Assembly: GCA_946535985.1 (NCBI GenBank)
Contig: CAMNDY010000008.1
Span: forward strand, 1-64,000
Length of the DNA stretch: 64,000 bases
DNA from: an uncultured Treponema sp.
GTDB lineage: Bacteria > Spirochaetota > Spirochaetia > Treponematales > Treponemataceae
Reading direction: 5' to 3'
The notes under the pieces are model-generated. The model saw nothing but the letters and a program-made list of their open reading frames with translations. It was not told the origin of the DNA and made no database searches. Shown piece by piece: positions 1 to 64,000 of the stretch. Every line of letters begins with the position of its first letter. Within the stretch, counting starts at the first letter, position 1. The position numbers and the translations under genes were made by a program.

Positions 1-36
1 AAGTGAACTGTAGAGTTGTGATTTTTTAACTGCCAT
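1..36 (-). CDS. hsdM: Type I restriction-modification DNA methylase (HsdM), N-terminal codons only
   Basis: Only the first 12 codons are in the window; the gene continues leftward off the edge. The ATG at 36-34 is preceded by a good ribosome binding site (GGAGAA, about 6 nt away) and reads MAVKKSQLYSSL. From family knowledge this is very close to the usual N-terminus of HsdM, the N6-adenine methylase subunit of type I restriction systems (typically MAVKKSELYSSLW followed by a conserved helix). The call rests on that similarity alone. An extended -10 promoter lies upstream at 131-139. Its place beside a tRNA gene fits an acquired defence island, which is inference. Confidence 0.55.
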   Translation of the reverse strand, partial: MAVKKSQLYSSL

Positions 37-130
37 TTATTTCTCCAAAAGAATTATCTGATTATTTATTAACTTCATTTATCACGCAAATATCACTAAT
101 ATCACAATTGAGAGTTCTATATGATTAATC

Positions 131-163
131 ATTATACCATAGTTTTTGGGATTTTTGTTACAA
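131..163 (-). promoter_or_regulatory. Promoter for the hsdM-like gene
   Basis: On the minus strand an extended -10 (TGGTATAAT, 131-139) has the TGn motif next to a perfect TATAAT. A TTGTAA at 158-163 is 21 nt away, too far for a standard -35, so the extended -10 probably carries the activity. The leader to the ATG at 36 would be about 90 nt. Confidence 0.5.
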
Positions 164-209
164 TAAATCAGGATAAGACAATATTAATATAAAATCTCAC
201 TCACTTCGT

Positions 210-233
210 TTCGAGTCCTGCCCTCGCTATAAG
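210..233 (+). repeat. Inverted 24-nt copy of the tRNA-fMet 3' end
   Basis: These 24 bases are an exact inverted copy of 293-316, which covers the T-loop, the 3' half of the T stem, the 3' acceptor strand and a few bases past the tRNA. The two copies are 59 bp apart, with the tRNA terminator between them. No other part of a tRNA surrounds this copy, so it is a fragment. tRNA 3' ends are classic attachment sites for integrative elements. Such duplications are normally direct, so the inversion suggests a later rearrangement. Confidence 0.8.
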
Positions 234-247
234 AATACCTGTTAAAT

Positions 248-288
248 TAAAAACGCGTTTCCGTAATCTAGGAAACGCGTTTTCTTTT
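248..288. terminator. Bidirectional intrinsic terminator downstream of tRNA-fMet
   Basis: A perfect 12-bp inverted repeat (AAACGCGTTTCC, 8-nt loop, complement) is flanked by an A-rich left side and a T-rich right side, so it can act in both directions. On the minus strand it lies about 15 nt after the tRNA 3' end and is the likely terminator of that transcript. Confidence 0.8.
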
Positions 289-296
289 ATAGCTTA

Positions 297-369
297 TAGC
301 GAGGGCAGGACTCGAACCTGCGGCCTCCGGGTTATGAGCCCGACGAGCTGCCAACTGCTCTACCTCGCG
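297..369 (-). tRNA. Initiator tRNA-fMet (anticodon CAT)
   Basis: A complete cloverleaf of 73 nt. The acceptor is CGCGAGG paired with CCTCGCT, the D stem GAGC/GCTC, the anticodon loop CTCATAA, and the T arm GCAGG-TTCGAGT-CCTGC. The anticodon stem ends in three consecutive G-C pairs (GGG/CCC) next to the loop, the hallmark of initiator rather than elongator tRNA-Met. The first acceptor position is unpaired (C1 against U72), as expected for an initiator, although C1-A72 is the usual form. CCA is not encoded. The promoter is at 382-410 and the terminator at 248-288, so it is a monocistronic unit. Confidence 0.93.
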
Positions 370-381
370 TCGTGTTGGAGT

Positions 382-410
382 ATAATAAAGAATTCGGGGG
401 ACCTTGTCAA
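382..410 (-). promoter_or_regulatory. Promoter of tRNA-fMet
   Basis: The minus strand has a consensus -35 TTGACA (405-410), a 17-nt spacer and TATTAT (382-387). The predicted start is a few bases before the mature 5' end at 369. It also separates the tRNA unit from the end of recR at 446. Confidence 0.75.
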
Positions 411-445
411 GAGGACGACTTGAAAAACTATTAAAAATTTGTGAA

Positions 446-1045
446 TTAAATTTGGGAGCGGCCGCGGAAGCTTAGGGAAAGGGTGCGTTTGTCTATGTAT
501 TCGAGGTCGCCACCAACTGGGATGCCCATGGCAAGGCGGGTTACTTTTACCGGCGACGGCAGGGACAATTCGCTTATGACTTTGTTTATATATAATGCGG
601 TTGAGTCGCCTTCTACTGTGGGGTTGGTGGCTATAATAACTTCGGCAAAATTTCCTTTTTTGAGTCTTTCTAAAAGGGCGTTGATTGTGAGCTGGGCTGG
701 ACCTATTCCTTCCAGTGGTTTTATTAAACCGCCAAGCACATGGTAGAAACCTTTGTATTCGCCATAGGCTTCTATTGTGGTAACGTCCTGACTTTGTTCA
801 ACAACACAAAGCTGGCTCATTTCGCGAACGGGACTTGTGCAGATGGGGCAGGGGTCTGTTTCGGTCCACATTCCGCAAACGGAGCATGGTTTTATGCGTT
901 CTTTTAAAACTCCAAGGTTTTGGGCAAATCGGTGAACGTAAGCTTCGTCCTGCAAAAGCAGCCAGTTTACCATGCGCACTGCACTTTTTTTGCCTATGCC
1001 TGGGAGTCGGGAAAAATCTGCTGTAAGTTCTTCGAATGCGTTCAT
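446..1045 (-). CDS. recR: Recombination mediator RecR
   Basis: RecR works with RecF and RecO to load RecA at gapped DNA. The protein has an N-terminal helix-hairpin-helix (LPGIGKKSA, residues 14-22), a four-cysteine zinc finger (C54, C57, C66, C69) and a Toprim domain (VVEQSQDV near 78, then TNPTVEGDST). I start it at the ATG at 1045, giving 199 aa, the usual family length. The frame stays open upstream to 1096, but those 17 codons are encoded partly by a dispersed repeat (1071-1094) and have no family counterpart. It follows ybaB in the conserved dnaX-ybaB-recR order, so it is probably co-transcribed. The ribosome binding site is weak. Confidence 0.95.
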   Translation of the reverse strand: MNAFEELTADFSRLPGIGKKSAVRMVNWLLLQDEAYVHRFAQNLGVLKERIKPCSVCGMWTETDPCPICTSPVREMSQLCVVEQSQDVTTIEAYGEYKGFYHVLGGLIKPLEGIGPAQLTINALLERLKKGNFAEVIIATNPTVEGDSTALYINKVISELSLPSPVKVTRLAMGIPVGGDLEYIDKRTLSLSFRGRSQI

Positions 1046-1070
1046 TTTCTTTAATTTCATTTTACCGGGA

Positions 1071-1094
1071 CCCATCGACAAGCTCAGGGACCGC
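1071..1094. repeat. Dispersed TTCGACA-type repeat between ybaB and recR
   Basis: A copy of the dispersed repeat (core ATCGACAAGCTCAGGGACC here, one base off the usual TTCGAC). It fills almost all of the gap between the ybaB stop and the recR start and creates an in-frame N-terminal extension of recR that is probably not translated. Confidence 0.75.
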
Positions 1095-1101
1095 ACAAAG
1101 T

Positions 1102-1413
1102 TTATAATCCAAACTGACCTAAATCTAATCCGCCTAAAAGCGAAGAAGATTTTTCTTTTATCATTTCCTGAACATTGTCTACGGCATTTTTGTGAGCCGA
1201 AACAATCAAGTCTTCGAGCATTTTTACATCACGGTTATCAACACATATTGGATCAAGCTTTATATCCATCATCTGAAATTTTCCATTAAGAGTTACTGTA
1301 ACCATGCGGCCACCACTTGAACCTTGTGCACGAATATCTTCAAGCTCCTTCTGGAGTTTTTCTGACTGTTCTTTAATTGCCTGTGTGTTTTTTAATAAAT
1401 CAAACGGATTCAT
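1102..1413 (-). CDS. ybaB: YbaB/EbfC family nucleoid-associated protein
   Basis: A 103-aa DNA-binding protein of the YbaB/EbfC family, small dimeric proteins that coat DNA. It has the typical start MNPFDLLKN, an amphipathic helix (QAIKEQSEKLQKELEDI), the GRMVTVTLNGK strand region and a C-terminal helix rich in Lys and Ser. Its start codon overlaps the dnaX stop (ATGA), and its ribosome binding site GGAGG is formed by the last two glycine codons of dnaX, so translation is probably coupled. Downstream is recR, in the order conserved across bacteria. Confidence 0.92.
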   Translation of the reverse strand: MNPFDLLKNTQAIKEQSEKLQKELEDIRAQGSSGGRMVTVTLNGKFQMMDIKLDPICVDNRDVKMLEDLIVSAHKNAVDNVQEMIKEKSSSLLGGLDLGQFGL

Positions 1414-3335
1414 TTTTTACCTCCCGTTACAACTGTTCCCTTAAAAGCGTTTACAAGCACCTGAACCTGAACCGGAACATCTTCCTGAGCCTGATTCTCT
1501 GTTTGCTCTACCTGTTTTTCTTTTACAACAAAGTCCATAGGCTTTCCGTAAATCTTTGAAATGCGGTCTGCAACTGTGCGCAGGTTTTTCTGAATCAGCT
1601 GCAAATCAAGTGCTGATTCAATTGTTGTTTCAACCTTATTTTCAGAAACCTTCCACAATCCTGTTCGTTCCAGAACAGATGCTATAAAGCCTTCATTAAC
1701 AGCAAGCTCTGCAACAACACTACCTCGAAGCTGTGCAATTGTAATATCGCGTCCGTCGGCTGTGGTGATATGTTCATCAAGTTGAGCCACTACTTTATTA
1801 GCAGCAGTCTCTTCTTTTTCAAGGGCATCTTCATAAGAAGCTTCAGCTTCCTCGGCCTGAATCTCTTCTCCATAATTGTAATCATCATCCGGAGGATCAT
1901 CTGTATTTGTCCAGCCGTCATCATAATCAGCAGGTGGCTCTATTGGCGCCACTGAAGTTTCCACTGATTGTTCAGGCGGCAGTGGTCCGCCATCATGAAA
2001 AGGGCCGTTATTTCCTTCATCCTGCAAAGCCGAAAACTGAGGCATTCCATCTGGTAAAGGAGTCTGTCGTACCGGCTCGTTTACAGGAGAAGCTGCTGGG
2101 CTTTCTGGAATAGCGTTCGCAAGAGGAGCTTCTGCTGCAAGGCTTGCGGCCCCAGATCCGGCTGCAACACCAGGACCTGTCCCTGTCCCCGCTCCCATCA
2201 AAAGTCTTTGAGCAGCATCAATTGCCTTTTTGACTTCGGCATTTGAAACATAATCTGCAAGCCAGCAAAGACGGGAATAAGTTAATTCAATTTCATAACG
2301 TGGAGAAAGTGAATAACGGATATCTCTATATAATTGAAGGAAAATTGAAAGAGCGCGTTCCAACTGAACAGAGTTCCATTTTTCAAGAACAATCTTGCTG
2401 TAGCGTTCAACGCTGTTTCCAAGCAGAGCCTCTTTTGTAACTCCGTTTTTAATAAGAAGAAGACTGCGAAGATAATCGGCACTATTAGAAATAAGCTGTT
2501 CTATTGAAATACCGTTCTGAAGGAATTCATCAATAAAGCCAAGAACTTCTGTATTTTTTCCCTGGGCACAAGCTTCGAAAACCTGATTTAATCTATCAAT
2601 TCCAACAAGTCCAAGCTTGTCGCGGATTTTTTCGTATGTAATGTGTCCGTCGCTAAAGGCAACAACCTGATCAAAAAGAGTATAGGCATCGCGCATTGAA
2701 CCTGTTGATTCTCTGGCAATCCAGAACAAGGCTTCGTCATCGGCCTGAATTCCAAGTTCGGCAGCAGCATCGGCAAGACATTCCTTAACCTTATCAATTG
2801 CAACAAGACGGAAATTATACTGCTGGCAGCGCGATTTTATAGTTGCAGGAACTTTTTGAAGTTCTGTTGTAGCAAAAATAAATACAACATACTCCGGCGG
2901 CTCTTCGATTGTTTTGAGCAAAGCATTAAAAGCCGAAGTTGAAAGCATATGAACTTCATCTATAATATAGATTTTATATTTGCTTGAGCTTGGAGGAAAC
3001 TGAATTTCATCCTTAATCTGGCGAACATTTTCTACAGAGTTATTTGAAGCTCCATCAATTTCAATTACATCGAGCGAAGAACCCTTGATGATTTCCTGAC
3101 AATTAGAGCAGGTTCCGCATGGAGTTTCTGTAGGTCCATTCTGACAGTTTAAAGCCTTTGCCAGAATACGTGCTGTTGAAGTTTTTCCGCAACCACGAGG
3201 GCCCGAAAAAAGATATGCATGTGCGATTTTTCCCGATTTGATAGAATTTTTAAGCGTTGCAGCAACAAATTCCTGACCAACAAGGTCGTCAAACTGTTGA
3301 GGACGCCTACGGGTAGCTGTTACTTCATATGACAT
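1410..3335 (-). CDS. dnaX: DNA polymerase III subunit gamma/tau
   Basis: The clamp-loader ATPase of the replisome. Counting from MSYEVTATRRRPQ (641 aa), it has a Walker A GPRGCGKT (45-52), a zinc module with C64, C73, C76 and C79, a Walker B box DEVH (126-129) and a sensor region FATTELQKVPATIKSRCQ. Residues roughly 390-510 are a Pro/Ala/Asp/Glu-rich linker, then a C-terminal tau-like domain. A TTG five codons upstream (3350) is also in frame, but the family starts at MSYEV. There is no Shine-Dalgarno before this ATG, and a promoter is placed so that transcription should begin on the A of the ATG. First gene of dnaX-ybaB-recR. Confidence 0.94.
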   Translation of the reverse strand: MSYEVTATRRRPQQFDDLVGQEFVAATLKNSIKSGKIAHAYLFSGPRGCGKTSTARILAKALNCQNGPTETPCGTCSNCQEIIKGSSLDVIEIDGASNNSVENVRQIKDEIQFPPSSSKYKIYIIDEVHMLSTSAFNALLKTIEEPPEYVVFIFATTELQKVPATIKSRCQQYNFRLVAIDKVKECLADAAAELGIQADDEALFWIARESTGSMRDAYTLFDQVVAFSDGHITYEKIRDKLGLVGIDRLNQVFEACAQGKNTEVLGFIDEFLQNGISIEQLISNSADYLRSLLLIKNGVTKEALLGNSVERYSKIVLEKWNSVQLERALSIFLQLYRDIRYSLSPRYEIELTYSRLCWLADYVSNAEVKKAIDAAQRLLMGAGTGTGPGVAAGSGAASLAAEAPLANAIPESPAASPVNEPVRQTPLPDGMPQFSALQDEGNNGPFHDGGPLPPEQSVETSVAPIEPPADYDDGWTNTDDPPDDDYNYGEEIQAEEAEASYEDALEKEETAANKVVAQLDEHITTADGRDITIAQLRGSVVAELAVNEGFIASVLERTGLWKVSENKVETTIESALDLQLIQKNLRTVADRISKIYGKPMDFVVKEKQVEQTENQAQEDVPVQVQVLVNAFKGTVVTGGKK

Positions 3336-3341
3336 AATATC

Positions 3342-3371
3342 AGTATACAAAAAAAATGCACCTTTTTACAA
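3342..3371 (-). promoter_or_regulatory. Promoter of dnaX, predicted leaderless
   Basis: Minus strand: TTGTAA (3366-3371), an 18-nt spacer and TATACT (3342-3347), then six bases and the ATG at 3335. The expected start point is the A of the start codon. The -35 lies inside the loop and stem of the upstream gene's terminator hairpin. Confidence 0.6.
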
Positions 3372-3377
3372 GGTGCA
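3349..3377 (-). terminator. Terminator of the 3406-3849 lipoprotein gene
   Basis: Inverted repeat TGCACCTT / AAGGTGCA with a 5-nt loop, followed on the minus strand by eight Ts. It ends the upstream lipoprotein transcript and overlaps the dnaX promoter. Confidence 0.8.
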
Positions 3378-3405
3378 TTTTTTGCGTAAGCAGTTTTCTC
3401 CTTAT

Positions 3406-3849
3406 TTATTTTTCATCGTAAGGAGCTGTTTCACAAATTGCAGGAGAGTTTGTCCACAAGTTTACATAAACAGAATCTGTAAGATCTTCTTCTACAGGAA
3501 TATTTGCTGCTACATAAACAATCTTTCCTGCAGGTATTTCTTTTCCAAGAACAACAGCTTCAGAATCTTCACCAAGACTTACATTAATCTGATCAATTGC
3601 TTCTTCTGAAGACAAGGCCCATACAACTCTAATAGCTTCTCCTGCAACAGGAAGTTTTTCGTTTTCGAAGAGAGAAGAAATTTTGATTTGTGTTGGTTCT
3701 TCACTAAGTTCAACTGGTCCTCCAAGAATTCTTCCAATCTCTACACGATATACTTTTGGTCCTTTGTCTGCAGCTTTCTTTGAAGCACAGCTTGTAAATG
3801 CAAAACCCATAGCAAGAGCTATTGCAAAAATAGTAAAAATCTTTTTCAT
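3406..3849 (-). CDS. Small lipoprotein of unknown function
   Basis: 147 aa with a type II signal peptide: a lysine pair, a hydrophobic core, then lipobox FTSC with the acylated cysteine at 21. The rest (about 120 residues) is acidic, contains no cysteine ladder or known motif, and is predicted mostly beta. The start is set by a strong ribosome binding site (AGGAGG, 8 nt before the ATG). It is transcribed alone, with a terminator at 3349-3377. I do not recognise a family; it is probably anchored in a membrane and faces the periplasm or the surface. Confidence 0.7.
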   Translation of the reverse strand: MKKIFTIFAIALAMGFAFTSCASKKAADKGPKVYRVEIGRILGGPVELSEEPTQIKISSLFENEKLPVAGEAIRVVWALSSEEAIDQINVSLGEDSEAVVLGKEIPAGKIVYVAANIPVEEDLTDSVYVNLWTNSPAICETAPYDEK

Positions 3850-4004
3850 AATCGTATCCTCCTGAGTAAGGTTTCATAAAATATTAATCTGCACTTAATT
3901 GGGGCGTCCCCCGCCGTACTGATTTCGTATATTAAACCAAACTTTTTCTGCGAGGTAACAAAAAAATGTATTTTTTTTTATATTAATTTTTGTTATAATT
4001 ATCT

Positions 4005-4073
4005 TGTCATTGTCGGGCTCGACCCGGCAATCTCTATAAAAAATAGATATTCGGGTCAAGCCCGAATATGACA
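4005..4073. repeat. Paired REP-like hairpins (BIME) in the metY leader
   Basis: Two inverted copies of a palindromic unit: TGTCGGGCTCGACCCGGCA (4011-4029) and ATTCGGGTCAAGCCCGAAT (4049-4067). Each forms its own hairpin. The outer TGTCAT/ATGACA and inner ATCT/AGAT also pair, making one imperfect inverted repeat of about 30-bp arms. It lies between a possible -10 (TATAAT, 3994-3999) and metY. The 3850-4004 stretch upstream otherwise shows only AT-rich DNA and a small GGGG/CCCC hairpin at 3901-3911. Confidence 0.75.
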
Positions 4074-4118
4074 CTATTATTACACCAATATGACAAAATT
4101 ATTAAAAGAGGCCCGTAA

Positions 4119-5396
4119 ATGAAAATCGAGACAAAAGCTTTACATTCAGGATACAAACCTGCTAACGGTGGACCTGGAACTATTCCTATTGTACAGAGTA
4201 CAACTTACCGCTTTGACAGCTGCGCACATGTTGCAGATCTTTTTGATAAGCCTGTTGAATTTATGTATTCACGCTTTGCAAACCCTACCTGCGATGCTGT
4301 AGAAAAAAAGATTGCCGATATGGAAGGCGGCGTTGGCTGTATGCTTACCTCAAGCGGTCAGGCTGCAAGTCTCCTTTCTGTTTTGAATCTTTGTTCTGCA
4401 GGAGATAGCTTTATTGCTTCTTCTTCAATTTATGGTGGAACAATCAACCTCTTTGGTTTTACTCTTAAAAAGCTTGGCATTGAATGTATCTGGGTTGATG
4501 TTGACGCAAGCTACGAAGAAATCTGCAAGGCAATTAAACCAAATACAAAATGTATTTTTGGAGAAACTCTTGCAAACCCGGCCCTTACAGTTTTTGATTT
4601 TGAAGTTTGGGCTAAGGCTGCTCACGACAACAATCTTCCTCTTATTGTAGATAACACTTTTGCAACTCCAATCCTTTGCCGTCCTTTTGAATGGGGTGCA
4701 GATATTGTAGTTCACTCAACAACAAAATATATGGATGGTCACGCTGTTCAGGGGGGCGGTTGTATCGTAGACTCAGGAAACTTTGACTGGGAAAAGGCTT
4801 ACAAGGCAACAGGAAAATTTGCCGACATGGTAGAACCAGACGAAAGCTACCACGGACTTTGCTATGTAAAGGAATTTGGAAAAGCCGCTTACATCATTAA
4901 AGCCCGCACCCAGCTTATGAGAGACTTTGGATGCTATCCTGCAGCTCAGAGTGCTTTCTATTTGAACATGGGTCTTGAAACTTTACCGGTCCGCATGCCA
5001 CGCTACTGCGAAAATGCCCGCAAGGTTGCAGAATTTTTTAAATCAAGCGACAAGATTGCAAAGGTAATTTACCCTGGACTCCCTGGAGATAAATATTACG
5101 AGCGCGCCCAGAAGTATCTCCCGGACGGAACCTGCGGTGTAATTTCAATCAGCATCAAAGGTGGCCGCGACGCTGCAGTCCGCTTTATGGATGCTCTCCA
5201 GCTTGCTATTGATGAAGTTCACGTTGCAGATATCCGCACTTGTGTACTTCACCCGGCTAGCGCTACCCACCGACAGCTTACAGATGAACAGCTTGTTGCT
5301 GCCGGAATTGACGGCGGTATGGTAAGATTCAGCTGCGGTCTTGAAAATGTAGATGACATTATTGAAGACATTAAACGCGGACTTGCAGCCATCTAG
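4119..5396 (+). CDS. metY: O-acetylhomoserine sulfhydrylase (Cys/Met metabolism PLP enzyme)
   Basis: A PLP-dependent enzyme of the Cys/Met metabolism family, probably making homocysteine from O-acetylhomoserine and sulfide. The PLP lysine is K203 in HSTTKYMDGH. Other family residues are visible: Y50-S-R52, the Y105 loop SSIYGG and D178 (VDNTFATP). The length of 425 aa fits O-acetylhomoserine sulfhydrylases, which are longer than cystathionine gamma-synthases (about 380-400). Methionine gamma-lyase activity cannot be excluded from sequence. The ribosome binding site is AAGAGG. The next gene starts 7 nt after the stop, so the two are probably one operon. A REP pair occupies the leader. Confidence 0.87.
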   Translation: MKIETKALHSGYKPANGGPGTIPIVQSTTYRFDSCAHVADLFDKPVEFMYSRFANPTCDAVEKKIADMEGGVGCMLTSSGQAASLLSVLNLCSAGDSFIASSSIYGGTINLFGFTLKKLGIECIWVDVDASYEEICKAIKPNTKCIFGETLANPALTVFDFEVWAKAAHDNNLPLIVDNTFATPILCRPFEWGADIVVHSTTKYMDGHAVQGGGCIVDSGNFDWEKAYKATGKFADMVEPDESYHGLCYVKEFGKAAYIIKARTQLMRDFGCYPAAQSAFYLNMGLETLPVRMPRYCENARKVAEFFKSSDKIAKVIYPGLPGDKYYERAQKYLPDGTCGVISISIKGGRDAAVRFMDALQLAIDEVHVADIRTCVLHPASATHRQLTDEQLVAAGIDGGMVRFSCGLENVDDIIEDIKRGLAAI

Positions 5397-5403
5397 GCAT
5401 TAA

Positions 5404-6546
5404 ATGAATAAAATCATTTCTTTTATAAAGCGTGAGCCTGTGCTTTTTGCAGCAATACTGCTGGCACTGCTTGCGTTTATTTTTATAAGGCCTTCTCCAT
5501 CACTTTGCCTTGAAGCAATAGATTTTCGCACTCTGGCAATTTTATTCAGCCTGATGATTGTAATTAAGGCTTTTCAAAGTCAGAACTTTTTGAATATTAT
5601 TGCCGCTAAGCTTCTGCGGCTTTGTAAAAGTGAACGGGGCCTTTATTTTTTACTGACCTATCTTGTCTTCTTCAGCTCAATGTTTGTTACAAATGATGTT
5701 GCCCTTTTGACTTTTGTTCCAATCACGCTGCTCATTTTTACACGCATTGGCATGCCTGCCCTCACAATTGTTGTTTTAGAAACTCTTGCGGCAAATCTTG
5801 GCTCCTGCATAACTCCAATGGGAAATCCTCAAAACCTTTATCTCTTTTCTTACTACGGATTTTCTGCCGGCCAATTCTTCCTGCTTACTGCAAAAATCGC
5901 CGTTCCTTCTTTTTTGATTCTTGCAGTAATCATTCTTTTTATTACCAGAAAAAAGCAAAATGAAGCCGATGCCTTTAAAGGAAACCTTCTTCAAAGTCAG
6001 CTTTCTTTTCTTACTGTAGATTTCCGTACCTTCTTTTATGCTGCTGATTTTATAATCTGCCTGCTTACAGTTTTTCACCTTGTAAATTATATAATCATGC
6101 TTGGCTTTACGATTCTTGTAATGCTCATCTGCAACTTCAGGCTCTTTAAAAAAGTTGATTACAGTCTTTTACTCACCTTCTGCGGATTTTTTATTTTTAC
6201 AAAATCTCTTTCGACTGTCCAGGTCTTTTCTGATTTTATAAAGTCTATGCTTTCTAGTCCGGTAAAAACATACCTTACTTCAATAATCACAAGTCAGGTT
6301 ATAAGCAATGTTCCTGCAGCCCTTTTACTCAGCGGCTTTACCACAAACGGAGACATGCTTTTGCTTGGTGTAAACGTTGGAGGACTAGGAACCCTGATTG
6401 CTTCGATGGCAAGCGTAATTTCTTTTAAGCTTTACAGCAATTCAGAAGAAGGCCATTCACCTGTGGGTAAAAAGTATTTTGGAATCTTCACCATTTACAA
6501 TATGATCCTGCTTGTTATATTGGGTCTTGCAGTTTACATCATTTAA
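5404..6546 (+). CDS. Anion/citrate transporter family membrane protein (SLC13/ArsB-like)
   Basis: 380 aa, with about ten hydrophobic segments over almost the whole length. The segment VTNDVALLTFVPITLLIF followed by LGSCITPMGNPQNLYLFSYYG is the conserved signature of the ion transporter superfamily that includes citrate, dicarboxylate and ArsB/NhaD-type carriers. A second related motif (ISNVPAALLLSGFT) near residue 300 fits the internal repeat of this fold. Its position 7 nt after metY suggests co-expression and possibly a sulfur-related anion as substrate, but that is inference. The ribosome binding site is poor, consistent with translational coupling. Confidence 0.75.
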   Translation: MNKIISFIKREPVLFAAILLALLAFIFIRPSPSLCLEAIDFRTLAILFSLMIVIKAFQSQNFLNIIAAKLLRLCKSERGLYFLLTYLVFFSSMFVTNDVALLTFVPITLLIFTRIGMPALTIVVLETLAANLGSCITPMGNPQNLYLFSYYGFSAGQFFLLTAKIAVPSFLILAVIILFITRKKQNEADAFKGNLLQSQLSFLTVDFRTFFYAADFIICLLTVFHLVNYIIMLGFTILVMLICNFRLFKKVDYSLLLTFCGFFIFTKSLSTVQVFSDFIKSMLSSPVKTYLTSIITSQVISNVPAALLLSGFTTNGDMLLLGVNVGGLGTLIASMASVISFKLYSNSEEGHSPVGKKYFGIFTIYNMILLVILGLAVYII

Positions 6547-6610
6547 AACGTTTTATTAGTCCCGACCAATAGAAAAACCAACATTTTTGCATAATTTTTT
6601 AAACTTTTTA

Positions 6611-6640
6611 TTTGCGAATTCGCAAACCTGGTATTATAAT
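6611..6640 (+). promoter_or_regulatory. Promoter with palindromic operator upstream of 6688
   Basis: TTGCGA (6612-6617), a 17-nt spacer and TATAAT (6635-6640) form a near-consensus promoter. The -35 is embedded in a perfect 16-bp palindrome TTTGCGAATTCGCAAA (6611-6626), the size and placement expected of a dimeric repressor site. Confidence 0.65.
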
Positions 6641-6687
6641 AAATCTATAAAAAAATGGTTGAATGACCAAAAAATTAGGAGTTTTTT

Positions 6688-7170
6688 ATGAAAAAAATTT
6701 TTGCTTGTCTCATCACTATGATGTTGTTGGTTGGAGCTGTGTTCGCAGAAGAAGTAGTTATCTTTGAACCAGGTGTAACACCTGTAAAAGGCGCAAAGAT
6801 TGTTGAAGTAGACGGAGCTAAGTATCTTCAGATTAAGTGCTACGGCTATGATACAACTTTCAAAGTACCTGGAGTAGATTTGTCTAAATGTACAGAGTTT
6901 GAAGCAACTGTTTATGTTGACAAACCAAATGAAGGCTTCCAGGCAACTATTTCTATCAAAGATAAGGGCTATGGCGATATTGCAAACCCTCAGGTAGTTG
7001 GTCTTAAAGTAGAAGCACAGACAGGAAAAGTTGGACACGAGGTTCAGCAGTCTTGGAATAAATTGAGTAAAACAGACTTCTGTGAATTGATCCAGCCTAT
7101 GGTTCAGGATACAAAACAGTTCCAGCCAAAGAACTATACACTTTACATTGGTAAAATCGTAGCTCGCTAA
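6688..7170 (+). CDS. Secreted protein, single beta-sandwich-like domain, unknown function
   Basis: 160 aa with a clear type I signal peptide (MKKIF, hydrophobic core, VFA before EE) and no lipobox, so it is probably periplasmic or secreted. The mature part resembles one repeat unit of the 610-aa protein at 15697: a segment like GVDLSKCTEFEATVYVDKP matches GIDLSEYDRVRVELES there. That pattern suggests a carbohydrate-binding-like beta sandwich, which is inference. Monocistronic: its own promoter with a palindromic operator upstream and a strong terminator at 7197-7225. Good AGGAG ribosome binding site. Confidence 0.7.
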   Translation: MKKIFACLITMMLLVGAVFAEEVVIFEPGVTPVKGAKIVEVDGAKYLQIKCYGYDTTFKVPGVDLSKCTEFEATVYVDKPNEGFQATISIKDKGYGDIANPQVVGLKVEAQTGKVGHEVQQSWNKLSKTDFCELIQPMVQDTKQFQPKNYTLYIGKIVAR

Positions 7171-7196
7171 GCCGCAGATACATTTTAGCAATAGAA

Positions 7197-7225
7197 AGCC
7201 AGACCAAAAGGTCTGGCTTTTTTTT
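7197..7225 (+). terminator. Intrinsic terminator after the 6688 gene
   Basis: A 9-bp stem AGCCAGACC / GGTCTGGCT with an AAAA loop, followed by a run of Ts. Confidence 0.92.
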
Positions 7226-7248
7226 CCTTCGACAGGCTCAGGAACCGC
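7226..7248. repeat. Dispersed TTCGACA-type repeat
   Basis: An intergenic copy (core CTTCGACAGGCTCAGGAAC) immediately after the terminator T-run. Confidence 0.8.
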
Positions 7249-7318
7249 GGCCTTCGGGATTGACCACTAGACATTTTAATAAAAATTTATAAAATATTTA
7301 TCAATTTTTTCCCCAATT

Positions 7319-7349
7319 TTGCAAATTCTGTGTTATACTATATAGTATA
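7319..7349 (+). promoter_or_regulatory. Putative promoter of the polyphosphate operon
   Basis: TTGCAA (7319-7324), a 16-nt spacer and TATAGT (7341-7346). The -10 region lies in a perfect 16-bp palindrome TATACTATATAGTATA (7334-7349). The palindrome could be an operator or a by-product of AT-rich promoter sequence. Confidence 0.45.
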
Positions 7350-7387
7350 GTGCAGTAATGCCATTTAAATAACGTTTAGGAGTCATT

Positions 7388-8818
7388 GTGAACAAGCACG
7401 ATTTTCCCCAGATTCATTTTTATGATCAGGATTTTGTAGACATTTATAATAAGACCTGGTCATGGGTTTCATCTTTCTGGATTGATCCTGCCACAGGGGA
7501 ACAGGCAAACGACGGATTATTTATTTATCCCGAAAATGGAAAGATGATTATTAACCAGTTTGAATCCATTTTTTCTTCATTCTTTCTCGTATATTCTAAC
7601 AGGAATTTCGACGCCTGTAATAATCTTGACTATTTTTATGCACGTCAAGAAGCAAACGGCGCTATCCGCAATAAATATGACGTTACAACAAACGAAGCAA
7701 TTGTAGATAAAAAAAATCCACAGGGTCTGGACCTGCCTCTTTTTGCATGGGCAGAGTTTAACCTCTACCACAAGTCTGCAAACAAACGACGCATTAAAGA
7801 AGTTATGCCTACCCTGCTCAAATACATGAACTGGATTGACGCTAACTTTAAAAAAGATAACGGTCTTTATGCAGTTCCGGCTGTTGCAAGCGGCATGACA
7901 AACTCTCCACGTAAAGACGCAGTTTATCCTGTAGACTTTAATGCCTGTATGGCAATCAACGCATCTTATATGTCGGCACTTGGTGATATTTTGAATGACA
8001 AGGATTTGAGCTTCCAGTACCGCAAGATGTATTTTTCTATTAAAACAAGAATCAATTCCCTCATGTGGGATAACGATACAAAGTTCTACTACGATCTGGA
8101 CAAGGGTCAGAACCGTCTTAAGACAAAGACAATTGCAGGCTTCTGGCCAATGCTTGCAGAGATTCCAAATGCCGACAAAGCAGAGGATCTCGTAAATCAC
8201 TTAAATGATCCGAATTCTTTTGGAACAGATCATCCATTCCCTTCTTTGAGTGCAGATGACCCTAATTTCCGCGAAGATGGAAGCGGTTACTGTGGTAGTG
8301 TTTTCCCTGCCTTTAACTTTATGGTTATTAAAGGCCTTGAAAAATACGGAAAATACGAGCTTGCCCGCGAATGTGCAATCCGCCACCTGTATTATGTACT
8401 CGACGGACTCATGCCAAGCGACACAAAGCAACCTGGAGATCTTTGGGAAGCATATCTTCCAAAACAGGAAGGAAAAGCTACCCTTAAGGGCAAACCCGGA
8501 TTCCCACGCAAACGCTACATTCTTACAGCAGGACTTTCAACTATTGCATTGATGATTGAAAATATCATTGGTCTTTCTATAAGTCTTCCACGAAAGACTG
8601 TAGACTGGATTATTCCTAACCTGGAAATCATGGGTATTGAAAAGCTTTCTCTTAAACGAAACCTCATCACAATTTTGAGCAACAAGAGTGACCGTGGCTG
8701 GGGTATCCAGATGGAAAGCGAAAAACTCTATTACTTTACAATCAATATTCTTGACCAGAAGAAGAAGACTTTGCCAATTCCGTCTGGCAAATGCTCTATG
8801 CTCATAGACAAGCTGTAA
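7388..8818 (+). CDS. GH63/GH37-like (alpha/alpha)6-barrel glycoside hydrolase
   Basis: 476 aa, cytoplasmic (no signal peptide), starting at GTG with ribosome binding site AGGAG. The body matches the catalytic barrel of the GH63/trehalase-like group: AIRNKYDV, the segment GLYAVPAVASGMTNSPR, VDFNACMAINASYMSALGDIL, MWDNDTKFYYDLD, the TIAGFWPM segment and GDLWEAYLP near the end. In family members the SGMxNSPR segment carries the general acid Asp; here that position is Thr. The putative base Glu in LWEAY is kept. The substrate is probably an alpha-linked sugar or mannosylglycerate-like compound, which is uncertain. It is first in an operon with ppx and ppk1 (15-nt gap to ppx). Confidence 0.7.
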   Translation: MNKHDFPQIHFYDQDFVDIYNKTWSWVSSFWIDPATGEQANDGLFIYPENGKMIINQFESIFSSFFLVYSNRNFDACNNLDYFYARQEANGAIRNKYDVTTNEAIVDKKNPQGLDLPLFAWAEFNLYHKSANKRRIKEVMPTLLKYMNWIDANFKKDNGLYAVPAVASGMTNSPRKDAVYPVDFNACMAINASYMSALGDILNDKDLSFQYRKMYFSIKTRINSLMWDNDTKFYYDLDKGQNRLKTKTIAGFWPMLAEIPNADKAEDLVNHLNDPNSFGTDHPFPSLSADDPNFREDGSGYCGSVFPAFNFMVIKGLEKYGKYELARECAIRHLYYVLDGLMPSDTKQPGDLWEAYLPKQEGKATLKGKPGFPRKRYILTAGLSTIALMIENIIGLSISLPRKTVDWIIPNLEIMGIEKLSLKRNLITILSNKSDRGWGIQMESEKLYYFTINILDQKKKTLPIPSGKCSMLIDKL

Positions 8819-8833
8819 TAGCAGGAGATTTTT

Positions 8834-10363
8834 ATGGCGACCCCTGAATCTGTCATTGAAATCGGTTCAACTGGGGTACGTCTCCTGGTTGCCGAATTCA
8901 CACAGGATCGAAAGCAGAATATCCTCGACCGTTCAGAAATTCCTCTTTCTATTGGTAAAGACACTCTTACAACAGGACAGATTTCTCAGGAAACACAAAG
9001 TCTTTTAATTCAAACTCTTTTGCGCTATAAGGAGCAGCTTGCGGGCTGGGGCATTACTCCTGAACAAACAACCTGTTTTGCTACCTCAACCTTCCGCGAT
9101 GCAAAAAACTGCGACCCTGTAATGGACCGCATTCTTGTTCAGACAGGCTTTAGCGTTAGAATTGTAGACGGCGTAGAAGAAAATAAACTCATGTATCTTG
9201 CTGTTACCGAAGCTATAAAAGATCAGCCTGTAGATTTTAAAAATGACACCACAATGATTTTAGTTGTTGGCGGAAGCACCACCGAAATGATGATGATTTC
9301 TAACGGAAAAATGGCCGGTGTTCATTCCCTGAGGCTTGGAACTGTACGAATTGAACAGCAGATGAAAAACCTCACAACCTCCTACGACGATATTCAGCGA
9401 TTTATTGAAGAGTCTATAAATAACACAAAGGGTTCTCTCGAAAGCGAAGTTGACCTTTCTAAGGTAAAGCAGTTCCTTGCTGTTGGTCAGGACTTAACCA
9501 TGACAGCCCTGCTCATTGGTAAACCTGTTTCTACTTTCTTGTGGTCAATTGACCGCGATGCCTTTGATACTTTTGTTCAGGAGATTCAGGAGTATTCTGT
9601 TGATGAATGTGTTGCGCGTTTTAAAATTCCTTACGCCGAAGCAGAAACCTTGCAGACCAGCCTGCTCATATACAATCTCTTTATTCATCTTACAAAAGTT
9701 CAGACAATCTTAGTGCCGGAAACAAATATCCGTAACGGAATTCTTCTTAGTCAGATTTCTACACAGAATGAAGAGCTGCAAAAAGAATTCGATATGCAGA
9801 TTACTGCCTCGGCAAAAAATCTTTTACGCAAATATCACGGAGACGAAAGCCATGCAGAATGTGTGCGCATGATTGCCACCAAGATTTACGACACTCTCAA
9901 AGACGAAGTTGCCCTTGATGACCACGCACGAACTTTGCTTGAGACCGCTGCAATTTTACACGACATTGGTGCCTTTATACGCTACGACAATCACAACATT
10001 CACTCAAGTTATATAATCCGTAATTCAGAAATCTTCGGGCTTTCACGCAAGGATAATACGATTGTTTCCGAAATTGCAAAATATCACAAAGGAAGTTCGG
10101 TTCCTCAGGATGAAGACAGTTTTCTTATGCTTCCTCGTTCTGACCGCATGACTATCTTAAAACTCACTGCCATTCTGCGCATTGCCGATGCCATGGACCG
10201 CGGACACATTCAGAAATTCAATGACTTCAATATAAAATTCCAGGACAATACAATGTACCTGCAGACAAAAAGATCAAAGAATACAGTTTTAGAAAAGATT
10301 GCCATGAGCGAAAAATCCGGCATGTTTGAAAGTATTTTTGGATATAAGGTAATTTTGTTATGA
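8834..10363 (+). CDS. ppx: Exopolyphosphatase / pppGpp phosphatase (Ppx/GppA) with HD domain
   Basis: 509 aa. The N-terminal two thirds are the ASKHA-fold Ppx/GppA phosphatase: phosphate-binding loop IEIGSTGVRLLVAEF (residues 7-21), then VVGGSTTEMMMI, the usual GGGSTE-type loop. The C-terminal part has an HD-type helical domain with AAILHDIGAFIRY and AKYHKGS. It removes terminal phosphates from polyphosphate, or hydrolyses pppGpp; the two activities cannot be separated from sequence. It sits between the glycosidase gene and ppk1 and overlaps ppk1 by 4 nt (ATGA), so degradation and synthesis of polyphosphate are encoded together. Ribosome binding site AGGAG. Confidence 0.88.
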   Translation: MATPESVIEIGSTGVRLLVAEFTQDRKQNILDRSEIPLSIGKDTLTTGQISQETQSLLIQTLLRYKEQLAGWGITPEQTTCFATSTFRDAKNCDPVMDRILVQTGFSVRIVDGVEENKLMYLAVTEAIKDQPVDFKNDTTMILVVGGSTTEMMMISNGKMAGVHSLRLGTVRIEQQMKNLTTSYDDIQRFIEESINNTKGSLESEVDLSKVKQFLAVGQDLTMTALLIGKPVSTFLWSIDRDAFDTFVQEIQEYSVDECVARFKIPYAEAETLQTSLLIYNLFIHLTKVQTILVPETNIRNGILLSQISTQNEELQKEFDMQITASAKNLLRKYHGDESHAECVRMIATKIYDTLKDEVALDDHARTLLETAAILHDIGAFIRYDNHNIHSSYIIRNSEIFGLSRKDNTIVSEIAKYHKGSSVPQDEDSFLMLPRSDRMTILKLTAILRIADAMDRGHIQKFNDFNIKFQDNTMYLQTKRSKNTVLEKIAMSEKSGMFESIFGYKVILL

Positions 10364-12486
10364 GCGAGAATATATTTTTTAACCGTGAGCTTTCCTGGCT
10401 CGAATTTAATGCAAGAGTTCTCAAACAGGGACTTCGAAAGGAACTGCCCCTTCTGGAAAGAGTTCAGTTTCTTTCGATTGTAACTTCTAACTTTGATGAA
10501 TTTTTCCAGGTCCGGGTTGCTGCTACAAAACGACAGCTTGAAGCAAACCCTGACCTTGCAGATGCTTCGGGGCTTACACCAAAGCTTGTTCTTTCGAGCA
10601 TAAGCGCACGGGCTCACCAGATTATCCGCCAGCAGCAGGATTGTCTTGTAAATGATTTAATTCCCGCCCTTGCAAAAGAAGGGCTTGTTTATGTTTCACC
10701 GGCCCAGTATACACCCCAGCAAACCGATTATTTACAAAAGCTTTTCCGTTCAGAAATCTTTCCCCTGCTTACACCGCTTAGAACAGATACAGAAGCTTTT
10801 CCTCATATAAAAAATCTTGATACTTATGCAGGTTTTTTACTCCAGCCAATTACAGGAATTAAAAATGCTTCTCCACTTTTTAAGGGAGATGATGATCAGC
10901 CGCGCATTGCATTTGTAGAAATTCCTTCGGGCATTCCAAAGCTTTACTGGCTGCCAAGCGACAAAAAAACACGTCCTTTTGCAATGATAGATGATATTAT
11001 TACTTCCTTTGGAACCCAGCTTTTTCCGGGCTTTGAAGTTGAAGAAACTCTTGTATTTAAAGTTGCCCGCGATGCAGACTTTGCTGTTGATGAAGATTCC
11101 GGTTCCAACTTTATTCATGCAATGGAAGACGTTCTTATCCAGAGAAAATCTTCCTTCCCTGTTCAAATGTGCTGCAATGGAACTTCTGCAAAAATCAGAG
11201 ACTTCCTTATGGAAAAGCTTGAGCTTACCGAAGAGGATGTTTATAAAACAGAAGGCATGCTAAACCCGGGAGGCCTTCTTGAACTGCGCGAGGCCGACGA
11301 AACTGGACGCCTCAGCTTTGAACCCTGGGAGCATTTTTATCCTGTTGATTTACCGGAAGACGAACCATACTGGGATACTCTAAAACTCCACGATAAGATT
11401 CTGCATGTTCCCTATGAATCTTATGAGCCTGTAGTAAAATTTATTTCTGATGCTGCAGACGATGATAATGTTCTTGCAATTAAAATGACCCTTTACCGCA
11501 CAGGCCGCGACTCCCCTATTATTGCAGCCCTTGAAAGAGCCGCCCAGAGAGGAAAGCAGGTTGTTGTACTTGTAGAGCTAAAGGCACGTTTTGATGAAGA
11601 GAGAAACATTGCCTGGGCAAACGAGCTTGAGCAGGCCGGTGTTACTGTAATTTATGGACTTGTAAATCTTAAAGTTCATGCAAAAGTTTTAATGGTAATC
11701 CGCCGCGAATCCGATACAATCCGCCGTTATGTTCACCTTGCAACAGGAAACTATAATACGAAAACCGCAAAGCTTTATTCTGATATTTCCCTCTTTACAG
11801 CAAATCCCGAAATTGCAAATGATGTTTCTTTGTTCTTTAATCTTGTAACAGGCTATTCAACTTTGCAGAATATGAAGCATCTGGGAATGGCACCTGTAAC
11901 TCTTAAAGACAGAATCTTAAATATGATTCAGCGCGAAATTGAACGAAGTACACCCGAACAGCCGGGTCTGATTATTGCAAAAATGAACAGCCTTACTCAC
12001 GAAGATGTAATTGCCGCTTTGTATAAGGCAAGTCAGGCAGGTGTAAAGGTAATGCTCAATATCCGGGGAATCTGTATGCTTGTTCCGGGAGTGCCGGGCC
12101 TTAGCGAAAATATTACTGTTGTTTCAATTGTAGACCGCTACCTTGAGCATGCCCGCATTTTCTATTTTCAAAATGCAGGAACTCCGGAACTTTACTGTTC
12201 AAGCGCCGACTGGATGAGCCGTAACCTTGACCGCCGTATTGAGCTTATGTTCCCTATTTTAGATAAGACAGCCTTCCGCCAGGTAAAGTCATGGCTTGAT
12301 ATGTATTTTGAAGACAATACAAATGCCGAAGTTCTTTTACCAAACGGAAGCTGGGAACCGATTGATGCAAAACGTTCTGCACATGTGCGTGCCCAGGAAA
12401 TGCTTTACAAGCACTATAAATATCAGAACGAAACAAACGAAAAAGCGCGTAAGAATACTCAGGAATTTGAAGTAAGAAGAAAGTAA
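10360..12486 (+). CDS. ppk1: Polyphosphate kinase 1
   Basis: 708 aa, the usual length of PPK1, which transfers the gamma-phosphate of ATP to polyphosphate. The N-terminus is typical (FFNRELSWLEFNARVL). The two catalytic histidines of the phospholipase-D-like domains are visible: H440 in NLKVHAKV, the predicted phosphorylated residue, and H597 in YLEHARIFYF. MTLYRTG and HLATGNYN motifs are present. The start overlaps the ppx stop (ATGA), giving translational coupling. The natural end is followed by the BirA-like operator of the biotin operon, whose inverted repeat may also help end this transcript. Confidence 0.96.
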   Translation: MSENIFFNRELSWLEFNARVLKQGLRKELPLLERVQFLSIVTSNFDEFFQVRVAATKRQLEANPDLADASGLTPKLVLSSISARAHQIIRQQQDCLVNDLIPALAKEGLVYVSPAQYTPQQTDYLQKLFRSEIFPLLTPLRTDTEAFPHIKNLDTYAGFLLQPITGIKNASPLFKGDDDQPRIAFVEIPSGIPKLYWLPSDKKTRPFAMIDDIITSFGTQLFPGFEVEETLVFKVARDADFAVDEDSGSNFIHAMEDVLIQRKSSFPVQMCCNGTSAKIRDFLMEKLELTEEDVYKTEGMLNPGGLLELREADETGRLSFEPWEHFYPVDLPEDEPYWDTLKLHDKILHVPYESYEPVVKFISDAADDDNVLAIKMTLYRTGRDSPIIAALERAAQRGKQVVVLVELKARFDEERNIAWANELEQAGVTVIYGLVNLKVHAKVLMVIRRESDTIRRYVHLATGNYNTKTAKLYSDISLFTANPEIANDVSLFFNLVTGYSTLQNMKHLGMAPVTLKDRILNMIQREIERSTPEQPGLIIAKMNSLTHEDVIAALYKASQAGVKVMLNIRGICMLVPGVPGLSENITVVSIVDRYLEHARIFYFQNAGTPELYCSSADWMSRNLDRRIELMFPILDKTAFRQVKSWLDMYFEDNTNAEVLLPNGSWEPIDAKRSAHVRAQEMLYKHYKYQNETNEKARKNTQEFEVRRK

Positions 12487-12496
12487 TTATTGCTAA

Positions 12497-12527
12497 TGTA
12501 AACCATAGTGCATTTTATTGGTTTACA
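12497..12527. promoter_or_regulatory. BirA-type biotin operator
   Basis: TGTAAACC (12497-12504), 15 nt, GGTTTACA (12520-12527). This matches the published BirA box pattern of TTGTAAACC and its complement about 14-16 nt apart, and it lies directly upstream of bioY. The right half-site contains the -35 hexamer TTTACA of the bioY promoter, so bound repressor would block RNA polymerase. Confidence 0.85.
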
Positions 12528-12550
12528 TTTTCCTCATCTTTTGATATATT
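12522..12550 (+). promoter_or_regulatory. Promoter of bioYMN, predicted leaderless
   Basis: TTTACA (12522-12527), a 17-nt spacer and TATATT (12545-12550), then six bases to the bioY ATG at 12557. The predicted start point coincides with the start codon. There is no Shine-Dalgarno. Confidence 0.65.
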
Positions 12551-12556
12551 CTTGTT

Positions 12557-13159
12557 ATGAATAAATATGGTTTAAAAGCAACTTTTATTGCACTCTTTGC
12601 AGCCATCATTTGTGTCGGCTGTTTTATTAAAATTCCGCTTGGCGTAATACCAATTGTTCTACAGAATGTTCTTTGCATTTTGTGTGCCGTTTTGCTTGGA
12701 GGCATTTGGGGAGGAGCGCCAACTGCTTTGTTTTTGCTGGCAGGTCTCATAGGGCTTCCTGTTTATTCCGGAGGCAGTGGTGGTATTGCTGTATGGCTTG
12801 GTCCAACAGGAGGCTTTTTGCCGGGATATCTTATTGGAGCCGTTGCAGCTGGTTTTATTGCAGGCCGTCCCAGCCTTGAAGAAAAGAAAATCACTTTTAA
12901 AACAGCGCTTCGTGTCAGTCTTGCAATTATAGCAGGTATGGTGATTTTATATATTCCGGGCGTAATAAGATTTTCATATTGGGCAAGTGCAGCAGGAAAA
13001 GTTCCTGCAGAAAAAACTGCCCTGGCTTACACAATGGGAGCCTGTGTTATTCCTTATATACCGGGAGATCTTTTAAAGACAGCCCTTGCAATTCCCCTTG
13101 CATTAAAGCTGCGTCCTGTACTGGCACAATATTTGTATGAAGACACAGATCAAGATTGA
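12557..13159 (+). CDS. bioY: Biotin transporter substrate-binding S component BioY
   Basis: 200 aa, six predicted membrane helices. The family signature is clear: IPIVLQNVLCILCAVLLGG, then LAGLIGLPVYSGGSGG and GPTGGFLPGYLIGA. It is the membrane S component that binds biotin in the energy-coupling factor transporter. Regulation by biotin is suggested by the operator overlapping its promoter. The next gene starts inside its 3' end (13137), followed by the transmembrane T component, so the three genes form a complete BioYMN importer. Start chosen at the ATG six bases after the -10. Confidence 0.94.
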   Translation: MNKYGLKATFIALFAAIICVGCFIKIPLGVIPIVLQNVLCILCAVLLGGIWGGAPTALFLLAGLIGLPVYSGGSGGIAVWLGPTGGFLPGYLIGAVAAGFIAGRPSLEEKKITFKTALRVSLAIIAGMVILYIPGVIRFSYWASAAGKVPAEKTALAYTMGACVIPYIPGDLLKTALAIPLALKLRPVLAQYLYEDTDQD

Positions 13160-13859
13160 AAATTTAACCAAGACATTTAAAACTTCCTCAGGAAAAATTA
13201 CTGCCTTAGAAAATATTAACCTTGAGATTTTTGAAGGTGACTGCCTTGTTATTGGCGGCGAAAACGGTTCGGGTAAAAGCGTACTCATGTCTATTATTGC
13301 GGGGCTTGAAAAATGCAGTTGCGGCAAAGTAGAAGCTCCGCAGGTTGGACTTGTTTTTCAGGAAGCAGAAACTCAGATTCTTGGAGAAAGTCCTGCGGAA
13401 GACATTGCCTTTGGTCCAAAAAATCTTGGCTGGAAAAAAGCAGAAATTGAACTTGCCGTAAAGGCTGCGCTGGAAAAAACAGGCCTGCTTGAAAAAAAAG
13501 ACTTTCCTGCAAGATTTCTTTCTGGTGGCGAAAAAAGGCGGCTTGCAGTTGCCTGCATGCTTGCCATGAATCCTCCGGTGATTATTCTGGATGAGCCTTA
13601 TGCAAACCTTGATTTTGGTGGGGTTAAACAGGTAAACGCTTTAATCCGCCAGCTCAAAAAAGATAGTAAAACCGTAATAATCCTTAGCCACGAAATTGAA
13701 AAATGCCTGGGTCTTGCAAACCATTTTGTCGTTTTATTCCAGGGCAAAAAAGTTTTTGACGGAGAGCCTGAAGAAGGCCTTAAACAAAACCTGGAGCAAT
13801 GGAATATAAGGAATCCCCTTGTTTCGTATAAAAGTGTCGGCGACCTGGTGTGGGAGTAG
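13137..13859 (+). CDS. bioM: Biotin ECF transporter ATPase BioM
   Basis: 240-aa ABC ATPase. Walker A GGENGSGKS (40-48), Q-loop near VGLVFQEAE, signature FLSGGEKRRLAVA, Walker B VIILDEPYANLD and switch histidine in LSHEIEK. It powers biotin uptake with BioY and BioN. It overlaps bioY by 23 nt, and bioN begins around its stop, so the three are tightly coupled. The single ATPase matches the BioYMN arrangement, in contrast to the shared EcfA1A2T module. Confidence 0.9.
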   Translation: MKTQIKIENLTKTFKTSSGKITALENINLEIFEGDCLVIGGENGSGKSVLMSIIAGLEKCSCGKVEAPQVGLVFQEAETQILGESPAEDIAFGPKNLGWKKAEIELAVKAALEKTGLLEKKDFPARFLSGGEKRRLAVACMLAMNPPVIILDEPYANLDFGGVKQVNALIRQLKKDSKTVIILSHEIEKCLGLANHFVVLFQGKKVFDGEPEEGLKQNLEQWNIRNPLVSYKSVGDLVWE

Positions 13860-13864
13860 AAGAA

Positions 13865-14512
13865 GTGACAACAGCATTTTCTTACAAACAGGGAAATTCA
13901 ATTGTACACCGCTGCCCAGCCTGGATAAAAATCCTTTTTCTTCCGCTAGTTAGCATTCTTGTATTTATGCTTCCCTGGCAGCTGGCTCTTGTACTTATAT
14001 GCCTTCAGACACTTGCAGGCATTCTTCTTCATCTTACCTTGCAGGAACAGCTTTGCGATCTGCAGGCCGTTTTATACTACGCAGCCCTTTTAATTTTTGC
14101 AAAACTGGTCGGGGCACTTTTTACCCACAACTTGAATAAGGATTTTTTTACAGATTTTATTCCCACCCTTTTGATGCTCTTAAAACTTTTTTGCCTTATG
14201 CAGACAGCCTCTTTAGTTTTTAAGACATCTACATCTTTGCAAATCCGCCAGGGCCTTGAACAAATGGAGCTTGCTGTACGCAGATTTTTTCATATGCCCG
14301 CCAAGAGCCCCGCAGCACAAATGCTGGCCTTGTTTATATGCTTTATTCCCCAGGTTGCAAAAAACTGGACTCAGTCCAAAAAAGCCTGGTTTGCCCGTGG
14401 CGGAAAAAAAGGCATACGCATGCTCATAGTCCTACTTCCTGTTTTGTTCAGCGTTGGAATGAAGCAGGCCTATAATTCTGCACGAGCCATAAGCATCAGA
14501 AGTGCCAATTAA
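13865..14512 (+). CDS. bioN: Biotin ECF transporter transmembrane T component BioN
   Basis: About 215 aa, with hydrophobic segments near residues 22-60, 75-100 and 105-130, and a C-terminal membrane helix. The motif FARGGKKG in the long cytoplasmic region is the Ala-Arg-Gly coupling motif that contacts the ATPase in ECF T proteins. I prefer the GTG at 13865 because GGGAG lies 8 nt before it; the frame is also open from a GTG at 13850, which overlaps the bioM stop. Last gene of the biotin operon. Confidence 0.85.
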   Translation: MTTAFSYKQGNSIVHRCPAWIKILFLPLVSILVFMLPWQLALVLICLQTLAGILLHLTLQEQLCDLQAVLYYAALLIFAKLVGALFTHNLNKDFFTDFIPTLLMLLKLFCLMQTASLVFKTSTSLQIRQGLEQMELAVRRFFHMPAKSPAAQMLALFICFIPQVAKNWTQSKKAWFARGGKKGIRMLIVLLPVLFSVGMKQAYNSARAISIRSAN

Positions 14513-14616
14513 GAAAGCCTCAATAAGTAACTATTTACGTCTTGCCTTTTTTTAAATATGGTTTAAACTAGTAGTAATTCTGTTTTTCAGAATAATCTAA
14601 CTTAAAGAGGTTTAAT

Positions 14617-15147
14617 ATGAAAAAACTCTTAATTCTTGTAGGCTCAATTTTATTGCTGACTACAAAACTCTTTGCAGCAGATCCTGCTGTTGGATTATGG
14701 AAAAGTATTGATGACAAAACCGGTAAAGTTACTGCAATCTGGAAGGTTTATGAACAGGGCGGAAAGCTCTTTGGAACAATTGCAGCAACAACAGATTCTC
14801 CACAGGATATTATTGCAAGTGCCTGCAAAGAATCATACAAAAACTTCCCTGTATCTGGGGCTGTAAACAAAATGAAAACTGTTGGAACTCCTTGGATTTT
14901 CAACATGGAAAAAGAATCTGAAGGAAACTGGAAGGATGGAAACATCATCGATCCAAGTAACGGAAAAATGTACGGCTGTGTAATTAAATATCTTAAGGCC
15001 GGCGAAAAAAATAAGAAATATACTGCAACTGGCCCTACTCTTGCAATGGCTGGAACTGTAGGTCCAATTCAGGTTTTCCAGTACTGGATTCCTGCAACCG
15101 AAGCCGATATTAAAGAGGCTCAGGCTAAGAATCCTCCAAAGAACTAA
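14617..15147 (+). CDS. DUF2147 family secreted protein
   Basis: 176 aa with a type I signal peptide (MKKLLILVGSILLLTTKLFA, then ADP). The mature start DPAVGLWKSIDDKTGKVTAIW and the segment DPSNGKMYGCVIKYL are typical of DUF2147, a small lipocalin-like beta-barrel family found in the periplasm. Its biochemical role is not known. Ribosome binding site AGAGG. It is followed after 27 nt by the Lys/Asn-rich protein gene and then by the 610-aa repeat protein, so the three probably form one operon. Confidence 0.82.
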   Translation: MKKLLILVGSILLLTTKLFAADPAVGLWKSIDDKTGKVTAIWKVYEQGGKLFGTIAATTDSPQDIIASACKESYKNFPVSGAVNKMKTVGTPWIFNMEKESEGNWKDGNIIDPSNGKMYGCVIKYLKAGEKNKKYTATGPTLAMAGTVGPIQVFQYWIPATEADIKEAQAKNPPKN

Positions 15148-15174
15148 TAAAAAAATCGCCAAAGGAGCTTGCAA

Positions 15175-15678
15175 ATGAAATCAAAAGCAAAACTTCTATT
15201 TATTATGATTTTATCTTTTGTGTTAATGGAAGCAGCAATGTTTGCCGGAGAAGAAAAAGATGTTCCCCGAAAATACAGACTTGCCGCTTATACAAAAGCT
15301 GTAGAAAAAGAACTTGGTCATAAAAGCGAAGATTTTGAGAAAAGCATAATAAATACAACTTATACTTATTATGCAAATACCTGCCAGAACAACTGGGATA
15401 AGGAAGCCTGGCAGGAAGCTGTTGCAAAAGCAGTTGAACTCTGCCGAAATAAAATTGCAATTGCAGCAGCTAAAGCAGGTGAATTTGGCGAAAAATTCCT
15501 TAAGGCTTTAATACAATCAACAAAAGAAGCCACAAACTCTATTTCGGATTGGCTTGATCAAAAATCTCAGGAATACGACAAGCAGTCCGAAAAAGATAAA
15601 AAAAAGAACGATAAAAAAAAAGAAAACAACAACAATAATAACAACAAGAAAAACGAAAATAAAAAAATCACAATTTAA
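15175..15678 (+). CDS. Secreted protein with Lys/Asn-rich low-complexity tail
   Basis: About 167 aa from the ATG at 15175 (AAAGGAG 8 nt upstream; a TTG two codons earlier is less likely). It has a signal peptide ending near MFAGE, a helical middle (residues about 25-125), and a tail of about 35 residues that is almost only Lys, Asp, Glu and Asn. The tail is encoded by an AAC/AAT/AAA-rich microsatellite (15598-15674), so its length may vary between strains. I recognise no family. Genes on both sides also encode exported proteins. Confidence 0.65.
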   Translation: MKSKAKLLFIMILSFVLMEAAMFAGEEKDVPRKYRLAAYTKAVEKELGHKSEDFEKSIINTTYTYYANTCQNNWDKEAWQEAVAKAVELCRNKIAIAAAKAGEFGEKFLKALIQSTKEATNSISDWLDQKSQEYDKQSEKDKKKNDKKKENNNNNNNKKNENKKITI

Positions 15679-15696
15679 TGGAGAGGAAATCCTAAA

Positions 15697-17529
15697 ATGA
15701 AAAAATTTATCTCAACAATCCTTCTTTTTTCTGCAGCTTTGTCATTAACATTTGCTGCACCAAAAAAGGGCAAGGGAAAAGAACAATCAAAAGGAATCAA
15801 GCTTGATGCAAAAAAGAAATTTGCAATTGAAGGCGTTGAACTTGGAAGCGATAACTGGCCTCAGGTAACACTTTCAAACAAGGGCGAGATTATCTGGAAT
15901 CAGAAAGAAGGGGATTTTCAGCAGATTGGCTGGGAACTGCGCGGAACAGATTTGAGCAAATATGCAGGTCTTCGTTTTGAACTTGCTGCAGGTCAGAATT
16001 TTGAAGAACACCATGTATGGCTTGAAAATCCTGCAAGTACAGGCGACTGGGGCTTTAACTTTGCAAAAGATGGAGTTTGCTATGCCCTTTTCAATGGTCA
16101 AAACAAAGGCTGGGGCGACATGAAAAACCCTGATATTTCAGAAGGCTTTTTAATTAAAATTGGCGGTAACTTAAAACAATTCAAAAAGACTGTAATTAAA
16201 TCTATTGAATTGATTAAAAAAGAGGACATTCCGGATGCTTCGAATCTTACACTTTTGGGTGTACCTTTTGGAACTTCAGTATGGCAGTCTCACATTCTTG
16301 GTAATGAAGTTCTTTGGGCAAAGGGTGATACAGGTGGAGATGCCGGCTGGGATTTAAGCGGTATTGATCTTTCTGAATATGACAGAGTTCGCGTTGAACT
16401 GGAAAGTACCACCTGGGAAAACATTGGTTTAAGACTTTGCGACAGCACTCATAATAACTGGCATGGATTTAACACACAGGTTGAACCAAATGTTTTTGAT
16501 GTGTACTTATCTGGACAGGGTGCTTCCTGGGTATCAGACAACGGAACTGATTTTGATAAGACTCAGGGATTAAAAATTATCATCCAGTCTTGGGACAGAA
16601 CAAAAGAAGAAAAAACTGTTGTAAAGAGCATTGAGCTTTTGAGGGGTGAAAGAACTGTAAATGAAGCTGTTATGATTGGCGACAAAATGCTTGGTTCTTC
16701 AGGATGGAATTCAAAATCATATGAAAACGGACTTATAGAATGGATATGGAATGGAGAAGATCGCTATCCATGTGCAGGCTGGTATGTTAAAGACATTGAT
16801 TTTTCTGAATATACAAAAATCCGTGTTGAATTTGAACCGGAAGCTTCAACACTCCCTCTTCGTATTGACCTTTATCAGGAAAAAAATGATTGTGGTGTTG
16901 GATTCGATGCTGTTTCAAATTCTTTTATTGAAGTAAACCTTGACGGTTCATATTTTGACGATAAATGGGAAAACAAAGGAAAATGGGATCCTTCTAAAAA
17001 AATTGACCAGATCTGGATTCGTTATTGCAACCTTTCAACAAGCGGTCAAAAATCAATTGTAAAATCTGTTACACTGCTTAATGAAGAAATAAAAGCTCCA
17101 CAAGCAGACGAGCTCATGTTAAAAGGAGCTAAACTTGGCTCACGAAAAGACAATGCAATAGTTGATGAAAACTCTGTAATCAACTGGAAGAAAGGAAATT
17201 ACGCACAGTGCGGCTGGCAGTTTGATAAGCTGGAAGGTGAAATTCTTGAAGTTAAGGTTTCTTCAACAGACTGTCCATTGCGCTTAAGAATTCGTGATCG
17301 TGCAAGCCAGAATGAAGCAAGCTGGGATGATGACGGTTCTGGCATCTTCCGTATTAATCTTAAAACAAAAAAGAAAATTAATGAAAACGGAAAAGAAAGT
17401 GCACCGGAATGGCAAAAATCATCTAAAGCATTCCTTTATGAAGCTGGCGGCGATATTGTTATTGAACCAATAAACGGAGTTTCCAAAGACGGAAAACAAA
17501 GTGTTGTTGAATATATTAAAGTAGAATAA
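15697..17529 (+). CDS. Secreted protein with four tandem beta-sandwich-like repeats
   Basis: 610 aa with signal peptide MKKFISTILLFSAALSLTFA and no lipobox. After a Lys-rich stretch it contains four related units of about 130-150 residues (roughly 28-175, 180-320, 325-465, 470-610). Each has a Gly-Ser-x-W-type start (VELGSDNWPQ, VPFGTSVWQS, MLGSSGWNS), an xGWxL segment and a DLSxYxxxRxELE strand. This looks like a carbohydrate-binding or jelly-roll-like array; substrate unknown. The 160-aa protein at 6688 seems to be a single-unit relative. It follows the 15175 gene after 18 nt and precedes the flavodoxin fusion by 36 nt. Confidence 0.7.
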   Translation: MKKFISTILLFSAALSLTFAAPKKGKGKEQSKGIKLDAKKKFAIEGVELGSDNWPQVTLSNKGEIIWNQKEGDFQQIGWELRGTDLSKYAGLRFELAAGQNFEEHHVWLENPASTGDWGFNFAKDGVCYALFNGQNKGWGDMKNPDISEGFLIKIGGNLKQFKKTVIKSIELIKKEDIPDASNLTLLGVPFGTSVWQSHILGNEVLWAKGDTGGDAGWDLSGIDLSEYDRVRVELESTTWENIGLRLCDSTHNNWHGFNTQVEPNVFDVYLSGQGASWVSDNGTDFDKTQGLKIIIQSWDRTKEEKTVVKSIELLRGERTVNEAVMIGDKMLGSSGWNSKSYENGLIEWIWNGEDRYPCAGWYVKDIDFSEYTKIRVEFEPEASTLPLRIDLYQEKNDCGVGFDAVSNSFIEVNLDGSYFDDKWENKGKWDPSKKIDQIWIRYCNLSTSGQKSIVKSVTLLNEEIKAPQADELMLKGAKLGSRKDNAIVDENSVINWKKGNYAQCGWQFDKLEGEILEVKVSSTDCPLRLRIRDRASQNEASWDDDGSGIFRINLKTKKKINENGKESAPEWQKSSKAFLYEAGGDIVIEPINGVSKDGKQSVVEYIKVE

Positions 17530-17565
17530 AAAATAACTGTAATTTAAAAATGGAGACCTTGTAGC

Positions 17566-19233
17566 ATGAAAATACTTTTAATAAACGGAAGTCCAAAAGG
17601 TAAAAGAAGCAATTCTTTGCGGCTGGCAAAAAGTTTTATTGAAGGCGTAAAAGCTGTTAAAGAAGCAGACGGAAATTCTGTAGAAGTTGACGAGCTTGAG
17701 CTTGCCTCGCTTACAATTGGAGCCTGCCGGGGATGTTTTGCCTGCTGGAATGCAACTCCGGGAAAATGTGTAATCAAAGACGATATGCAGATGGTTATTG
17801 AAAAACAGCTTGCTTCCGATTTGATTGTCTGGAGCTTTCCGCTTTATTATTTTAATGTTCCGGGTCTCCTTAAAAATCTTATTGACCGCCAGCTTCCTAT
17901 GGCTCTTCCTTTTATGGCAGAACGCACAGACGGTTATGGAAATGGAAGTCATAAGGCACGCTATGAAAACTTAAACATAAAACACGTTGTTGTTTCTACC
18001 TGCGGCTTTTATACTGCCCGGGGAAATTACGACAGCGTTCTGAATATGTTTGACCACTTTTTGGGCAAGGGTACTTTTGAAACTATTTTCTGCGGTCAGG
18101 GTGAACTTTTCAAAATTAAAGAGCTTTCTGACAGAACAGACGCTTATCTTAATTCTGTAAAAAAAGCCGGAAGTGAATATGCTTCGGGAGCAATTACTGA
18201 AGCTACACGCCAGGAACTGAGCGCTCTGCTTTACGAAAAAGAAGAGTTTGAAAGAATGGCCGATGCCAGCTGGGGAATTGATAAAACAACAGGCCAGAAA
18301 GAATCTGAAGATTTGATTTTTACAAGACAGATGGCGGCTCTTTATAATAAGGCCTCCTGGGACGGAAAAGACAAAGTTCTCGAAATGTACTACACCGATC
18401 TTGGAAAAACCTACCAGATTTTACTTGGCAAAGACGGCAGCAAAGTTGTTACAGATTCAAGTCTTACTGCCACAACAAGAATTGAAACTACTTTTGAGCT
18501 ATGGCAAAAAATCTCCCGTAAAGAAATCAGCGGTGAAGAAGCTCTTGGAAAACAAATGTACAAAGTTACCGGCGATTTTAATCTGATGATGAACTGGGGA
18601 AAAATCTTTGGCGGGAATCAGGCACATGGGCCGGCACAGGCTTCGGGACAAGCGCAGGCTGCTTCCCCTTCAAGTCAAAGTACAAATCCTTCAATGACAA
18701 GCATGCTCATTCCTTGGATTACTTTCTGGATTTCGGTTTCTATAAACTCAAAAATCGGTTCGCTCATTTCGCTGGCAGTGTGTGCCCTCATTCCTGCAAT
18801 TATGGGAAAGCATCGCCTGATAATCTGGGACAAGCTTTCTCTTATAGCAGTAGCAGGTCTTTCTCTTGCAGCAAATCTCACGGGCAAAGGTCATCTCATT
18901 TCAAATGCGGGTTACCTTGTATTCGCTTTCTTCTGGCTCATTTCCTGCATGACAAAAGAACCTCTTTCTGCAGCCTATGTAAAATATGCTTATGGCGGCG
19001 ACTCTGCCCTTAAAAATCCTTTGTTCATGAAGCCTAACTATATTCTTTCTGCCTGCTGGGGCCTGCTTTACATTTGTACAACAATCTGGACTTTCTTTCT
19101 TGGACGTGCAGGACTTGGAATACTCATACCAATCATAAACAATCTTGTTCCGATTTTTATGGGAATATTTACTGCCTGGTTTTCAAAATGGTACCCGGCA
19201 TGGAAAGCAAGAGGCGGCAAACCTTCCAGATAG
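17566..19233 (+). CDS. Flavodoxin-fold NAD(P)H oxidoreductase fused to SCP2-like and membrane domains
   Basis: 555 aa. Residues 1-200 are an NADPH-dependent FMN reductase/flavodoxin-like domain (MKILLINGSPKGKRSNS; the phosphate-binding GSP loop and the CRGCFACWN motif of the iron-sulfur flavoprotein type). Residues about 240-350 resemble an SCP2 sterol/lipid-binding domain (ETTFELWQKISRKEISGEEA, then YKVTGDFNLMMNW). After a Gln/Ala/Ser-rich linker, residues 385-550 contain about five membrane helices. It may act on a quinone or other lipid-like substrate at the membrane, which is inference. Convergent with the next gene, 25 nt apart, with no obvious terminator between. Confidence 0.75.
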   Translation: MKILLINGSPKGKRSNSLRLAKSFIEGVKAVKEADGNSVEVDELELASLTIGACRGCFACWNATPGKCVIKDDMQMVIEKQLASDLIVWSFPLYYFNVPGLLKNLIDRQLPMALPFMAERTDGYGNGSHKARYENLNIKHVVVSTCGFYTARGNYDSVLNMFDHFLGKGTFETIFCGQGELFKIKELSDRTDAYLNSVKKAGSEYASGAITEATRQELSALLYEKEEFERMADASWGIDKTTGQKESEDLIFTRQMAALYNKASWDGKDKVLEMYYTDLGKTYQILLGKDGSKVVTDSSLTATTRIETTFELWQKISRKEISGEEALGKQMYKVTGDFNLMMNWGKIFGGNQAHGPAQASGQAQAASPSSQSTNPSMTSMLIPWITFWISVSINSKIGSLISLAVCALIPAIMGKHRLIIWDKLSLIAVAGLSLAANLTGKGHLISNAGYLVFAFFWLISCMTKEPLSAAYVKYAYGGDSALKNPLFMKPNYILSACWGLLYICTTIWTFFLGRAGLGILIPIINNLVPIFMGIFTAWFSKWYPAWKARGGKPSR

Positions 19234-19258
19234 ACGCAGGCAATATTTTATTATATCT

Positions 19259-20614
19259 TTATTCCCATTCAGCTTCGCTGAAAACTAGTGGTGTTTCCAA
19301 TTTAACATTAGGAGTTCCTCCGCCACCATAAGATTTTTCAAGGCTAAACACTTCAGGGACTAATTCACCTTCTACTTCAGAAAGCTGAACATTATTAAAA
19401 TTAAGCTTTCGATATTCACGATCGTTAAAATATTTTTTACGGCTTTTTATTTCAAAAGTCTTACTGTATTGTAAAATTATTTTCTGAGTAATTTCCCCAT
19501 AGCCGGGAGTTCTTGCCCTTACTCCTTCCTCATCAACCAATCCGGCTACAGCAATATAAGTATGCTGAACCTGACTTAATTGTTGAGAAGCCCCATGGAG
19601 ATTTTTTACCAATGGAGCAAATTCTTTTTCTGCCTTTATGCCTTCCCAGGCATCCATTATTTCTTTCCATACTGTTATTGCCTGTCGATTAGGAATAATT
19701 TTCATGCCAGGCTCAACAGTAAAACGAGCGGTTTTTAAATCAGAATTCAATTCTTTTGTTACAGAAGAAAAATTATATATAACAACAGGAAGTTTAAGTG
19801 ATAAATATGAATCCAAATCTTTAAACATTTTGCTCCATGTTTTTTGAGTTGTCTGAAGATATTCTGATTTTTCCTCTAAGCTTCCTTTTGGAATTGGGAA
19901 ATAAAGAATTCTTTTTATATTACTATAGGCTCTTTCCTGATAAGTTCCCTTTACTTCAAAATAATAAGCAATTGCTTCTACAAGATTACCTGCTTTTTCG
20001 GCAACATAGGCTTTTGCTAACAGAATAAGGGCTGTGTTCTCTTCTGTGTTGGTTGCAGTAAGAGTTCTCATATCTGAAGCAGAAAGATTTATTCCCAAAC
20101 CTTTCAGCAATTTTATTGTAATATCATTTACAGCACGACCACTTTCGATATCGGCTAAAGAATAATGACATTCTGCAGAAGAAGAGTTTTCATTATTTTG
20201 AATGTCAACAATGAAAAAGTTAAATTCATAATCATTGATTGTTTCTTGTATGCTTCCAGATACAAGATTATTCACATAATAATTATCAGCAATTGTAAAA
20301 AAATCCTCAGAATACTCAAGGTCATCATTTTCGCTATTTGCAATATACATTTGTGTAAATGTTGAAAACTTGTTTACAAGAGATTCTTGTATGTATCTTG
20401 CAATCCACTTTTCTGAATCTGAAACATCAGTCAAGCAAGGTTGCATAACTACTAAGCTTATATCCTCACCCTTATAGATTTGTTTTTCAACTCTGGCATC
20501 ATTTTTTACTTCTTCCTGAATTCCTTTTTTATCTTGACCAGAAGATGTGGCACAAGAAACAGAAAACAATCCCAGTAAAATTAAATAGATAAAACAAGTA
20601 ATTCTTTTTTTCAT
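19259..20614 (-). CDS. Lipoprotein with CsgG/LpoB-like N-terminal region
   Basis: 451 aa with lipobox SVSC (Cys about 21). Residues about 45-200 (ISLVVMQPCLTDVSDSEKWI, then VSGSIQETINDYEFNFFIVD and SGRAVNDITIKLLKGLG) resemble the spirochaetal domain that begins with 'IAVLEP', an ILVG-type strand and a helper helix, similar in layout to CsgG/LpoB folds. Residues 205-240 look like a helical repeat (TALILLAKAYVAEKAGNLVEAIAYY). The C-terminal half is unassigned. The upstream region is shared with the divergent HTH gene. Probably an envelope protein; function unknown. Confidence 0.6.
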   Translation of the reverse strand: MKKRITCFIYLILLGLFSVSCATSSGQDKKGIQEEVKNDARVEKQIYKGEDISLVVMQPCLTDVSDSEKWIARYIQESLVNKFSTFTQMYIANSENDDLEYSEDFFTIADNYYVNNLVSGSIQETINDYEFNFFIVDIQNNENSSSAECHYSLADIESGRAVNDITIKLLKGLGINLSASDMRTLTATNTEENTALILLAKAYVAEKAGNLVEAIAYYFEVKGTYQERAYSNIKRILYFPIPKGSLEEKSEYLQTTQKTWSKMFKDLDSYLSLKLPVVIYNFSSVTKELNSDLKTARFTVEPGMKIIPNRQAITVWKEIMDAWEGIKAEKEFAPLVKNLHGASQQLSQVQHTYIAVAGLVDEEGVRARTPGYGEITQKIILQYSKTFEIKSRKKYFNDREYRKLNFNNVQLSEVEGELVPEVFSLEKSYGGGGTPNVKLETPLVFSEAEWE

Positions 20615-20746
20615 AATTTTTATAACCTCTTGCCTTATTTTAATGCTTTTGCATGTCTACGAAAAGTAGGTTGCTGCAGGGACATATCGGTGATAATCTA
20701 TCCATAACAAAACGACGCGTAGCTTTGTAAGATAAGGAGATTTATT

Positions 20747-21343
20747 ATGGATAATTATATTACCAGCGCAACAATAAAAAGACTGCGCGAAGAAAAAGGG
20801 CTTACACAGGAGCAGCTGGCTCAAAAGATTTTTGTAAGCAACAAGACAATCAGTAAATGGGAAAATGGTCATGGCTTACCGGATATTTCGCTTCTAGAAC
20901 CACTTGCAAAGGCACTGGATATTTCGGTGATTGAGCTTTTTTCCGGAAACGAAGTGCGTAACCAGAACAAATCCTTCAACATGAAAAAGATTTTATTTTA
21001 CACCTGTCCTGTCTGTGGCAATGTGATTCAGGCAATTGGAGGGGCAGTTATAAGCTGTTGTGGAATTACACTTCCTCCACTGGAAGTAGAAGAAGACTGT
21101 GATGACGAACTTTTAGCTGAACATAGAATAAAGCTGGAAAAAGTTGAAGATGAATACTACCTTACGATTGACCACCCGATGACAAAAGAACATTATATTT
21201 CTTTTATTGCGGCTGTTTATGATAACGGTGTAGACTTTGTAAAACTTTATCCCGAAAGTGCAGCAGAAGCAAGATTTAAAATTGGCCGTGCAAAGTTCTT
21301 TCTGGCTTATTGCAATCACCACGGATTATTTAAATCTATTTAG
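20747..21343 (+). CDS. XRE-type regulator fused to a desulfoferrodoxin (superoxide reductase) domain
   Basis: 198 aa. Residues 5-63 are an XRE helix-turn-helix (IKRLREEKGLTQEQLAQKIF, then SKWENGHGLPDIS). Residues 84-198 form a complete desulfoferrodoxin-like unit: C87, C90, C104 and C105 match the rubredoxin-type centre I, and H126, H143, H149, C189 and H192 (HPMTKEH and YCNHHGLF) match the five ligands of the superoxide-reactive centre II. It could be a superoxide- or iron-sensing regulator, or a reductase tethered to DNA. Similar fusions are known in Firmicutes. Ribosome binding site AAGGAG. Its last 8 nt overlap the convergent GGDEF gene. Confidence 0.82.
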   Translation: MDNYITSATIKRLREEKGLTQEQLAQKIFVSNKTISKWENGHGLPDISLLEPLAKALDISVIELFSGNEVRNQNKSFNMKKILFYTCPVCGNVIQAIGGAVISCCGITLPPLEVEEDCDDELLAEHRIKLEKVEDEYYLTIDHPMTKEHYISFIAAVYDNGVDFVKLYPESAAEARFKIGRAKFFLAYCNHHGLFKSI

Positions 21344-22625
21344 CTACTACGCAGTTTCTTCCGTTTGTTTTTGCATCGTACATAGCTTTGTCGGCACGGT
21401 CAAATGCAGATTTGTCTGTGTCGGCAGCTGAAATTTCGGTAAGACCAATACTACAGGTAAGATTGTAGATTTTATCAAAGGGAGCTTCTGAAATACTTTG
21501 TCTGAGCTTTTCGGCAAGCTGCTTTATCTCTTCAAAATCCAATTCGTAGCAGACACAAAGGAATTCTTCTCCACCCCATCTGCCTAATACGTCATTATAA
21601 GATTTAAGAAATTCAGCAACAAAATCTACAAACTGCTTGAGTACAATATCACCAACAGAGTGGCCAAACTTATCATTTACTGCTTTGAAATAATCTATAT
21701 CAAGCATCATAAGAGAGGCTTTTTCGTTCTTTGTTTTAATGCTTTCTATAGCATTATTGATTTCGGTTTCAATTCGTCCGTGATTAAAAATTCCTGTAAG
21801 GGTATCTTTAGAAGCAAGGTCTTCATATTTTTTCAAGGTTTCAAAAAGCTGCAAAGAGTTCTCATGAATATTCTGAACCATGAATACAAATCTAAAGTCA
21901 TCTTCGTTTGTTGTATTGGTACGGCTAAAAATGAGTTTAACCCAGATGAAGACCCCATCCATATTTTTCATCTGGCAGTCAAAAGAAGTGGTGCGTCCCG
22001 GCAGCAGATTTTTCTTTAAATATTCAGGATCTGTGCGTTCCATAAAAAGCTTTTGATCTTCGGGCCAGATCATATTTACAATCATGGTGCGCCAGGTTGT
22101 GTATTTAATATCATAGTTCTGCGGATTATCAGAAATTTCTGTTACATTAATGCTGTAAGAAATGTCTTTAATTAAATCTACATACATAGAAAAAAGGAAG
22201 GAGTTCTGGATTGTATCGACCTTTTTGTCTGTAAGGAAGTCCCGCAGATATTCACTGTTATCAAGCTCATCAAGAATAAACAAATATTTGTTGTTTTCTT
22301 CATCAAGAGGATAAATTGAAATTTGAATTAGATATGTTTTATCATCAACGTGCAGTTTAATGCGGTCAATGTATTTCCCTTTGAATTTTCCAATCATCGG
22401 AATAAAAACATGATAATCATCCGCAATTTTGCCGGACTTTTCGCTAAAATGGAACCAGAGTTTTTCCACAAGACTCTCATAATTTCCATCTGCTTCAATC
22501 AGATTTTCAAAAAGTCCTGTCTTTTTAATTACATGATAACTGTCGTTCTTAGCATCAACAATAATTATAGCATCTACAAGCTCATAAAATAAGTTAGCAA
22601 CAGATTCCTTAGAATATTCACTCAT
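21336..22625 (-). CDS. GGDEF diguanylate cyclase with N-terminal sensor region
   Basis: 429 aa, soluble. Residues about 1-130 and 150-270 look like PAS-type sensory units (IVDAKNDSYHVIKKTG, and later MKNMDGVFIWVKLIF). The C-terminal 165 residues are a GGDEF domain: DTLTGIFNHGRIETEI, LMMLDIDYFKAVNDKFGHSVGD and the active-site loop RWGGEEF. No RxxD inhibitory I-site is present before the loop (SYND instead), so feedback inhibition by c-di-GMP is probably absent. It probably makes c-di-GMP and could oppose the HD-GYP phosphodiesterase at 29667. Ribosome binding site AGAGGA. Confidence 0.9.
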   Translation of the reverse strand: MSEYSKESVANLFYELVDAIIIVDAKNDSYHVIKKTGLFENLIEADGNYESLVEKLWFHFSEKSGKIADDYHVFIPMIGKFKGKYIDRIKLHVDDKTYLIQISIYPLDEENNKYLFILDELDNSEYLRDFLTDKKVDTIQNSFLFSMYVDLIKDISYSINVTEISDNPQNYDIKYTTWRTMIVNMIWPEDQKLFMERTDPEYLKKNLLPGRTTSFDCQMKNMDGVFIWVKLIFSRTNTTNEDDFRFVFMVQNIHENSLQLFETLKKYEDLASKDTLTGIFNHGRIETEINNAIESIKTKNEKASLMMLDIDYFKAVNDKFGHSVGDIVLKQFVDFVAEFLKSYNDVLGRWGGEEFLCVCYELDFEEIKQLAEKLRQSISEAPFDKIYNLTCSIGLTEISAADTDKSAFDRADKAMYDAKTNGRNCVVAK

Positions 22626-22775
22626 ATACCTATCCTCTATGTCTTAACTGTTAATTTTACACCCATTTTCTAAGTTTTTAAACTTTTTTAATCGTTTTAC
22701 CAACTTTTTTTTTATATACTTTTTTTAGGAAAAACAATTATAATTACAGTACTAAGTCGCCAAAAGGAGTATACT

Positions 22776-24146
22776 ATGCAAAAGAAAATCATCTGGAGAA
22801 GTTTATCGATTTTTACAGCAGCCATCTTGCTTACCGGAAGCCTTTTATTTACCGGCTGCGACGAAGAGGAAAAAAAGCAAATGGAACAGTTTAAACAACA
22901 AGAATCTATTGGAACAAAGTTTCTTAAAAGTCAGGAAAATGCAGACAAAAAACCAAAACCTGCAGAGCCGGACGGACCTTCTACAAACGGTCTTGGTATT
23001 TCTGATGAAAAATATGAAGCAAGCATAAAGAAAAGTCTTGTTTCTAAAAACAACAATTATCTTGTAAAAAAGGTGCTTGAAAAAATGCGGGCCGGAGAAG
23101 AAGTGATTATTTCTACACTCGGCGGTTCTGTAACAGAAGGAGCAGGACCTTCTTCCTATACACAGGGCTACGCATACCAGTTCAAGGATATGTTCATAGA
23201 AAAATATGCTGCAAACAAAGATATGGTAAAATTTGTTCCTGCAGGAATTGGTGGAACACCTTCGCCAATGGGTCTTATCCGCTACCAGAAGGATGTTGTA
23301 AATAAGGGCGGCCGCGACCCGGATCTTTTGATTATTGAGTTTGCAGTAAACGACTGGCTTGAATGTTCTAAAACCCGCGCCATGGAATATCTTGTTCGCA
23401 ATGCACTTGAACATAACACAGCAGTAATTATGCTTTATGGTGCAGCAACTTATAATAACCAGCAGGCTCAGATCAAACCTGTTGCCGATTTTTATAAGCT
23501 TCCACAGGTAAGTGTAAGCGACGGACTTAGAGGTTCAGGTATAAATCAGCAGAATGGTTCTAAAGTTTATTATACCGATATGGTTCACCCTACAAAAAAT
23601 GGTCACACCTTTATGGCCCGCTGTATTCTTAATTTGATTGACGAAATTGACGCTTCTCCAATCGACGAAAAAGCCGCAATTCCGGAAGGCTATAAAAACG
23701 AAAATCCATTTATAAAGTTTGCAACAATCTATGGCGACACTCAGGACAAAAATGTTTCTATAAAGCCAGGTTCCTTTGACCACAAGGATGACGCAATTCA
23801 GGCATATATGCACGGAGGAAAAAGCTTCCCTCAGAACTGGAGCCGCAGCCCTTCGACAAGCTCAGGGACCGCAAACAACGAAGCCTTTACAATGACGCTC
23901 AATTGCAAAAGCCTCATAATGATTTACAAAAATGCAAACAACAATTCCTTTGGAAAGGCAGAGGTTTTTGTAGACGGACAATCTAAGGGAACTTATGCAG
24001 GCCACGAAGAAGGCGGCTGGAATAACTGTATGGTTGTTATGATTATTGATGAAGCAAGTTCTTCGCAGCACACGGTAGAAATTAAACCTGCCGCAGGCGA
24101 CGAAGATAAATCATTTACAATTTTAGCCTTTGGTTATGCACAGTAA
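22776..24146 (+). CDS. SGNH/GDSL-family esterase lipoprotein
   Basis: 456 aa. Lipobox FTGC (Cys about 28) then a charged linker. Residues about 100-290 carry the SGNH blocks: GGSVTEGAG (the GDS serine), AGIGGTPSP (Gly), IIEFAVNDWLE (Asn) and TDMVHPTKNGH (Asp/His). A C-terminal domain of about 110 residues looks beta-rich (VDGQSKGTYAGHEEGGW). The two domains are joined by SPSTSSGTA, which is encoded by a copy of the dispersed repeat at 23849-23872. It is probably a surface carbohydrate esterase (deacetylase-type), which would suit the xylanase at 32057; substrate not provable. Ribosome binding site AAGGAG. Confidence 0.82.
   Translation: MQKKIIWRSLSIFTAAILLTGSLLFTGCDEEEKKQMEQFKQQESIGTKFLKSQENADKKPKPAEPDGPSTNGLGISDEKYEASIKKSLVSKNNNYLVKKVLEKMRAGEEVIISTLGGSVTEGAGPSSYTQGYAYQFKDMFIEKYAANKDMVKFVPAGIGGTPSPMGLIRYQKDVVNKGGRDPDLLIIEFAVNDWLECSKTRAMEYLVRNALEHNTAVIMLYGAATYNNQQAQIKPVADFYKLPQVSVSDGLRGSGINQQNGSKVYYTDMVHPTKNGHTFMARCILNLIDEIDASPIDEKAAIPEGYKNENPFIKFATIYGDTQDKNVSIKPGSFDHKDDAIQAYMHGGKSFPQNWSRSPSTSSGTANNEAFTMTLNCKSLIMIYKNANNNSFGKAEVFVDGQSKGTYAGHEEGGWNNCMVVMIIDEASSSQHTVEIKPAAGDEDKSFTILAFGYAQ
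23849..23872 (+). repeat. Dispersed TTCGACA-type repeat inside the SGNH gene
   Basis: Exact core CTTCGACAAGCTCAGGGAC, in frame, reading PSTSSGT in the interdomain linker of the esterase. Confidence 0.85.
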
Positions 24147-24152
24147 CATATA

Positions 24153-24177
24153 GGTGGTTTCGACAATCTCAACCACC
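24153..24177. terminator. Hairpin between convergent genes, from a repeat variant
   Basis: GGTGGTT / AACCACC stem around a loop with TCGACAATCTC. This is a variant of the dispersed TTCGACA repeat with a different stem. A T-run follows on the plus strand (24181-24187). It probably terminates the esterase gene and may also serve trkH from the other side. Confidence 0.65.
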
Positions 24178-24179
24178 AC

Positions 24180-25658
24180 TTATTTTTTCCAGTAGCTTGG
24201 CATAAAGAAAATAAACATTGTGTAAAGCTCAAGACGTCCTGCAAGCATTGCAAAGCAGTACCAGAGCTTTACAAAAACAGGGAGCGCCCCGTAATTTGCA
24301 GTAGGCCCTAAAAGTCCAAAAGCAGGACCTACATTTCCTACCATTGAGAGAGCACCTGTAAAGGAACTCAAAACATCAAGCTTTCCAAGACATCCAACAA
24401 AAACTGTAATTGCAACAACAACCGCGTACATAAACATAAAACTTGTAACGCTTAATACAATATCCTTGCTGCTTACTTTTCCGTTCAAACGAATTGTAAA
24501 AATTCCATGCGGGTGAAGCATTCTTTTTGTTTCATTGTTGAGCTGTTTTGCAAGAACAACCCAGCGCACAACTTTAATACCACCACTAGTTGAACCAGAG
24601 CTTCCTCCAATAAAAAACAGAACAAACAAAAAGAACTGGGCAATCACAGGCCAGTCAAGATAATCAGCAGTACCAAAACCTGTTGTGGTCATAATGGAAG
24701 TTGCCTGGAAAGCAGAATAACGTAGACTTGTACCAAATCCGCCGTAATAAGGAATAAGTGAAATTGTAATTGCAATAATCGAAATAAAGAGAATTCCTAT
24801 ATAGGCTTTGAACTCTGCATTTCCAAACATATCCTTAAACTTGCCCTGCAGCAAAACAAAGAACAAACTAAAGTTAATTCCGGAAAGGAACATAAATACA
24901 GTTGTAATGATTTCTACTGCAAGCGAGTTATAGGTTCCTATAGAAGCGTTTCTTGTAGAAAATCCTCCGGTTCCCAGAGTTGCAAAAGAATGCGAAAGGG
25001 CATCTATAAAATCCATCTTGGCAAGCATAAGGGCAATTGTTTCTATAGCAGTAAGCCCCGCATAAATAACCCAGAGAATTTTTGCAGTAGTTGTAATTCG
25101 TGCTGTTACCTTGCCTTTTTCGGGGCCGGTTGTTTCTGCCTTAATAAGCTGAAAGCCTCCAACTCCAAGCAGAGGAAGAAGGGCAACTGTTAAAGTTACA
25201 ATTCCCATACCGCCAATCCAGTGAGTAAGACAGCGAAGCATATTTATTGAACGGGGAAGACTTTCTACTTCACTTAAAATTGTTGCTCCAGTTGTAGAAA
25301 ATCCGCTTACACTTTCAAAAAGGGCATCTGCATAAGATTTAAAATATCCGCTTAAAAACAAGGGAACAGAACCCATAACAGACATTACAATCCACGACAT
25401 TGCTACAATTATAAAAGTCTGCTTTATAGACATAGAAACTTTTACTTTACGGGTTGGAATATTTACACCTGCACAAAATACAAAGCTCACAAGCATAGGA
25501 ATGACAAATGGCAGAATCATAGCTTTTTCGCCGCAGGCAATTGCAACTCCAAGGGGAATTGAAAAAAGTGCACCAACAAGAGCCAGAAGAATTGAACCTA
25601 TTTTTAAGAATGTTACAATAAACATAAGGACCTGCTCCCGGCTACTGTTTTCCTGCAA
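24180..25658 (-). CDS. trkH: Potassium uptake channel subunit TrkH
   Basis: 492 aa, about ten or more membrane helices. The four pore-loop filter segments of the Trk/Ktr superfamily are visible: STTGATILSE, LGTGGFSTRN, TTTGFGTADY and MVGNVGPAFG. It conducts K+ (or Na+) under control of the cytoplasmic RCK protein TrkA, encoded just upstream; the two genes overlap by 17 nt. Order on the minus strand is ECF S component, trkA, trkH. Confidence 0.93.
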   Translation of the reverse strand: MQENSSREQVLMFIVTFLKIGSILLALVGALFSIPLGVAIACGEKAMILPFVIPMLVSFVFCAGVNIPTRKVKVSMSIKQTFIIVAMSWIVMSVMGSVPLFLSGYFKSYADALFESVSGFSTTGATILSEVESLPRSINMLRCLTHWIGGMGIVTLTVALLPLLGVGGFQLIKAETTGPEKGKVTARITTTAKILWVIYAGLTAIETIALMLAKMDFIDALSHSFATLGTGGFSTRNASIGTYNSLAVEIITTVFMFLSGINFSLFFVLLQGKFKDMFGNAEFKAYIGILFISIIAITISLIPYYGGFGTSLRYSAFQATSIMTTTGFGTADYLDWPVIAQFFLFVLFFIGGSSGSTSGGIKVVRWVVLAKQLNNETKRMLHPHGIFTIRLNGKVSSKDIVLSVTSFMFMYAVVVAITVFVGCLGKLDVLSSFTGALSMVGNVGPAFGLLGPTANYGALPVFVKLWYCFAMLAGRLELYTMFIFFMPSYWKK

Positions 25659-27084
25659 AATATGACAAAACCTTTTTGCTGTTTTCTGATTTTGTAATAA
25701 GAACTACGTGATCTCCTGCGACAAACTGAGTATCACCGGAAGGAATTGCATAATCCTGAGAGCCAAGTTTTTTATCCAAAAGCACAAGGAAAGAACCAGG
25801 ATCTGCAATTTCGCGCAAAGGTTTTCCGCTTACTTTAGAACTTGAAGTAATTTCGCATTCTACAATTTCAAGCTCTCCTGTTGTTACGGTATGAATTTCT
25901 TTTACAGATTTTCCGCGCAGGTGACTCATAATGGAATCTACTACACTGTCGCGCAAAGGAATAGCAACATCTACCCCTAAGTGCTTTTCGCTGATTTCTA
26001 CAAAATCATGACTCTTTACAAGACTGATTGACTGCCCTACTCCAAGAGATTCAAGATAGGCTGCAAGAATCATATTTAATTCGTGATTATGTGTTGCACA
26101 AATTGCAAGGTCAAAAGATGTAAGGCCTTCTTCGCGCAAAAAGTTTTCATCAGAAGCATCGGCACAAAGAACACGTGCATCCGGGAAACGCTCTGCTGCA
26201 GCTTTTGCAAGAAGGTCATCACTGTCTATAATTACAAATTCCTGAGAATGACGTGCCTTGGCGCCGCTGAACAATCTTGCAAAACCGCCTGCCTTTTTCT
26301 GAATAAGCTTATCGGCAATAATATTTCCTATTCTTCCGGCCCCAATCAGAACAACTTTCTTAAGTTCCTTTTGTACCGAACCGCAAAGTTCAAGTACTGC
26401 ATTGATATCATCTTTATCTACAAGAACACCAAGAGTATCGCCCGCATTTATAACAGTGTCACCAGTTGGAAGAGATGTGATTCCATTCTGCTCAACATAA
26501 GCTACAAGAAAGCGGACTTCTGTTTTTGAACGCACTTCTTTAAGGGTAATGCCGTCAAAAATACTGTCTTTATTTACAAGGATTTTTGCAATTTCAAGAC
26601 CGGAATTATCAAAGGTTATTACGTTACCAACTGCGCCGTTTTCTACAGCCTGCACAATTGCATCTGCCGCTTCAACGTCAGGATGAATCATGTAGTTAAT
26701 TCCATACAGAGGACGATGCTTACCGCCAAATTCTCCGGAATGCTTTTTTTCGGCTTTTGTTGTATTTACATAATAGGCGTAGTTTCGGACACGTGCAATT
26801 TTAAGAACGTCAGGATACACTGCATCTACAAGCGAGCAGGTAATCATGTTTACTTCATCGGAAGAAGTTACACAAACAAGCGCATCTGCTTTTGCAATGC
26901 CAACTTCTTCCAATGTTTCAAGATTGTTTCCGTCTGCATTTACAACAGTACAATCAAGGATATTTTGCGCATGACGAATTGTGTGGTCGTCATTATCAAC
27001 AATTGCAACTTCGTTTTTTTCATTTATGAGGAGCTTGGCAAGCTGAACGCCTGTAAATCCAGCTCCTACAATTACTATTTTCAT
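25642..27084 (-). CDS. trkA: Trk system regulatory protein TrkA (two RCK modules)
   Basis: 480 aa. Two tandem Rossmann-type RCK_N domains: MKIVIVGAGFTGVQLAKLL at residue 1, then KVVLIGAGRIGNIIADKLI near 243. Each is followed by an RCK_C domain (ILVNKDSIFDGITLKEVR; SSKVSGKPLREIADPGSFLV). It binds NAD(H) or ATP and gates TrkH at the membrane. Ribosome binding site AGGGGA. It overlaps trkH at its 3' end, and the ECF S-component gene ends 48 nt upstream. Confidence 0.93.
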   Translation of the reverse strand: MKIVIVGAGFTGVQLAKLLINEKNEVAIVDNDDHTIRHAQNILDCTVVNADGNNLETLEEVGIAKADALVCVTSSDEVNMITCSLVDAVYPDVLKIARVRNYAYYVNTTKAEKKHSGEFGGKHRPLYGINYMIHPDVEAADAIVQAVENGAVGNVITFDNSGLEIAKILVNKDSIFDGITLKEVRSKTEVRFLVAYVEQNGITSLPTGDTVINAGDTLGVLVDKDDINAVLELCGSVQKELKKVVLIGAGRIGNIIADKLIQKKAGGFARLFSGAKARHSQEFVIIDSDDLLAKAAAERFPDARVLCADASDENFLREEGLTSFDLAICATHNHELNMILAAYLESLGVGQSISLVKSHDFVEISEKHLGVDVAIPLRDSVVDSIMSHLRGKSVKEIHTVTTGELEIVECEITSSSKVSGKPLREIADPGSFLVLLDKKLGSQDYAIPSGDTQFVAGDHVVLITKSENSKKVLSYFAGKQ

Positions 27085-27132
27085 GGGATTCCCCTTTTTA
27101 GTATATTATACCATTCTTTGGGGAATATGTCT

Positions 27133-27747
27133 TTATTTCTCTTCTGCTTCCTGAGAAAGCTTAGATTTGCGTTTGTTTGAAACAAAAAGGCCCACATAAA
27201 CGGCAACACAGATAATTGTTGCAGCAAGGGCCTCAAGAGCAGCCTGAGGAGCAAGAACTCCAATTACAGCAAAGTAGCCCATACCGCCCATACCTTCGCG
27301 GGTTGCAGCGCCCTGGAAAATATAAAGACAACCGATTACAAGCAAAGTGTGGCAGACAGTAGAAAGGAAGGCTGTAATACCGGCGCTTACTGTTTTTGGC
27401 AATTTAGGAAGCTTATTAAATGCAAACCACAAAGCCCAGGCAACAAGACCTGTAAGCATGCGTGGCAAAACTGAACAAAGAGGATTTACAAAAAGAGGAT
27501 CCAGAACTCCGCTTGGGCTCATTGCAGCCTGAACAAGAGACATAATTCCAAATACAGCACCTGTAAAAAGAGCAGAAGGCAAACCGCAAAGACAGGCAGC
27601 AAGAATAATAGGTACATGAAGGATAGTAATAGAAGCAGCAGGACCAAGAGGAATAAGACCAAGTTTTGTAATACCAAGAACAATTATAAGAGCGCTAAGA
27701 GCAGCAGTTAAAACCAATTTACGTGTACGAGATACATTTTTTTCCAT
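27133..27747 (-). CDS. ECF transporter S component (vitamin or cofactor uptake)
   Basis: 204 aa, about six membrane helices. N-terminal RKLVLTAALSALIIVLGIT and the block GLIPLGPAASITILHVPIILAACLCG, then NPLCSVLPRMLTGLVAW, are typical of the general ECF S-component family that carries vitamins such as pantothenate, folate or queuosine precursors. The substrate cannot be named. No dedicated ATPase or T component is adjacent, so it would use a shared EcfAAT module encoded elsewhere. A strong promoter with an inverted repeat lies upstream, and no riboswitch was recognised. Probably co-transcribed with trkA and trkH. Confidence 0.82.
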   Translation of the reverse strand: MEKNVSRTRKLVLTAALSALIIVLGITKLGLIPLGPAASITILHVPIILAACLCGLPSALFTGAVFGIMSLVQAAMSPSGVLDPLFVNPLCSVLPRMLTGLVAWALWFAFNKLPKLPKTVSAGITAFLSTVCHTLLVIGCLYIFQGAATREGMGGMGYFAVIGVLAPQAALEALAATIICVAVYVGLFVSNKRKSKLSQEAEEK

Positions 27748-27775
27748 AATGTGTACTCCTTTTTAATTTGAAGCG

Positions 27776-27804
27776 ATTATGACAAAACAACGTATTTTTG
27801 TCAA
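27776..27804 (-). promoter_or_regulatory. Promoter of the ECF-trkA-trkH operon, with inverted repeat
   Basis: Minus strand: TTGACA (27799-27804), a 17-nt spacer and CATAAT (27776-27781). The spacer region forms an inverted repeat GACAAAA-N8-TTTTGTC (27781-27802), a possible repressor site. A good AAGGAG ribosome binding site follows before the ATG. Confidence 0.75.
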
Positions 27805-27811
27805 TTAAAAA

Positions 27812-27840
27812 ATGGCTTGCTTCGCGCTCGCAATGACATG
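27812..27840. repeat. Short dispersed repeat unit
   Basis: On the minus strand this reads TCATTGCGAGCGCGAAGCAA, the common genomic repeat with a 'TCATTGCGAG' head. It lies between the DUF1846 stop and the promoter of the ECF gene. Confidence 0.5.
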
Positions 27841-27842
27841 TT

Positions 27843-29324
27843 TTATCCGATCAAAGGTTTCTGTTTCTTGCTTACCGGTTCACAAGTTAGGTCTACGCCA
27901 AGCTTTTTAAAGATTTTGCGGTCAACTTCGCTAAGCATAACAGTTGTATGAACCTGGCAGCCACGAAGATTTGGCAGCTGATCAATTGCCTTTCGGCAGT
28001 TTTCGTCATCTTTAGAAAGCATTGCAAGGGCAACAAGAACTTCATCAGTATGAAGGCGAGGATTGTTTCCGCTAAGGTAAGTTACCTTCATTTTCTGAAT
28101 AGGTTCAATCATTTCTTTTGGAATAAGCTTAAGCTTGTGATCAAGCCCTGCAAGATGTTTTGTTGCATTAAGAATGAGGGCAGCACTTGTACCAAGCAAA
28201 TCTGTAGTTTCTGAAGTAATAATTGTTCCGTCTGCAAGTTCAATAGCTGCACAAATAGATTTTGACTTTGCAGCACGTTCTTTTGCAGCAACAGTTACAC
28301 GACGTTCATCTGTAGAAATCTTTTCCTGCTGCATCAAAAGTTCAATCTTGTTAATTTCGGCTTCTGAAGCATCTCCATCCATGTAGCGGTTGAGTGTTGC
28401 ATAGTAGCGGCGTATAATTTCCTGACGGCTTGCTTCACGACAGGCTTCATCATCATAAATACAATAGCCTGCCATATTAACGCCCATATCTGTCGGCGAC
28501 TTATAAGGATTTTCTCCATAAATACCCTTAAAAATAGCGTCAAGAACAGGGAAGATTTCTATATCGCGGTTATAATTTACAGTAGTTTGTCCGTAGGCTT
28601 CCAGGTGCCATGGGTCAATCATGTTCACGTCATTTAAGTCTGCAGTAGCAGCTTCGTAAGCAAGATTTACAGGATGTTTTAGAGGCAGGTTCCAGATTGG
28701 GAAGGTTTCGAACTTTGCATATCCTGCCTTTACTCCGCGTTTATTTTCGTGGTAAAGCTGGCTCAAACAGGTAGCCATTTTTCCAGACCCTGGGCCTGGC
28801 GCCGTAACAACAACAAGCGGACGAGTTGTTTCTATATAATCATTCTTTCCGTAGCCTTCATCACTATCAATAAGTGCTACGTTAGAAGGATATCCCGGAA
28901 TTGTATAATGATAGTAGGATTTGATTCCCATTTTCTTAAGTTTTGAACGGAAAAGTTTTGCAGCTTCCTGACCGGTATAATGAGTAATGACAACGCTTCC
29001 AACCATAAGGCCCCGGCTCTGGAACTCATCTCGAAGGCGCAGAACGTCCTTATCGTAAGTAATACCCAGATCACTGCGGATTTTATTTTTTTCAATGTCT
29101 ACAGCGCTGATAACAATTACAATTTCTGCAACATCAGCAAGCTGCATGAGCATCTTTAATTTACTGTCTGGCTGAAATCCCGGAAGAACGCGCGAAGCAT
29201 GATAATCATCAAAAAGCTTACCGCCAAATTCCAGATAGAGCTTATCGCCAAATTTGGCAATCCTTTCCTTAATGTGTTCCGATTGAATCTTCAAATACTT
29301 TTCATTGTCAAAACCGTTTTTCAT
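27843..29324 (-). CDS. DUF1846 / UPF0371 family protein
   Basis: 493 aa, the usual length of this family of conserved cytoplasmic proteins with unproven function. Characteristic segments are GFDNEKYLKIQSEHIKERI, YLEFGGKLFDDYHASRVLPG, the nucleotide-loop-like VVTAPGPGSGKMATCLSQLY (about residues 170-195) and GVNMAGYCI. The Gly-rich loop suggests a phosphate- or nucleotide-binding role. There is no Shine-Dalgarno before the ATG. A promoter at 29335-29363 predicts a leader of only about 4 nt. Confidence 0.9.
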   Translation of the reverse strand: MKNGFDNEKYLKIQSEHIKERIAKFGDKLYLEFGGKLFDDYHASRVLPGFQPDSKLKMLMQLADVAEIVIVISAVDIEKNKIRSDLGITYDKDVLRLRDEFQSRGLMVGSVVITHYTGQEAAKLFRSKLKKMGIKSYYHYTIPGYPSNVALIDSDEGYGKNDYIETTRPLVVVTAPGPGSGKMATCLSQLYHENKRGVKAGYAKFETFPIWNLPLKHPVNLAYEAATADLNDVNMIDPWHLEAYGQTTVNYNRDIEIFPVLDAIFKGIYGENPYKSPTDMGVNMAGYCIYDDEACREASRQEIIRRYYATLNRYMDGDASEAEINKIELLMQQEKISTDERRVTVAAKERAAKSKSICAAIELADGTIITSETTDLLGTSAALILNATKHLAGLDHKLKLIPKEMIEPIQKMKVTYLSGNNPRLHTDEVLVALAMLSKDDENCRKAIDQLPNLRGCQVHTTVMLSEVDRKIFKKLGVDLTCEPVSKKQKPLIG

Positions 29325-29334
29325 ACGGTTTTTA

Positions 29335-29363
29335 ATTATAACAGAAGAGATGAAATTCTACAA
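29335..29363 (-). promoter_or_regulatory. Promoter of the DUF1846 gene, near-leaderless
   Basis: Minus strand: TTGTAG (29358-29363), a 17-nt spacer and a perfect TATAAT (29335-29340). Ten bases separate the -10 from the ATG, so the expected leader is about 3-4 nt, too short for a ribosome binding site. Confidence 0.6.
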
Positions 29364-29381
29364 CATAAAGAAAGAGGCCTC

Positions 29382-29616
29382 TGAAAAAATGCGGAGCGGG
29401 GGATTGCATATAAAAAGTTATGGTACGGAGTGGAAAAGGGCTGGGGGCTGCATCTGAACTTTTTTGGCGCTTAGCCATAGAAGAAAGTTGAGGATTTGTG
29501 CAACAAACCGCAGACTTTCTTCCAAAAAAAAGTTCAGCCAGCAGCCCACAGACATTTTCCACGGGAGTACCATAACTTTTTCTTTAAAAGGCCTTTCCCG
29601 CGTGAGCATTTTTTCA
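29382..29616. repeat. 235-bp long inverted-repeat element (element D)
   Basis: Fills most of the 342-bp gap between the divergent DUF1846 and HD-GYP genes. The ends TGAAAAAATGC (29382-29392) and GCATTTTTTCA (29606-29616) pair perfectly. Inward, a 15-bp arm pairs 29412-29426 with 567-581 of the same kilobase, then TGGAAAA/TTTTCCA, GGGCTG/CAGCCC and CTGAACTTTTTT with its complement. A central hairpin GAAGAAAGT/ACTTTCTTC lies at 29480-29522. The whole element can fold as one long, interrupted hairpin. Its A6-T-GC ends and GA-rich first internal loop resemble the element at 34160. No coding frame is evident. Confidence 0.8.
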
Positions 29617-29636
29617 ATGCAAATTTTCTTATTTTA

Positions 29637-29645
29637 TGATATAAT
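29637..29645 (+). promoter_or_regulatory. Extended -10 promoter of the HD-GYP gene
   Basis: TGATATAAT, an extended -10 with a perfect TATAAT, 21 nt before the ATG. TGGAG at 29657-29661 is the ribosome binding site. No good -35 was seen. Confidence 0.5.
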
Positions 29646-29666
29646 AAATTTCATTCTGGAGATTGT

Positions 29667-32060
29667 ATGGAATTCCTAAGGCAGAACCAGCTGGACATAA
29701 TGCTCATTTTCAGCGGGATTTGTGGTATTCTCGTATTTTTTGTTTGCATCACCAAAATCCTTTCAAAGCGCAGAAAATTTGCCCTCATCCTTATGGAGCT
29801 TAGCGCAATGTTCCTGCTGCTTGCAGACCGCTGGGCCTATATTTTCAGAGGAGATGTCTCCACCACGGGCTGGTGGATGGTGCGCATCTGCAATTTTCTG
29901 GTTTTCTCCCTTTCGCTATTAGTTCAGTTTGCTTTCAATCTTTATCTTATTGATTTGTACATGAACGAAGGCGACCTTAGCAATATCCCCGTACGATTAA
30001 AACTTGCAACAGCTTTATTTATTATTGGAGAAGTTTTAATAGTAATTTCTCAGTTTACAGGATTTTATTATACCTTTGACGAATTCAACCAGTATCAACG
30101 TGCCGACGGATTTTTACTATGCTATTCCATGCCGCTTTTAATTATCCTGCTGCAACTTTCGGTTGTCATACAATATAATAAACGAGTAAACAGACTCATC
30201 AGGGTTTCGATCGTCCTCTTTTCTACATTACCTATTGTTGCTACTTTCTGTCAGATTTTTGTATACGGACTTTCTCTTACAAACATGACTCTTGTAGGTC
30301 TTGTTGTGATTCTTTACTGCTTCGAACTTGTTGATATGAACAATAAAGTCGAACGCGCAAATCAGCTCGAAATTGATTTTTTAAAAGATGAACAAAGAAA
30401 CATGCAGATAATGTTTGAGCAGACAGCCGAAGCTCTTGCAAACGCCATCGATGCCAAAGACAAATATACACATGGTCATTCAAACCGCGTTGCCGAATAT
30501 TCAAAGCGAATTGCATCTCTTGCAGGAAAATCAAAAAAAGAATGTGATGAAGTTTATTATGCTGCCCTCCTCCACGATGTAGGAAAAATTGGTGTGCCAA
30601 ATAATATCATTCAAAAAGAGGGCCGCCTTTCCGATGAAGAATTTGCCGAAATTAAAAAGCATCCTGTAATTGGCCGCCAGATTCTTTCCAGCATTTCAAA
30701 ATCTCCATATTTAAGTGTTGGTGCAAACTATCATCACGAGCGCTATGACGGCAAGGGATATCCTGAAGGTCTCAAAGGAAACGATATTCCTGACATTGCC
30801 CGCATAATTGCAGTTGCCGATGCTTACGATGCCATGACATCTAAACGAAGCTACCGTGATCCAATTCCACAGGATAAAGTCCGCGAAGAAATTGTAAAGG
30901 GAATAGATACCCAGTTTGATCCTGTTTATGCAAAGCTCATGCTTCATTTAATAGATCTTGATCTTGAATATGAAATGAAGGAAAGAGAAGAAGTTAAGGA
31001 GCTTGCCGGTAAGAACGAGATGACTTGTACTAACTACCGTTCGTCAGTTTCCGAAGGAATAATCCTAACTCCAAATATCACAAGAATAAAACTGCATTCA
31101 AAAGCAATCTCAGATAAACCTTCTAAAAAATCAATTCCTTCTTTTATTTTATTTGATTCTCTTGATGGTCGTATTTACGAAACAGAAGATAAAATTAGAG
31201 AAATGATTTTTACAGAGTTTGCAGAAATCCGTTTTGATGGCGAAACTGTAAATAAAGCTACCCGAAAAATCCAGACAGCAATTTTGAATGATTCAATTAC
31301 AGCAACTACAAATCTGGCCCAGATTTATAAAGACGGCCTGGACTACGAAATTGAAGCTGTAAAATTCATGGATCATATTCTTTTAAAAATTACGAATAAA
31401 CTCAGAGCAGTTAAAATTACCATTGCAATGCAGGACAGTTCGCGCTATGCCTATTTAGCCCTTACCGGCGAGGATTGTTTTATTTCAAATGTCGACATTA
31501 AAAAAGATGAAGCTGCAATTGATGAAAATTATATTCCTCGCATTGCACCAAAAATCAGTTATATAGATGTTCCTGCGGGAGACATTCCGAACGTTCAGGT
31601 AGACGGATGGAGATCTGCAGCTTCGGAAGGAATACCTCTTGTTGATGACCTTAAGATTTCTTTTCATTCAAAGAGTCTTCCAACAGCCCGCTTAATCTGG
31701 CACTGTCCATTTGTAAGTCTTTTTTATTCTGATGACAAAAAAATTGAAGGCCCCGGTTATAAGGAATATCTTCTTTTGCGCCTTGACGGAGAAAACTGGG
31801 AAGCCGATGACCATGCTACAAATAAGATTATTGTAAATAAAAATGATGACTTTTTAGGTTGGGATTTCTGGAAGAACCGTTTTAAGGAAGGCCTGGACTG
31901 TACAGTAAAAATCCAGCGAAAAGGAAACATAGTCACCATTCATACCGAAAATAACGGAATTGCCATTACAAGTATTACTACCCTTAAAGACAATTCCGAT
32001 ATCGTTTATGTGGCACTCACTGGTGACCAGACAACCATTACAAATATTAAGATAAACTAG
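29667..32060 (+). CDS. Membrane HD-GYP phosphodiesterase with duplicated C-terminal domains
   Basis: 797 aa. Residues 1-230 contain about seven membrane helices. A helical linker (ERANQLEIDFLKDEQRNMQI) leads to an HD-GYP domain (about 260-430) with H303-D304 in LLHDVGKIGVPNNI and the GYP motif at 364-366 (GKGYPEGLKG), so c-di-GMP hydrolysis is expected. The last 340 residues are two similar units that both start with SEGI, continue through a (H/F)HSK segment and end in a xxALTGxxxxISN-type strand; I do not recognise the fold. It probably lowers c-di-GMP in response to a membrane signal. Its 3' end overlaps the xylanase gene by 4 nt, convergently. Confidence 0.88.
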   Translation: MEFLRQNQLDIMLIFSGICGILVFFVCITKILSKRRKFALILMELSAMFLLLADRWAYIFRGDVSTTGWWMVRICNFLVFSLSLLVQFAFNLYLIDLYMNEGDLSNIPVRLKLATALFIIGEVLIVISQFTGFYYTFDEFNQYQRADGFLLCYSMPLLIILLQLSVVIQYNKRVNRLIRVSIVLFSTLPIVATFCQIFVYGLSLTNMTLVGLVVILYCFELVDMNNKVERANQLEIDFLKDEQRNMQIMFEQTAEALANAIDAKDKYTHGHSNRVAEYSKRIASLAGKSKKECDEVYYAALLHDVGKIGVPNNIIQKEGRLSDEEFAEIKKHPVIGRQILSSISKSPYLSVGANYHHERYDGKGYPEGLKGNDIPDIARIIAVADAYDAMTSKRSYRDPIPQDKVREEIVKGIDTQFDPVYAKLMLHLIDLDLEYEMKEREEVKELAGKNEMTCTNYRSSVSEGIILTPNITRIKLHSKAISDKPSKKSIPSFILFDSLDGRIYETEDKIREMIFTEFAEIRFDGETVNKATRKIQTAILNDSITATTNLAQIYKDGLDYEIEAVKFMDHILLKITNKLRAVKITIAMQDSSRYAYLALTGEDCFISNVDIKKDEAAIDENYIPRIAPKISYIDVPAGDIPNVQVDGWRSAASEGIPLVDDLKISFHSKSLPTARLIWHCPFVSLFYSDDKKIEGPGYKEYLLLRLDGENWEADDHATNKIIVNKNDDFLGWDFWKNRFKEGLDCTVKIQRKGNIVTIHTENNGIAITSITTLKDNSDIVYVALTGDQTTITNIKIN

Positions 32061-33412
32061 TTAGTAGCCTCTAACACAGAGTAGAAGCATTTCTTTGTAA
32101 GGTATGAACTTTCTGATTTTTTGAACAACAACGGATACTGTGTAACACCATTACTAATCCTAATCCATGAGTTTTCATCGTTTATACCCCAGATTGTAAC
32201 GCCGGTAATACAATGTCCATCATACTTTGAAGCTTCAGAACCATTCTTGCCATATTTTCTAAGCATCTTAAAATAGCTTGACCAGTTTGAAGTGTCATCC
32301 TTTGTTGAAGTTCCAAGGTCAAACTCGGTTACCTGAACATCTATACCAAGAGCAAGATATCTTTTAAGTGCACCTTCATAACCACTTACTTCAGGCCAGC
32401 TTGCACCAACGTGAGACTGCATTCCAATTGCATCAATACGTGGTTTTACAAGTTTTCCGTCTATAGTTTTTGCTTCGCCATTTTTAATGAGATTTATGAG
32501 CCTTTCAATGCTTGTTGTTTTATATGCACCATGGTCACCAGACCAATCCATATATTCGTTGTAATCATTGTAGCAGAGAGTTACATCGGCAGGAGCATAG
32601 GCATTTGCAAAACGGAATGCGTTTACGATAAATTCACCGCTTCCGTAAATCTGGTACCAGCGGGAACCACCATCACTAGGGGACTTATCTTTTGTATCAG
32701 GGGTAGAACCTCTTAGAAAGTCTGTACCACTCTTAGAAGCATCATCGGCAACAGCTTCATTCACTACATCCCATGAATAAATAAGGTGATTTCCTTCGCC
32801 ATAGCCATTTTTCTTTTCCCATTCAGCAACATGCTCCAAGACAGATTTTATATACCATTCCTGGCGGGCTGTCATTGTGGCTTTATCAACTAAACTTTTA
32901 TTAGCATTATAGTCTTCTCTAAAGAACCATTCCGGTGTCTGCGAATGCCAGACTAAAACGTGTCCTCGCATTTGAAGTCCAGCCGCTTTTACAGAATTTA
33001 AGAAAGGATCCATTCTTTCTGCAAAATTAATTGAACTTGGAACTTGTATCTTTGTTCCTGCAGAATCAGTATATGATTTTGTAGAAATTGAATTAGGCCA
33101 GGCAAAAACAAAATCAGGTTTTAATTCATTTCCCGGCGTAGTTGTGTTTCCATGACGAACTAAACCTTTAACAGTATCTGCATTTGAGATTTCACGTGTT
33201 TCACACGCAAATCCAAATCTGTCAAAAATACCACTGTCAACATAGGCCTCTTTTAAAGAAGGTGCTTCGAGCCAGTTTTCTTGATCGCTACCAGAGTTGT
33301 CGGTTCCTGTGTTTCCACCTTGATTTCCCGGTGTAGCATTACTGTTACATGCCGTGAGCATCAACACCGATGCAATTGCAACCGTAAAAAGCGCTTTTAA
33401 ATTTTTTCTCAT
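32057..33412 (-). CDS. GH10 endo-1,4-beta-xylanase lipoprotein
   Basis: 451 aa. Type II signal peptide with LTAC (Cys 22), then a Gly/Asn/Thr-rich linker, so it is probably surface-anchored. The GH10 barrel shows the acid/base glutamate in SWDVVNEAVADDA and the nucleophile in VQVTEFDLG. Other family blocks are RGHVLVWHSQTPEWF, LCYNDYN, GMQSHVGASWP and TGVTIWGINDENSW. It cleaves internal bonds of xylan, in keeping with a plant-fibre niche. Ribosome binding site AGGAG. No binding module is present. Confidence 0.96.
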   Translation of the reverse strand: MRKNLKALFTVAIASVLMLTACNSNATPGNQGGNTGTDNSGSDQENWLEAPSLKEAYVDSGIFDRFGFACETREISNADTVKGLVRHGNTTTPGNELKPDFVFAWPNSISTKSYTDSAGTKIQVPSSINFAERMDPFLNSVKAAGLQMRGHVLVWHSQTPEWFFREDYNANKSLVDKATMTARQEWYIKSVLEHVAEWEKKNGYGEGNHLIYSWDVVNEAVADDASKSGTDFLRGSTPDTKDKSPSDGGSRWYQIYGSGEFIVNAFRFANAYAPADVTLCYNDYNEYMDWSGDHGAYKTTSIERLINLIKNGEAKTIDGKLVKPRIDAIGMQSHVGASWPEVSGYEGALKRYLALGIDVQVTEFDLGTSTKDDTSNWSSYFKMLRKYGKNGSEASKYDGHCITGVTIWGINDENSWIRISNGVTQYPLLFKKSESSYLTKKCFYSVLEATN

Positions 33413-33440
33413 TCTTTACTCCTGTGTTTACCTTTTATAG

Positions 33441-33467
33441 GTTAGTTTCGACAAACTCAATTACTCC
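33441..33467. repeat. Degenerate dispersed-repeat variant
   Basis: GTTTCGACAAACTCAATTAC, a decayed copy of the TTCGACA repeat, between the CYTH and xylanase genes. Confidence 0.5.
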
Positions 33468-33475
33468 ACTTTTTG

Positions 33476-34048
33476 TTATGCTTTTCCCAGAATCTCCATC
33501 CAGCTTCGGGAATCGCGTTTAGAAGTATCAAGTCCCAGCTGCTCAACAAACTTTTCAAGATTTGCCTTTACAACATCCGGAGCAAGACTACTGTCTGTAA
33601 CTTCTATTTCTACATATTTTAAGCCGTTAATCTGTTCAAGCTCTAAGTGAAAATCAATATCTTCCCCTGTTGAGCACTTAAAATATGCCGAAAAAGCATC
33701 CTTATTTTTTTCAAAAAACTTTTTATAACCAGCGGCTTCAAAGAAATATCTTAGCGGATTTCCGTCCTGGATTTGAGTTTCATTTTCGCTGTTAAACTCA
33801 ATTCCATTCTCCACCGATTTTCGCTTAACACAAAAATAAATATCCGTCTGATTTTTATCTACATTCTGCTCCGTCCTGATTCTTATTACCGGAGGTTCGT
33901 TATTTTTTATTCGTTCTTCGCGGGTGTCATATTTAGAATAATATTCATCTGATTTTTTAAGGTGCTCAGCCCTCCCCTCTATATCCGCAAAAATTTTATC
34001 ATACTCCGAATCCGTAAGAGGTATCTTAATCTCAATTTCCTTCCCCAT
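33476..34048 (-). CDS. CYTH domain protein (triphosphate tunnel metalloenzyme)
   Basis: About 190 aa, one CYTH domain. The signature EIEIK (ExExK) is at the N-terminus (KEIEIKIPL). Downstream charged strands (VIRIRTEQ, YFCVKRKS, HLELEQINGLKYVEIEV) match the tunnel residues that bind triphosphate and metal. Members include thiamine or inorganic triphosphatases and class IV adenylate cyclases, so activity is open. The ATG at 34048 is preferred because GGAGG lies 6 nt upstream; a TTG two codons earlier overlaps that site. It reads toward the xylanase gene. Confidence 0.85.
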   Translation of the reverse strand: MGKEIEIKIPLTDSEYDKIFADIEGRAEHLKKSDEYYSKYDTREERIKNNEPPVIRIRTEQNVDKNQTDIYFCVKRKSVENGIEFNSENETQIQDGNPLRYFFEAAGYKKFFEKNKDAFSAYFKCSTGEDIDFHLELEQINGLKYVEIEVTDSSLAPDVVKANLEKFVEQLGLDTSKRDSRSWMEILGKA

Positions 34049-34159
34049 TTCCAACCTCCTTTCTCTTCGTATTTTATAAAAAAATTATAATATTGAAAAC
34101 ATCAAAAAAGAATACAATTCTGTAAAATAATTGTATAAATATTTATTACCAAATGCATT

Positions 34160-34311
34160 GAAAAAATAGCGCGAAGCCGAATTGCAGATTACAAAAATGC
34201 TCTACACTGCTGCCGCGAAAGCGGCAACGTATATAATTACAAGGCAGTGTAGCGCATAGGCGGTGAACCGCCGGTTTTGCAAGGCGTAATTCGGCTGGAA
34301 GCTATTTTTTC
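34160..34311 (+). ncRNA. Structured multi-hairpin element upstream of guaA (element A)
   Basis: Occupies the middle of the 339-bp gap before guaA. Outer stem GAAAAAATAGC / GCTATTTTTTC, then a GCGA/GGAA internal loop, then AGCCGAATT / AATTCGGCT. Inside are CTACACTGC / GCAGTGTAG holding a nested GCCGC-GAAA-GCGGC hairpin, then GGCGG-TGAA-CCGCC and an unpaired GGTTTTG. The tetraloops and the shared layout with 36445-36584 indicate a selected RNA or DNA fold. It has no convincing frame. Whether it is a stand-alone RNA, a leader or a mobile repeat is open. Confidence 0.6.
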
Positions 34312-34358
34312 TACATGTTCCAATCTATATTGTTGCCATAACAAATTATCTTGCATTA

Positions 34359-34387
34359 ATGACATTCTCTTTTGAATTCATTATAAT
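34359..34387 (+). promoter_or_regulatory. Promoter of guaA, predicted leaderless
   Basis: ATGACA (34359-34364), a 17-nt spacer and a perfect TATAAT (34382-34387), then six Ts and the ATG at 34394. The start point is expected at the start codon. No ribosome binding site. Confidence 0.65.
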
Positions 34388-34393
34388 TTTTTT

Positions 34394-36286
34394 ATGAAAC
34401 GCGAAAAAATTGTTGTATTAGACTTTGGTTCCCAGTATGCCCACCTTATTGCTAAACGCTTCCGCATGCTTGGCTATTATTCCGAAATTGCATTGCCTAC
34501 CGCAGGCCTTGATACTTTTGAAAATGCCCGCGGCGTAGTTTTTTCCGGCGGTCCATCTTCTGTTTACGATGACGACGCCCCGGAATTTAACAGTCAGATT
34601 TTAACTTTAGACATCCCAATTCTTGGACTCTGTTACGGCCACTACATTGTTCAGACTGGCTACAACGGAAAAGTTGGAAAAGCAGATGTCGGTGAATTTG
34701 GTTTTGCTACACTCAAGTTTAATGACGGAATGAACGGCGCAAATGCAAAATGTCCGCTTTTCAAAAATATCGAAGGCGACCAGCAGGTTTGGATGAGCCA
34801 TCAGGATGGAGTTCTTCAACTGGGTGAAGGCTTTGAAACAGTAGGAAGCACAAAGGATTGTCCATTTGCGGCAACACAGAATCTTAGTAAAAAGCGTTTC
34901 TCTTTGCAGTTCCATTGCGAGGTAAAAGATACTCCTTGCGGAAATCAGATTTTCCAGAACTTTGCCGATTTTTGCGGCATGCAGAAAAACTGGGATCAGG
35001 ATACTGTATTAAATTATATTCTTGAAAATATTAAAAAAGATGCCGGAGACAAAAATGTTCTTTTGTTCCTGAGCGGCGGTGTAGATTCTACAATCACTTT
35101 TGCTCTGCTTAATAAGGCTCTTGGTCAGGACCGTGTTCTTGGTCTTCACATTGACAACGGCTTTATGCGCAAAAACGAAAGTGCCAATGTTGCCGCTGCC
35201 TACAAAAAGTTTGGCATGACTAACTTCATAACAGAAGATGCCAGCCAGAGCTTCCTGGAGGCTGTTGCAGGGCTTACTGATCCTCAGAAAAAACGCATGG
35301 CTGTTGGCGAAAACTTTATTACAGTCCGCGACCGCGTTGTAGAAGCCCAGCATCTTGATCCAAACAAGTGGATGCTTGCACAAGGCACACTCTACCCAGA
35401 TATCATCGAATCGGGTGGAACAAAAAACAGTCACACAATTAAAACTCATCATAACAGAGTTCAGGGCATTCAGGAGCTCATTGCAAAAGGAATGATTATT
35501 GAACCTGTGCGCGATCTTTACAAAGATGAAGTTCGTGCAATTGGTAAAAAGCTTGGCCTGCCAGATGAACTTGTAATGCGCCATCCTTTCCCGGGACCAG
35601 GCTTAAGCATTAACGTTCTTTGCAGCGATGGTCAGCTTAGTGATAAAGATAAAGAAGAAATACAACTTGCCCAGAAGGAACTGGATAACATTACACTCGA
35701 CATGTTCTGCGAAAACTGCACTGCTAGCCTTAAGAGAAGTATTCTTCCTGTACGCTCAGTTGGTGTTCAGGGAGACTTCCGTACCTACCGCTTCCCGGCA
35801 TTATTGACATTTGCAGATGAGGGCAACGGCTTCTTCCACTTCCCGGGCAAACGCGAAAAACTGGAAGCCTGTTCAAGTACAATTACGAACAGCGCAAAAT
35901 ATATAAACCGCACTTGTGTTAAACTTTTCCAACGTGCAGGAATTGCAGACAGTGACCTTAAAATCCAGCAGGGTTACACAACAAAAGACCGTCTGGATCA
36001 GCTGCGCGAAGTCGACAATATTGTTCTTACAGAACTTCATAAAAGCGGCTGGTATGACAAGATTTTCCAGCATCTTACTATTATATTGCCATATGCAAGT
36101 ACACCGGATCATTCAACCTTTGTTCTGCGTCCGGTTGTTTCAGAAGATGTAATGACAGCCCGTTTTGCAATGCTTGATAAAGATTTGCTGGAAACGATTG
36201 TTCATAAAATTGCGGAGCTGCCTTTTGTTGATGCACTTTACTTTGACGCAACCAACAAGCCACCAGCAACCTTCGGATGGGAATAA
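34394..36286 (+). CDS. guaA: GMP synthase (glutamine-hydrolysing), long form
   Basis: 630 aa, about 110 longer than most bacterial GuaA. It makes GMP from XMP, ATP and glutamine. The amidotransferase triad is C80 (GLCYGHY), H174 and E176 (QFHCEV). The synthetase P-loop is LSGGVDST (226-233), followed by GLHIDNGFMRKNE and the RHPFPGPGLSINVL substrate loop. The extra length is in the C-terminal half (residues about 400-520), where eukaryote-type enzymes also carry an insertion in the dimerisation domain. The usual QFHPE proline is Cys here. No Shine-Dalgarno. Structured elements lie on both sides. Confidence 0.95.
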   Translation: MKREKIVVLDFGSQYAHLIAKRFRMLGYYSEIALPTAGLDTFENARGVVFSGGPSSVYDDDAPEFNSQILTLDIPILGLCYGHYIVQTGYNGKVGKADVGEFGFATLKFNDGMNGANAKCPLFKNIEGDQQVWMSHQDGVLQLGEGFETVGSTKDCPFAATQNLSKKRFSLQFHCEVKDTPCGNQIFQNFADFCGMQKNWDQDTVLNYILENIKKDAGDKNVLLFLSGGVDSTITFALLNKALGQDRVLGLHIDNGFMRKNESANVAAAYKKFGMTNFITEDASQSFLEAVAGLTDPQKKRMAVGENFITVRDRVVEAQHLDPNKWMLAQGTLYPDIIESGGTKNSHTIKTHHNRVQGIQELIAKGMIIEPVRDLYKDEVRAIGKKLGLPDELVMRHPFPGPGLSINVLCSDGQLSDKDKEEIQLAQKELDNITLDMFCENCTASLKRSILPVRSVGVQGDFRTYRFPALLTFADEGNGFFHFPGKREKLEACSSTITNSAKYINRTCVKLFQRAGIADSDLKIQQGYTTKDRLDQLREVDNIVLTELHKSGWYDKIFQHLTIILPYASTPDHSTFVLRPVVSEDVMTARFAMLDKDLLETIVHKIAELPFVDALYFDATNKPPATFGWE

Positions 36287-36321
36287 ACAGCATTTTTAAT
36301 TACATGAGTTTTAATATAAAA

Positions 36322-36397
36322 AATTGCTTCCAGCCGAATTCCGTCTTGAAAAATCGGCGGTTAACCGCCTAAACGCCTTGGAACTATATATGTTCCC
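36322..36397 (-). repeat. Truncated structured element downstream of guaA (element B)
   Basis: On the minus strand it matches the 3' half of element A: a GGCGG-TTAA-CCGCC hairpin, a T-rich single strand, CAAGACGGAATTCGGCTGG then AAGCAATTTTTT. A small GGAAC/GTTCC hairpin precedes it. The expected 5' half is missing, and a MITE sits directly at that end. So guaA has copies of the same element on both sides, in opposite orientation. Confidence 0.6.
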
Positions 36398-36407
36398 GCC
36401 TGATCCC

Positions 36408-36622
36408 CAGGGCTTCCGCATTATAAATAATTAAATATATTTATGTGGCGCGAAGGAACAAAACGGAGGACAAAATGACTCTGACTGTTGATGCCGCGGG
36501 AGCGGCATTTAATAGTTCCACTACAACAGTCAGCGGCAAGCGGCTAGCCGCGGTTTTGACCTCCGTTTTGTGACTGGGAGCCACTATAATAGTGATATTT
36601 TATTTATAATGCGGAAGCCCTG
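36408..36622. mobile_element. 215-bp MITE with perfect 23-bp terminal inverted repeats
   Basis: The ends are perfect 23-bp inverted repeats (36408-36430 and 36600-36622, starting CAGGGCTTCCGCA). A 10-bp direct repeat GCCTGATCCC immediately flanks both sides (36398-36407 and 36623-36632), as expected for a target-site duplication. There is no transposase, so it would be moved in trans. The duplication length is in the range of some IS4-type elements, but I cannot name the parent. The interior carries element C. Together with element B it accounts for most of the 410-bp gap between guaA and the LysM gene. Confidence 0.88.
36445..36584 (+). ncRNA. Structured multi-hairpin element inside the MITE (element C)
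   Basis: Same layout as element A with different stems: GTGGC/GCCAC outer stem, a GCGA/GGGA loop bounded by AG/CT, AAAACGGAGG / CCTCCGTTTT, then GACTGTTG / CAACAGTC holding GCCGC-GGGA-GCGGC, then GCGGC-TA-GCCGC and an unpaired GGTTTTG. Stem sequences differ from element A while pairing is kept; loops and the GGTTTTG strand are conserved. This pattern points to selection on the fold. Confidence 0.6.
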
Positions 36623-36696
36623 GCCTGATCCCATCCTATTCCCTATCATTCTTCTCTTTGGTATAATTGGGTATTATTTTTACAGGAGGATGATTT

Positions 36697-37152
36697 ATGA
36701 AAAAATTATCTGTAATTTTTATGGCTCTGATTGCCGCTCTTGTGCTTGCAGGTTGTAAGTCTACTGGAAACCAGGAAGCTGTAAATGAATCATTCAAAAA
36801 AGTATACACAACCTATTCTGGAATCGTTAATCTTGACGGTGCAGAAGACTACACGGTAGCAGAAGGAGACACCCTTACTTCTATCGCAAAGGCAAAATAT
36901 GGCGAGGATAACGGATACTACTTCCCTCTTATCATGGTAGCATCAAAGAATGTAAGCGATCCAGAGCTCATCAGTCCGGGTGCTCAGCTTGTTATCCCAT
37001 CTTACGATGCAAATATCAATGACAAGGAACAGGCTGCAAAACTCAAGCCTTACTTCAAAGACATTGCCAATGTTTACAAACAGAAAAGAACACCAGGTGC
37101 CGCCGATATCCGCGAGCAGCTCCTCTTGATTTCTGAAGACTTGGGAAAATAA
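36697..37152 (+). CDS. LysM-domain lipoprotein
   Basis: 151 aa. Lipobox LAGC (Cys 20). One LysM domain (residues about 51-105: DYTVAEGDTLTSIAKAKYGED through ISPGAQLVIPSY), which binds peptidoglycan or related glycans. The C-terminal tail is helical. It is likely a cell-wall-contacting periplasmic lipoprotein. AGGAGG ribosome binding site. Monocistronic, with a strong terminator at 37171-37219. Confidence 0.88.
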   Translation: MKKLSVIFMALIAALVLAGCKSTGNQEAVNESFKKVYTTYSGIVNLDGAEDYTVAEGDTLTSIAKAKYGEDNGYYFPLIMVASKNVSDPELISPGAQLVIPSYDANINDKEQAAKLKPYFKDIANVYKQKRTPGAADIREQLLLISEDLGK

Positions 37153-37170
37153 ACAAATAATTTTAATTGA

Positions 37171-37219
37171 AAAAGCCGTGCACTTCAAGCTCGTAGTGAA
37201 GTGCACGGCTTTTTTTTAT
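37171..37219 (+). terminator. Intrinsic terminator after the LysM gene
   Basis: A 15-bp stem (AAGCCGTGCACTTCA and complement, 9-nt loop) followed by eight Ts. Confidence 0.95.
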
Positions 37220-37331
37220 TTGACAATGTAATATTTCTTCCAAATTTCACTTGCATTTTGTTTACATAATGTATCACAATATCACTATATTGCTAGTAAA
37301 AAATTCAAAAATACTTGCGTAAAGTTATATT

Positions 37332-37649
37332 ATGACAGAAGATGAGTTGCAGACACGGGTCATTCAAAATATCCGTGCTTTACGTAAAAAGAAGGGATTT
37401 TCACAGGAAAGACTGGCAGATAAAGCTGATATTTCACGACAAATGATGAATGATATTGAGGGACGTCGACGCTGGCTTACAAAAAGAACTCTTGTCAAAC
37501 TTGCAAATGCACTTGAGGTGGATGTCCACGAACTTTTTATTCCTTCTGCTCAGGAAAACGAAAAAACAAAAGGGATTTACGACACAATTACCCAGGAAGT
37601 TGTTTCGCAGGTAAAAGAAGCAGTTAATAAGGCCTTAAAAAACTTATAA
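37332..37649 (+). CDS. Small XRE-family helix-turn-helix regulator
   Basis: 105 aa. Residues 10-70 form an XRE/Cro-type HTH (NIRALRKKKGFSQERLADKA, ISRQMMNDIEGRRRW, ANALEVDVHELF). The tail (residues 75-105) is a helix that may dimerise. No Shine-Dalgarno precedes the ATG. An upstream TATATT at 37286-37291 could be the -10, leaving a leader of about 35 nt. Its target is unknown; the closest downstream gene is glmS, with a leader region in between. Confidence 0.82.
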   Translation: MTEDELQTRVIQNIRALRKKKGFSQERLADKADISRQMMNDIEGRRRWLTKRTLVKLANALEVDVHELFIPSAQENEKTKGIYDTITQEVVSQVKEAVNKALKNL

Positions 37650-37711
37650 ATATTTCATAGGGGAAATCCACTAGAAAAAAATCTTTATTTTCGTTATATT
37701 TTCTTCATAGT

Positions 37712-37783
37712 ATGAAATCTGAAGAAAGTTCCAAAATTGTAATTCTCAAGGTGAACAGAACAATTCATACTATTATACTTTGA
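37712..37783 (+). CDS. Possible 23-codon leader ORF upstream of glmS
   Basis: ATG at 37712 to TGA at 37783 encodes a 23-residue Lys/Ser-rich start and Ile-rich end (MKSEESSKIVILKVNRTIHT, then IIL). A TATATT at 37695-37700 would start RNA about 5 nt before this ATG. The frame ends 9 nt before a terminator hairpin. It could be a leader peptide in attenuation, or chance. Confidence 0.3.
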   Translation: MKSEESSKIVILKVNRTIHTIIL

Positions 37784-37792
37784 ATCTTAATG

Positions 37793-37824
37793 GCGAGTTT
37801 CTACTATAGGAACTCGCTTTTTTT
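37793..37824 (+). terminator. Terminator/attenuator directly before glmS
   Basis: GCGAGTTTC / GGAACTCGC stem (one G-T pair) with a 7-nt loop, then seven Ts. The glmS ribosome binding site GGGAG starts 3 nt after the T-run and the ATG follows at 37839, so transcription of glmS must pass or start after this signal. Confidence 0.75.
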
Positions 37825-37838
37825 ATGGGAGAAAAATT

Positions 37839-39680
37839 ATGTGTGGAATCGTTGGTTATATTGGACAAAAAGAGGCAACACCTGTTCTTATTAATGCCTT
37901 GAAAAAACTTGAGTACCGCGGATATGACAGTGCCGGTATTGCAGTTTTTGATGGAGAAGACATTGTTGTTCGCAAGACAAAGGGCGCCCTCAAATTTCTT
38001 GAAGAAAAAATTGCCGATGAAACCATCAAAGGTTCACTTGGAATTGGACACACCCGCTGGGCAACTCACGGTGAACCAAGCGACATCAACGCCCATCCTC
38101 AGACAAACGTCAGCGGTTCTATTGCTATTGTCCACAACGGTATTATAGAAAATTATATGGAGCTTAAAAGCTGGCTTCAGGCTCAGGGAATTGTTTTCCG
38201 CAGCCAGACCGATACCGAAGTTATTGCCCATCTTGTAAACTATTATTACGAACAAACCAACGACATCTTTTCTGCAATCATCAAGGCAATTCATAAGCTG
38301 GAAGGAAGCTATGCTCTTGGTGTTGTCTGCAAGGATTATCCTGACCGCTTGATTGCAGCACGTAAAGAAAGTCCTCTTATTATTGGTCTTGGTCAGGGAG
38401 AAAATTTTATTGCCAGCGATGTTCCGGCTGTGCTTGAATACACACGCGATGTTTACTTCCTGGATCAGAAAGAGCTGGCCGTTTTATATGAAGATCACGT
38501 AGATCTTTTTACCGACGAAGGTGAAAAAATTATAAAAGAGCCTTACCACGTAGACTGGGATATTTCCAGCGCAGAAAAAGGCGGATTTGCCCACTTCATG
38601 CTCAAAGAAATTTATGAACAGCCAAAGGCCCTGAACGACACCCTGCGCCCTCGCCTTGTAAAAGAAGGTTCCCGCAACGTAGACATAAAATTTGACGAAG
38701 TAGAATTCGGTGATGACTGGAAAAATGCAGGACGCATTGTTATTACTGCCTGTGGAACTGCTTACCATGCCGGTGCTGTTGCGAAGTATACTTTTGAAAA
38801 GCTTGCCCGCATTCCTGTTGTTGTAGATTTTGCCAGCGAGTTCCGTTACCGCAACCCGATTCTTTACAAAAATGATATTTTTATTGTAATCAGCCAGTCC
38901 GGAGAAACTGCCGATACCCTTGCAGCCCTCCGTCTTGCAAAAGAAGCCGGTGCCCGCATTATTGCAATTACAAACTGTGTAGGTTCAACAGTAAGCCGCG
39001 AAGCCGATGATGTTATTTACACCTGGGCCGGCCCCGAAATTGCAGTTGCTTCTACAAAAGCATATACAACCCAGCTTATGTGCTTGTGCCTTCTTGCTCT
39101 TAAAGCAGCTCACTTGCGTGGAACAATTGATGACACAGAATTCCGCCGTCTTCTTGATGAACTTGAAACTGTTCCTGCAAAAGCTCAGGAAATCCTCGAT
39201 AATCAGGCTGATGTCCAGAAGTTTGCATCCCGCAACTTTAACAAGGAAAAAGTCTTCTATATTGGCCGTCAGTTCGACAGCGCAACAAGTTTGGAATGTG
39301 CCCTCAAACTAAAGGAAGTAAGCTACATGCACTCCGAAGCCTTTGCCGCCGGTGAACTTAAGCACGGCCCGATTGCCCTCATAGACCGCATGACTTTAGT
39401 TGTTGCCACAGCCACCAGCCGAGCCCTCTTTGACAAACTCAAAAGCAACATCGTAGAAGTAAAATCCCGCGGTGCCGCAACCCTCGTCATAACCCAGGAC
39501 AAATCCGGCAGTTTTGGCGACAGCGCCGACACCGTAATTTCCATCCCGGAAACCGACGAAAGCTTTATTTCAATGCTGTCTATTATTCCGGCTCAGCTCT
39601 TTGCCTATTATTGTGCTGTTCAACGCGGAAACGACCCTGATAAACCAAGGAATCTGGCTAAGTCGGTTACGGTGGAGTAA
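37839..39680 (+). CDS. glmS: Glutamine-fructose-6-phosphate aminotransferase
   Basis: 613 aa, the usual size. It makes glucosamine-6-phosphate for peptidoglycan. The N-terminal amidotransferase starts MCGIVGYIG (catalytic Cys 2 after Met removal) with LEYRGYDSAGIA and HTRWATHG. The C-terminal half has two SIS domains (ISQSGETADTLAALRLAKEA; ECALKLKEVSYMHSEAF) and the conserved end PRNLAKSVTVE. No glmS ribozyme was seen upstream; instead a terminator-like hairpin abuts the ribosome binding site, suggesting attenuation. Confidence 0.97.
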   Translation: MCGIVGYIGQKEATPVLINALKKLEYRGYDSAGIAVFDGEDIVVRKTKGALKFLEEKIADETIKGSLGIGHTRWATHGEPSDINAHPQTNVSGSIAIVHNGIIENYMELKSWLQAQGIVFRSQTDTEVIAHLVNYYYEQTNDIFSAIIKAIHKLEGSYALGVVCKDYPDRLIAARKESPLIIGLGQGENFIASDVPAVLEYTRDVYFLDQKELAVLYEDHVDLFTDEGEKIIKEPYHVDWDISSAEKGGFAHFMLKEIYEQPKALNDTLRPRLVKEGSRNVDIKFDEVEFGDDWKNAGRIVITACGTAYHAGAVAKYTFEKLARIPVVVDFASEFRYRNPILYKNDIFIVISQSGETADTLAALRLAKEAGARIIAITNCVGSTVSREADDVIYTWAGPEIAVASTKAYTTQLMCLCLLALKAAHLRGTIDDTEFRRLLDELETVPAKAQEILDNQADVQKFASRNFNKEKVFYIGRQFDSATSLECALKLKEVSYMHSEAFAAGELKHGPIALIDRMTLVVATATSRALFDKLKSNIVEVKSRGAATLVITQDKSGSFGDSADTVISIPETDESFISMLSIIPAQLFAYYCAVQRGNDPDKPRNLAKSVTVE

Positions 39681-39720
39681 AAAAACACTTTTATTTTAAA
39701 TAGTAAAAATGCCTCTTCCA

Positions 39721-39729
39721 TGTTATAAT
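39721..39729 (+). promoter_or_regulatory. Extended -10 promoter of the 39794 lipoprotein
   Basis: TGTTATAAT: TGn followed by a perfect TATAAT, about 65 nt before the ATG. No -35 of note. Confidence 0.55.
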
Positions 39730-39793
39730 CATAATATTACTGAACCTTGAAGCCACCAGTTTATTTGAATAATTAAATATGGAGAAAAAGTAT

Positions 39794-40924
39794 ATGAAAA
39801 ACTTTTTGAAAATAGCTGTGTTGTCATTAGTGCTTTGTGTAACATTTACAGGTTGTGTATGGGATGACAAGAAAGAAGGTGCTATACATAACCCAATATC
39901 TTTAACCATGGACAAATGGGAAAAAGGCAGTATTTCTCCGGGAAAAGAAACAGCAGGTGTTAAGTATTATATAATTTTTGCAAGAAGAGCAGCAACTCAT
40001 CGCATTTATGTTAAAATGGATACAGTTAAAAATCTTGATATCTATATACTTAACAGCGCTTATGAACAAATAGGTAGCAGAAATGATTTTGATGGAGATA
40101 CCGGGAGGGTTTTCTATGCAGAATGGGAAGCCGAGCCTGGTAAAGTTTACTACATAAAAGCCGAAGGAAATTATACTAATACATCCGGTTCCTTCTGGAT
40201 TGGATATACAGATTTTCCTGCTCGCCCAGAAACTGTTTTTACTGAATTAACACAGAATAAATGGACAAACGGTAATATTGTAAGTCCAAATAATGGTGGA
40301 ACAGGAGAGCAATGGTTTACATTTGTTGCAACAGAAGATACCCAGTATATTTATGTAAAATTCAGTACATGTACAGATTTAGATTTATACATATATGACA
40401 GTAATTATAACCAGATAGGCGATAGAATAGATGCCGGAGGCTATGGATGGGTAGCAAGTCAAATTTTCAGCACATACAGATCATCTTTAGAAATTGGTAA
40501 AACCTATTATATTAAAGCCGACTATGGCACAGGAAACTTCTGGATTGGTTTTACAGATTTCCCAGCTACTCCAGAAGCTGTCATTTCTCCATTAACCGAA
40601 AACGAATGGGCCCAGGGAAATATCAAGAGCCAAAGCAGTGGCGGTCTTGGTGAGCAATGGTTTACATTTGTTGCAACAGATGAGACACAATATATCTTTG
40701 TAAAATTCAGTTCCTGTACAGAGTTAGATTTATATATATACGACAGTGATCTTAACCAGATTGGCAGCAGATTTGATGCCGGAGGTTATGGATGGGAAGC
40801 AGGTCAAATCGACAAAACTTCCAGAACACTTGTCAGCGGCCAAACATATTATATATTGGCAAATTATAATACTGGTACCTTTTGGATAACCTTTGGTCCC
40901 GATAGTGTAGCTCCGGCTCCTTAA
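39794..40924 (+). CDS. Lipoprotein with three PPC-like repeats
   Basis: 376 aa from the ATG at 39794 (GGAGAAAAAG upstream; an ATG five codons earlier overlaps this site). Lipobox FTGC. It contains three units of about 115 residues. Each has WxxGxI, an EQWFTFVATxxTQYIYVKF-type strand, LDLYIYDSxxxQIG and a YYIxAxYxTGxFWIGFTDFP ending. The pattern resembles bacterial pre-peptidase C-terminal (PPC) beta domains. The first unit is the most divergent. First of six adjacent lipoprotein genes. Confidence 0.75.
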   Translation: MKNFLKIAVLSLVLCVTFTGCVWDDKKEGAIHNPISLTMDKWEKGSISPGKETAGVKYYIIFARRAATHRIYVKMDTVKNLDIYILNSAYEQIGSRNDFDGDTGRVFYAEWEAEPGKVYYIKAEGNYTNTSGSFWIGYTDFPARPETVFTELTQNKWTNGNIVSPNNGGTGEQWFTFVATEDTQYIYVKFSTCTDLDLYIYDSNYNQIGDRIDAGGYGWVASQIFSTYRSSLEIGKTYYIKADYGTGNFWIGFTDFPATPEAVISPLTENEWAQGNIKSQSSGGLGEQWFTFVATDETQYIFVKFSSCTELDLYIYDSDLNQIGSRFDAGGYGWEAGQIDKTSRTLVSGQTYYILANYNTGTFWITFGPDSVAPAP

Positions 40925-40956
40925 CGATATAACACAAAGCAAGGATTTTGAAAATC

Positions 40957-40986
40957 TTGACAAATTCCCTTATACACTTTTATACT
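40957..40986 (+). promoter_or_regulatory. Promoter of the 41008 lipoprotein
   Basis: Perfect TTGACA (40957-40962), an 18-nt spacer and TATACT (40981-40986). The leader is about 15 nt. Confidence 0.75.
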
Positions 40987-41007
40987 TAATTAGTCCGAGA
41001 TATTGTC

Positions 41008-41856
41008 ATGTATAAAAAGATTTGTCCCTTGATATTCTTAGCTTCAGCTCTTTTCTCTTTGCTGTTTTTATCTTGTGGAATTGGTGAGATTATCACAGCT
41101 GATGTCCCTACAATAAGAAAAAATATTAAGTTAACATATGAATTCACAGATTCTGGATGTACATATTCCTGGACAACGCCTAATCATTTGGATTCTCATG
41201 CAATCCGCTTTTGTTTATCTGATAACGATTCCGACTCCCTAACTGGTTCTTCTAGTTATGGATCTTTTTACTGCAAAAAAATACCTGCTCAATATCGACA
41301 TCCAGATTATGGCGATGAGGTTAGCATAAATGCATCATGCACTTCTATAAATTTCAATTACCGCTTTGAAGGTATTACCCTATACCTTTGGGTGCAAATA
41401 GAAAACACCTTCTATAATCTTGGACAATTTACTTCTACAGAAACAGCCATAGAACCAATACAAAATTACATCAAACTTAATGTAGATGCTTCTGATCTTA
41501 ATAATTTAAAATTTCAATGGGCAATTCCAGATTATCTTAGTATAAATCCTATGTGCTTTCTTTTATCAACAGATGCAAATACTTTTTATTCACCAGATCA
41601 TGAATTTTATTGTCTTTCTGTTGATTCAAAATATCAGGAAACCTGTTATGGCGACGGCGTAAGCATTAAACGTAACTGTTACAAAGTAAGTAACGGGTAT
41701 AAACTATACGAGGTTTCAGCATCTTCGGTATCTCCGGGCGATTATTATCTATGGATTCAAATAGAAACTGGTTACTGGTATAATCTTGGCAAATTTGAAA
41801 CTCCTCCGACCCAGACCTCAGGTTCTATGGACGATTTACCCGAAAAATCGCGTTAA
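41008..41856 (+). CDS. Lipoprotein with two internal repeats, unknown function
   Basis: 282 aa. Signal peptide with lipobox FLSC. Two repeats of about 115 residues: each has a YSWTTPNHL / FQWAIPDYL-type start, a Y(C)xKxIPAQYRHPDYGDEVSI / VDSKYQETCYGDGVSI middle and an LWVQIExxxYNLGxF end. Paired cysteines are conserved between repeats, so disulfides are plausible. Beta-rich; no family recognised. The ribosome binding site is weak, but the promoter is strong. Confidence 0.65.
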   Translation: MYKKICPLIFLASALFSLLFLSCGIGEIITADVPTIRKNIKLTYEFTDSGCTYSWTTPNHLDSHAIRFCLSDNDSDSLTGSSSYGSFYCKKIPAQYRHPDYGDEVSINASCTSINFNYRFEGITLYLWVQIENTFYNLGQFTSTETAIEPIQNYIKLNVDASDLNNLKFQWAIPDYLSINPMCFLLSTDANTFYSPDHEFYCLSVDSKYQETCYGDGVSIKRNCYKVSNGYKLYEVSASSVSPGDYYLWIQIETGYWYNLGKFETPPTQTSGSMDDLPEKSR

Positions 41857-41917
41857 CCCATTTAATAAAGCCAATTATATTCTTCTTATCTTTTTTTTTC
41901 GTAACCAATATAAATAT

Positions 41918-41946
41918 TTGACGTTTAAATATTAGCATATTATAAT
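41918..41946 (+). promoter_or_regulatory. Promoter of the 41980 lipoprotein
   Basis: TTGACG (41918-41923), a 17-nt spacer and a perfect TATAAT (41941-41946). AAGGAG ribosome binding site follows. Confidence 0.8.
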
Positions 41947-41979
41947 TACTGTATATTCATATATACAAGGAGATATCAT

Positions 41980-43218
41980 ATGATTAAAACAAAGATACTT
42001 GGAGTACTTGCTCTGATGGCTATGGGTATGGCCTTGATTAGTTGTCAACCAACAACAGGCGGTAATAGTGATAAAAACATAATTGATGGAGTTGATTATG
42101 GTAACTACCCTACAAATGCTCTTATTACTGTTAAAAACGAATCACAGAATAATATTGTTCTTTTCAAAGGATTACCTTCACAGAAAAATATTTTAGGCGG
42201 AATCAAAGCTGGATCTACAACAACCCTCAAAAAGAATTCTTCATTTACAACCAGCGGAGATTTTGTTGTTTATGTAGTTACAGCAGATGATTATAGAAAG
42301 AATTTTGCAAATCTATCTGTATTGGATGGTGCTCCATATACAACATTCTATGCTGTTTATAATGATAATTCTAAGAACACTGATTATATTTACAGAGTTT
42401 CTGGTCTTCTTGGTGGAACAAACAAGATTATTATTGATAACGGAACAAAATACAATGTTGAATTAAGAAATATGGGTACACATGGTGACTCACTTTGTTT
42501 CAGCCTGGCAGGTACATATAACAAGACTTATTATGTTGATGATGCCGCTGCCGACAATGATGGCCAGGTTATGCTTTTCCCTGTATTCAGAAAATATGAT
42601 TCAAATACAAAAGAAATTTTTGATGTATTCCCAAAATACCAGACAGGAAAGCATGCTGGCGAAGTAAAATCTGAATTAATTGGTTTTGATGAAGATAACT
42701 CTGAATTCCAGTTTAACGCTGAAACATGGGTTAAAGGAATCAAATTCTCTCCAAGTGCTGCATATATTCAGATTACAAACAATGCTGATCAGGGCTTAAA
42801 CTTCTTTACAGGTGCAAATAAACCTGCAGAAACAACATCTACTGGTGGAAAAGTAATTAATACTGGTAAATCATTGTTGTTCCCTATTCCTATGACTAAA
42901 ATATCAGAAATTGAATATAAAGAATCAGAAACAGTAGCAGGTTATCGCCTTGGAAACAAGAGAGAATCTGAAATTTATCTGTTCGGAACTAAGGACAAAA
43001 CAGTTACTCTCAAAGGTGGCTATATTTATTCATTTACTGTATCTGGCGGAATGGAAGAAGGCTATCTTGTAACTCCTGACGAAGAAGAAGTCGGAGCAAA
43101 AGTAAAACAACTCAAAACTGCAAAATACTTTGACAATGAAGGTGTTGAACACGCTGCTGAATATGAAGAGGTAGAAATTACAGAAAAAGTTCTCAAGGCA
43201 GTACCTTACGAGTTCTAA
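41980..43218 (+). CDS. Beta-rich lipoprotein, unknown function
   Basis: 412 aa. Type II signal peptide with LISC. It contains two similar units that open with ITVKNESQNNIVLFKG (residue about 47) and YIQITNNADQGLNFFTG (about 263) and end in a GGYIYSFTVSG-type strand, suggesting tandem Ig- or C2-like sandwiches. The next gene (43298) opens with a related segment (LEITNNSSYIVDVYY), so the two are probably paralogues. No enzyme motif. Strong promoter and ribosome binding site; a terminator follows at 43246-43286. Confidence 0.65.
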   Translation: MIKTKILGVLALMAMGMALISCQPTTGGNSDKNIIDGVDYGNYPTNALITVKNESQNNIVLFKGLPSQKNILGGIKAGSTTTLKKNSSFTTSGDFVVYVVTADDYRKNFANLSVLDGAPYTTFYAVYNDNSKNTDYIYRVSGLLGGTNKIIIDNGTKYNVELRNMGTHGDSLCFSLAGTYNKTYYVDDAAADNDGQVMLFPVFRKYDSNTKEIFDVFPKYQTGKHAGEVKSELIGFDEDNSEFQFNAETWVKGIKFSPSAAYIQITNNADQGLNFFTGANKPAETTSTGGKVINTGKSLLFPIPMTKISEIEYKESETVAGYRLGNKRESEIYLFGTKDKTVTLKGGYIYSFTVSGGMEEGYLVTPDEEEVGAKVKQLKTAKYFDNEGVEHAAEYEEVEITEKVLKAVPYEF

Positions 43219-43245
43219 TTTCTGGCTGATTGCCTGATTTCAAAA

Positions 43246-43286
43246 TGTCACCCTGAATACAGTACTTTTAGGGTGGCATTTTTTTT
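43246..43286 (+). terminator. Terminator directly before the 43298 gene
   Basis: TGTCACCCT / AGGGTGGCA stem (one G-T pair), then eight Ts, immediately followed by the next gene's ribosome binding site (GGAG at 43287). Confidence 0.85.
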
Positions 43287-43297
43287 GGAGATGATTT

Positions 43298-45253
43298 GTG
43301 AAAAAGAATCTTGTTATTTTATTTTGTTGTTTTTTTATTCTTTCATTAGTATCTTGCTTTGGCCCGAATACTCCTGAAAAAAAGGATCCTGATAACGAGT
43401 CTCAGAAAAAAGTTAAAACTCTGGAAATAACTAATAACAGCTCATATATAGTAGATGTTTATTATGCAAATAATCCAAATATTAACGATACAATTATTGC
43501 AAAGCTTCCTGCTAAAACAACTAAAAATGTTGATCTAGAATATTTAACTGAAGAAAAAGGTGCTGTATTTTATTTTGTTTATAATTTGACCTTTGGACAG
43601 GAAAATATTTACTTCCCTTATTATCCAGACAATTCAGACCAGAATCATAAAGTTGTAGATTTATCAAAAGACAATAAGATTACAATTGATGAAATTACAA
43701 ACTGCGAAACAAAATCATCATTTCTTTTTGTAGAAAATAACACATCTTCGGATTTTTATATTTTATTAAAAAATTCAAGAATCAGACCTTATGAAAGTGA
43801 AGATGTTTATATAAAACCCGGTCAAACAGGTGTTTATGAAATAGGTGAAAACAACTCTGGAATTAATAAGCGCCTTGCTTCAGAAGCTACAATTAATATG
43901 GATAGCGTTAATTACGCCCTTCCTTCCATCACCTATGAATCTGGAAAAATCTACACTGTTACAGTTGTAAATAACACCGAAAACGGAGCAACAGAAAAAA
44001 TTAAAGCAACTCTCAAGGCCGTTTCTCCATTTAATATTGATACAGCAAAAAAAATGTGGAGCTTTAGCGATTCAGATTTCTTGTATAACTGGGACGATGG
44101 AATAAAACCTGTAATAAAAACTGCATATTCTAAACAAGATGGCAGCATTATGATGGGAACTCTTAAATCGGATATCAGTAGTGTTGGAGTAATTAAGATT
44201 AATCAATATGGAACTTGTACAACTATAGGCCAGTTCTGCAGAACATTACAAAACAGCAATTCCAAAGCAGAATCTCTCTTAAATGTTGTAGATTTTGCAG
44301 AACAGTCAGATGGTTCTATTGTTATGCTACTTTCGTATGAAACAGAAGAAGGATATACAGAACATATGCTGGCTGCTTTTGATTTTGAAAAAAAACTGCA
44401 GCTCTGGAAATCCACTTTCCCAAATACAATGTTGTTCCGTGCTGATTCTGCAAATAAACTTCTCCTTTTAGAAGATAACAAAGTTGTTGTTGTTGGAGCA
44501 GAAATTCTCCCTCCTCCACAAGATTCTAATGCAGAATACGTATTCTCTCCTTATGTCGGAGTATTTGATTATACAACAAAAAGTTCTGATGGCCAGTTGA
44601 ATATCAAAAACGATGACGGCTGTCACACATATAATTTACAGACAACTTTTGAAAAAGAAAGCCAGTTCTGTTCTGCTTATTATGACGACACAAATATTTA
44701 TGTCTGCGGTTTTACCGATTTTGACGAAAACTATAACCCTGCAAATCATAAGGGCATTGTTTATAAATTTGATAAAGATTTATCTAACGCAGAAGAAATA
44801 TACACACAAGACAGATGCCTTTTCTTTACAATTAGCGGAAATGGAAATAAATGGTATACCTGCGGTGAATACTGCATGGAAAACAGAAAGCTTTTAGGCT
44901 GTTATGTTTCTTCAACTATGCTGCAAAAAGATCAGAATACAAATCCTGTGTACCACTTTGGTGCAAAAGAAAACACATGGTTTAATCAGCTTTGTACTTA
45001 CGACAACATGATTGTTATGTGTGGCCAGACTTGCAAAGATACTAAAGCCAAAGATTCACCTTTACCATTTGTTATTGCCTTTGATTCAGAAGGAAATGAA
45101 CTTTGGGAAAACCTTTCATACAAAAAATGGGCTACAGCTTTGAATATCATTCCAAACACAATTGGAACCTATATTCTTCAGCTTACTGATGCGGATAACA
45201 AACAGATTCGTTTTGTAAGTGCCGACTTTTTGGGAAACGAAGTTTCTAACTGA
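43298..45253 (+). CDS. Large lipoprotein, sandwich domains plus propeller-like region
   Basis: 651 aa, GTG start with GGAG 7 nt upstream. Lipobox LVSC. Residues 45-230 resemble the sandwich units of the 41980 protein. Residues about 250-645 have repeated DGSI/GxxxVxG-type strands (KQDGSIMMGTLKSD, SDGSIVMLLSYE, TNIYVCGFTDFD, NMIVMCGQTC), consistent with a beta-propeller. No catalytic motif. It has no promoter of its own that I can see; the terminator at 43246 would have to be read through. It is followed after 15 nt by a DUF3298-type lipoprotein. Confidence 0.65.
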   Translation: MKKNLVILFCCFFILSLVSCFGPNTPEKKDPDNESQKKVKTLEITNNSSYIVDVYYANNPNINDTIIAKLPAKTTKNVDLEYLTEEKGAVFYFVYNLTFGQENIYFPYYPDNSDQNHKVVDLSKDNKITIDEITNCETKSSFLFVENNTSSDFYILLKNSRIRPYESEDVYIKPGQTGVYEIGENNSGINKRLASEATINMDSVNYALPSITYESGKIYTVTVVNNTENGATEKIKATLKAVSPFNIDTAKKMWSFSDSDFLYNWDDGIKPVIKTAYSKQDGSIMMGTLKSDISSVGVIKINQYGTCTTIGQFCRTLQNSNSKAESLLNVVDFAEQSDGSIVMLLSYETEEGYTEHMLAAFDFEKKLQLWKSTFPNTMLFRADSANKLLLLEDNKVVVVGAEILPPPQDSNAEYVFSPYVGVFDYTTKSSDGQLNIKNDDGCHTYNLQTTFEKESQFCSAYYDDTNIYVCGFTDFDENYNPANHKGIVYKFDKDLSNAEEIYTQDRCLFFTISGNGNKWYTCGEYCMENRKLLGCYVSSTMLQKDQNTNPVYHFGAKENTWFNQLCTYDNMIVMCGQTCKDTKAKDSPLPFVIAFDSEGNELWENLSYKKWATALNIIPNTIGTYILQLTDADNKQIRFVSADFLGNEVSN

Positions 45254-45268
45254 TAATCAGGAATTGTC

Positions 45269-45925
45269 ATGCTAAAGAAATCACAGATTATAAAATCCTT
45301 TGTTTTGATTTTTTCCCTTCTCTTATTTTCTTCATGTAATGAAAAAGAAAATATTTCTATTAATTTAGAACAGGAAAATCTTCCATACCTGCAATACAGC
45401 CTGCAGCTTCCAGAATATCCCGACTATCCTGATTTATCTGTAAAAATTAATACAATGCTCAGAACCGATTTTGAAAAATACAAAGATTTTGCCCAGTTGG
45501 AATGGGAATATGATCCTTCAGACATTTACACCTATCGCACTCTTTTTGAAGATCATTCGAACAAGGACTATATTAATATCTTAATCAGGAAATTTATTTA
45601 CTGCGGGCCTGGCATGGAAGATGATTACTTTATTACATTTTGCTGGGATAAAAGGTTAAACAAGCTTGTTACTATAGAAGAAGTTACAGGTTTTACAAGT
45701 ATAGAGCTTATGGAATATTGCCGTAAATATGTAAAATCTAATCTAAAAGATGTTGAGCCTCAATCTCGTAATTATGTAGATTCATACATTGATCATGAAC
45801 TTAATGAAAATCTAAATAATTATTCGCATTTTACAACATCTAAAAAAACGGTAACTATTTATTTTGCCAGCGGAAACTCTGCGCCAAAAGGCTTCGGCCC
45901 GCAAGAGATAATACTCAAAAAGTGA
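45269..45925 (+). CDS. DUF3298/PdaC-like lipoprotein
   Basis: 218 aa. Lipobox FSSC. The mature part looks like the DUF4163/DUF3298 pair found in RsiV and PdaC: an N-terminal segment with LPEYPDYPDLSVKINTML, a central FCWDKRLNKLVTIEEVTGF and a C-terminal KTVTIYFASGNSAPKGFGP strand, where family members have an 'iyF..y.iap.a.G' pattern. These domains bind glycans or lysozyme in known cases; here that is inference. It lies 15 nt after the 43298 gene, so is probably co-transcribed. Confidence 0.65.
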   Translation: MLKKSQIIKSFVLIFSLLLFSSCNEKENISINLEQENLPYLQYSLQLPEYPDYPDLSVKINTMLRTDFEKYKDFAQLEWEYDPSDIYTYRTLFEDHSNKDYINILIRKFIYCGPGMEDDYFITFCWDKRLNKLVTIEEVTGFTSIELMEYCRKYVKSNLKDVEPQSRNYVDSYIDHELNENLNNYSHFTTSKKTVTIYFASGNSAPKGFGPQEIILKK

Positions 45926-45986
45926 TTTTATTGAATTAAATATTTCTATGTATTAAAATATTTAGTGTATATTTGGAGGTTTATCT

Positions 45987-48521
45987 ATGAAAAGAATCCT
46001 TACGAAATTATTTTTTAGTACGATTATTACAACTTTTATACTAGCTCTATCAAGCTGCTTTCCTAGCAGTAATTTTTATTCAGAAATTACAAGTATTTCC
46101 AACATTGATTATAATAATAGTATACATCTTTCAGCAGATGAACAGTATCAATTGGATTGGTATTATAGCACTACATCTTCTAATTTTAATCAGGTTTCTA
46201 TAACAGGTAATTATTCGCTCTTTAAAATAGAAGCCAGCAATCCTTCTATATGTTCAGTTTCTTCTAATGGAGTTATAACAGCCCTTATGGGTGGAAGCTC
46301 TATGATTACTATTACACCAAAAAATGGAACTGGTTATATCTGGTATGATGTTTATGTTTCAGGACCAACATATACTGTAGAAAGTATTGTTCTTAATACC
46401 ACAACAAAAACATTGTCTCCAGAATGCAGTGATTCTATCTATTTTAGAGTAAATCCTTATTATGCACCAAATACCGAAGTTACTTGTAAATCTTCGGATG
46501 AAAGCATTGTAACAGCCTCTATTTCTGGTAACTATTTGTATTTAGCTTCGGGTACTGAACTTGGCACTGCAACAATTACTCTTACCTCTGTTGATAATCC
46601 TTCTGTTACAGCAACATGTACAGTTACAGTTACCGATGGTTATACTCCTCAATACAAGGTTACTTCACTTACTATGTCTAATGAATACTTATTCCTTGAT
46701 ATTGGAGAAACAGCAACCCTTTCTGTTACTCAAACTCCAAGTACTGCTCGTGATGATGTTACATGGTCTTCAAGTAATAAAGCTGTAGCAACTGTTTCCG
46801 GAGGTCTTGTTAAGGCAATTAAGAGCGGAACTGCCGTAATTACTGCTACTTCTAGAGATAATCCAGACGTAAGCACAACCTGCGAAGTAACAGTAAGTAA
46901 TAATCAATATATTCAAGTTACAGGATTATCTTTCTCTCCTTCTTCTGTCAGCATAGAAAGAGGTGATTCAACAACTGTGTCTGTTACTGTAACTCCAAGT
47001 AATGCAAAACCAAAATTGACCTGGACTTCTTCATCATCATATTTTACATTTGCTCCTAATGAAAACGATCCTACAAAATGTACTGTAACAGGAATTTCGG
47101 ATGGAAGCGGTTATCTAAATGTTAAATTAGATAATGACAATTCTATCTATGCTTCTGTACAAATTGTTGTTAAGAAACCAGCTGCCCGTTCTGCAGATCA
47201 ATTCTTCTGGGGAACCTGGATTCGTATGGATAACGGAAACAAGATTATTATTGAAGATAAACAGCTGGTATCCGGTTATTATACCTATGATATCACACGG
47301 GACTCTACTTCAGAAAAACTTGTTATTGATGGAACAATTGGTTCTGGAATTTCAGAGTTTACTAAAAAAACTCAGAATGTAATTGAAGCAAAAGAAGGAA
47401 ATGCAGTTATTCCATTCTACAGACAGGGCGGTACACAACTTGATTACACATTAAAAGTTGTTGGAAATGCAGATTTGGTTTCTCGCGCCGCATCGGGGCT
47501 TGGTGGTCTGGCAGTTAAAGGTACATCAAAGAAATTCAAATCATTTGAAAGCGATGGAGAAACACAAGCAGATGGAACAGTCTCTCTTAAAGCTCCTGTT
47601 CAAGGTGATATCCAGACAGTTTCTATTACTCTTCCAGCTTCTGGGAATGAAGAATCAAGAAGTATTATTGTTGATAATCTTAAAATAGAAAACTCTGGTG
47701 ATTATATGGGAACCGTTGCCATTGCCGGAAAAGATGATTACAGTCTTAAGATTACAGGTATAATTGATGATTCCGAAAAGACAAATGGCTATTTGTACGC
47801 CGGCCACACTTATACTATGCATCTTGAAATCAAGAACACAAGTGAAGTAGTTGCCGAATACTCCGTATTATCTATTTCTCCTAATGAAGGCGATACCTTT
47901 ATTACATTATCCAGCAATGAAACAGATATGCCAAATTTAGGAGCATTCTCTGTTCCAACAATTAACCCTGGCCAAAAAGAAGAAAGAGACATTCAGATAA
48001 CAATTGGAGATTTTTCAGACGCAGCCTACAAAGATACAAAAATTAATATTGAAATTATTAATGACACAGGTTGGGTAGATTTTGTTCCAATCCGCGTATT
48101 TAGTGGAGAAACAAAAATTACATTTAATGCAGGTCCTGCAAGAAATTCTAATGCTTCATTAAATGGATTCTTGATTTTCCCTGACGGAAATAGCCAATTC
48201 TTCAGAGTTCCACAGGATGATTTTAAAACAATCAGCGTTCCAAAGTTTAAACCAACAGATACTTATAAGCTTGTATTCTGTGGAGCCACAGTAGAAGGAA
48301 ATCTTTCTAATTCAACAGAATTGTTCTATACAGTTTCTCTTTCAAACACAAAGAAAGAACTTCATGATGCTGCAACAATCTCTGCTACAGCCTTAAGAAA
48401 TATTCAAACCTTTGGCGAAAAGAATGAAACAGAAGATGCTACCTTTACCATTGAAGAAGATTTTGAAGCATATTTAGGACAAGGCGACACCGACTTCTAC
48501 TCTTTGAAGATCTCCAACTAA
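45987..48521 (+). CDS. Lipoprotein with tandem BIG2 immunoglobulin-like domains
   Basis: 844 aa. Lipobox LSSC. Residues about 35-385 hold four Ig-like group 2 (BIG2) units; clear ones are VTSLTMSNEYLFLDIGETAT through TATSRDNPDVSTTCEVTV, and VTGLSFSPSSVSIERGDSTT onward. BIG2 units are common in surface adhesins. The remaining 450 residues are beta-rich without a family I can name. A GTWIRMDNGNKIIIEDKQL segment near 410 starts the unknown part. Strong GGAGG ribosome binding site. Last of the six lipoproteins. Confidence 0.78.
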   Translation: MKRILTKLFFSTIITTFILALSSCFPSSNFYSEITSISNIDYNNSIHLSADEQYQLDWYYSTTSSNFNQVSITGNYSLFKIEASNPSICSVSSNGVITALMGGSSMITITPKNGTGYIWYDVYVSGPTYTVESIVLNTTTKTLSPECSDSIYFRVNPYYAPNTEVTCKSSDESIVTASISGNYLYLASGTELGTATITLTSVDNPSVTATCTVTVTDGYTPQYKVTSLTMSNEYLFLDIGETATLSVTQTPSTARDDVTWSSSNKAVATVSGGLVKAIKSGTAVITATSRDNPDVSTTCEVTVSNNQYIQVTGLSFSPSSVSIERGDSTTVSVTVTPSNAKPKLTWTSSSSYFTFAPNENDPTKCTVTGISDGSGYLNVKLDNDNSIYASVQIVVKKPAARSADQFFWGTWIRMDNGNKIIIEDKQLVSGYYTYDITRDSTSEKLVIDGTIGSGISEFTKKTQNVIEAKEGNAVIPFYRQGGTQLDYTLKVVGNADLVSRAASGLGGLAVKGTSKKFKSFESDGETQADGTVSLKAPVQGDIQTVSITLPASGNEESRSIIVDNLKIENSGDYMGTVAIAGKDDYSLKITGIIDDSEKTNGYLYAGHTYTMHLEIKNTSEVVAEYSVLSISPNEGDTFITLSSNETDMPNLGAFSVPTINPGQKEERDIQITIGDFSDAAYKDTKINIEIINDTGWVDFVPIRVFSGETKITFNAGPARNSNASLNGFLIFPDGNSQFFRVPQDDFKTISVPKFKPTDTYKLVFCGATVEGNLSNSTELFYTVSLSNTKKELHDAATISATALRNIQTFGEKNETEDATFTIEEDFEAYLGQGDTDFYSLKISN

Positions 48522-48583
48522 ATAGACCGCAAAAAATAAATTTCATTTGCATTTCTCGTTAAATTGCAAGATAATATACTATT

Positions 48584-51500
48584 ATGAGAAAAAAGTATCT
48601 TCTTATAAATATATTATCATTTCTCATTTTTTTGCGGGGATTTGCACAGAATTCTTTTTTTGATAATTATGTTTATCAGTCCTGGAGCGCCTTTGGGGGG
48701 CTTACGGGAACTACGGCTAATGACATTTACCAGACAGCAGACGGATATATTAATATTGGAACTTACGAAGGGCTTGTTACCTTTGATGGGGTTGAATTTA
48801 CAGCGCTTAACAGGGCTATAGACAGAAACTATAACTTTGTTTCGGTTCGCGTTATTTTGCAGGATTCCCGGGGTAACTTGTGGCTGGGTTCTAACGATGA
48901 AGGTCTCCACAAGATCTCTGCAAAAGAATCGGTGTCTTATACTATCGAAGAAGGGCTGCCAAATAACTCAATCCGCGCCCTTGAAGAAGATCAGGATGGT
49001 AATATCTGGATTGGCACTGCCGGTGGTGTTGTTTATCTTACTCCGGAGGGCCATCTTATTACCCCTCAGTTTGCACCGGGAACTACTGCAAGTGGTGTTA
49101 TTGCTTCTCATATCTTTTGTGATTCTGTTGGCCGCATTTGGCTTACAATTTCTAACGAAAACGGTCTTTTTCTTCATATGAACGGGGTTTTCCGCCCGCT
49201 GATTGAGTTTGAAAAGTTTGGCCGCTATTTTGTTACCTCAATTTTTCAGGATTCTCATAATATTTTCTGGATTGGGCTTGGCGACCGTGGTATGTACCGC
49301 ATGGAAAAGGGCGTTGCCACAAAGGTGGAGTCAAATACCATTCTTGATACAATTCCTACAACCTCAATTCTTGAAGATAAAAACGGCAACATCTGGTTTG
49401 GAACAGAAAAAGGACTTGTTGTTTACAACTACAAAGAGTTCTTTCAATACCAGGGGGCTCCAGAACTTGCAAATTCAAATATAAATAAAATCATCCAGGA
49501 CCGCGAAGACAATATCTGGTTTGCAACAGACCGTAACGGTATTGGTAAAATGACTCACGGTAAGTTCAAGCTTAGCCGATTAAATCTTACTGTGAATGGT
49601 CTTGATGAAGATAAAGATGGAAGGGTTTGGGCTGCTACCGATAACGGAGTTTTATGCTATAAAGATGACGAGCTCGAACAGAACATGCTCACAGAATATA
49701 CAAAAGGCCTTCGTATCCGCCATGTTGAAGTTACTTCTGACAATAAAATCCTTGTAAGCTGCTATACTGCTCCGGGTCAGATTATTTATGACGGAAAATC
49801 CATAAAGTACTGGTCTACTGCAGAAGGGCTTGTTGGCGACAAGGTGCGTGTTGCAATTGAAACAGCTCCTCAGGAATATTACGTTGGAACCACAACTGGT
49901 CTTAGTATAATTCACCCGGATGGCTCTATTTCTAACTTTAAGCAGGCAGAAGGTCTTGAAACAGAATATGTAATGGCTGTTTATAAAGATACTCACGGTA
50001 TTATCTGGATTGGTACAGATGGCGGCGGTATTTATCTTATGAAAGATGAGAAAATCTTTTCTCACCTCACCTCTACCTATGGCATTGCAGGAAACGTAAT
50101 TTTTAAAATTACACAGGATGAAAAAAACAACTACTGGATTTGTACAGGAAGCGGTATTACCCGCATAGAAGATTTTAATCCCGAAAAAGGATTGCGCTTC
50201 AAATGCACTACTCTCAATTCCGAAACAGGTCTTGGCACAAACTCTGTTTTCCAGATTCTTTTTGATATTAACAACAACGCCTGGATTACAAACAATCACG
50301 GAATTGCTATGATTTCCAATAGTGATTTGTCCAACTTCCTTGCAAATAAGCAGCGTATTGTAAATGCAAAATACTTCAGCAAAAACGATGGTCTTGATTC
50401 TGCAGGCCCAAGTTCAACTGCCCGTTCAATTGTAGATTCGCAGGGACGCTTGTGGTTTACCCTGGTTGATGGAATTGCAATTTACGACCCCGCAAAAACT
50501 CAGGATACTTCGGTTACTCCGCTTGTTCATATTCAGACTATTACGGTTGATTCTGTTGAACACAAAAACAACGGCGACACCATTTATCTTAAACCGGGGA
50601 CCAAGCGCATTGATATTAAATTTACAGGAATCAGTTTTGATGCACCTGAGCGTCTTATGTTCAAGCATATGCTTACAGGCTTTGAATCTGATTACACTGC
50701 TCCAGATATGAAGCGCGTTGTTTCTTACACAAACCTTGCGCCTGGTAAACATTCCTTTAAGGTATACGCAATAAACGGAAATGGAATAGAATCAAATAAC
50801 GATGAAATGATGTTCTTCTTCCAGCGCCCTTATATTTACCAGCGTGCGGGCTTCTGGGTTATTCTTTTGATTGTTCTTGTTGGAAGCGGTATTTTCTACT
50901 TCTACCAGCGTGAAAAACGAATTATGAAAGAAAACCTGCGCCTTGAAGCTCTTGTTAAAGTTAGAACAGCCGCTTTGGAACAGGAAAAAATCAAATCTGA
51001 TAATCTTCTTCGTTCTATTCTTCCAGATAAAATTGCAGACAAGCTCAAAGAAGCTACCGGTAATAAATCATTTGGAGAGAACTTTGAAAACGTTACCCTC
51101 CTCTTCTCTGATATTGTAGGCTTTACAAAAGTTTCCAGCGGACACACTGCTAAGGAAATTGTTACTGCCCTTAATGAATTGTTCAGTATGTTCGATGAAC
51201 GCGCAAAGCAGATGGGTGTAGAAAAAATCAAGACAATTGGAGATGCTTACATGGCTGCCTGCGGTGTTCCTGAAGCAAACGAAGATCATGCAAAAATCAT
51301 GATAAACTTTGCGAAAGGAATGTACCAGGATCTTGCAAAATACAACGAAACTGCAAAAATTCAGTTTAATATAAGAATTGGTCTTAACTGCGGTCCTGTA
51401 ACTGCAGGTGTAATTGGAACTCATAAATTTATCTATGATGTCTGGGGCGACACCGTTAACGTTGCAAGCCGAATGGAAACTGCCGCTAACCCTGGAGCCA

Positions 51501-51619
51501 TAAGAATTACAGAAGCTTTATGGAACCGCCTTCAGGGCCAGGGCTTTGAATTTACAGAACCAATTGAATGTAAGATTAAAGGTAAAGGCCTTATGAAGAC
51601 CTTTGAAGTTATACAGTAG
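48584..51619 (+). CDS. Periplasmic-propeller sensor adenylate cyclase
   Basis: 1011 aa. A signal sequence is followed by about 14 short two-component-regulator propeller repeats (ILQDSRGNLWLGSNDEGLHK, DQDGNIWIGTAGG, DKNGNIWFGTEKGL and so on), a Y_Y_Y domain (about 655-740: LTGFESDYTAPD, LAPGKHSFKVYAING), one membrane helix (about 752-772), a coiled coil and a class III cyclase domain. Metal aspartates are D843 (LFSDIVGF) and D887 (TIGDAYMA); the Lys before the latter and YDVWGDTVNVASR indicate ATP as substrate. The sensor half is like Bacteroides hybrid regulators, but the output is cAMP. No Shine-Dalgarno is evident. Confidence 0.9.
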   Translation: MRKKYLLINILSFLIFLRGFAQNSFFDNYVYQSWSAFGGLTGTTANDIYQTADGYINIGTYEGLVTFDGVEFTALNRAIDRNYNFVSVRVILQDSRGNLWLGSNDEGLHKISAKESVSYTIEEGLPNNSIRALEEDQDGNIWIGTAGGVVYLTPEGHLITPQFAPGTTASGVIASHIFCDSVGRIWLTISNENGLFLHMNGVFRPLIEFEKFGRYFVTSIFQDSHNIFWIGLGDRGMYRMEKGVATKVESNTILDTIPTTSILEDKNGNIWFGTEKGLVVYNYKEFFQYQGAPELANSNINKIIQDREDNIWFATDRNGIGKMTHGKFKLSRLNLTVNGLDEDKDGRVWAATDNGVLCYKDDELEQNMLTEYTKGLRIRHVEVTSDNKILVSCYTAPGQIIYDGKSIKYWSTAEGLVGDKVRVAIETAPQEYYVGTTTGLSIIHPDGSISNFKQAEGLETEYVMAVYKDTHGIIWIGTDGGGIYLMKDEKIFSHLTSTYGIAGNVIFKITQDEKNNYWICTGSGITRIEDFNPEKGLRFKCTTLNSETGLGTNSVFQILFDINNNAWITNNHGIAMISNSDLSNFLANKQRIVNAKYFSKNDGLDSAGPSSTARSIVDSQGRLWFTLVDGIAIYDPAKTQDTSVTPLVHIQTITVDSVEHKNNGDTIYLKPGTKRIDIKFTGISFDAPERLMFKHMLTGFESDYTAPDMKRVVSYTNLAPGKHSFKVYAINGNGIESNNDEMMFFFQRPYIYQRAGFWVILLIVLVGSGIFYFYQREKRIMKENLRLEALVKVRTAALEQEKIKSDNLLRSILPDKIADKLKEATGNKSFGENFENVTLLFSDIVGFTKVSSGHTAKEIVTALNELFSMFDERAKQMGVEKIKTIGDAYMAACGVPEANEDHAKIMINFAKGMYQDLAKYNETAKIQFNIRIGLNCGPVTAGVIGTHKFIYDVWGDTVNVASRMETAANPGAIRITEALWNRLQGQGFEFTEPIECKIKGKGLMKTFEVIQ

Positions 51620-51636
51620 TATACCGGGAATTGATT

Positions 51637-52842
51637 ATGATAAAAAAGCGTGATTTTATTTGCAAATCATTTTTTATAGCCGCCTCACTTTCTGCCTTCC
51701 TTTTTGGAACCTCCTGTACAAGAGACAATGAAAGAGTTGTAAAAATCGGGCTCCTTCATTCTACAACAGGTTCCATGGCCTTTAGCGAAACTTCTGTTCT
51801 TAATGCAGAGCTTATGGCTATTCAGGAAATAAATGAAGCCGGCGGAGTTCTAGGCTGTAAAATTGAAGCAATTCAGGAAAACGGCAACAGTGATTTCAGG
51901 GATTTTACAGATAAGGCCCGTAAACTCATAGAAAAAGATCAGGTCGCTTCTATTTTTGGCTGCTGGACTTCGGATTCTCGCAAGGCTGTAAAAAATATTG
52001 TAGAAGAGCATTACAATCTTTTATGGTATCCTGTTCAGTATGAAGGCATGGAAGCAAGTCCTAATATTATGTATATGGGGGCCTGTCCTAACCAGCAGGT
52101 TGTTCCCGCCATTGATTTTTGTTTTGAACAATTAGGAAAGAAATTTTATCTTCTTGGAAGCGATTATGTTTTCCCGCAAATTGCAAACAAAATTATAAAG
52201 GCTCAGCTTAAAGAGCTTGGCGGTGAAGTTGTCGGCGAAACTTACGTAAACATGGACGAAGACCGTTTCCAGCTTATAATTAAAGAAATCCAGGACCTTA
52301 AACCTGATGTTATAATTAACACACTAAATGGAAATTCCAACGTATCTTTCTTTATTCAATTCCATAACTCAGGACTTGATGCCGAAGACTTTCCAATTAT
52401 GAGTTTTTCTATTGCCGAAAACGAAATTAACGAAATTGGTCCGGAATTTCTTGAAGGCCACTATGTTGCCTGGAATTATTTTGAATCTCTGGATACAAGT
52501 GCAAACAAAAAGTTTGTTCAAAAATACAAAGACATTTATGGTAGTAAAAAACATGTAGGAGACCCAATGGAAGCAGGCTACCTTGCAATTTATCTTTGGG
52601 CTGCTGCCTGCGAAAAAGCCGGTTCCTTTGATATTGAAGCGGTAAGAATCGCCTGTAAAAACCTCAGTTATATTGGACCGGAAGGATATGTAACAATCGA
52701 AGGCTCTAACCAGCATTTGAATAAGGTTGTTAGAGTTGGAAAAATAAATTCAGCAGGCCAGATAAAAGAAGTGTGGTCTACAAAAGATCCAATCCGCCCG
52801 GACCCATATTTAAGTACCTACGCCTGGGCAAGAGGATTGTAG
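51637..52842 (+). CDS. UrtA/AmiC-like periplasmic binding lipoprotein
   Basis: About 401 aa from the ATG at 51637 (GGGAA upstream; a TTG two codons earlier is less likely). Lipobox GTSC. Family 5 periplasmic binding protein of the urea/short-chain amide type: VKIGLLHSTTGSMAFSETSV, the EINEAGGVLG segment, ASIFGCWTSDSRKAV, YPVQYEGMEASPN and RPDPYLSTYAWARGL. No ABC permease or ATPase is adjacent. It begins 18 nt after the cyclase stop and is probably in the same operon, so it may deliver a ligand to the propeller sensor instead of to a transporter. That is inference. Confidence 0.85.
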   Translation: MIKKRDFICKSFFIAASLSAFLFGTSCTRDNERVVKIGLLHSTTGSMAFSETSVLNAELMAIQEINEAGGVLGCKIEAIQENGNSDFRDFTDKARKLIEKDQVASIFGCWTSDSRKAVKNIVEEHYNLLWYPVQYEGMEASPNIMYMGACPNQQVVPAIDFCFEQLGKKFYLLGSDYVFPQIANKIIKAQLKELGGEVVGETYVNMDEDRFQLIIKEIQDLKPDVIINTLNGNSNVSFFIQFHNSGLDAEDFPIMSFSIAENEINEIGPEFLEGHYVAWNYFESLDTSANKKFVQKYKDIYGSKKHVGDPMEAGYLAIYLWAAACEKAGSFDIEAVRIACKNLSYIGPEGYVTIEGSNQHLNKVVRVGKINSAGQIKEVWSTKDPIRPDPYLSTYAWARGL

Positions 52843-52843
52843 T

Positions 52844-52865
52844 GGTCCCTGAGCCTGTCGAAGGG
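52844..52865. repeat. Dispersed TTCGACA-type repeat between convergent genes
   Basis: Inverse-orientation copy (GTCCCTGAGCCTGTCGAAG) filling the gap between the stops of the UrtA-like and CHASE2 genes. Confidence 0.85.
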
Positions 52866-55037
52866 TCATTTCTGTAACAACTTAAATACGCTGTCTTCGG
52901 GATTATATTCAACGCCAACGTCATCTGCGGCTAGCGGATACTTGTCTTTTAAGAAGAAATCATTAAGCAATTCAAGATAGTAGCGCACAACATTATCTGC
53001 TTCATTCTGAGCAGCAAGAGCCTGCATCTGTTCTGCGGCACTCTGATAATTTTTGGCTTCAAAATCTGCAAAGGCTTTTTCCCAATCCTCAACATATTTT
53101 AATAGTTCCGGAGAAGCGTCCTCTTTTGTTTCGAGAAGCTCATAAAGACGAATCGGTGTATTTACGTTTACAACTCTTACCCGGTCAAGACTTCGAACAA
53201 TAAATGCATCTCCAAGTAAATCGCGGGTTGCAGCACTAATAAGAATACCGTTTGTATGATACTGCTTGTTTACACCTTCAAGACGGCTGGCAAGGTTTAC
53301 GTTGTTTCCCATCATGGTGTAGTTCTTTTTATTTTCAGAACCAAAGTAGCCTGCAATCATTTCGCCGGAGTTCATACCTATGCGGGTGAAGATTGTTTTT
53401 TTGTTGGCAACCATGATTTTGAAAGCATCATATAAATCTTGCTCCATGGCTGCCGGTTTTTCGCCTTGAGCAATCTGAACAATTTCCTTATTCATAAGAA
53501 CTTCGGCTTTTTTCATTTTAATGGCTGCGGCACAGGCCCGGCTTGCATGATCTGCCATTTCTACTGGAGCCCCTACAAGTGCAACTATAGCATCTCCTTC
53601 GTATTTATCTACAGTTCCATGCTCGTCTATAATAATATCCGACATTTTTGTGAGGTAGTAGTTTAAAAGACTACCAAGCTGGCTGGCAGTCAAAAGCTCG
53701 CTGAAGGAAGAAAATTTCTGGATATCTGTAAAGATTGCTGTCATCTGGAAGTTTTTTCCACCAAGTGTAAAGGATGACGGATCATTCATAATCTGATTTA
53801 CAACATCTTTACTTAGACATTGGCTGAAGGCCGATTTTATAAAGCGCTTTTGTTTTCCTTCAATAGAAAGGCTCAAGGCTACACACAAAAGGAAGGAGAA
53901 GAAGAAAGCCGCAGCTGGAGCAATGAGCAGGAGCCAGATTCCCTTTGCAAACAAGAAATATGGAATTCCAATTGCCAGGAACATTCCAAGCACAAAGCCT
54001 AGGGCCATAAAAATAACTGTAGTTTTTTGCGAATTACGTGTAGTTGCAAAAGCTACAAAGAAAGAACCAAGAAGTGAAAGAAGTAAAATCCAAAGGTAAA
54101 CTATAAAAGCTGGAGTTTTGCGCAGGAACTTACCGGTCAAAAAGTTATCAAGTGTTGTGATATGCACACCAACTCCCGGATAAACTTGAGAAACCGGAGT
54201 TGAAAAGATATCGTATAGACCTGGCGCATAATAGGCTACAAAAATATATTTGTCTTCAAACTCATCAGGCTCGTAATAAAAATCATCTTCGCCTGGAGTT
54301 ATAGTGCCATTAAGAACGTCAGCGCTGTAAAAAATATCATAGGCACTGTAGGGATGATATTCATCAATATCTTTTTGATAGCGCAAAAGAACTGTTCCAT
54401 CTTTTAAGCGGGGTAGATTTTTTAATTCATCCTCCTGACCCTGCATATAAATTGGAGCAGTTCCAAGAGTAGGATAAACCTTGCCTTCAAATTCATATTC
54501 AAGTCGTCCACGGCGGATTATATCATCATCATCCTTAGCACTTACAATGGCACCAAGCATTGCAGCAGTATCTTTTATCTGCTCAATCGGGGGCTGACCA
54601 ACTGCTTTATCATTCTTATAATCAATAAGAACATTCAAGGCCTGAATTACAATGCCACTTTCTTCTTGGGCAAGTGCAAGAGACTGGTCATCGGAGGGAC
54701 CATAAACAGAAGGCTCGGTATACAAAATATCAAAAGCAACAGACTTTGCATTTCCTGCTGTAATGAAGTCAATCATTTTTCCATAAGCTTCGCGAGGCCA
54801 TGGCCATCCCCAGCCGTAGTTTTCTTTTGCCCATTCTATACTGTCCTGATCAACTATGATTAAAGAAATATCATCACAGGCTCTTTTATATTTTGAAGCA
54901 AAAACCATGCGACGGTCGTAAGTCTTATTTTCGAAAAAGGTAAATACTCCCGTAAGCTGCAGCGCCATTGTTATTATAAAACAGATGAGCGCTACAATTA
55001 CGGAGCGGAACCAAAGTTTGTTGTTTTTTCCTTTCAT
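52866..55037 (-). CDS. CHASE2-domain adenylate/guanylate cyclase
   Basis: 723 aa. An N-terminal helix, then an extracytoplasmic CHASE2 sensor (about 40-310: TYDRRMVFASKYKRACDDIS, WPWPREAYGKMIDFI, AFDILYTEPS), three membrane helices (about 325-400) and a class III cyclase domain with FTDIQKFSSFSE and DKYEGDAIVA (the two metal aspartates) and MMGNNVNLASRLEG. A short C-terminal helical tail follows. The adenine-pocket position is Thr, common in bacterial forms, so ATP versus GTP is unresolved. Its start overlaps the M48 gene stop (TAATG), so it is the third gene of an SH3-M48-cyclase operon. Confidence 0.9.
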   Translation of the reverse strand: MKGKNNKLWFRSVIVALICFIITMALQLTGVFTFFENKTYDRRMVFASKYKRACDDISLIIVDQDSIEWAKENYGWGWPWPREAYGKMIDFITAGNAKSVAFDILYTEPSVYGPSDDQSLALAQEESGIVIQALNVLIDYKNDKAVGQPPIEQIKDTAAMLGAIVSAKDDDDIIRRGRLEYEFEGKVYPTLGTAPIYMQGQEDELKNLPRLKDGTVLLRYQKDIDEYHPYSAYDIFYSADVLNGTITPGEDDFYYEPDEFEDKYIFVAYYAPGLYDIFSTPVSQVYPGVGVHITTLDNFLTGKFLRKTPAFIVYLWILLLSLLGSFFVAFATTRNSQKTTVIFMALGFVLGMFLAIGIPYFLFAKGIWLLLIAPAAAFFFSFLLCVALSLSIEGKQKRFIKSAFSQCLSKDVVNQIMNDPSSFTLGGKNFQMTAIFTDIQKFSSFSELLTASQLGSLLNYYLTKMSDIIIDEHGTVDKYEGDAIVALVGAPVEMADHASRACAAAIKMKKAEVLMNKEIVQIAQGEKPAAMEQDLYDAFKIMVANKKTIFTRIGMNSGEMIAGYFGSENKKNYTMMGNNVNLASRLEGVNKQYHTNGILISAATRDLLGDAFIVRSLDRVRVVNVNTPIRLYELLETKEDASPELLKYVEDWEKAFADFEAKNYQSAAEQMQALAAQNEADNVVRYYLELLNDFFLKDKYPLAADDVGVEYNPEDSVFKLLQK

Positions 55038-56026
55038 TAATCTATCTCAAAAATCTTGTATTCATCGTATTCTACAGTAAAGCGTTCTGTACGAACTTCC
55101 TTTCCCTGTTTTTCGATAGTTCCGGCTTTTGCCATAGCAGCAAGTTCTTTGTTAACCTTTTTAATTCTATCTTTTGGAGAAGGATGTGTAGAACCCCAGC
55201 CTGAATTACTTGAAGATTCTTCAATCTGTCCAAGCATATCAAGCATGGCATAAGGATCGTAACCGGCACTCTGCATAATATACAAAGCATTTTTATCTGC
55301 TTCGAATTCCTGTTCTTTCGAGAAACCTGTATTTACAAGAGTTTTTACAACTTCGTTAGACATGTCGCTAAAGGTATCTACAGCTTCCATAACCTTTTTC
55401 ATTTCTTTGTCAGAAAGCTTTACACCATAAGCACCGGCTCTTTCGTTGGCAACAGCAATACTGGTAACGGCAACAGCTTTTGTTGTAGAAGAAACTGCAG
55501 AACGAACACGGCTTGCTTTAATGGCCGAAACACTGTGACCCAGCTGAACATGTGCAATTTCATGAGCCAGTACAGCTGCAAGAGCATCCTCCGAATCTGT
55601 ACAGTCAATTAAACCACGGCTTACAAAAATGTGGCCTCCAGGAGTTGCCATTGCGTTGATTTCGTCTGTATCAAGAATTACAACATAGTAACCTTTGAAA
55701 AGATATGGTTTATCTGAATTCATTACCAGGGTTTCGCAGATTTTATTCAGATAACTTGTCATCTGGAGATTTCCCTGATCTACCGGGAACTGAGTTGCAA
55801 TAGATGCTGCAACAGAACGGCCGATATAATACTCTTCTTCCGGAGTGATTGTTTCAGAAGCTTTTTCGATTGATTCTACACTTGATGTAATTGCTCCAAG
55901 AACAGCCATCTCTGTGCTAAAGCCTTCGTCTCCACCAGGAACCGGTAAAGAAACACAAGAAGTAAAGCCTGCAAAAATCAAAGCGGCAGAAATGCCTAAA
56001 ATAATTGATGAACGGATACCTTTCAT
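55037..56026 (-). CDS. M48-family metalloprotease lipoprotein
   Basis: 329 aa. Lipobox FTSC (Cys 24). Zinc site HEIAH (H155, E156, H159) in AVLAHEIAHVQLGH, with a third ligand in KEQEFEADKNALYIM (about residue 243). ATPGGHIFVSRGLI and STHPSPKDRI are also typical. It resembles BepA/LoiP-type envelope proteases. It lacks the C-terminal TPR part of BepA. It overlaps the SH3 gene upstream (ATGA) and the CHASE2 cyclase downstream, so the three are co-translated. Ribosome binding site GGAGG. Confidence 0.92.
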   Translation of the reverse strand: MKGIRSSIILGISAALIFAGFTSCVSLPVPGGDEGFSTEMAVLGAITSSVESIEKASETITPEEEYYIGRSVAASIATQFPVDQGNLQMTSYLNKICETLVMNSDKPYLFKGYYVVILDTDEINAMATPGGHIFVSRGLIDCTDSEDALAAVLAHEIAHVQLGHSVSAIKASRVRSAVSSTTKAVAVTSIAVANERAGAYGVKLSDKEMKKVMEAVDTFSDMSNEVVKTLVNTGFSKEQEFEADKNALYIMQSAGYDPYAMLDMLGQIEESSSNSGWGSTHPSPKDRIKKVNKELAAMAKAGTIEKQGKEVRTERFTVEYDEYKIFEID

Positions 56027-56493
56027 TCTTCTGCACCTCCGTCGTTAAGATCGCCTGCTTTGGCAAAAGCAATTGCTTCTTCCTGAGTGGCTCCAAGGGT
56101 TTCTATGTAATCTACAATATCAAAGTTCATTGAGTATTCTTCGGCATAAACTGCTTCGATTGTAGAATTAAAGCCCTTTCCGGCAAGAGCAATTTCGTCG
56201 GCATTTGCAGAAGCTGCATTTGCTTTGTCTTTGATTTTCTTTGAAGTAAGTGCAGAAGCCGGTAACCAGCCTTCTAAAGATTTATCATCGACTGCCTGAA
56301 CATAAACCCAGGATTTTTCGGTTTTTACAACGATAACAGCAGAGGCATATTCTACTGAACCAACTTTCTTAGATGATGCCGCAGGTTTTGCTTTAAGAGG
56401 GGCTGGATCAATTGCGACATACTGTGGTTTTGGCGCTGCAAAAAGAGGCAGCGCAAGGCAAATAATTGCCATAAACAACAGAATTTTTTTCAT
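56023..56493 (-). CDS. Secreted bacterial SH3-domain protein
   Basis: 156 aa with signal peptide (MKKILLFMAIICLALPLFA, then AP). Residues 25-85 form a bacterial SH3 domain (YVAIDPAPLKAKPAASSKKV, SWVYVQAVDDKSLEGWLPASAL), which usually binds cell-wall peptides. The C-terminal 70 residues are Ala-rich and acidic. Its stop overlaps the M48 gene start. First gene of the SH3-M48-cyclase operon, divergent from the FAD oxidoreductase gene. Confidence 0.82.
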   Translation of the reverse strand: MKKILLFMAIICLALPLFAAPKPQYVAIDPAPLKAKPAASSKKVGSVEYASAVIVVKTEKSWVYVQAVDDKSLEGWLPASALTSKKIKDKANAASANADEIALAGKGFNSTIEAVYAEEYSMNFDIVDYIETLGATQEEAIAFAKAGDLNDGGAEE

Positions 56494-56525
56494 AGTTTTT
56501 CCTCATTTACAATTATAACATAAGA

Positions 56526-56554
56526 TTTACAAAGGTAAACAAAAAGTTTATATT
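56526..56554 (+). promoter_or_regulatory. Promoter of the FAD oxidoreductase gene, near-leaderless
   Basis: TTTACA (56526-56531), a 17-nt spacer and TATATT (56549-56554). The ATG is 13 nt after the -10, so the leader would be about 7 nt. No Shine-Dalgarno. Confidence 0.65.
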
Positions 56555-56567
56555 TTAAAAACCAAGT

Positions 56568-58211
56568 ATGAAAGAGACTGTTACAATAACCGTAAAACCC
56601 GAACAGGAAAAAAACACAAAACTCATCGAAAAACTTATTATTTCGCAGGTGAAAAAGCGCGGCAACAAAAATATTCTTGTATTTTGCAAACGCTCTGTTG
56701 ATGCGCGACATGGTCAGGTAAAAATTCATTTACGTTATGATGTTTATATTGATGAAGAAGCTCCGGCTTTGACGACAAAACTTCCTGTCTGGAAAAAGGC
56801 CGACGGGAAGCATACAGTTGTAATTATTGGTTCAGGACCGGCCGGACTTTTTGGAGCCCTGAAGCTTTTAGAATACGGAATAAAACCAATTATTATTGAA
56901 CGTGGTCCAGACACAACACAACGTCGTAAAGATATAGCCCTTATAAGCAAAGAGGATTTTGTAAACCCCGAAAGCAACTATTGTTTTGGCGAAGGTGGTG
57001 CGGGAACTTTTTCTGACGGAAAACTTTATACAAGATCGAACAAGCGCGGAGACATCAGCAGTATCCTTCAGATTTTTCATGCCTTTGGCGCCGATGAGAA
57101 AATCCTTACAGACGCACATCCTCATATTGGAACAGACAGGCTTCCAAAAATCATAAATGCCATGCGGAACAAAATAATTGAGCTTGGCGGCGAGGTGCGC
57201 TTTAATACCAGGTGCTCTGATTTTATTATTGAAGATGGCAGAGTGAAGGGTGTGGTTTGTGAAAGTGGCCCTTCGACCCCTTCGACAGGCTCAGAGATTT
57301 CATGCGATGCTGTTCTTCTTGCTACAGGACATTCTGCAACAGATATTTATGAACTTTTAGCCCGTCTTGCTCCCCAGGCTCTTGAAGCAAAAACCTTTGC
57401 AATGGGCGTTCGTGTGGAACATCCCCGACAGATAATTGACCAGCTGCAATATCACGGAAAACAAAATCAGGAAGGCGGACAAAATCTTGGAGCAGCCGAA
57501 TACAGGGTTACTACTCAGGTTGATGGCCGGGGAGTATATTCCTTTTGTATGTGCCCAGGCGGCTTTGTAGTTCCTTCGGCAAGCGGCCCGGATGAAATTG
57601 TTGTAAACGGAATGTCTGCAGCGGCACGTAACTCTAAATGGTCAAATGCGGCTATTGTTGTAGAAACCAGACCGGAAGATATCCCGGAGGAATATGTTGA
57701 GTCTGCACGCAAGGCAGGAAGTCCGGCACTTGCAGGCCTTCTTTTTCGTACAAAAATCGAAGAAGATGCAAAAATCAATGGCAAGGGACAAGCAGCTCCA
57801 GCCCAGCTTCTCACAGATTTTCTTGAAAAGCGCAAAAGCTTGCCCGAAAAGCTTCCTGCAACAAGTTATACCCCAGGAATTGTAAGCTCAAATCTTAATG
57901 ACTGGCTGCCTGCTCAAATTGCAGATAAACTTGCCATGGGCATCCGTCAGATAGACCAGAGCATGAAAGGTTTTATATGTCCACAAGCCCTTATGATTGC
58001 TCCGGAAACACGCACAAGCACTCCTGTACGCATTCTTCGCAATAAAGAGACATTTGAATGTATGGGAATTAAAGGCCTCTATCCCGCAGGAGAAGGCTCC
58101 GGTTACGCAGGAGGGATTGTTTCAAGTGCAATGGATGGAGAGAATGCAGCACGGGCAATTTGCGAGGCCCTTCGACAGGCTCAGGGACCACGAACCAGTT
58201 GTGGTTCCTGA
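56568..58211 (+). CDS. FAD-dependent dehydrogenase (COG2509 type)
   Basis: 547 aa. A short N-terminal domain with RSVDARHGQVKIHLRYDVYI, then an FAD-binding Rossmann motif VVIIGSGPAGLFGALKLLEYG (about 84-104), RGPDTTQRRKDI, GEGGAGTFSDGKLYTR and ATGHSATDIYELL, then a C-terminal FAD closure GIKGLYPAGEGSGYAGGIVSSAMDG (written in full at positions 58066-58140). Proteins of this group are uncharacterised oxidoreductases. Two copies of the dispersed repeat lie inside: one gives GPSTPSTGSE in a loop near residue 240, the other encodes the last 12 residues and its inverted partner supplies the stop. Convergent with pth. Confidence 0.87.
   Translation: MKETVTITVKPEQEKNTKLIEKLIISQVKKRGNKNILVFCKRSVDARHGQVKIHLRYDVYIDEEAPALTTKLPVWKKADGKHTVVIIGSGPAGLFGALKLLEYGIKPIIIERGPDTTQRRKDIALISKEDFVNPESNYCFGEGGAGTFSDGKLYTRSNKRGDISSILQIFHAFGADEKILTDAHPHIGTDRLPKIINAMRNKIIELGGEVRFNTRCSDFIIEDGRVKGVVCESGPSTPSTGSEISCDAVLLATGHSATDIYELLARLAPQALEAKTFAMGVRVEHPRQIIDQLQYHGKQNQEGGQNLGAAEYRVTTQVDGRGVYSFCMCPGGFVVPSASGPDEIVVNGMSAAARNSKWSNAAIVVETRPEDIPEEYVESARKAGSPALAGLLFRTKIEEDAKINGKGQAAPAQLLTDFLEKRKSLPEKLPATSYTPGIVSSNLNDWLPAQIADKLAMGIRQIDQSMKGFICPQALMIAPETRTSTPVRILRNKETFECMGIKGLYPAGEGSGYAGGIVSSAMDGENAARAICEALRQAQGPRTSCGS
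57269..57295 (+). repeat. Dispersed TTCGACA-type repeat inside the FAD gene
   Basis: In-frame copy with a partial tandem duplication (CCCTTCGAC then CTTCGACAGGCTCAGAG), reading PSTPSTGSE. Confidence 0.85.
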
Positions 58212-58223
58212 GCCTGTCGAAGG
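58168..58223. repeat. Inverted pair of the dispersed repeat, large hairpin
   Basis: Two facing copies with 23-bp arms (58169-58191 and 58201-58223, one G-T pair) and a 9-nt loop. The left copy is coding (LRQAQGP) and the right copy contains the TGA stop of the FAD gene. It lies between convergent genes and may act as a transcription barrier. Confidence 0.88.
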
Positions 58224-58231
58224 ACCACCTG

Positions 58232-58888
58232 TTAAACTAATTTCTTTTTTCCCCAGGTCTGAATTAAAGACTGAGGGTCTTTGCTCAATAAAAGCTTCAC
58301 CAGCAGCAAATTTGTCTGACTGAATACATTCTGCATAATTTCCTGCTGCTCCTCTGAAAAGCGGCTCAAAACGTAATCTGCCACACCAATGTTTGGATTT
58401 TCCGGTCTGCCAATTCCAAAGCGTAATCTCCAGAAATCAGCAGTATTAAGAACAGCTTTTGTAGACCTGAGCCCGTTATGACCGCCAAGGCCGCCACTCC
58501 ATTTAAGGCTAACAAAACCCTGGGCCAGTTCAAGCTCATCATGAACAACAAGAATTTCTTGCGGCAGGATTTTATAGAATGAGGCGGCTTCGATTATGCT
58601 GTCGCCGCTCAGATTCATATAAGTCATTGGTTTTAAAAAGTAGATATGTGCAGGAGCTTCCTCGGGAACAAGAACAGGAGACCCGTCTTTTTTAGAGCAA
58701 ATCTTATAATCGCAGGCCCACTGAGCAAGCTCTGTCGAAGTAAAAGAAGCTATCTCTCCTTTGAACTTGCTCTGCCAGCTTAGACGAGATGCAAATGGAA
58801 GAGAATCCTCAAAATACCAGGCAACATTATGACGAGTCTTTTCGTATTCTCTTCCGTAATTCCCAAGAAAGGCAACAAGCTTTATCAT
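58232..58888 (-). CDS. pth: Peptidyl-tRNA hydrolase
   Basis: 218 aa. It recycles peptidyl-tRNA released from stalled ribosomes. Catalytic residues are visible: N10 (LGNYG), H20 (TRHNVAW), N92 (MTYMNLSG), D117 (VVHDELEL) and the GHNGLRS loop. Compared with the usual 190-195 aa, a stretch of about 24 residues is inserted around residues 50-80 (TSTELAQWACDYKICSKKDG onward), before the first conserved Asn loop. The start overlaps the DUF4340 stop (ATGA), so it is the last gene of the Gld-like ABC operon. Confidence 0.94.
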   Translation of the reverse strand: MIKLVAFLGNYGREYEKTRHNVAWYFEDSLPFASRLSWQSKFKGEIASFTSTELAQWACDYKICSKKDGSPVLVPEEAPAHIYFLKPMTYMNLSGDSIIEAASFYKILPQEILVVHDELELAQGFVSLKWSGGLGGHNGLRSTKAVLNTADFWRLRFGIGRPENPNIGVADYVLSRFSEEQQEIMQNVFSQTNLLLVKLLLSKDPQSLIQTWGKKKLV

Positions 58889-59808
58889 TTCTGCAAATCT
58901 TCCGGCTTCTTCTGGAACTTAGACATGTTGTAAGAAGGAATTTCAAACCAGTAAGGAGATTTATTACACTTTGCATAATAAAGGTTTGAAGAGCCCTGAT
59001 CCTCCGGATTTGCAGGAACAATATATGTTTCTACAGTAATAAGTCCGGTTGTAGTTCCGACCTGAACTGCAATGTAAGGCTCGCCTCCAATATCATCAGT
59101 TTTACCATGCCACTTTGTTGTAGTAAGTGCATTGAAAGAGTTGAGCCAGTCTGCAGCTTTTTGTGCATCAAGCGTGATATTTGCACCAGAAATATTCCAT
59201 ACAAGATTTTCGGCTTCACCACTTCTTGAAACAGCCCAGGTTTCTTCTCCAGGACGTGTAACCGAAACAGAAGAAATATCTACAGACTGAACAGAATAAA
59301 CTGTTTTAGTGCGAACCTGATCTTCTGTTTTATCAAAGATATTGCGGTAGTCACCGTCTACAAGATAAATATCATTTGTACCGTTTACAGTTGCATAACA
59401 CTGAATACCGGTAGAAGAATCCTTACCAAGAGTAAAGGTTCTAAGAACCTTGTCTCCTGCGCTGAGTGTAACCTTGATTGCGTTAGCATCATCAAACTCA
59501 TATTTTGCTACAGAAGCGGCATTCGAAAGACTGGCAACCCTATCAAGAGCCTTGATGTTCTGGGCATAAGAAATCATTGAATCGATATTAGATTCAACAG
59601 CTTCAAACTTTTCGTTGTTGATAAGCCATTTTCCATCTTCGCTTACAATAGAAAGATTACCATCATCCTTTTCGATTAAAATCTTATCTGGAGTGTCTGT
59701 AAATGTAAAAGACTTTACAGTACTTCTTGAATTAAGAATTATCTGAACAATTCCGACAATCAGCAGAATTACGTCGGCTGCAATTAAAACTATCTTTCTT
59801 GTTTTCAT
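58885..59808 (-). CDS. DUF4340 membrane-anchored protein
   Basis: 307 aa. One N-terminal membrane helix (VLIAADVILLIVGIVQIIL region, residues 5-25), then an extracytoplasmic beta-rich domain. The layout KILIEKDDGNLSIVSEDGKW, YFVDGDYR-like YLVDGDYRNIFD and VQSVDISSVSVTRPGEETW is typical of DUF4340, often found beside GldG-like ABC subunits. It overlaps both neighbours by 4 nt. It is probably a structural part of the same exporter-like complex; function unknown. Confidence 0.82.
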   Translation of the reverse strand: MKTRKIVLIAADVILLIVGIVQIILNSRSTVKSFTFTDTPDKILIEKDDGNLSIVSEDGKWLINNEKFEAVESNIDSMISYAQNIKALDRVASLSNAASVAKYEFDDANAIKVTLSAGDKVLRTFTLGKDSSTGIQCYATVNGTNDIYLVDGDYRNIFDKTEDQVRTKTVYSVQSVDISSVSVTRPGEETWAVSRSGEAENLVWNISGANITLDAQKAADWLNSFNALTTTKWHGKTDDIGGEPYIAVQVGTTTGLITVETYIVPANPEDQGSSNLYYAKCNKSPYWFEIPSYNMSKFQKKPEDLQK

Positions 59809-61889
59809 TTGTCTGCCTCACTTTTTTTGTCATTTTCTACAAAGCGGTCATCATCAGGATTATAAGTTCTGTTGATTCTAATCTTACGCTTGATTCTAAG
59901 TCTCCAGACAATAAGTCCTGCAATAACAACAAAAATCGCAAGACCATATTCGTTCAAGAGCTGAAAGAAGGTTACCTTTGCCTTTGACTGTGTATCAAGA
60001 ACGTTGATTGTTACACCCTTAGTACGCATTCTGCAAAGCTCTTCATTTCCGTTCAAATAATCAATTGCATTAACAAGCAAAAGTGCAATTCCCTGCGAAG
60101 CGTCATCCGGGAATACCTGAGGTGTTGTAATCATTGAAGTACCTGCAACAATGATTTTTCCAGCCTGCTTACTCTTTGAAAGATGTGTAGAAATTGAATA
60201 ATCACCCTGACCTTCTTCCTGCTTTTCGCTTGAAACAGGAGCCTGGTCAAAGGCACTGTTGAATTCGCCTTCGAGCAAGACCATAAGGTTTCGCTTTGCA
60301 AGAGACTTTGTATCTTCCGGAGGAGTAAGAACAAGAGGATTAAGCATAAGTCCTTCAGGATCCTGTGTCCAGGCTTTTGCACTTGATTCAACAAGAACAG
60401 TCGATTTTACACCATCATTTTCTTTTATTTCCAAAGGAGCGCTCTGAAGCATAATTACGTTTCCAAGATTGCTTGTGATTGCATTCTTGTTATTAAGCTG
60501 TTCCTTCTGCAAAAGAGGTGCCCAATAAAGCTCAAGAATTCCATACTGATTATGATAAGTTTCGCAGCACTGAGAATCCATTACATATTTTTTAGAAATT
60601 GTAACGCCATACTTTTCGAGCAGTCTGTTGATGTTTACATCATTTTCAATATAGGTAGTCTGCTGGCCGTAGAAGGAATTGTTTGTCTGCATTTCCTGTA
60701 AAGGATCTACAAGGAACAAAACGTTTCCACCGCGCATAATAAACTGGTCAATTTTGTAAAGCTCTTCTTCTGTCATATCCTGCTTTGGACCGTTTATAAC
60801 GATGCTCTTCATCGAAGCAGGAATATCATCTGTAGACAAATCAAGTGTTTTGATTTCATACAAATCAGAGAGGGCTGTATTAAAGCCGGAAGCGCCTTCT
60901 TTAGTAGCAAGATCAAGTTCGCCGTTTCCAACAATGTATCCAAACTGTGTAGGCTTAGAAATGAGGCTCTGAATTGCTTCGTTGATTGATTCATCAATTG
61001 TGTCTAATCCTACAATTGCATAGTTGTTAAAGAAGATATCCTGAATCTGAACAGGAAGAGAAATGAATCTTTCGCCATATTCAACAACTACACCAATACA
61101 ACCTGTTTCCAGAATGCCGTTTGCATTTCTGTAATTAATAGGCTGAATTCCATAACGCTCAATGTAACCATTAACTTCGTCTACTGCAGGATGGATAACA
61201 TTGTACTCAAGCTTATCCATCTTTGTTTTATTAATTTCGCGGCAAACTTTTTCAATAGAATCTTCAAGAACATCAACTCCAGAAATTCTAAGAGACTTGA
61301 TTGCGCTGCTCATAATTACATTAAGCTGAATCTTGTCGTCGCCTTTTAAGGTTTCAAGAGAAGCAGCCGTATTAATCATTTTTGAGATTGTAGAAGTGAG
61401 CTTGTATTCAAAACCTTCAGAGCTTGTAACAGGATCGATGAGTTCAACAATATCACCATAAGAAATTGCAAGACCCATGTAAGTCTGTTTTACACCAATC
61501 TCATTATTATTTACTTCCTGAATCTGAACCTGACGCAAGCCGTAGTTCTGTGCAAGATTCTGATTTTCTTCTTTAGACAAATCCATAAAAGAAACAGAGA
61601 AATTCTTGTTTGCAGCACGCTTGTATTCTTCAAGCAGATCTTCCACATACTGAGCAACCTGACTGTACTGTACAGGAAGTTTTTTATCAAAGAAGACACG
61701 GATAGAAACCGGTTCATCAAGATTTTTTACAATTGATTTACTTGCCTTAGAAAGCGAATATGATTTTTGCTTTGTAAGGTCAGCACGAACATATGCATTG
61801 CTTCCAACAAAATTAAGGAGAACAAGAAGAATTAAAAACAAAACAAAATCAGAAGCCGAGCTTTTAAACCATTCAATAATCTTTTTCAT
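59805..61889 (-). CDS. GldG-like ABC transporter auxiliary protein
   Basis: About 694 aa from the ATG at 61889 (GGAGG 8 nt upstream; the frame is open from a GTG three codons earlier). One helix near the N-terminus (DFVLFLILLVLLNFVGSNAY) and one at the C-terminus (LAIFVVIAGLIVWRL) bracket a large periplasmic part of the ABC_transp_aux/GldG type: KQKSYSLSKASKSIVKNLDE, ISKPTQFGYIVGNGELDL-like block, and INGPKQDMTEEELYKIDQFI followed by RGGNVLFLVDPLQEM. Homologues act with GldA and GldF in gliding or secretion in Bacteroidetes. Function in spirochaetes is not known. Confidence 0.85.
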   Translation of the reverse strand: MKKIIEWFKSSASDFVLFLILLVLLNFVGSNAYVRADLTKQKSYSLSKASKSIVKNLDEPVSIRVFFDKKLPVQYSQVAQYVEDLLEEYKRAANKNFSVSFMDLSKEENQNLAQNYGLRQVQIQEVNNNEIGVKQTYMGLAISYGDIVELIDPVTSSEGFEYKLTSTISKMINTAASLETLKGDDKIQLNVIMSSAIKSLRISGVDVLEDSIEKVCREINKTKMDKLEYNVIHPAVDEVNGYIERYGIQPINYRNANGILETGCIGVVVEYGERFISLPVQIQDIFFNNYAIVGLDTIDESINEAIQSLISKPTQFGYIVGNGELDLATKEGASGFNTALSDLYEIKTLDLSTDDIPASMKSIVINGPKQDMTEEELYKIDQFIMRGGNVLFLVDPLQEMQTNNSFYGQQTTYIENDVNINRLLEKYGVTISKKYVMDSQCCETYHNQYGILELYWAPLLQKEQLNNKNAITSNLGNVIMLQSAPLEIKENDGVKSTVLVESSAKAWTQDPEGLMLNPLVLTPPEDTKSLAKRNLMVLLEGEFNSAFDQAPVSSEKQEEGQGDYSISTHLSKSKQAGKIIVAGTSMITTPQVFPDDASQGIALLLVNAIDYLNGNEELCRMRTKGVTINVLDTQSKAKVTFFQLLNEYGLAIFVVIAGLIVWRLRIKRKIRINRTYNPDDDRFVENDKKSEADK

Positions 61890-61901
61890 CTTTCTCACCT
61901 C

Positions 61902-62633
61902 CTACATTTTATTTTTTGATTCGGCACGAACTGTGCACACGAAGAACAGGGCCGTAAGCGAAACGAAATAAAGCAAATCGCGGGTATCAAGAATACCTTT
62001 TGAAATTGAACCAAAGTGAACCGATGCCGAAAGGAAAGAAAACAATTTTACAATTCCATCCGGAAGGAAGACTAAGAAGGATTCTACAAAAGTGAGTGCC
62101 AGACAAATTGCCATGGCAACCGCAAATGCTATAATCTGATTTTTTGTAATTGAAGAACAGAACAAGCCGATTGCGCTATATGCTGCACAAATAAAAATTG
62201 CTCCAAGATATCCTCCAATAATCGGACCGTAATCTGGAGAACCAAAAATCTCGGCAGTAATTACGTAGAACAAAGTTGGTGCAAGCATTACAAGAGCTTC
62301 AACAAGTACTGCAAGATATTTTCCTGTAACAACATCAATTTCTCTTACCGGAAGAGTCATCAAAGTTTCAATAGAACCAACTCGTTTTTCTTCTGAGAAT
62401 ACGCGCATTGTAATTGCAGGAATAAAAAAGGAAAGAAGAATTGGCAAGAGAGAGAAGAAATTACGAAGCTCTGCTCTGTTCTGAAGGAAGAAGGTTGCAA
62501 AGAAAAGCAGACCGTTTATTACAAGGAAGAGGCCTGTTACAATATAACCAATTGGTCCCGAAAAATAAGAACGAAGTTCCCTGCGCAAAATTACAAAGGC
62601 AGGATTTTTTGCTTTAACTTTTTTATCGCTCAT
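61902..62633 (-). CDS. ABC-2 type permease (GldF-like)
   Basis: 243 aa, six membrane helices. N-terminal FVILRRELRSYFSGPIGYIV, then FFSLLPILLSFFIPAITMRVFSEE and GSIETLMTLPVREIDVVTGKYL are typical of the ABC-2 permeases of the GldF/NosY group. It starts directly after the ATPase stop (TAAATG). It forms the membrane part of the exporter with the ATPase at 62634 and the GldG-like subunit at 59805. Confidence 0.88.
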   Translation of the reverse strand: MSDKKVKAKNPAFVILRRELRSYFSGPIGYIVTGLFLVINGLLFFATFFLQNRAELRNFFSLLPILLSFFIPAITMRVFSEEKRVGSIETLMTLPVREIDVVTGKYLAVLVEALVMLAPTLFYVITAEIFGSPDYGPIIGGYLGAIFICAAYSAIGLFCSSITKNQIIAFAVAMAICLALTFVESFLVFLPDGIVKLFSFLSASVHFGSISKGILDTRDLLYFVSLTALFFVCTVRAESKNKM

Positions 62634-63557
62634 TTATTTTGCCTCCGTGAGAGCATGGAATACATCTTCAAGAGAGTTAGACTGCATTGCCATTGCATAA
62701 ACATCGCAGCCGTTTTCTACAAGAGCCTTTACAAGAGCAGGCCTGATTTCTTTTTCTTCGTTTACAGAAACAACAATTTCGTTGTGTCCGTTTTCTACTT
62801 TGTTTGAAGAAACATTTGAAACGCCTGTTATTGCTTTTGCAGCGCTTTCTGCATTTTTTGCATTTCCGTCAAACTCAACAAATACAGTTGTTGAAGAACC
62901 AATGCTGTTTTTAAGATTTTCAATTGAGCTGTCGGCAACAACCTTTCCGCCGGAAATAATGATAGCGCGAGAACACAAGGTTTCTACTTCGCTAAGAATA
63001 TGTGTTGAAATAATAACAGTTCTTGTTTTACCAATTTCGCGGATAATTGCACGAACGTCTTCTACCTGGTTAGGGTCAAGACCAGAAGTTGGTTCATCAA
63101 GAATAAGAATCTCCGGGTCGGCCATGAGGGCGTGTGCAAGAGATACACGCTGTCTGTTACCTCGAGAGAGTTCCGAAATATTCTTGCTCATTACTTCTTT
63201 AAGTCCGCATTCCTTGCAAAGGGCAGGAACTTTTTCGGCAGGGTCTTCGCCATGCATCTGGGCAATATACTTGAGATAATCTTCTACAATCATCTCGCCA
63301 TAAAGTGGAGCCGATTCCGGCATATAACCGATTTTCTTTTTTGATTCTACAGGAGCCTTTGTAATGTCTTCTCCGTCAATAAAAATCTGACCTTCCGAAG
63401 GAGCCAGGAAGCCTGTAATCATTCGCATTGTTGTAGTTTTACCAGCACCGTTAGGACCAAGCAGACCAACAATCTGTCCTGTAGGAATGGAAAAACTCAC
63501 ATCATTAACCGCACGAAATGACCCGAATTTTCGGGATACGTGGGAAACCTCTATCAT
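62634..63557 (-). CDS. ABC transporter ATPase (GldA-like)
   Basis: 307 aa. Walker A GLLGPNGAGKTTTMRMI (about 33-49), signature ELSRGNRQRVSLAHAL (Ser-Arg-Gly in place of Ser-Gly-Gly, common in this group), Walker B LILDEPTSGLDPNQV and switch STHILSE. The C-terminal 90 residues form the extra domain of ABC-2 ATPases. First gene of a five-gene operon: ATPase, permease, GldG-like, DUF4340, pth. GGAGG ribosome binding site. Confidence 0.92.
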   Translation of the reverse strand: MIEVSHVSRKFGSFRAVNDVSFSIPTGQIVGLLGPNGAGKTTTMRMITGFLAPSEGQIFIDGEDITKAPVESKKKIGYMPESAPLYGEMIVEDYLKYIAQMHGEDPAEKVPALCKECGLKEVMSKNISELSRGNRQRVSLAHALMADPEILILDEPTSGLDPNQVEDVRAIIREIGKTRTVIISTHILSEVETLCSRAIIISGGKVVADSSIENLKNSIGSSTTVFVEFDGNAKNAESAAKAITGVSNVSSNKVENGHNEIVVSVNEEKEIRPALVKALVENGCDVYAMAMQSNSLEDVFHALTEAK

Positions 63558-63629
63558 TTGAGAGCCTCCAAATTTTTTTGTATTATAGTTAAGTATAACG
63601 AATTTATGGACTTTTGTGAAATAATTGTT

Positions 63630-63657
63630 TGTTAATTATTGTTTCCATGCTAAAATA
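63630..63657 (+). promoter_or_regulatory. Putative promoter of the PNPOx-like gene
   Basis: TTGTTA (63630-63635), a 16-nt spacer and TAAAAT (63652-63657), followed by GGAGG and the ATG. Confidence 0.4.
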
Positions 63658-63675
63658 ATACAAATGGAGGCTCAC

Positions 63676-64000
63676 ATGAACGATATTAATGAAGTTTGTG
63701 AATTTATAAAAAAGTGCGGAACTTACTATCTGGCAACTGTGGAAGGTGACCAGCCAAGAGTAAGACCTTTTGGAACAATAAACCTTTTTGAAGGTAAGCT
63801 TTATATTCAGACCGGAAAAGTAAAAGAGGTTTCAAAGCAGATTCTGAAAAATCCAAAGGTAGAAATTTCTTGTTTTGCGGGGGCTGAATGGCTGCGTCTT
63901 GCAGGAGAGCTTGTACGCGATGACCGCATTGAAGCTAAAGAAGATATGCTTAACCATTATCCGGATTTAAAGAACATGTACTCGGCAACAGACGACAATA
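63676..64000 (+). CDS. Pyridoxamine 5'-phosphate oxidase-like flavoprotein, 5' part
   Basis: 108 codons are present; the gene runs off the window. GGAGG lies 5 nt before the ATG. The protein begins MNDINEVCEFIKKCGTYYLA and continues VEGDQPRVRPFGTINLFEGK, LYIQTGKVKEVSKQILKNPK and AEWLRLAGELVRDDRIEAKE, a pattern of the small FMN-binding split-barrel family. Many of these act as nitro- or flavin-dependent reductases, not vitamin B6 oxidases, and substrate cannot be named. Confidence 0.85.
   Translation, partial: MNDINEVCEFIKKCGTYYLATVEGDQPRVRPFGTINLFEGKLYIQTGKVKEVSKQILKNPKVEISCFAGAEWLRLAGELVRDDRIEAKEDMLNHYPDLKNMYSATDDN

What the first reader, a model, noticed from the sequence alone, without database searches (positions are those of the whole stretch)
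36398..36632. A textbook MITE: 215 bp, perfect 23-bp inverted ends and a 10-bp target duplication
Ends 36408-36430 and 36600-36622 are perfect inverted repeats, flanked on both sides by GCCTGATCCC. There is no coding capacity, so it moves only if a transposase elsewhere recognises the ends. Its lack of end or duplication decay suggests recent insertion. It carries a structured element (element C) related to the one before guaA, an unusual cargo.
Basis: seen in the sequence. Interest (0 to 1): 0.75.

Follow-up and report, generated by a model that had tools for sequence, protein, structure and literature searches.

The report
ISAs1-type MITE with hairpin core
This is a real, fairly recently inserted 215-bp mini-transposon with the end sequences of ISAs1-family jumping genes; the unusual part is the hairpin-folded middle it carries, which occurs in at least 50 copies in this treponeme-like genome, mostly with quite different flanking arms.

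Summary
It is a MITE. The same draft genome holds six more near-full-length copies (86-96%) and five half copies at contig ends; other copies also have 10-bp duplications. ISAs1-family insertion sequences carry matching ends: in a congener a 1,266-bp IS with a 384-aa ISAs1 transposase ends CAGGGCAAACGCATTATAGA; in Marinobacterium, Methylobacter and Methylomonas, ISAs1 elements end CAGGGCAAACGCATGA or CAGGGCAATCGC with exact 10-bp duplications. The transposase was not found in this 86%-complete assembly, so mobilisation in trans is inferred.

The cargo is the surprising part. Its ~145-nt core belongs to a genus-limited family (22 of 35 congeners, 0 of 24 genomes of other genera; 50 hits here). 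In 28 of 38 consensus pairs both partners have changed and still pair, yet G-T pairs (18) barely exceed A-C mismatches (15) among 1,891 cells. Most copies lack ISAs1 ends and sit inside locus-specific inverted repeats that can include neighbouring gene sequence; inverted flank similarity far exceeds direct similarity (P=5e-14). Replication template switching would explain this but is not proven. The core's function is unknown.

The parts
36398..36407 (.). left copy of the 10-bp target duplication GCCTGATCCC
   Evidence: sequence; script, (0 mismatches)
36408..36430 (+). left terminal inverted repeat CAGGGCTTCCGCATTATAAATAA (ISAs1-type end)
   Evidence: compared with ISAs1 ends
36431..36442 (+). 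AT-rich spacer between end and core
   Evidence: sequence; alignment
36443..36586 (+). structured core ('element C'): outer stem, long second stem, junction with a covarying 4-bp helix and two hairpins; conserved ATAGTTCC, GCGCGAA and GGGAGC
   Evidence: covariance-model hit L001:1546-1689, 117 bits; alignment and fold
36587..36599 (+). AT-rich spacer between core and right end
   Evidence: sequence
36600..36622 (-). right terminal inverted repeat
36623..36632 (.). right copy of the 10-bp target duplication GCCTGATCCC
   Evidence: sequence
36315..36399 (-). truncated, inverted copy of a stand-alone C element directly abutting the MITE; the MITE sits at its broken end
   Evidence: blastn hit 77% to the guaA-leader copy; weak model hit, 33 bits, over 36321-36456
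34164..34307 (+). intact stand-alone C element in the divergent intergenic region upstream of guaA; same core family, no CAGGG ends
   Evidence: 148 bits with the model; sequence

Best explanation
36408-36622 is a non-autonomous MITE moved in trans by an ISAs1-family DDE transposase. The transposase binds the CAGGGC..CGCAT ends, excises or copies the element and joins it to a staggered cut, leaving a 10-bp duplication. SHOWN: the ends, the exact duplication, multiple copies, and ISAs1 elements with the same ends and duplication length. INFERRED: that the ISAs1 transposase acts on this MITE, that it still moves, and that the transposase gene was lost or fell in an assembly gap. The interior is not a shrunken transposase gene but an independent hairpin module that also exists without these ends. 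Its pairing is kept as strict Watson-Crick, most simply because long DNA hairpins are repeatedly corrected or extended by template switching during replication; that last step is inference at about 45%.
For: Copies: six near-full-length at 86-96% plus five half copies at contig ends. Duplications: L001, L002 and L079 exact by script or by eye after a one-base shift; L096 1 mismatch; L081, L094 2; L007, L088 3; L003 and L004, on two contig ends, share TATTGTTAGA. Partner: G046 IS, 1,266 bp, 384-aa transposase, NF033564 359.6 bits over a cut-off of 70, PF13808 + PF01609, ends TAGGGCAAACGCATTTTAAA and CAGGGCAAACGCATTATAGA; internally deleted ISAs1 derivatives with such ends in G056 and G023, and one with related ends and a 10-bp duplication in G053. 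Remote ISAs1 elements: L290 CAGGGCAAACGCATGA, duplication CCTGAACAGC; L258 CCCTCCGTGC; L274 CGTAGGATGC. Burst in G010: 97 + 105 end matches, 0 in the control. Interior: no ISAs1 coding remnant; the same core occurs with unrelated ends; 28 of 38 pairs doubly changed; G-T 18 vs A-C 15.
Against: No ISAs1 transposase found in this assembly by family or by protein search. The G046 IS differs at the inner CAA/CTT bases and has no visible duplication. Many TIR-bearing copies (about 18 of 26) lack a recognisable duplication. After thinning related sequences G-T does exceed A-C (7 vs 3, 13 vs 6), so an RNA role is not excluded. Arms at orthologous loci mostly show one-sided changes rather than concerted ones; one locus (9 observed vs 2.0 expected) is the exception.
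Confidence: 0.9

Rival explanations
1. The core is a functional structured RNA (or RNA leader) spread by the MITE; base pairs covary because the RNA is selected.
For: Strong covariation and conserved unpaired bases; the + strand folds more stably in 48 of 50; in tandem gene pairs the core points with the genes in 13 of 15; orthologous copies persist at the same loci in different species.
Against: G-U pairs are about 1% of pairs and nearly matched by A-C mismatches, low for an RNA; no Rfam family at gathering threshold or by permissive search; no expression data.
Confidence: 0.3
2. The core is recognised as folded single-stranded DNA by a recombinase or HUH-type enzyme, like REP or attC sites, and only hitchhikes in the ISAs1 MITE.
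For: Strict Watson-Crick pairing with conserved extra-helical bases; core found in several end contexts and swapped at one orthologous locus (L010 vs L212).
Against: No cognate enzyme was looked for; no GTAG-hairpin signature conserved across copies.
Confidence: 0.15
3. The inverted flanks of stand-alone copies are old terminal repeats of many other transposon families rather than locus-derived sequence.
For: Several share a GGAAATCAATTTT-like arm.
Against: Left and right flanks match within a locus but hardly between loci: score >= 28 in 37 of 100 vs 0.5% of swapped pairs. Arms can include neighbouring coding sequence or promoter, e.g. the guaA start and an upstream gene's last codons before tRNA-Gln.
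Confidence: 0.2
4. The 215-bp unit is a chance palindrome or assembly artefact.
For: The assembly breaks inside several copies.
Against: Same element with different flanks inside long contigs and in other genomes; exact duplications.
Confidence: 0.01

Closest known systems
ISAs1-family insertion sequences (NF033564)
   Same: ends CAGGGC..CGCAT and 10-bp direct duplications, both seen here in ISAs1 elements
   Different: no transposase gene inside; interior unrelated to the ISAs1 gene
Bacterial MITEs in general (for example those reported in Coxiella, PMC5896051, and MITEAba12, PMC6382973)
   Same: short, non-coding, terminal inverted repeats, target duplication, multicopy
   Different: the interior, not the ends, is the widely conserved part: it occurs with several unrelated end types
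Inverted-repeat arms homogenised or created by replication template switching (PMC8794818, PMC8604942)
   Same: reverse-complement copies of nearby sequence, strict pairing of arms
   Different: here tied to one repeated hairpin family at many loci; the process itself was not observed
REP/REPIN palindromes (from general knowledge; REP-transposase paper PMC2817692 listed, not read)
   Same: many intergenic hairpins persisting at orthologous sites
   Different: much longer, three-helix fold, no shown cognate transposase

Membership tests
MITE | short element without coding capacity | tested here: met
   215 bp, no substantial internal ORF
MITE | terminal inverted repeats | tested here: met
   23 of 23 bp
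MITE | flanking target duplication | tested here: met
   10 of 10 bp; also L002
MITE | several dispersed copies | tested here: met
   six further near-full-length copies
MITE | autonomous partner with the same ends | tested here: met
   in congener G046; not found in this assembly
MITE | empty site in a related strain | tested here: inconclusive
   no conspecific held; G008 lacks the region between guaA and glmS
ISAs1-mobilised element | CAGGG-type ends as in ISAs1 ISs | tested here: met
ISAs1-mobilised element | 10-bp duplication as in ISAs1 ISs | tested here: met
   L258, L274, L290 exact 10 bp
ISAs1 insertion sequence proper | encodes its own ISAs1 transposase | tested here: not met
   no ORF; hence a MITE, not an IS
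ISAs1-mobilised element | transposition by the ISAs1 enzyme demonstrated | not testable with these tools
   needs an assay
Known structured RNA family (Rfam 15) | score over a family's gathering threshold | tested here: not met
REP/REPIN | cognate REP-associated tyrosine transposase in the genome | not tested
   not searched for

The most novel reading that the evidence does not exclude
The core is a hairpin module that provokes inverted copying of its own flanks by template switching. Copies thereby acquire locus-specific palindromic arms, and a copy next to a single ISAs1 end could gain the second, inverted end and become a new mobile MITE: a route for the birth of MITEs in which the hairpin, not the transposon, comes first.
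Probability: 0.25. Interest if true: 0.85.

Novelty: new variant of a known kind. Interest (0 to 1): 0.55.

Why it matters
As a MITE it is ordinary and now has a named likely mobiliser. The core is worth a specialist's time: a genus-limited repeat family in which base-pair covariation, usually taken as proof of functional RNA, comes with almost no wobble preference and with locus-specific inverted flanks reaching into genes. It is a natural test of whether DNA-level template switching can mimic RNA covariation and assemble transposable elements.

Tried and rejected
ISAs1 transposase in the own genome: none. A full IS around the solitary end at C76 (L044): no transposase; it proved to be a core-less ISAs1-type insertion replacing the middle of a C element that is intact at the G041 orthologue. 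guaA neighbourhood for an empty site: gene order differs between species. Rfam: nothing. Phage and plasmid collections: nothing. An exact TIR pattern in viral contigs gave 4 stretches, not followed. Gene-arrangement enrichment: divergent pairs looked enriched, but the window background is similar (8 divergent: 1 convergent), and a short-flank version was noisy and pointed the other way, so no claim is made. Concerted evolution of arms: supported at one locus only. Papers: no Treponema or ISAs1 MITE report found in the held library.

Full report
OBSERVATION. The stretch is as described: perfect 23-bp inverted ends at 36408-36430 and 36600-36622, and GCCTGATCCC on both sides. The interior has no coding capacity. 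The whole unit folds into one long branched hairpin, z = -12.

COPIES. The draft genome (2.78 Mb, 148 contigs, 86% complete) holds six further near-full-length copies at 86-96% identity and five half copies, all five at contig ends, as expected where a repeat breaks an assembly. The end sequence gives 10 forward and 8 reverse matches with at most three mismatches and none for the control pattern. L002 has its own exact 10-bp duplication. L003 and L004, near the ends of two contigs, share TATTGTTAGA beside the element, consistent with a single insertion seen from both sides. Across the genus 27 of 135 unique copies have CAGGG-type ends on both sides; 10-bp duplications with at most 3 mismatches appear in about 8 of 26 that could be tested (L079 read by eye).

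MOBILISER. CAGGG ends and a duplication near 10 bp suggested the ISAs1 family (from memory, then tested). No ISAs1 transposase is found in this assembly. Among 59 genomes of the genus 11 have matches. The complete one, in G046, lies in a 1,266-bp element with ends TAGGGCAAACGCATTTTAAA and CAGGGCAAACGCATTATAGA; the 384-aa protein scores 359.6 bits to NF033564 and has the two Pfam domains DDE_Tnp_1_assoc and DDE_Tnp_1. Internally deleted ISAs1 derivatives with related ends are seen in G056, G023 and, with a 10-bp duplication GGCGGGGTGT, in G053. In remote bacteria ISAs1 elements end CAGGGCAAACGCATGA (Marinobacterium) or CAGGGCAATCGC (Methylobacter, Methylomonas) with exact 10-bp duplications. 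So ends and duplication length both match the family. That its enzyme moves this MITE is inferred.

THE CORGO MODULE. (Core = 36443-36586.) The core is not a leftover of an ISAs1 gene. A covariance model from 50 cores gives 50 scored hits in this genome and hits in 22 of 35 congeners, none in 24 genomes of other genera of the order (candidates scored per genome were capped at 53, so counts of 50-53 are floors). Most copies have no CAGGG ends (102 of 135). The copy before guaA (34164-34307) is of that kind, and a truncated inverted one (36315-36399) lies directly beside the MITE. Nearly the same core occurs with CAGGG ends (L001), with other inverted ends (L008) and with A/T-run ends (L085).

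PAIRING. 28 of 38 consensus pairs have at least one sequence in which both partners changed and the pair is kept. In the junction helix one pair occurs as CG 15, GC 13, UA 11, AU 10. Yet G-T pairs (18) hardly exceed A-C mismatches (15) among 1,891 cells; after removing close relatives the counts are 7 vs 3 and 13 vs 6. Such a low share of wobble pairs is unusual for an RNA (general knowledge) and suggests pairing is kept largely at the DNA level. Unpaired motifs (ATAGTTNC, GGNAGC) are conserved, so something besides mutation bias acts. RNAalifold was run on a sequence-based alignment, but the later model alignments are fitted to the structure and lean towards it.

FLANKS. In copies without CAGGG ends the flanking sequence is itself an inverted repeat, specific to the locus, at similar distance on both sides, sometimes over 50 nt. 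Score >= 28 in 37 of 100 loci against 0.5% of flanks swapped between loci; inverted similarity exceeds direct similarity in the same flanks (37 vs 1 at that score; Wilcoxon P = 5e-14). Arms include parts of neighbouring genes: the guaA promoter and first codons, and the end of a lysine-rich gene whose inverted copy precedes tRNA-Gln in three species. Template switching in replication makes such reverse-complement copies and can maintain stems (PMC8794818, read in outline; PMC8604942, abstract only). Against it: orthologous arms mostly show one-sided change, with one exception.

LOCUS STABILITY AND EXCHANGE. Stand-alone copies persist at orthologous sites between species. At one site (L010 vs L212) outer flanks are alike but core and inner arms are different family members. 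At another (own C76 vs G041) a core-less ISAs1-type insertion has replaced the middle of the C element.

VERDICT. MITE of ISAs1 type: 0.9. What the core does is open; an RNA role, a folded-DNA site and a purely mutational hairpin remain possible.

Noticed in passing
window 1071-1095, 7225-7249, 23849-23873, 52839-52865, 57278-57302, 58166-58226: A second dispersed short repeat, CCTTCGACAGGCTCAGGGACC, occurs at least seven times in the window, in both orientations and once as a tight inverted pair.
   Followed up: no
window 210-316: A perfect 24-nt inverted repeat overlaps the 3' part of the tRNA at 297-369 (-); possibly a second, divergent tRNA or remnant.
   Followed up: no
window 36697-37649: A LysM-like lipoprotein gene and an XRE-type regulator sit between guaA and glmS here; in G008 guaA is followed directly by glmS.
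   Followed up: partly
window 40192-40828: Two 292-nt direct repeats (76%) inside one ORF, 39779-40924.
   Followed up: no
L099 (G003) around 1477-1623: The outer half of the MITE end is replaced on both sides by the same locus-specific sequence (AAAATCTGTCAGACTAAAG), so both arms changed alike.
   Followed up: partly
genome G010: About 200 MITE-end matches in a 2.3-Mb assembly, many near contig ends: a recent burst.
   Followed up: no
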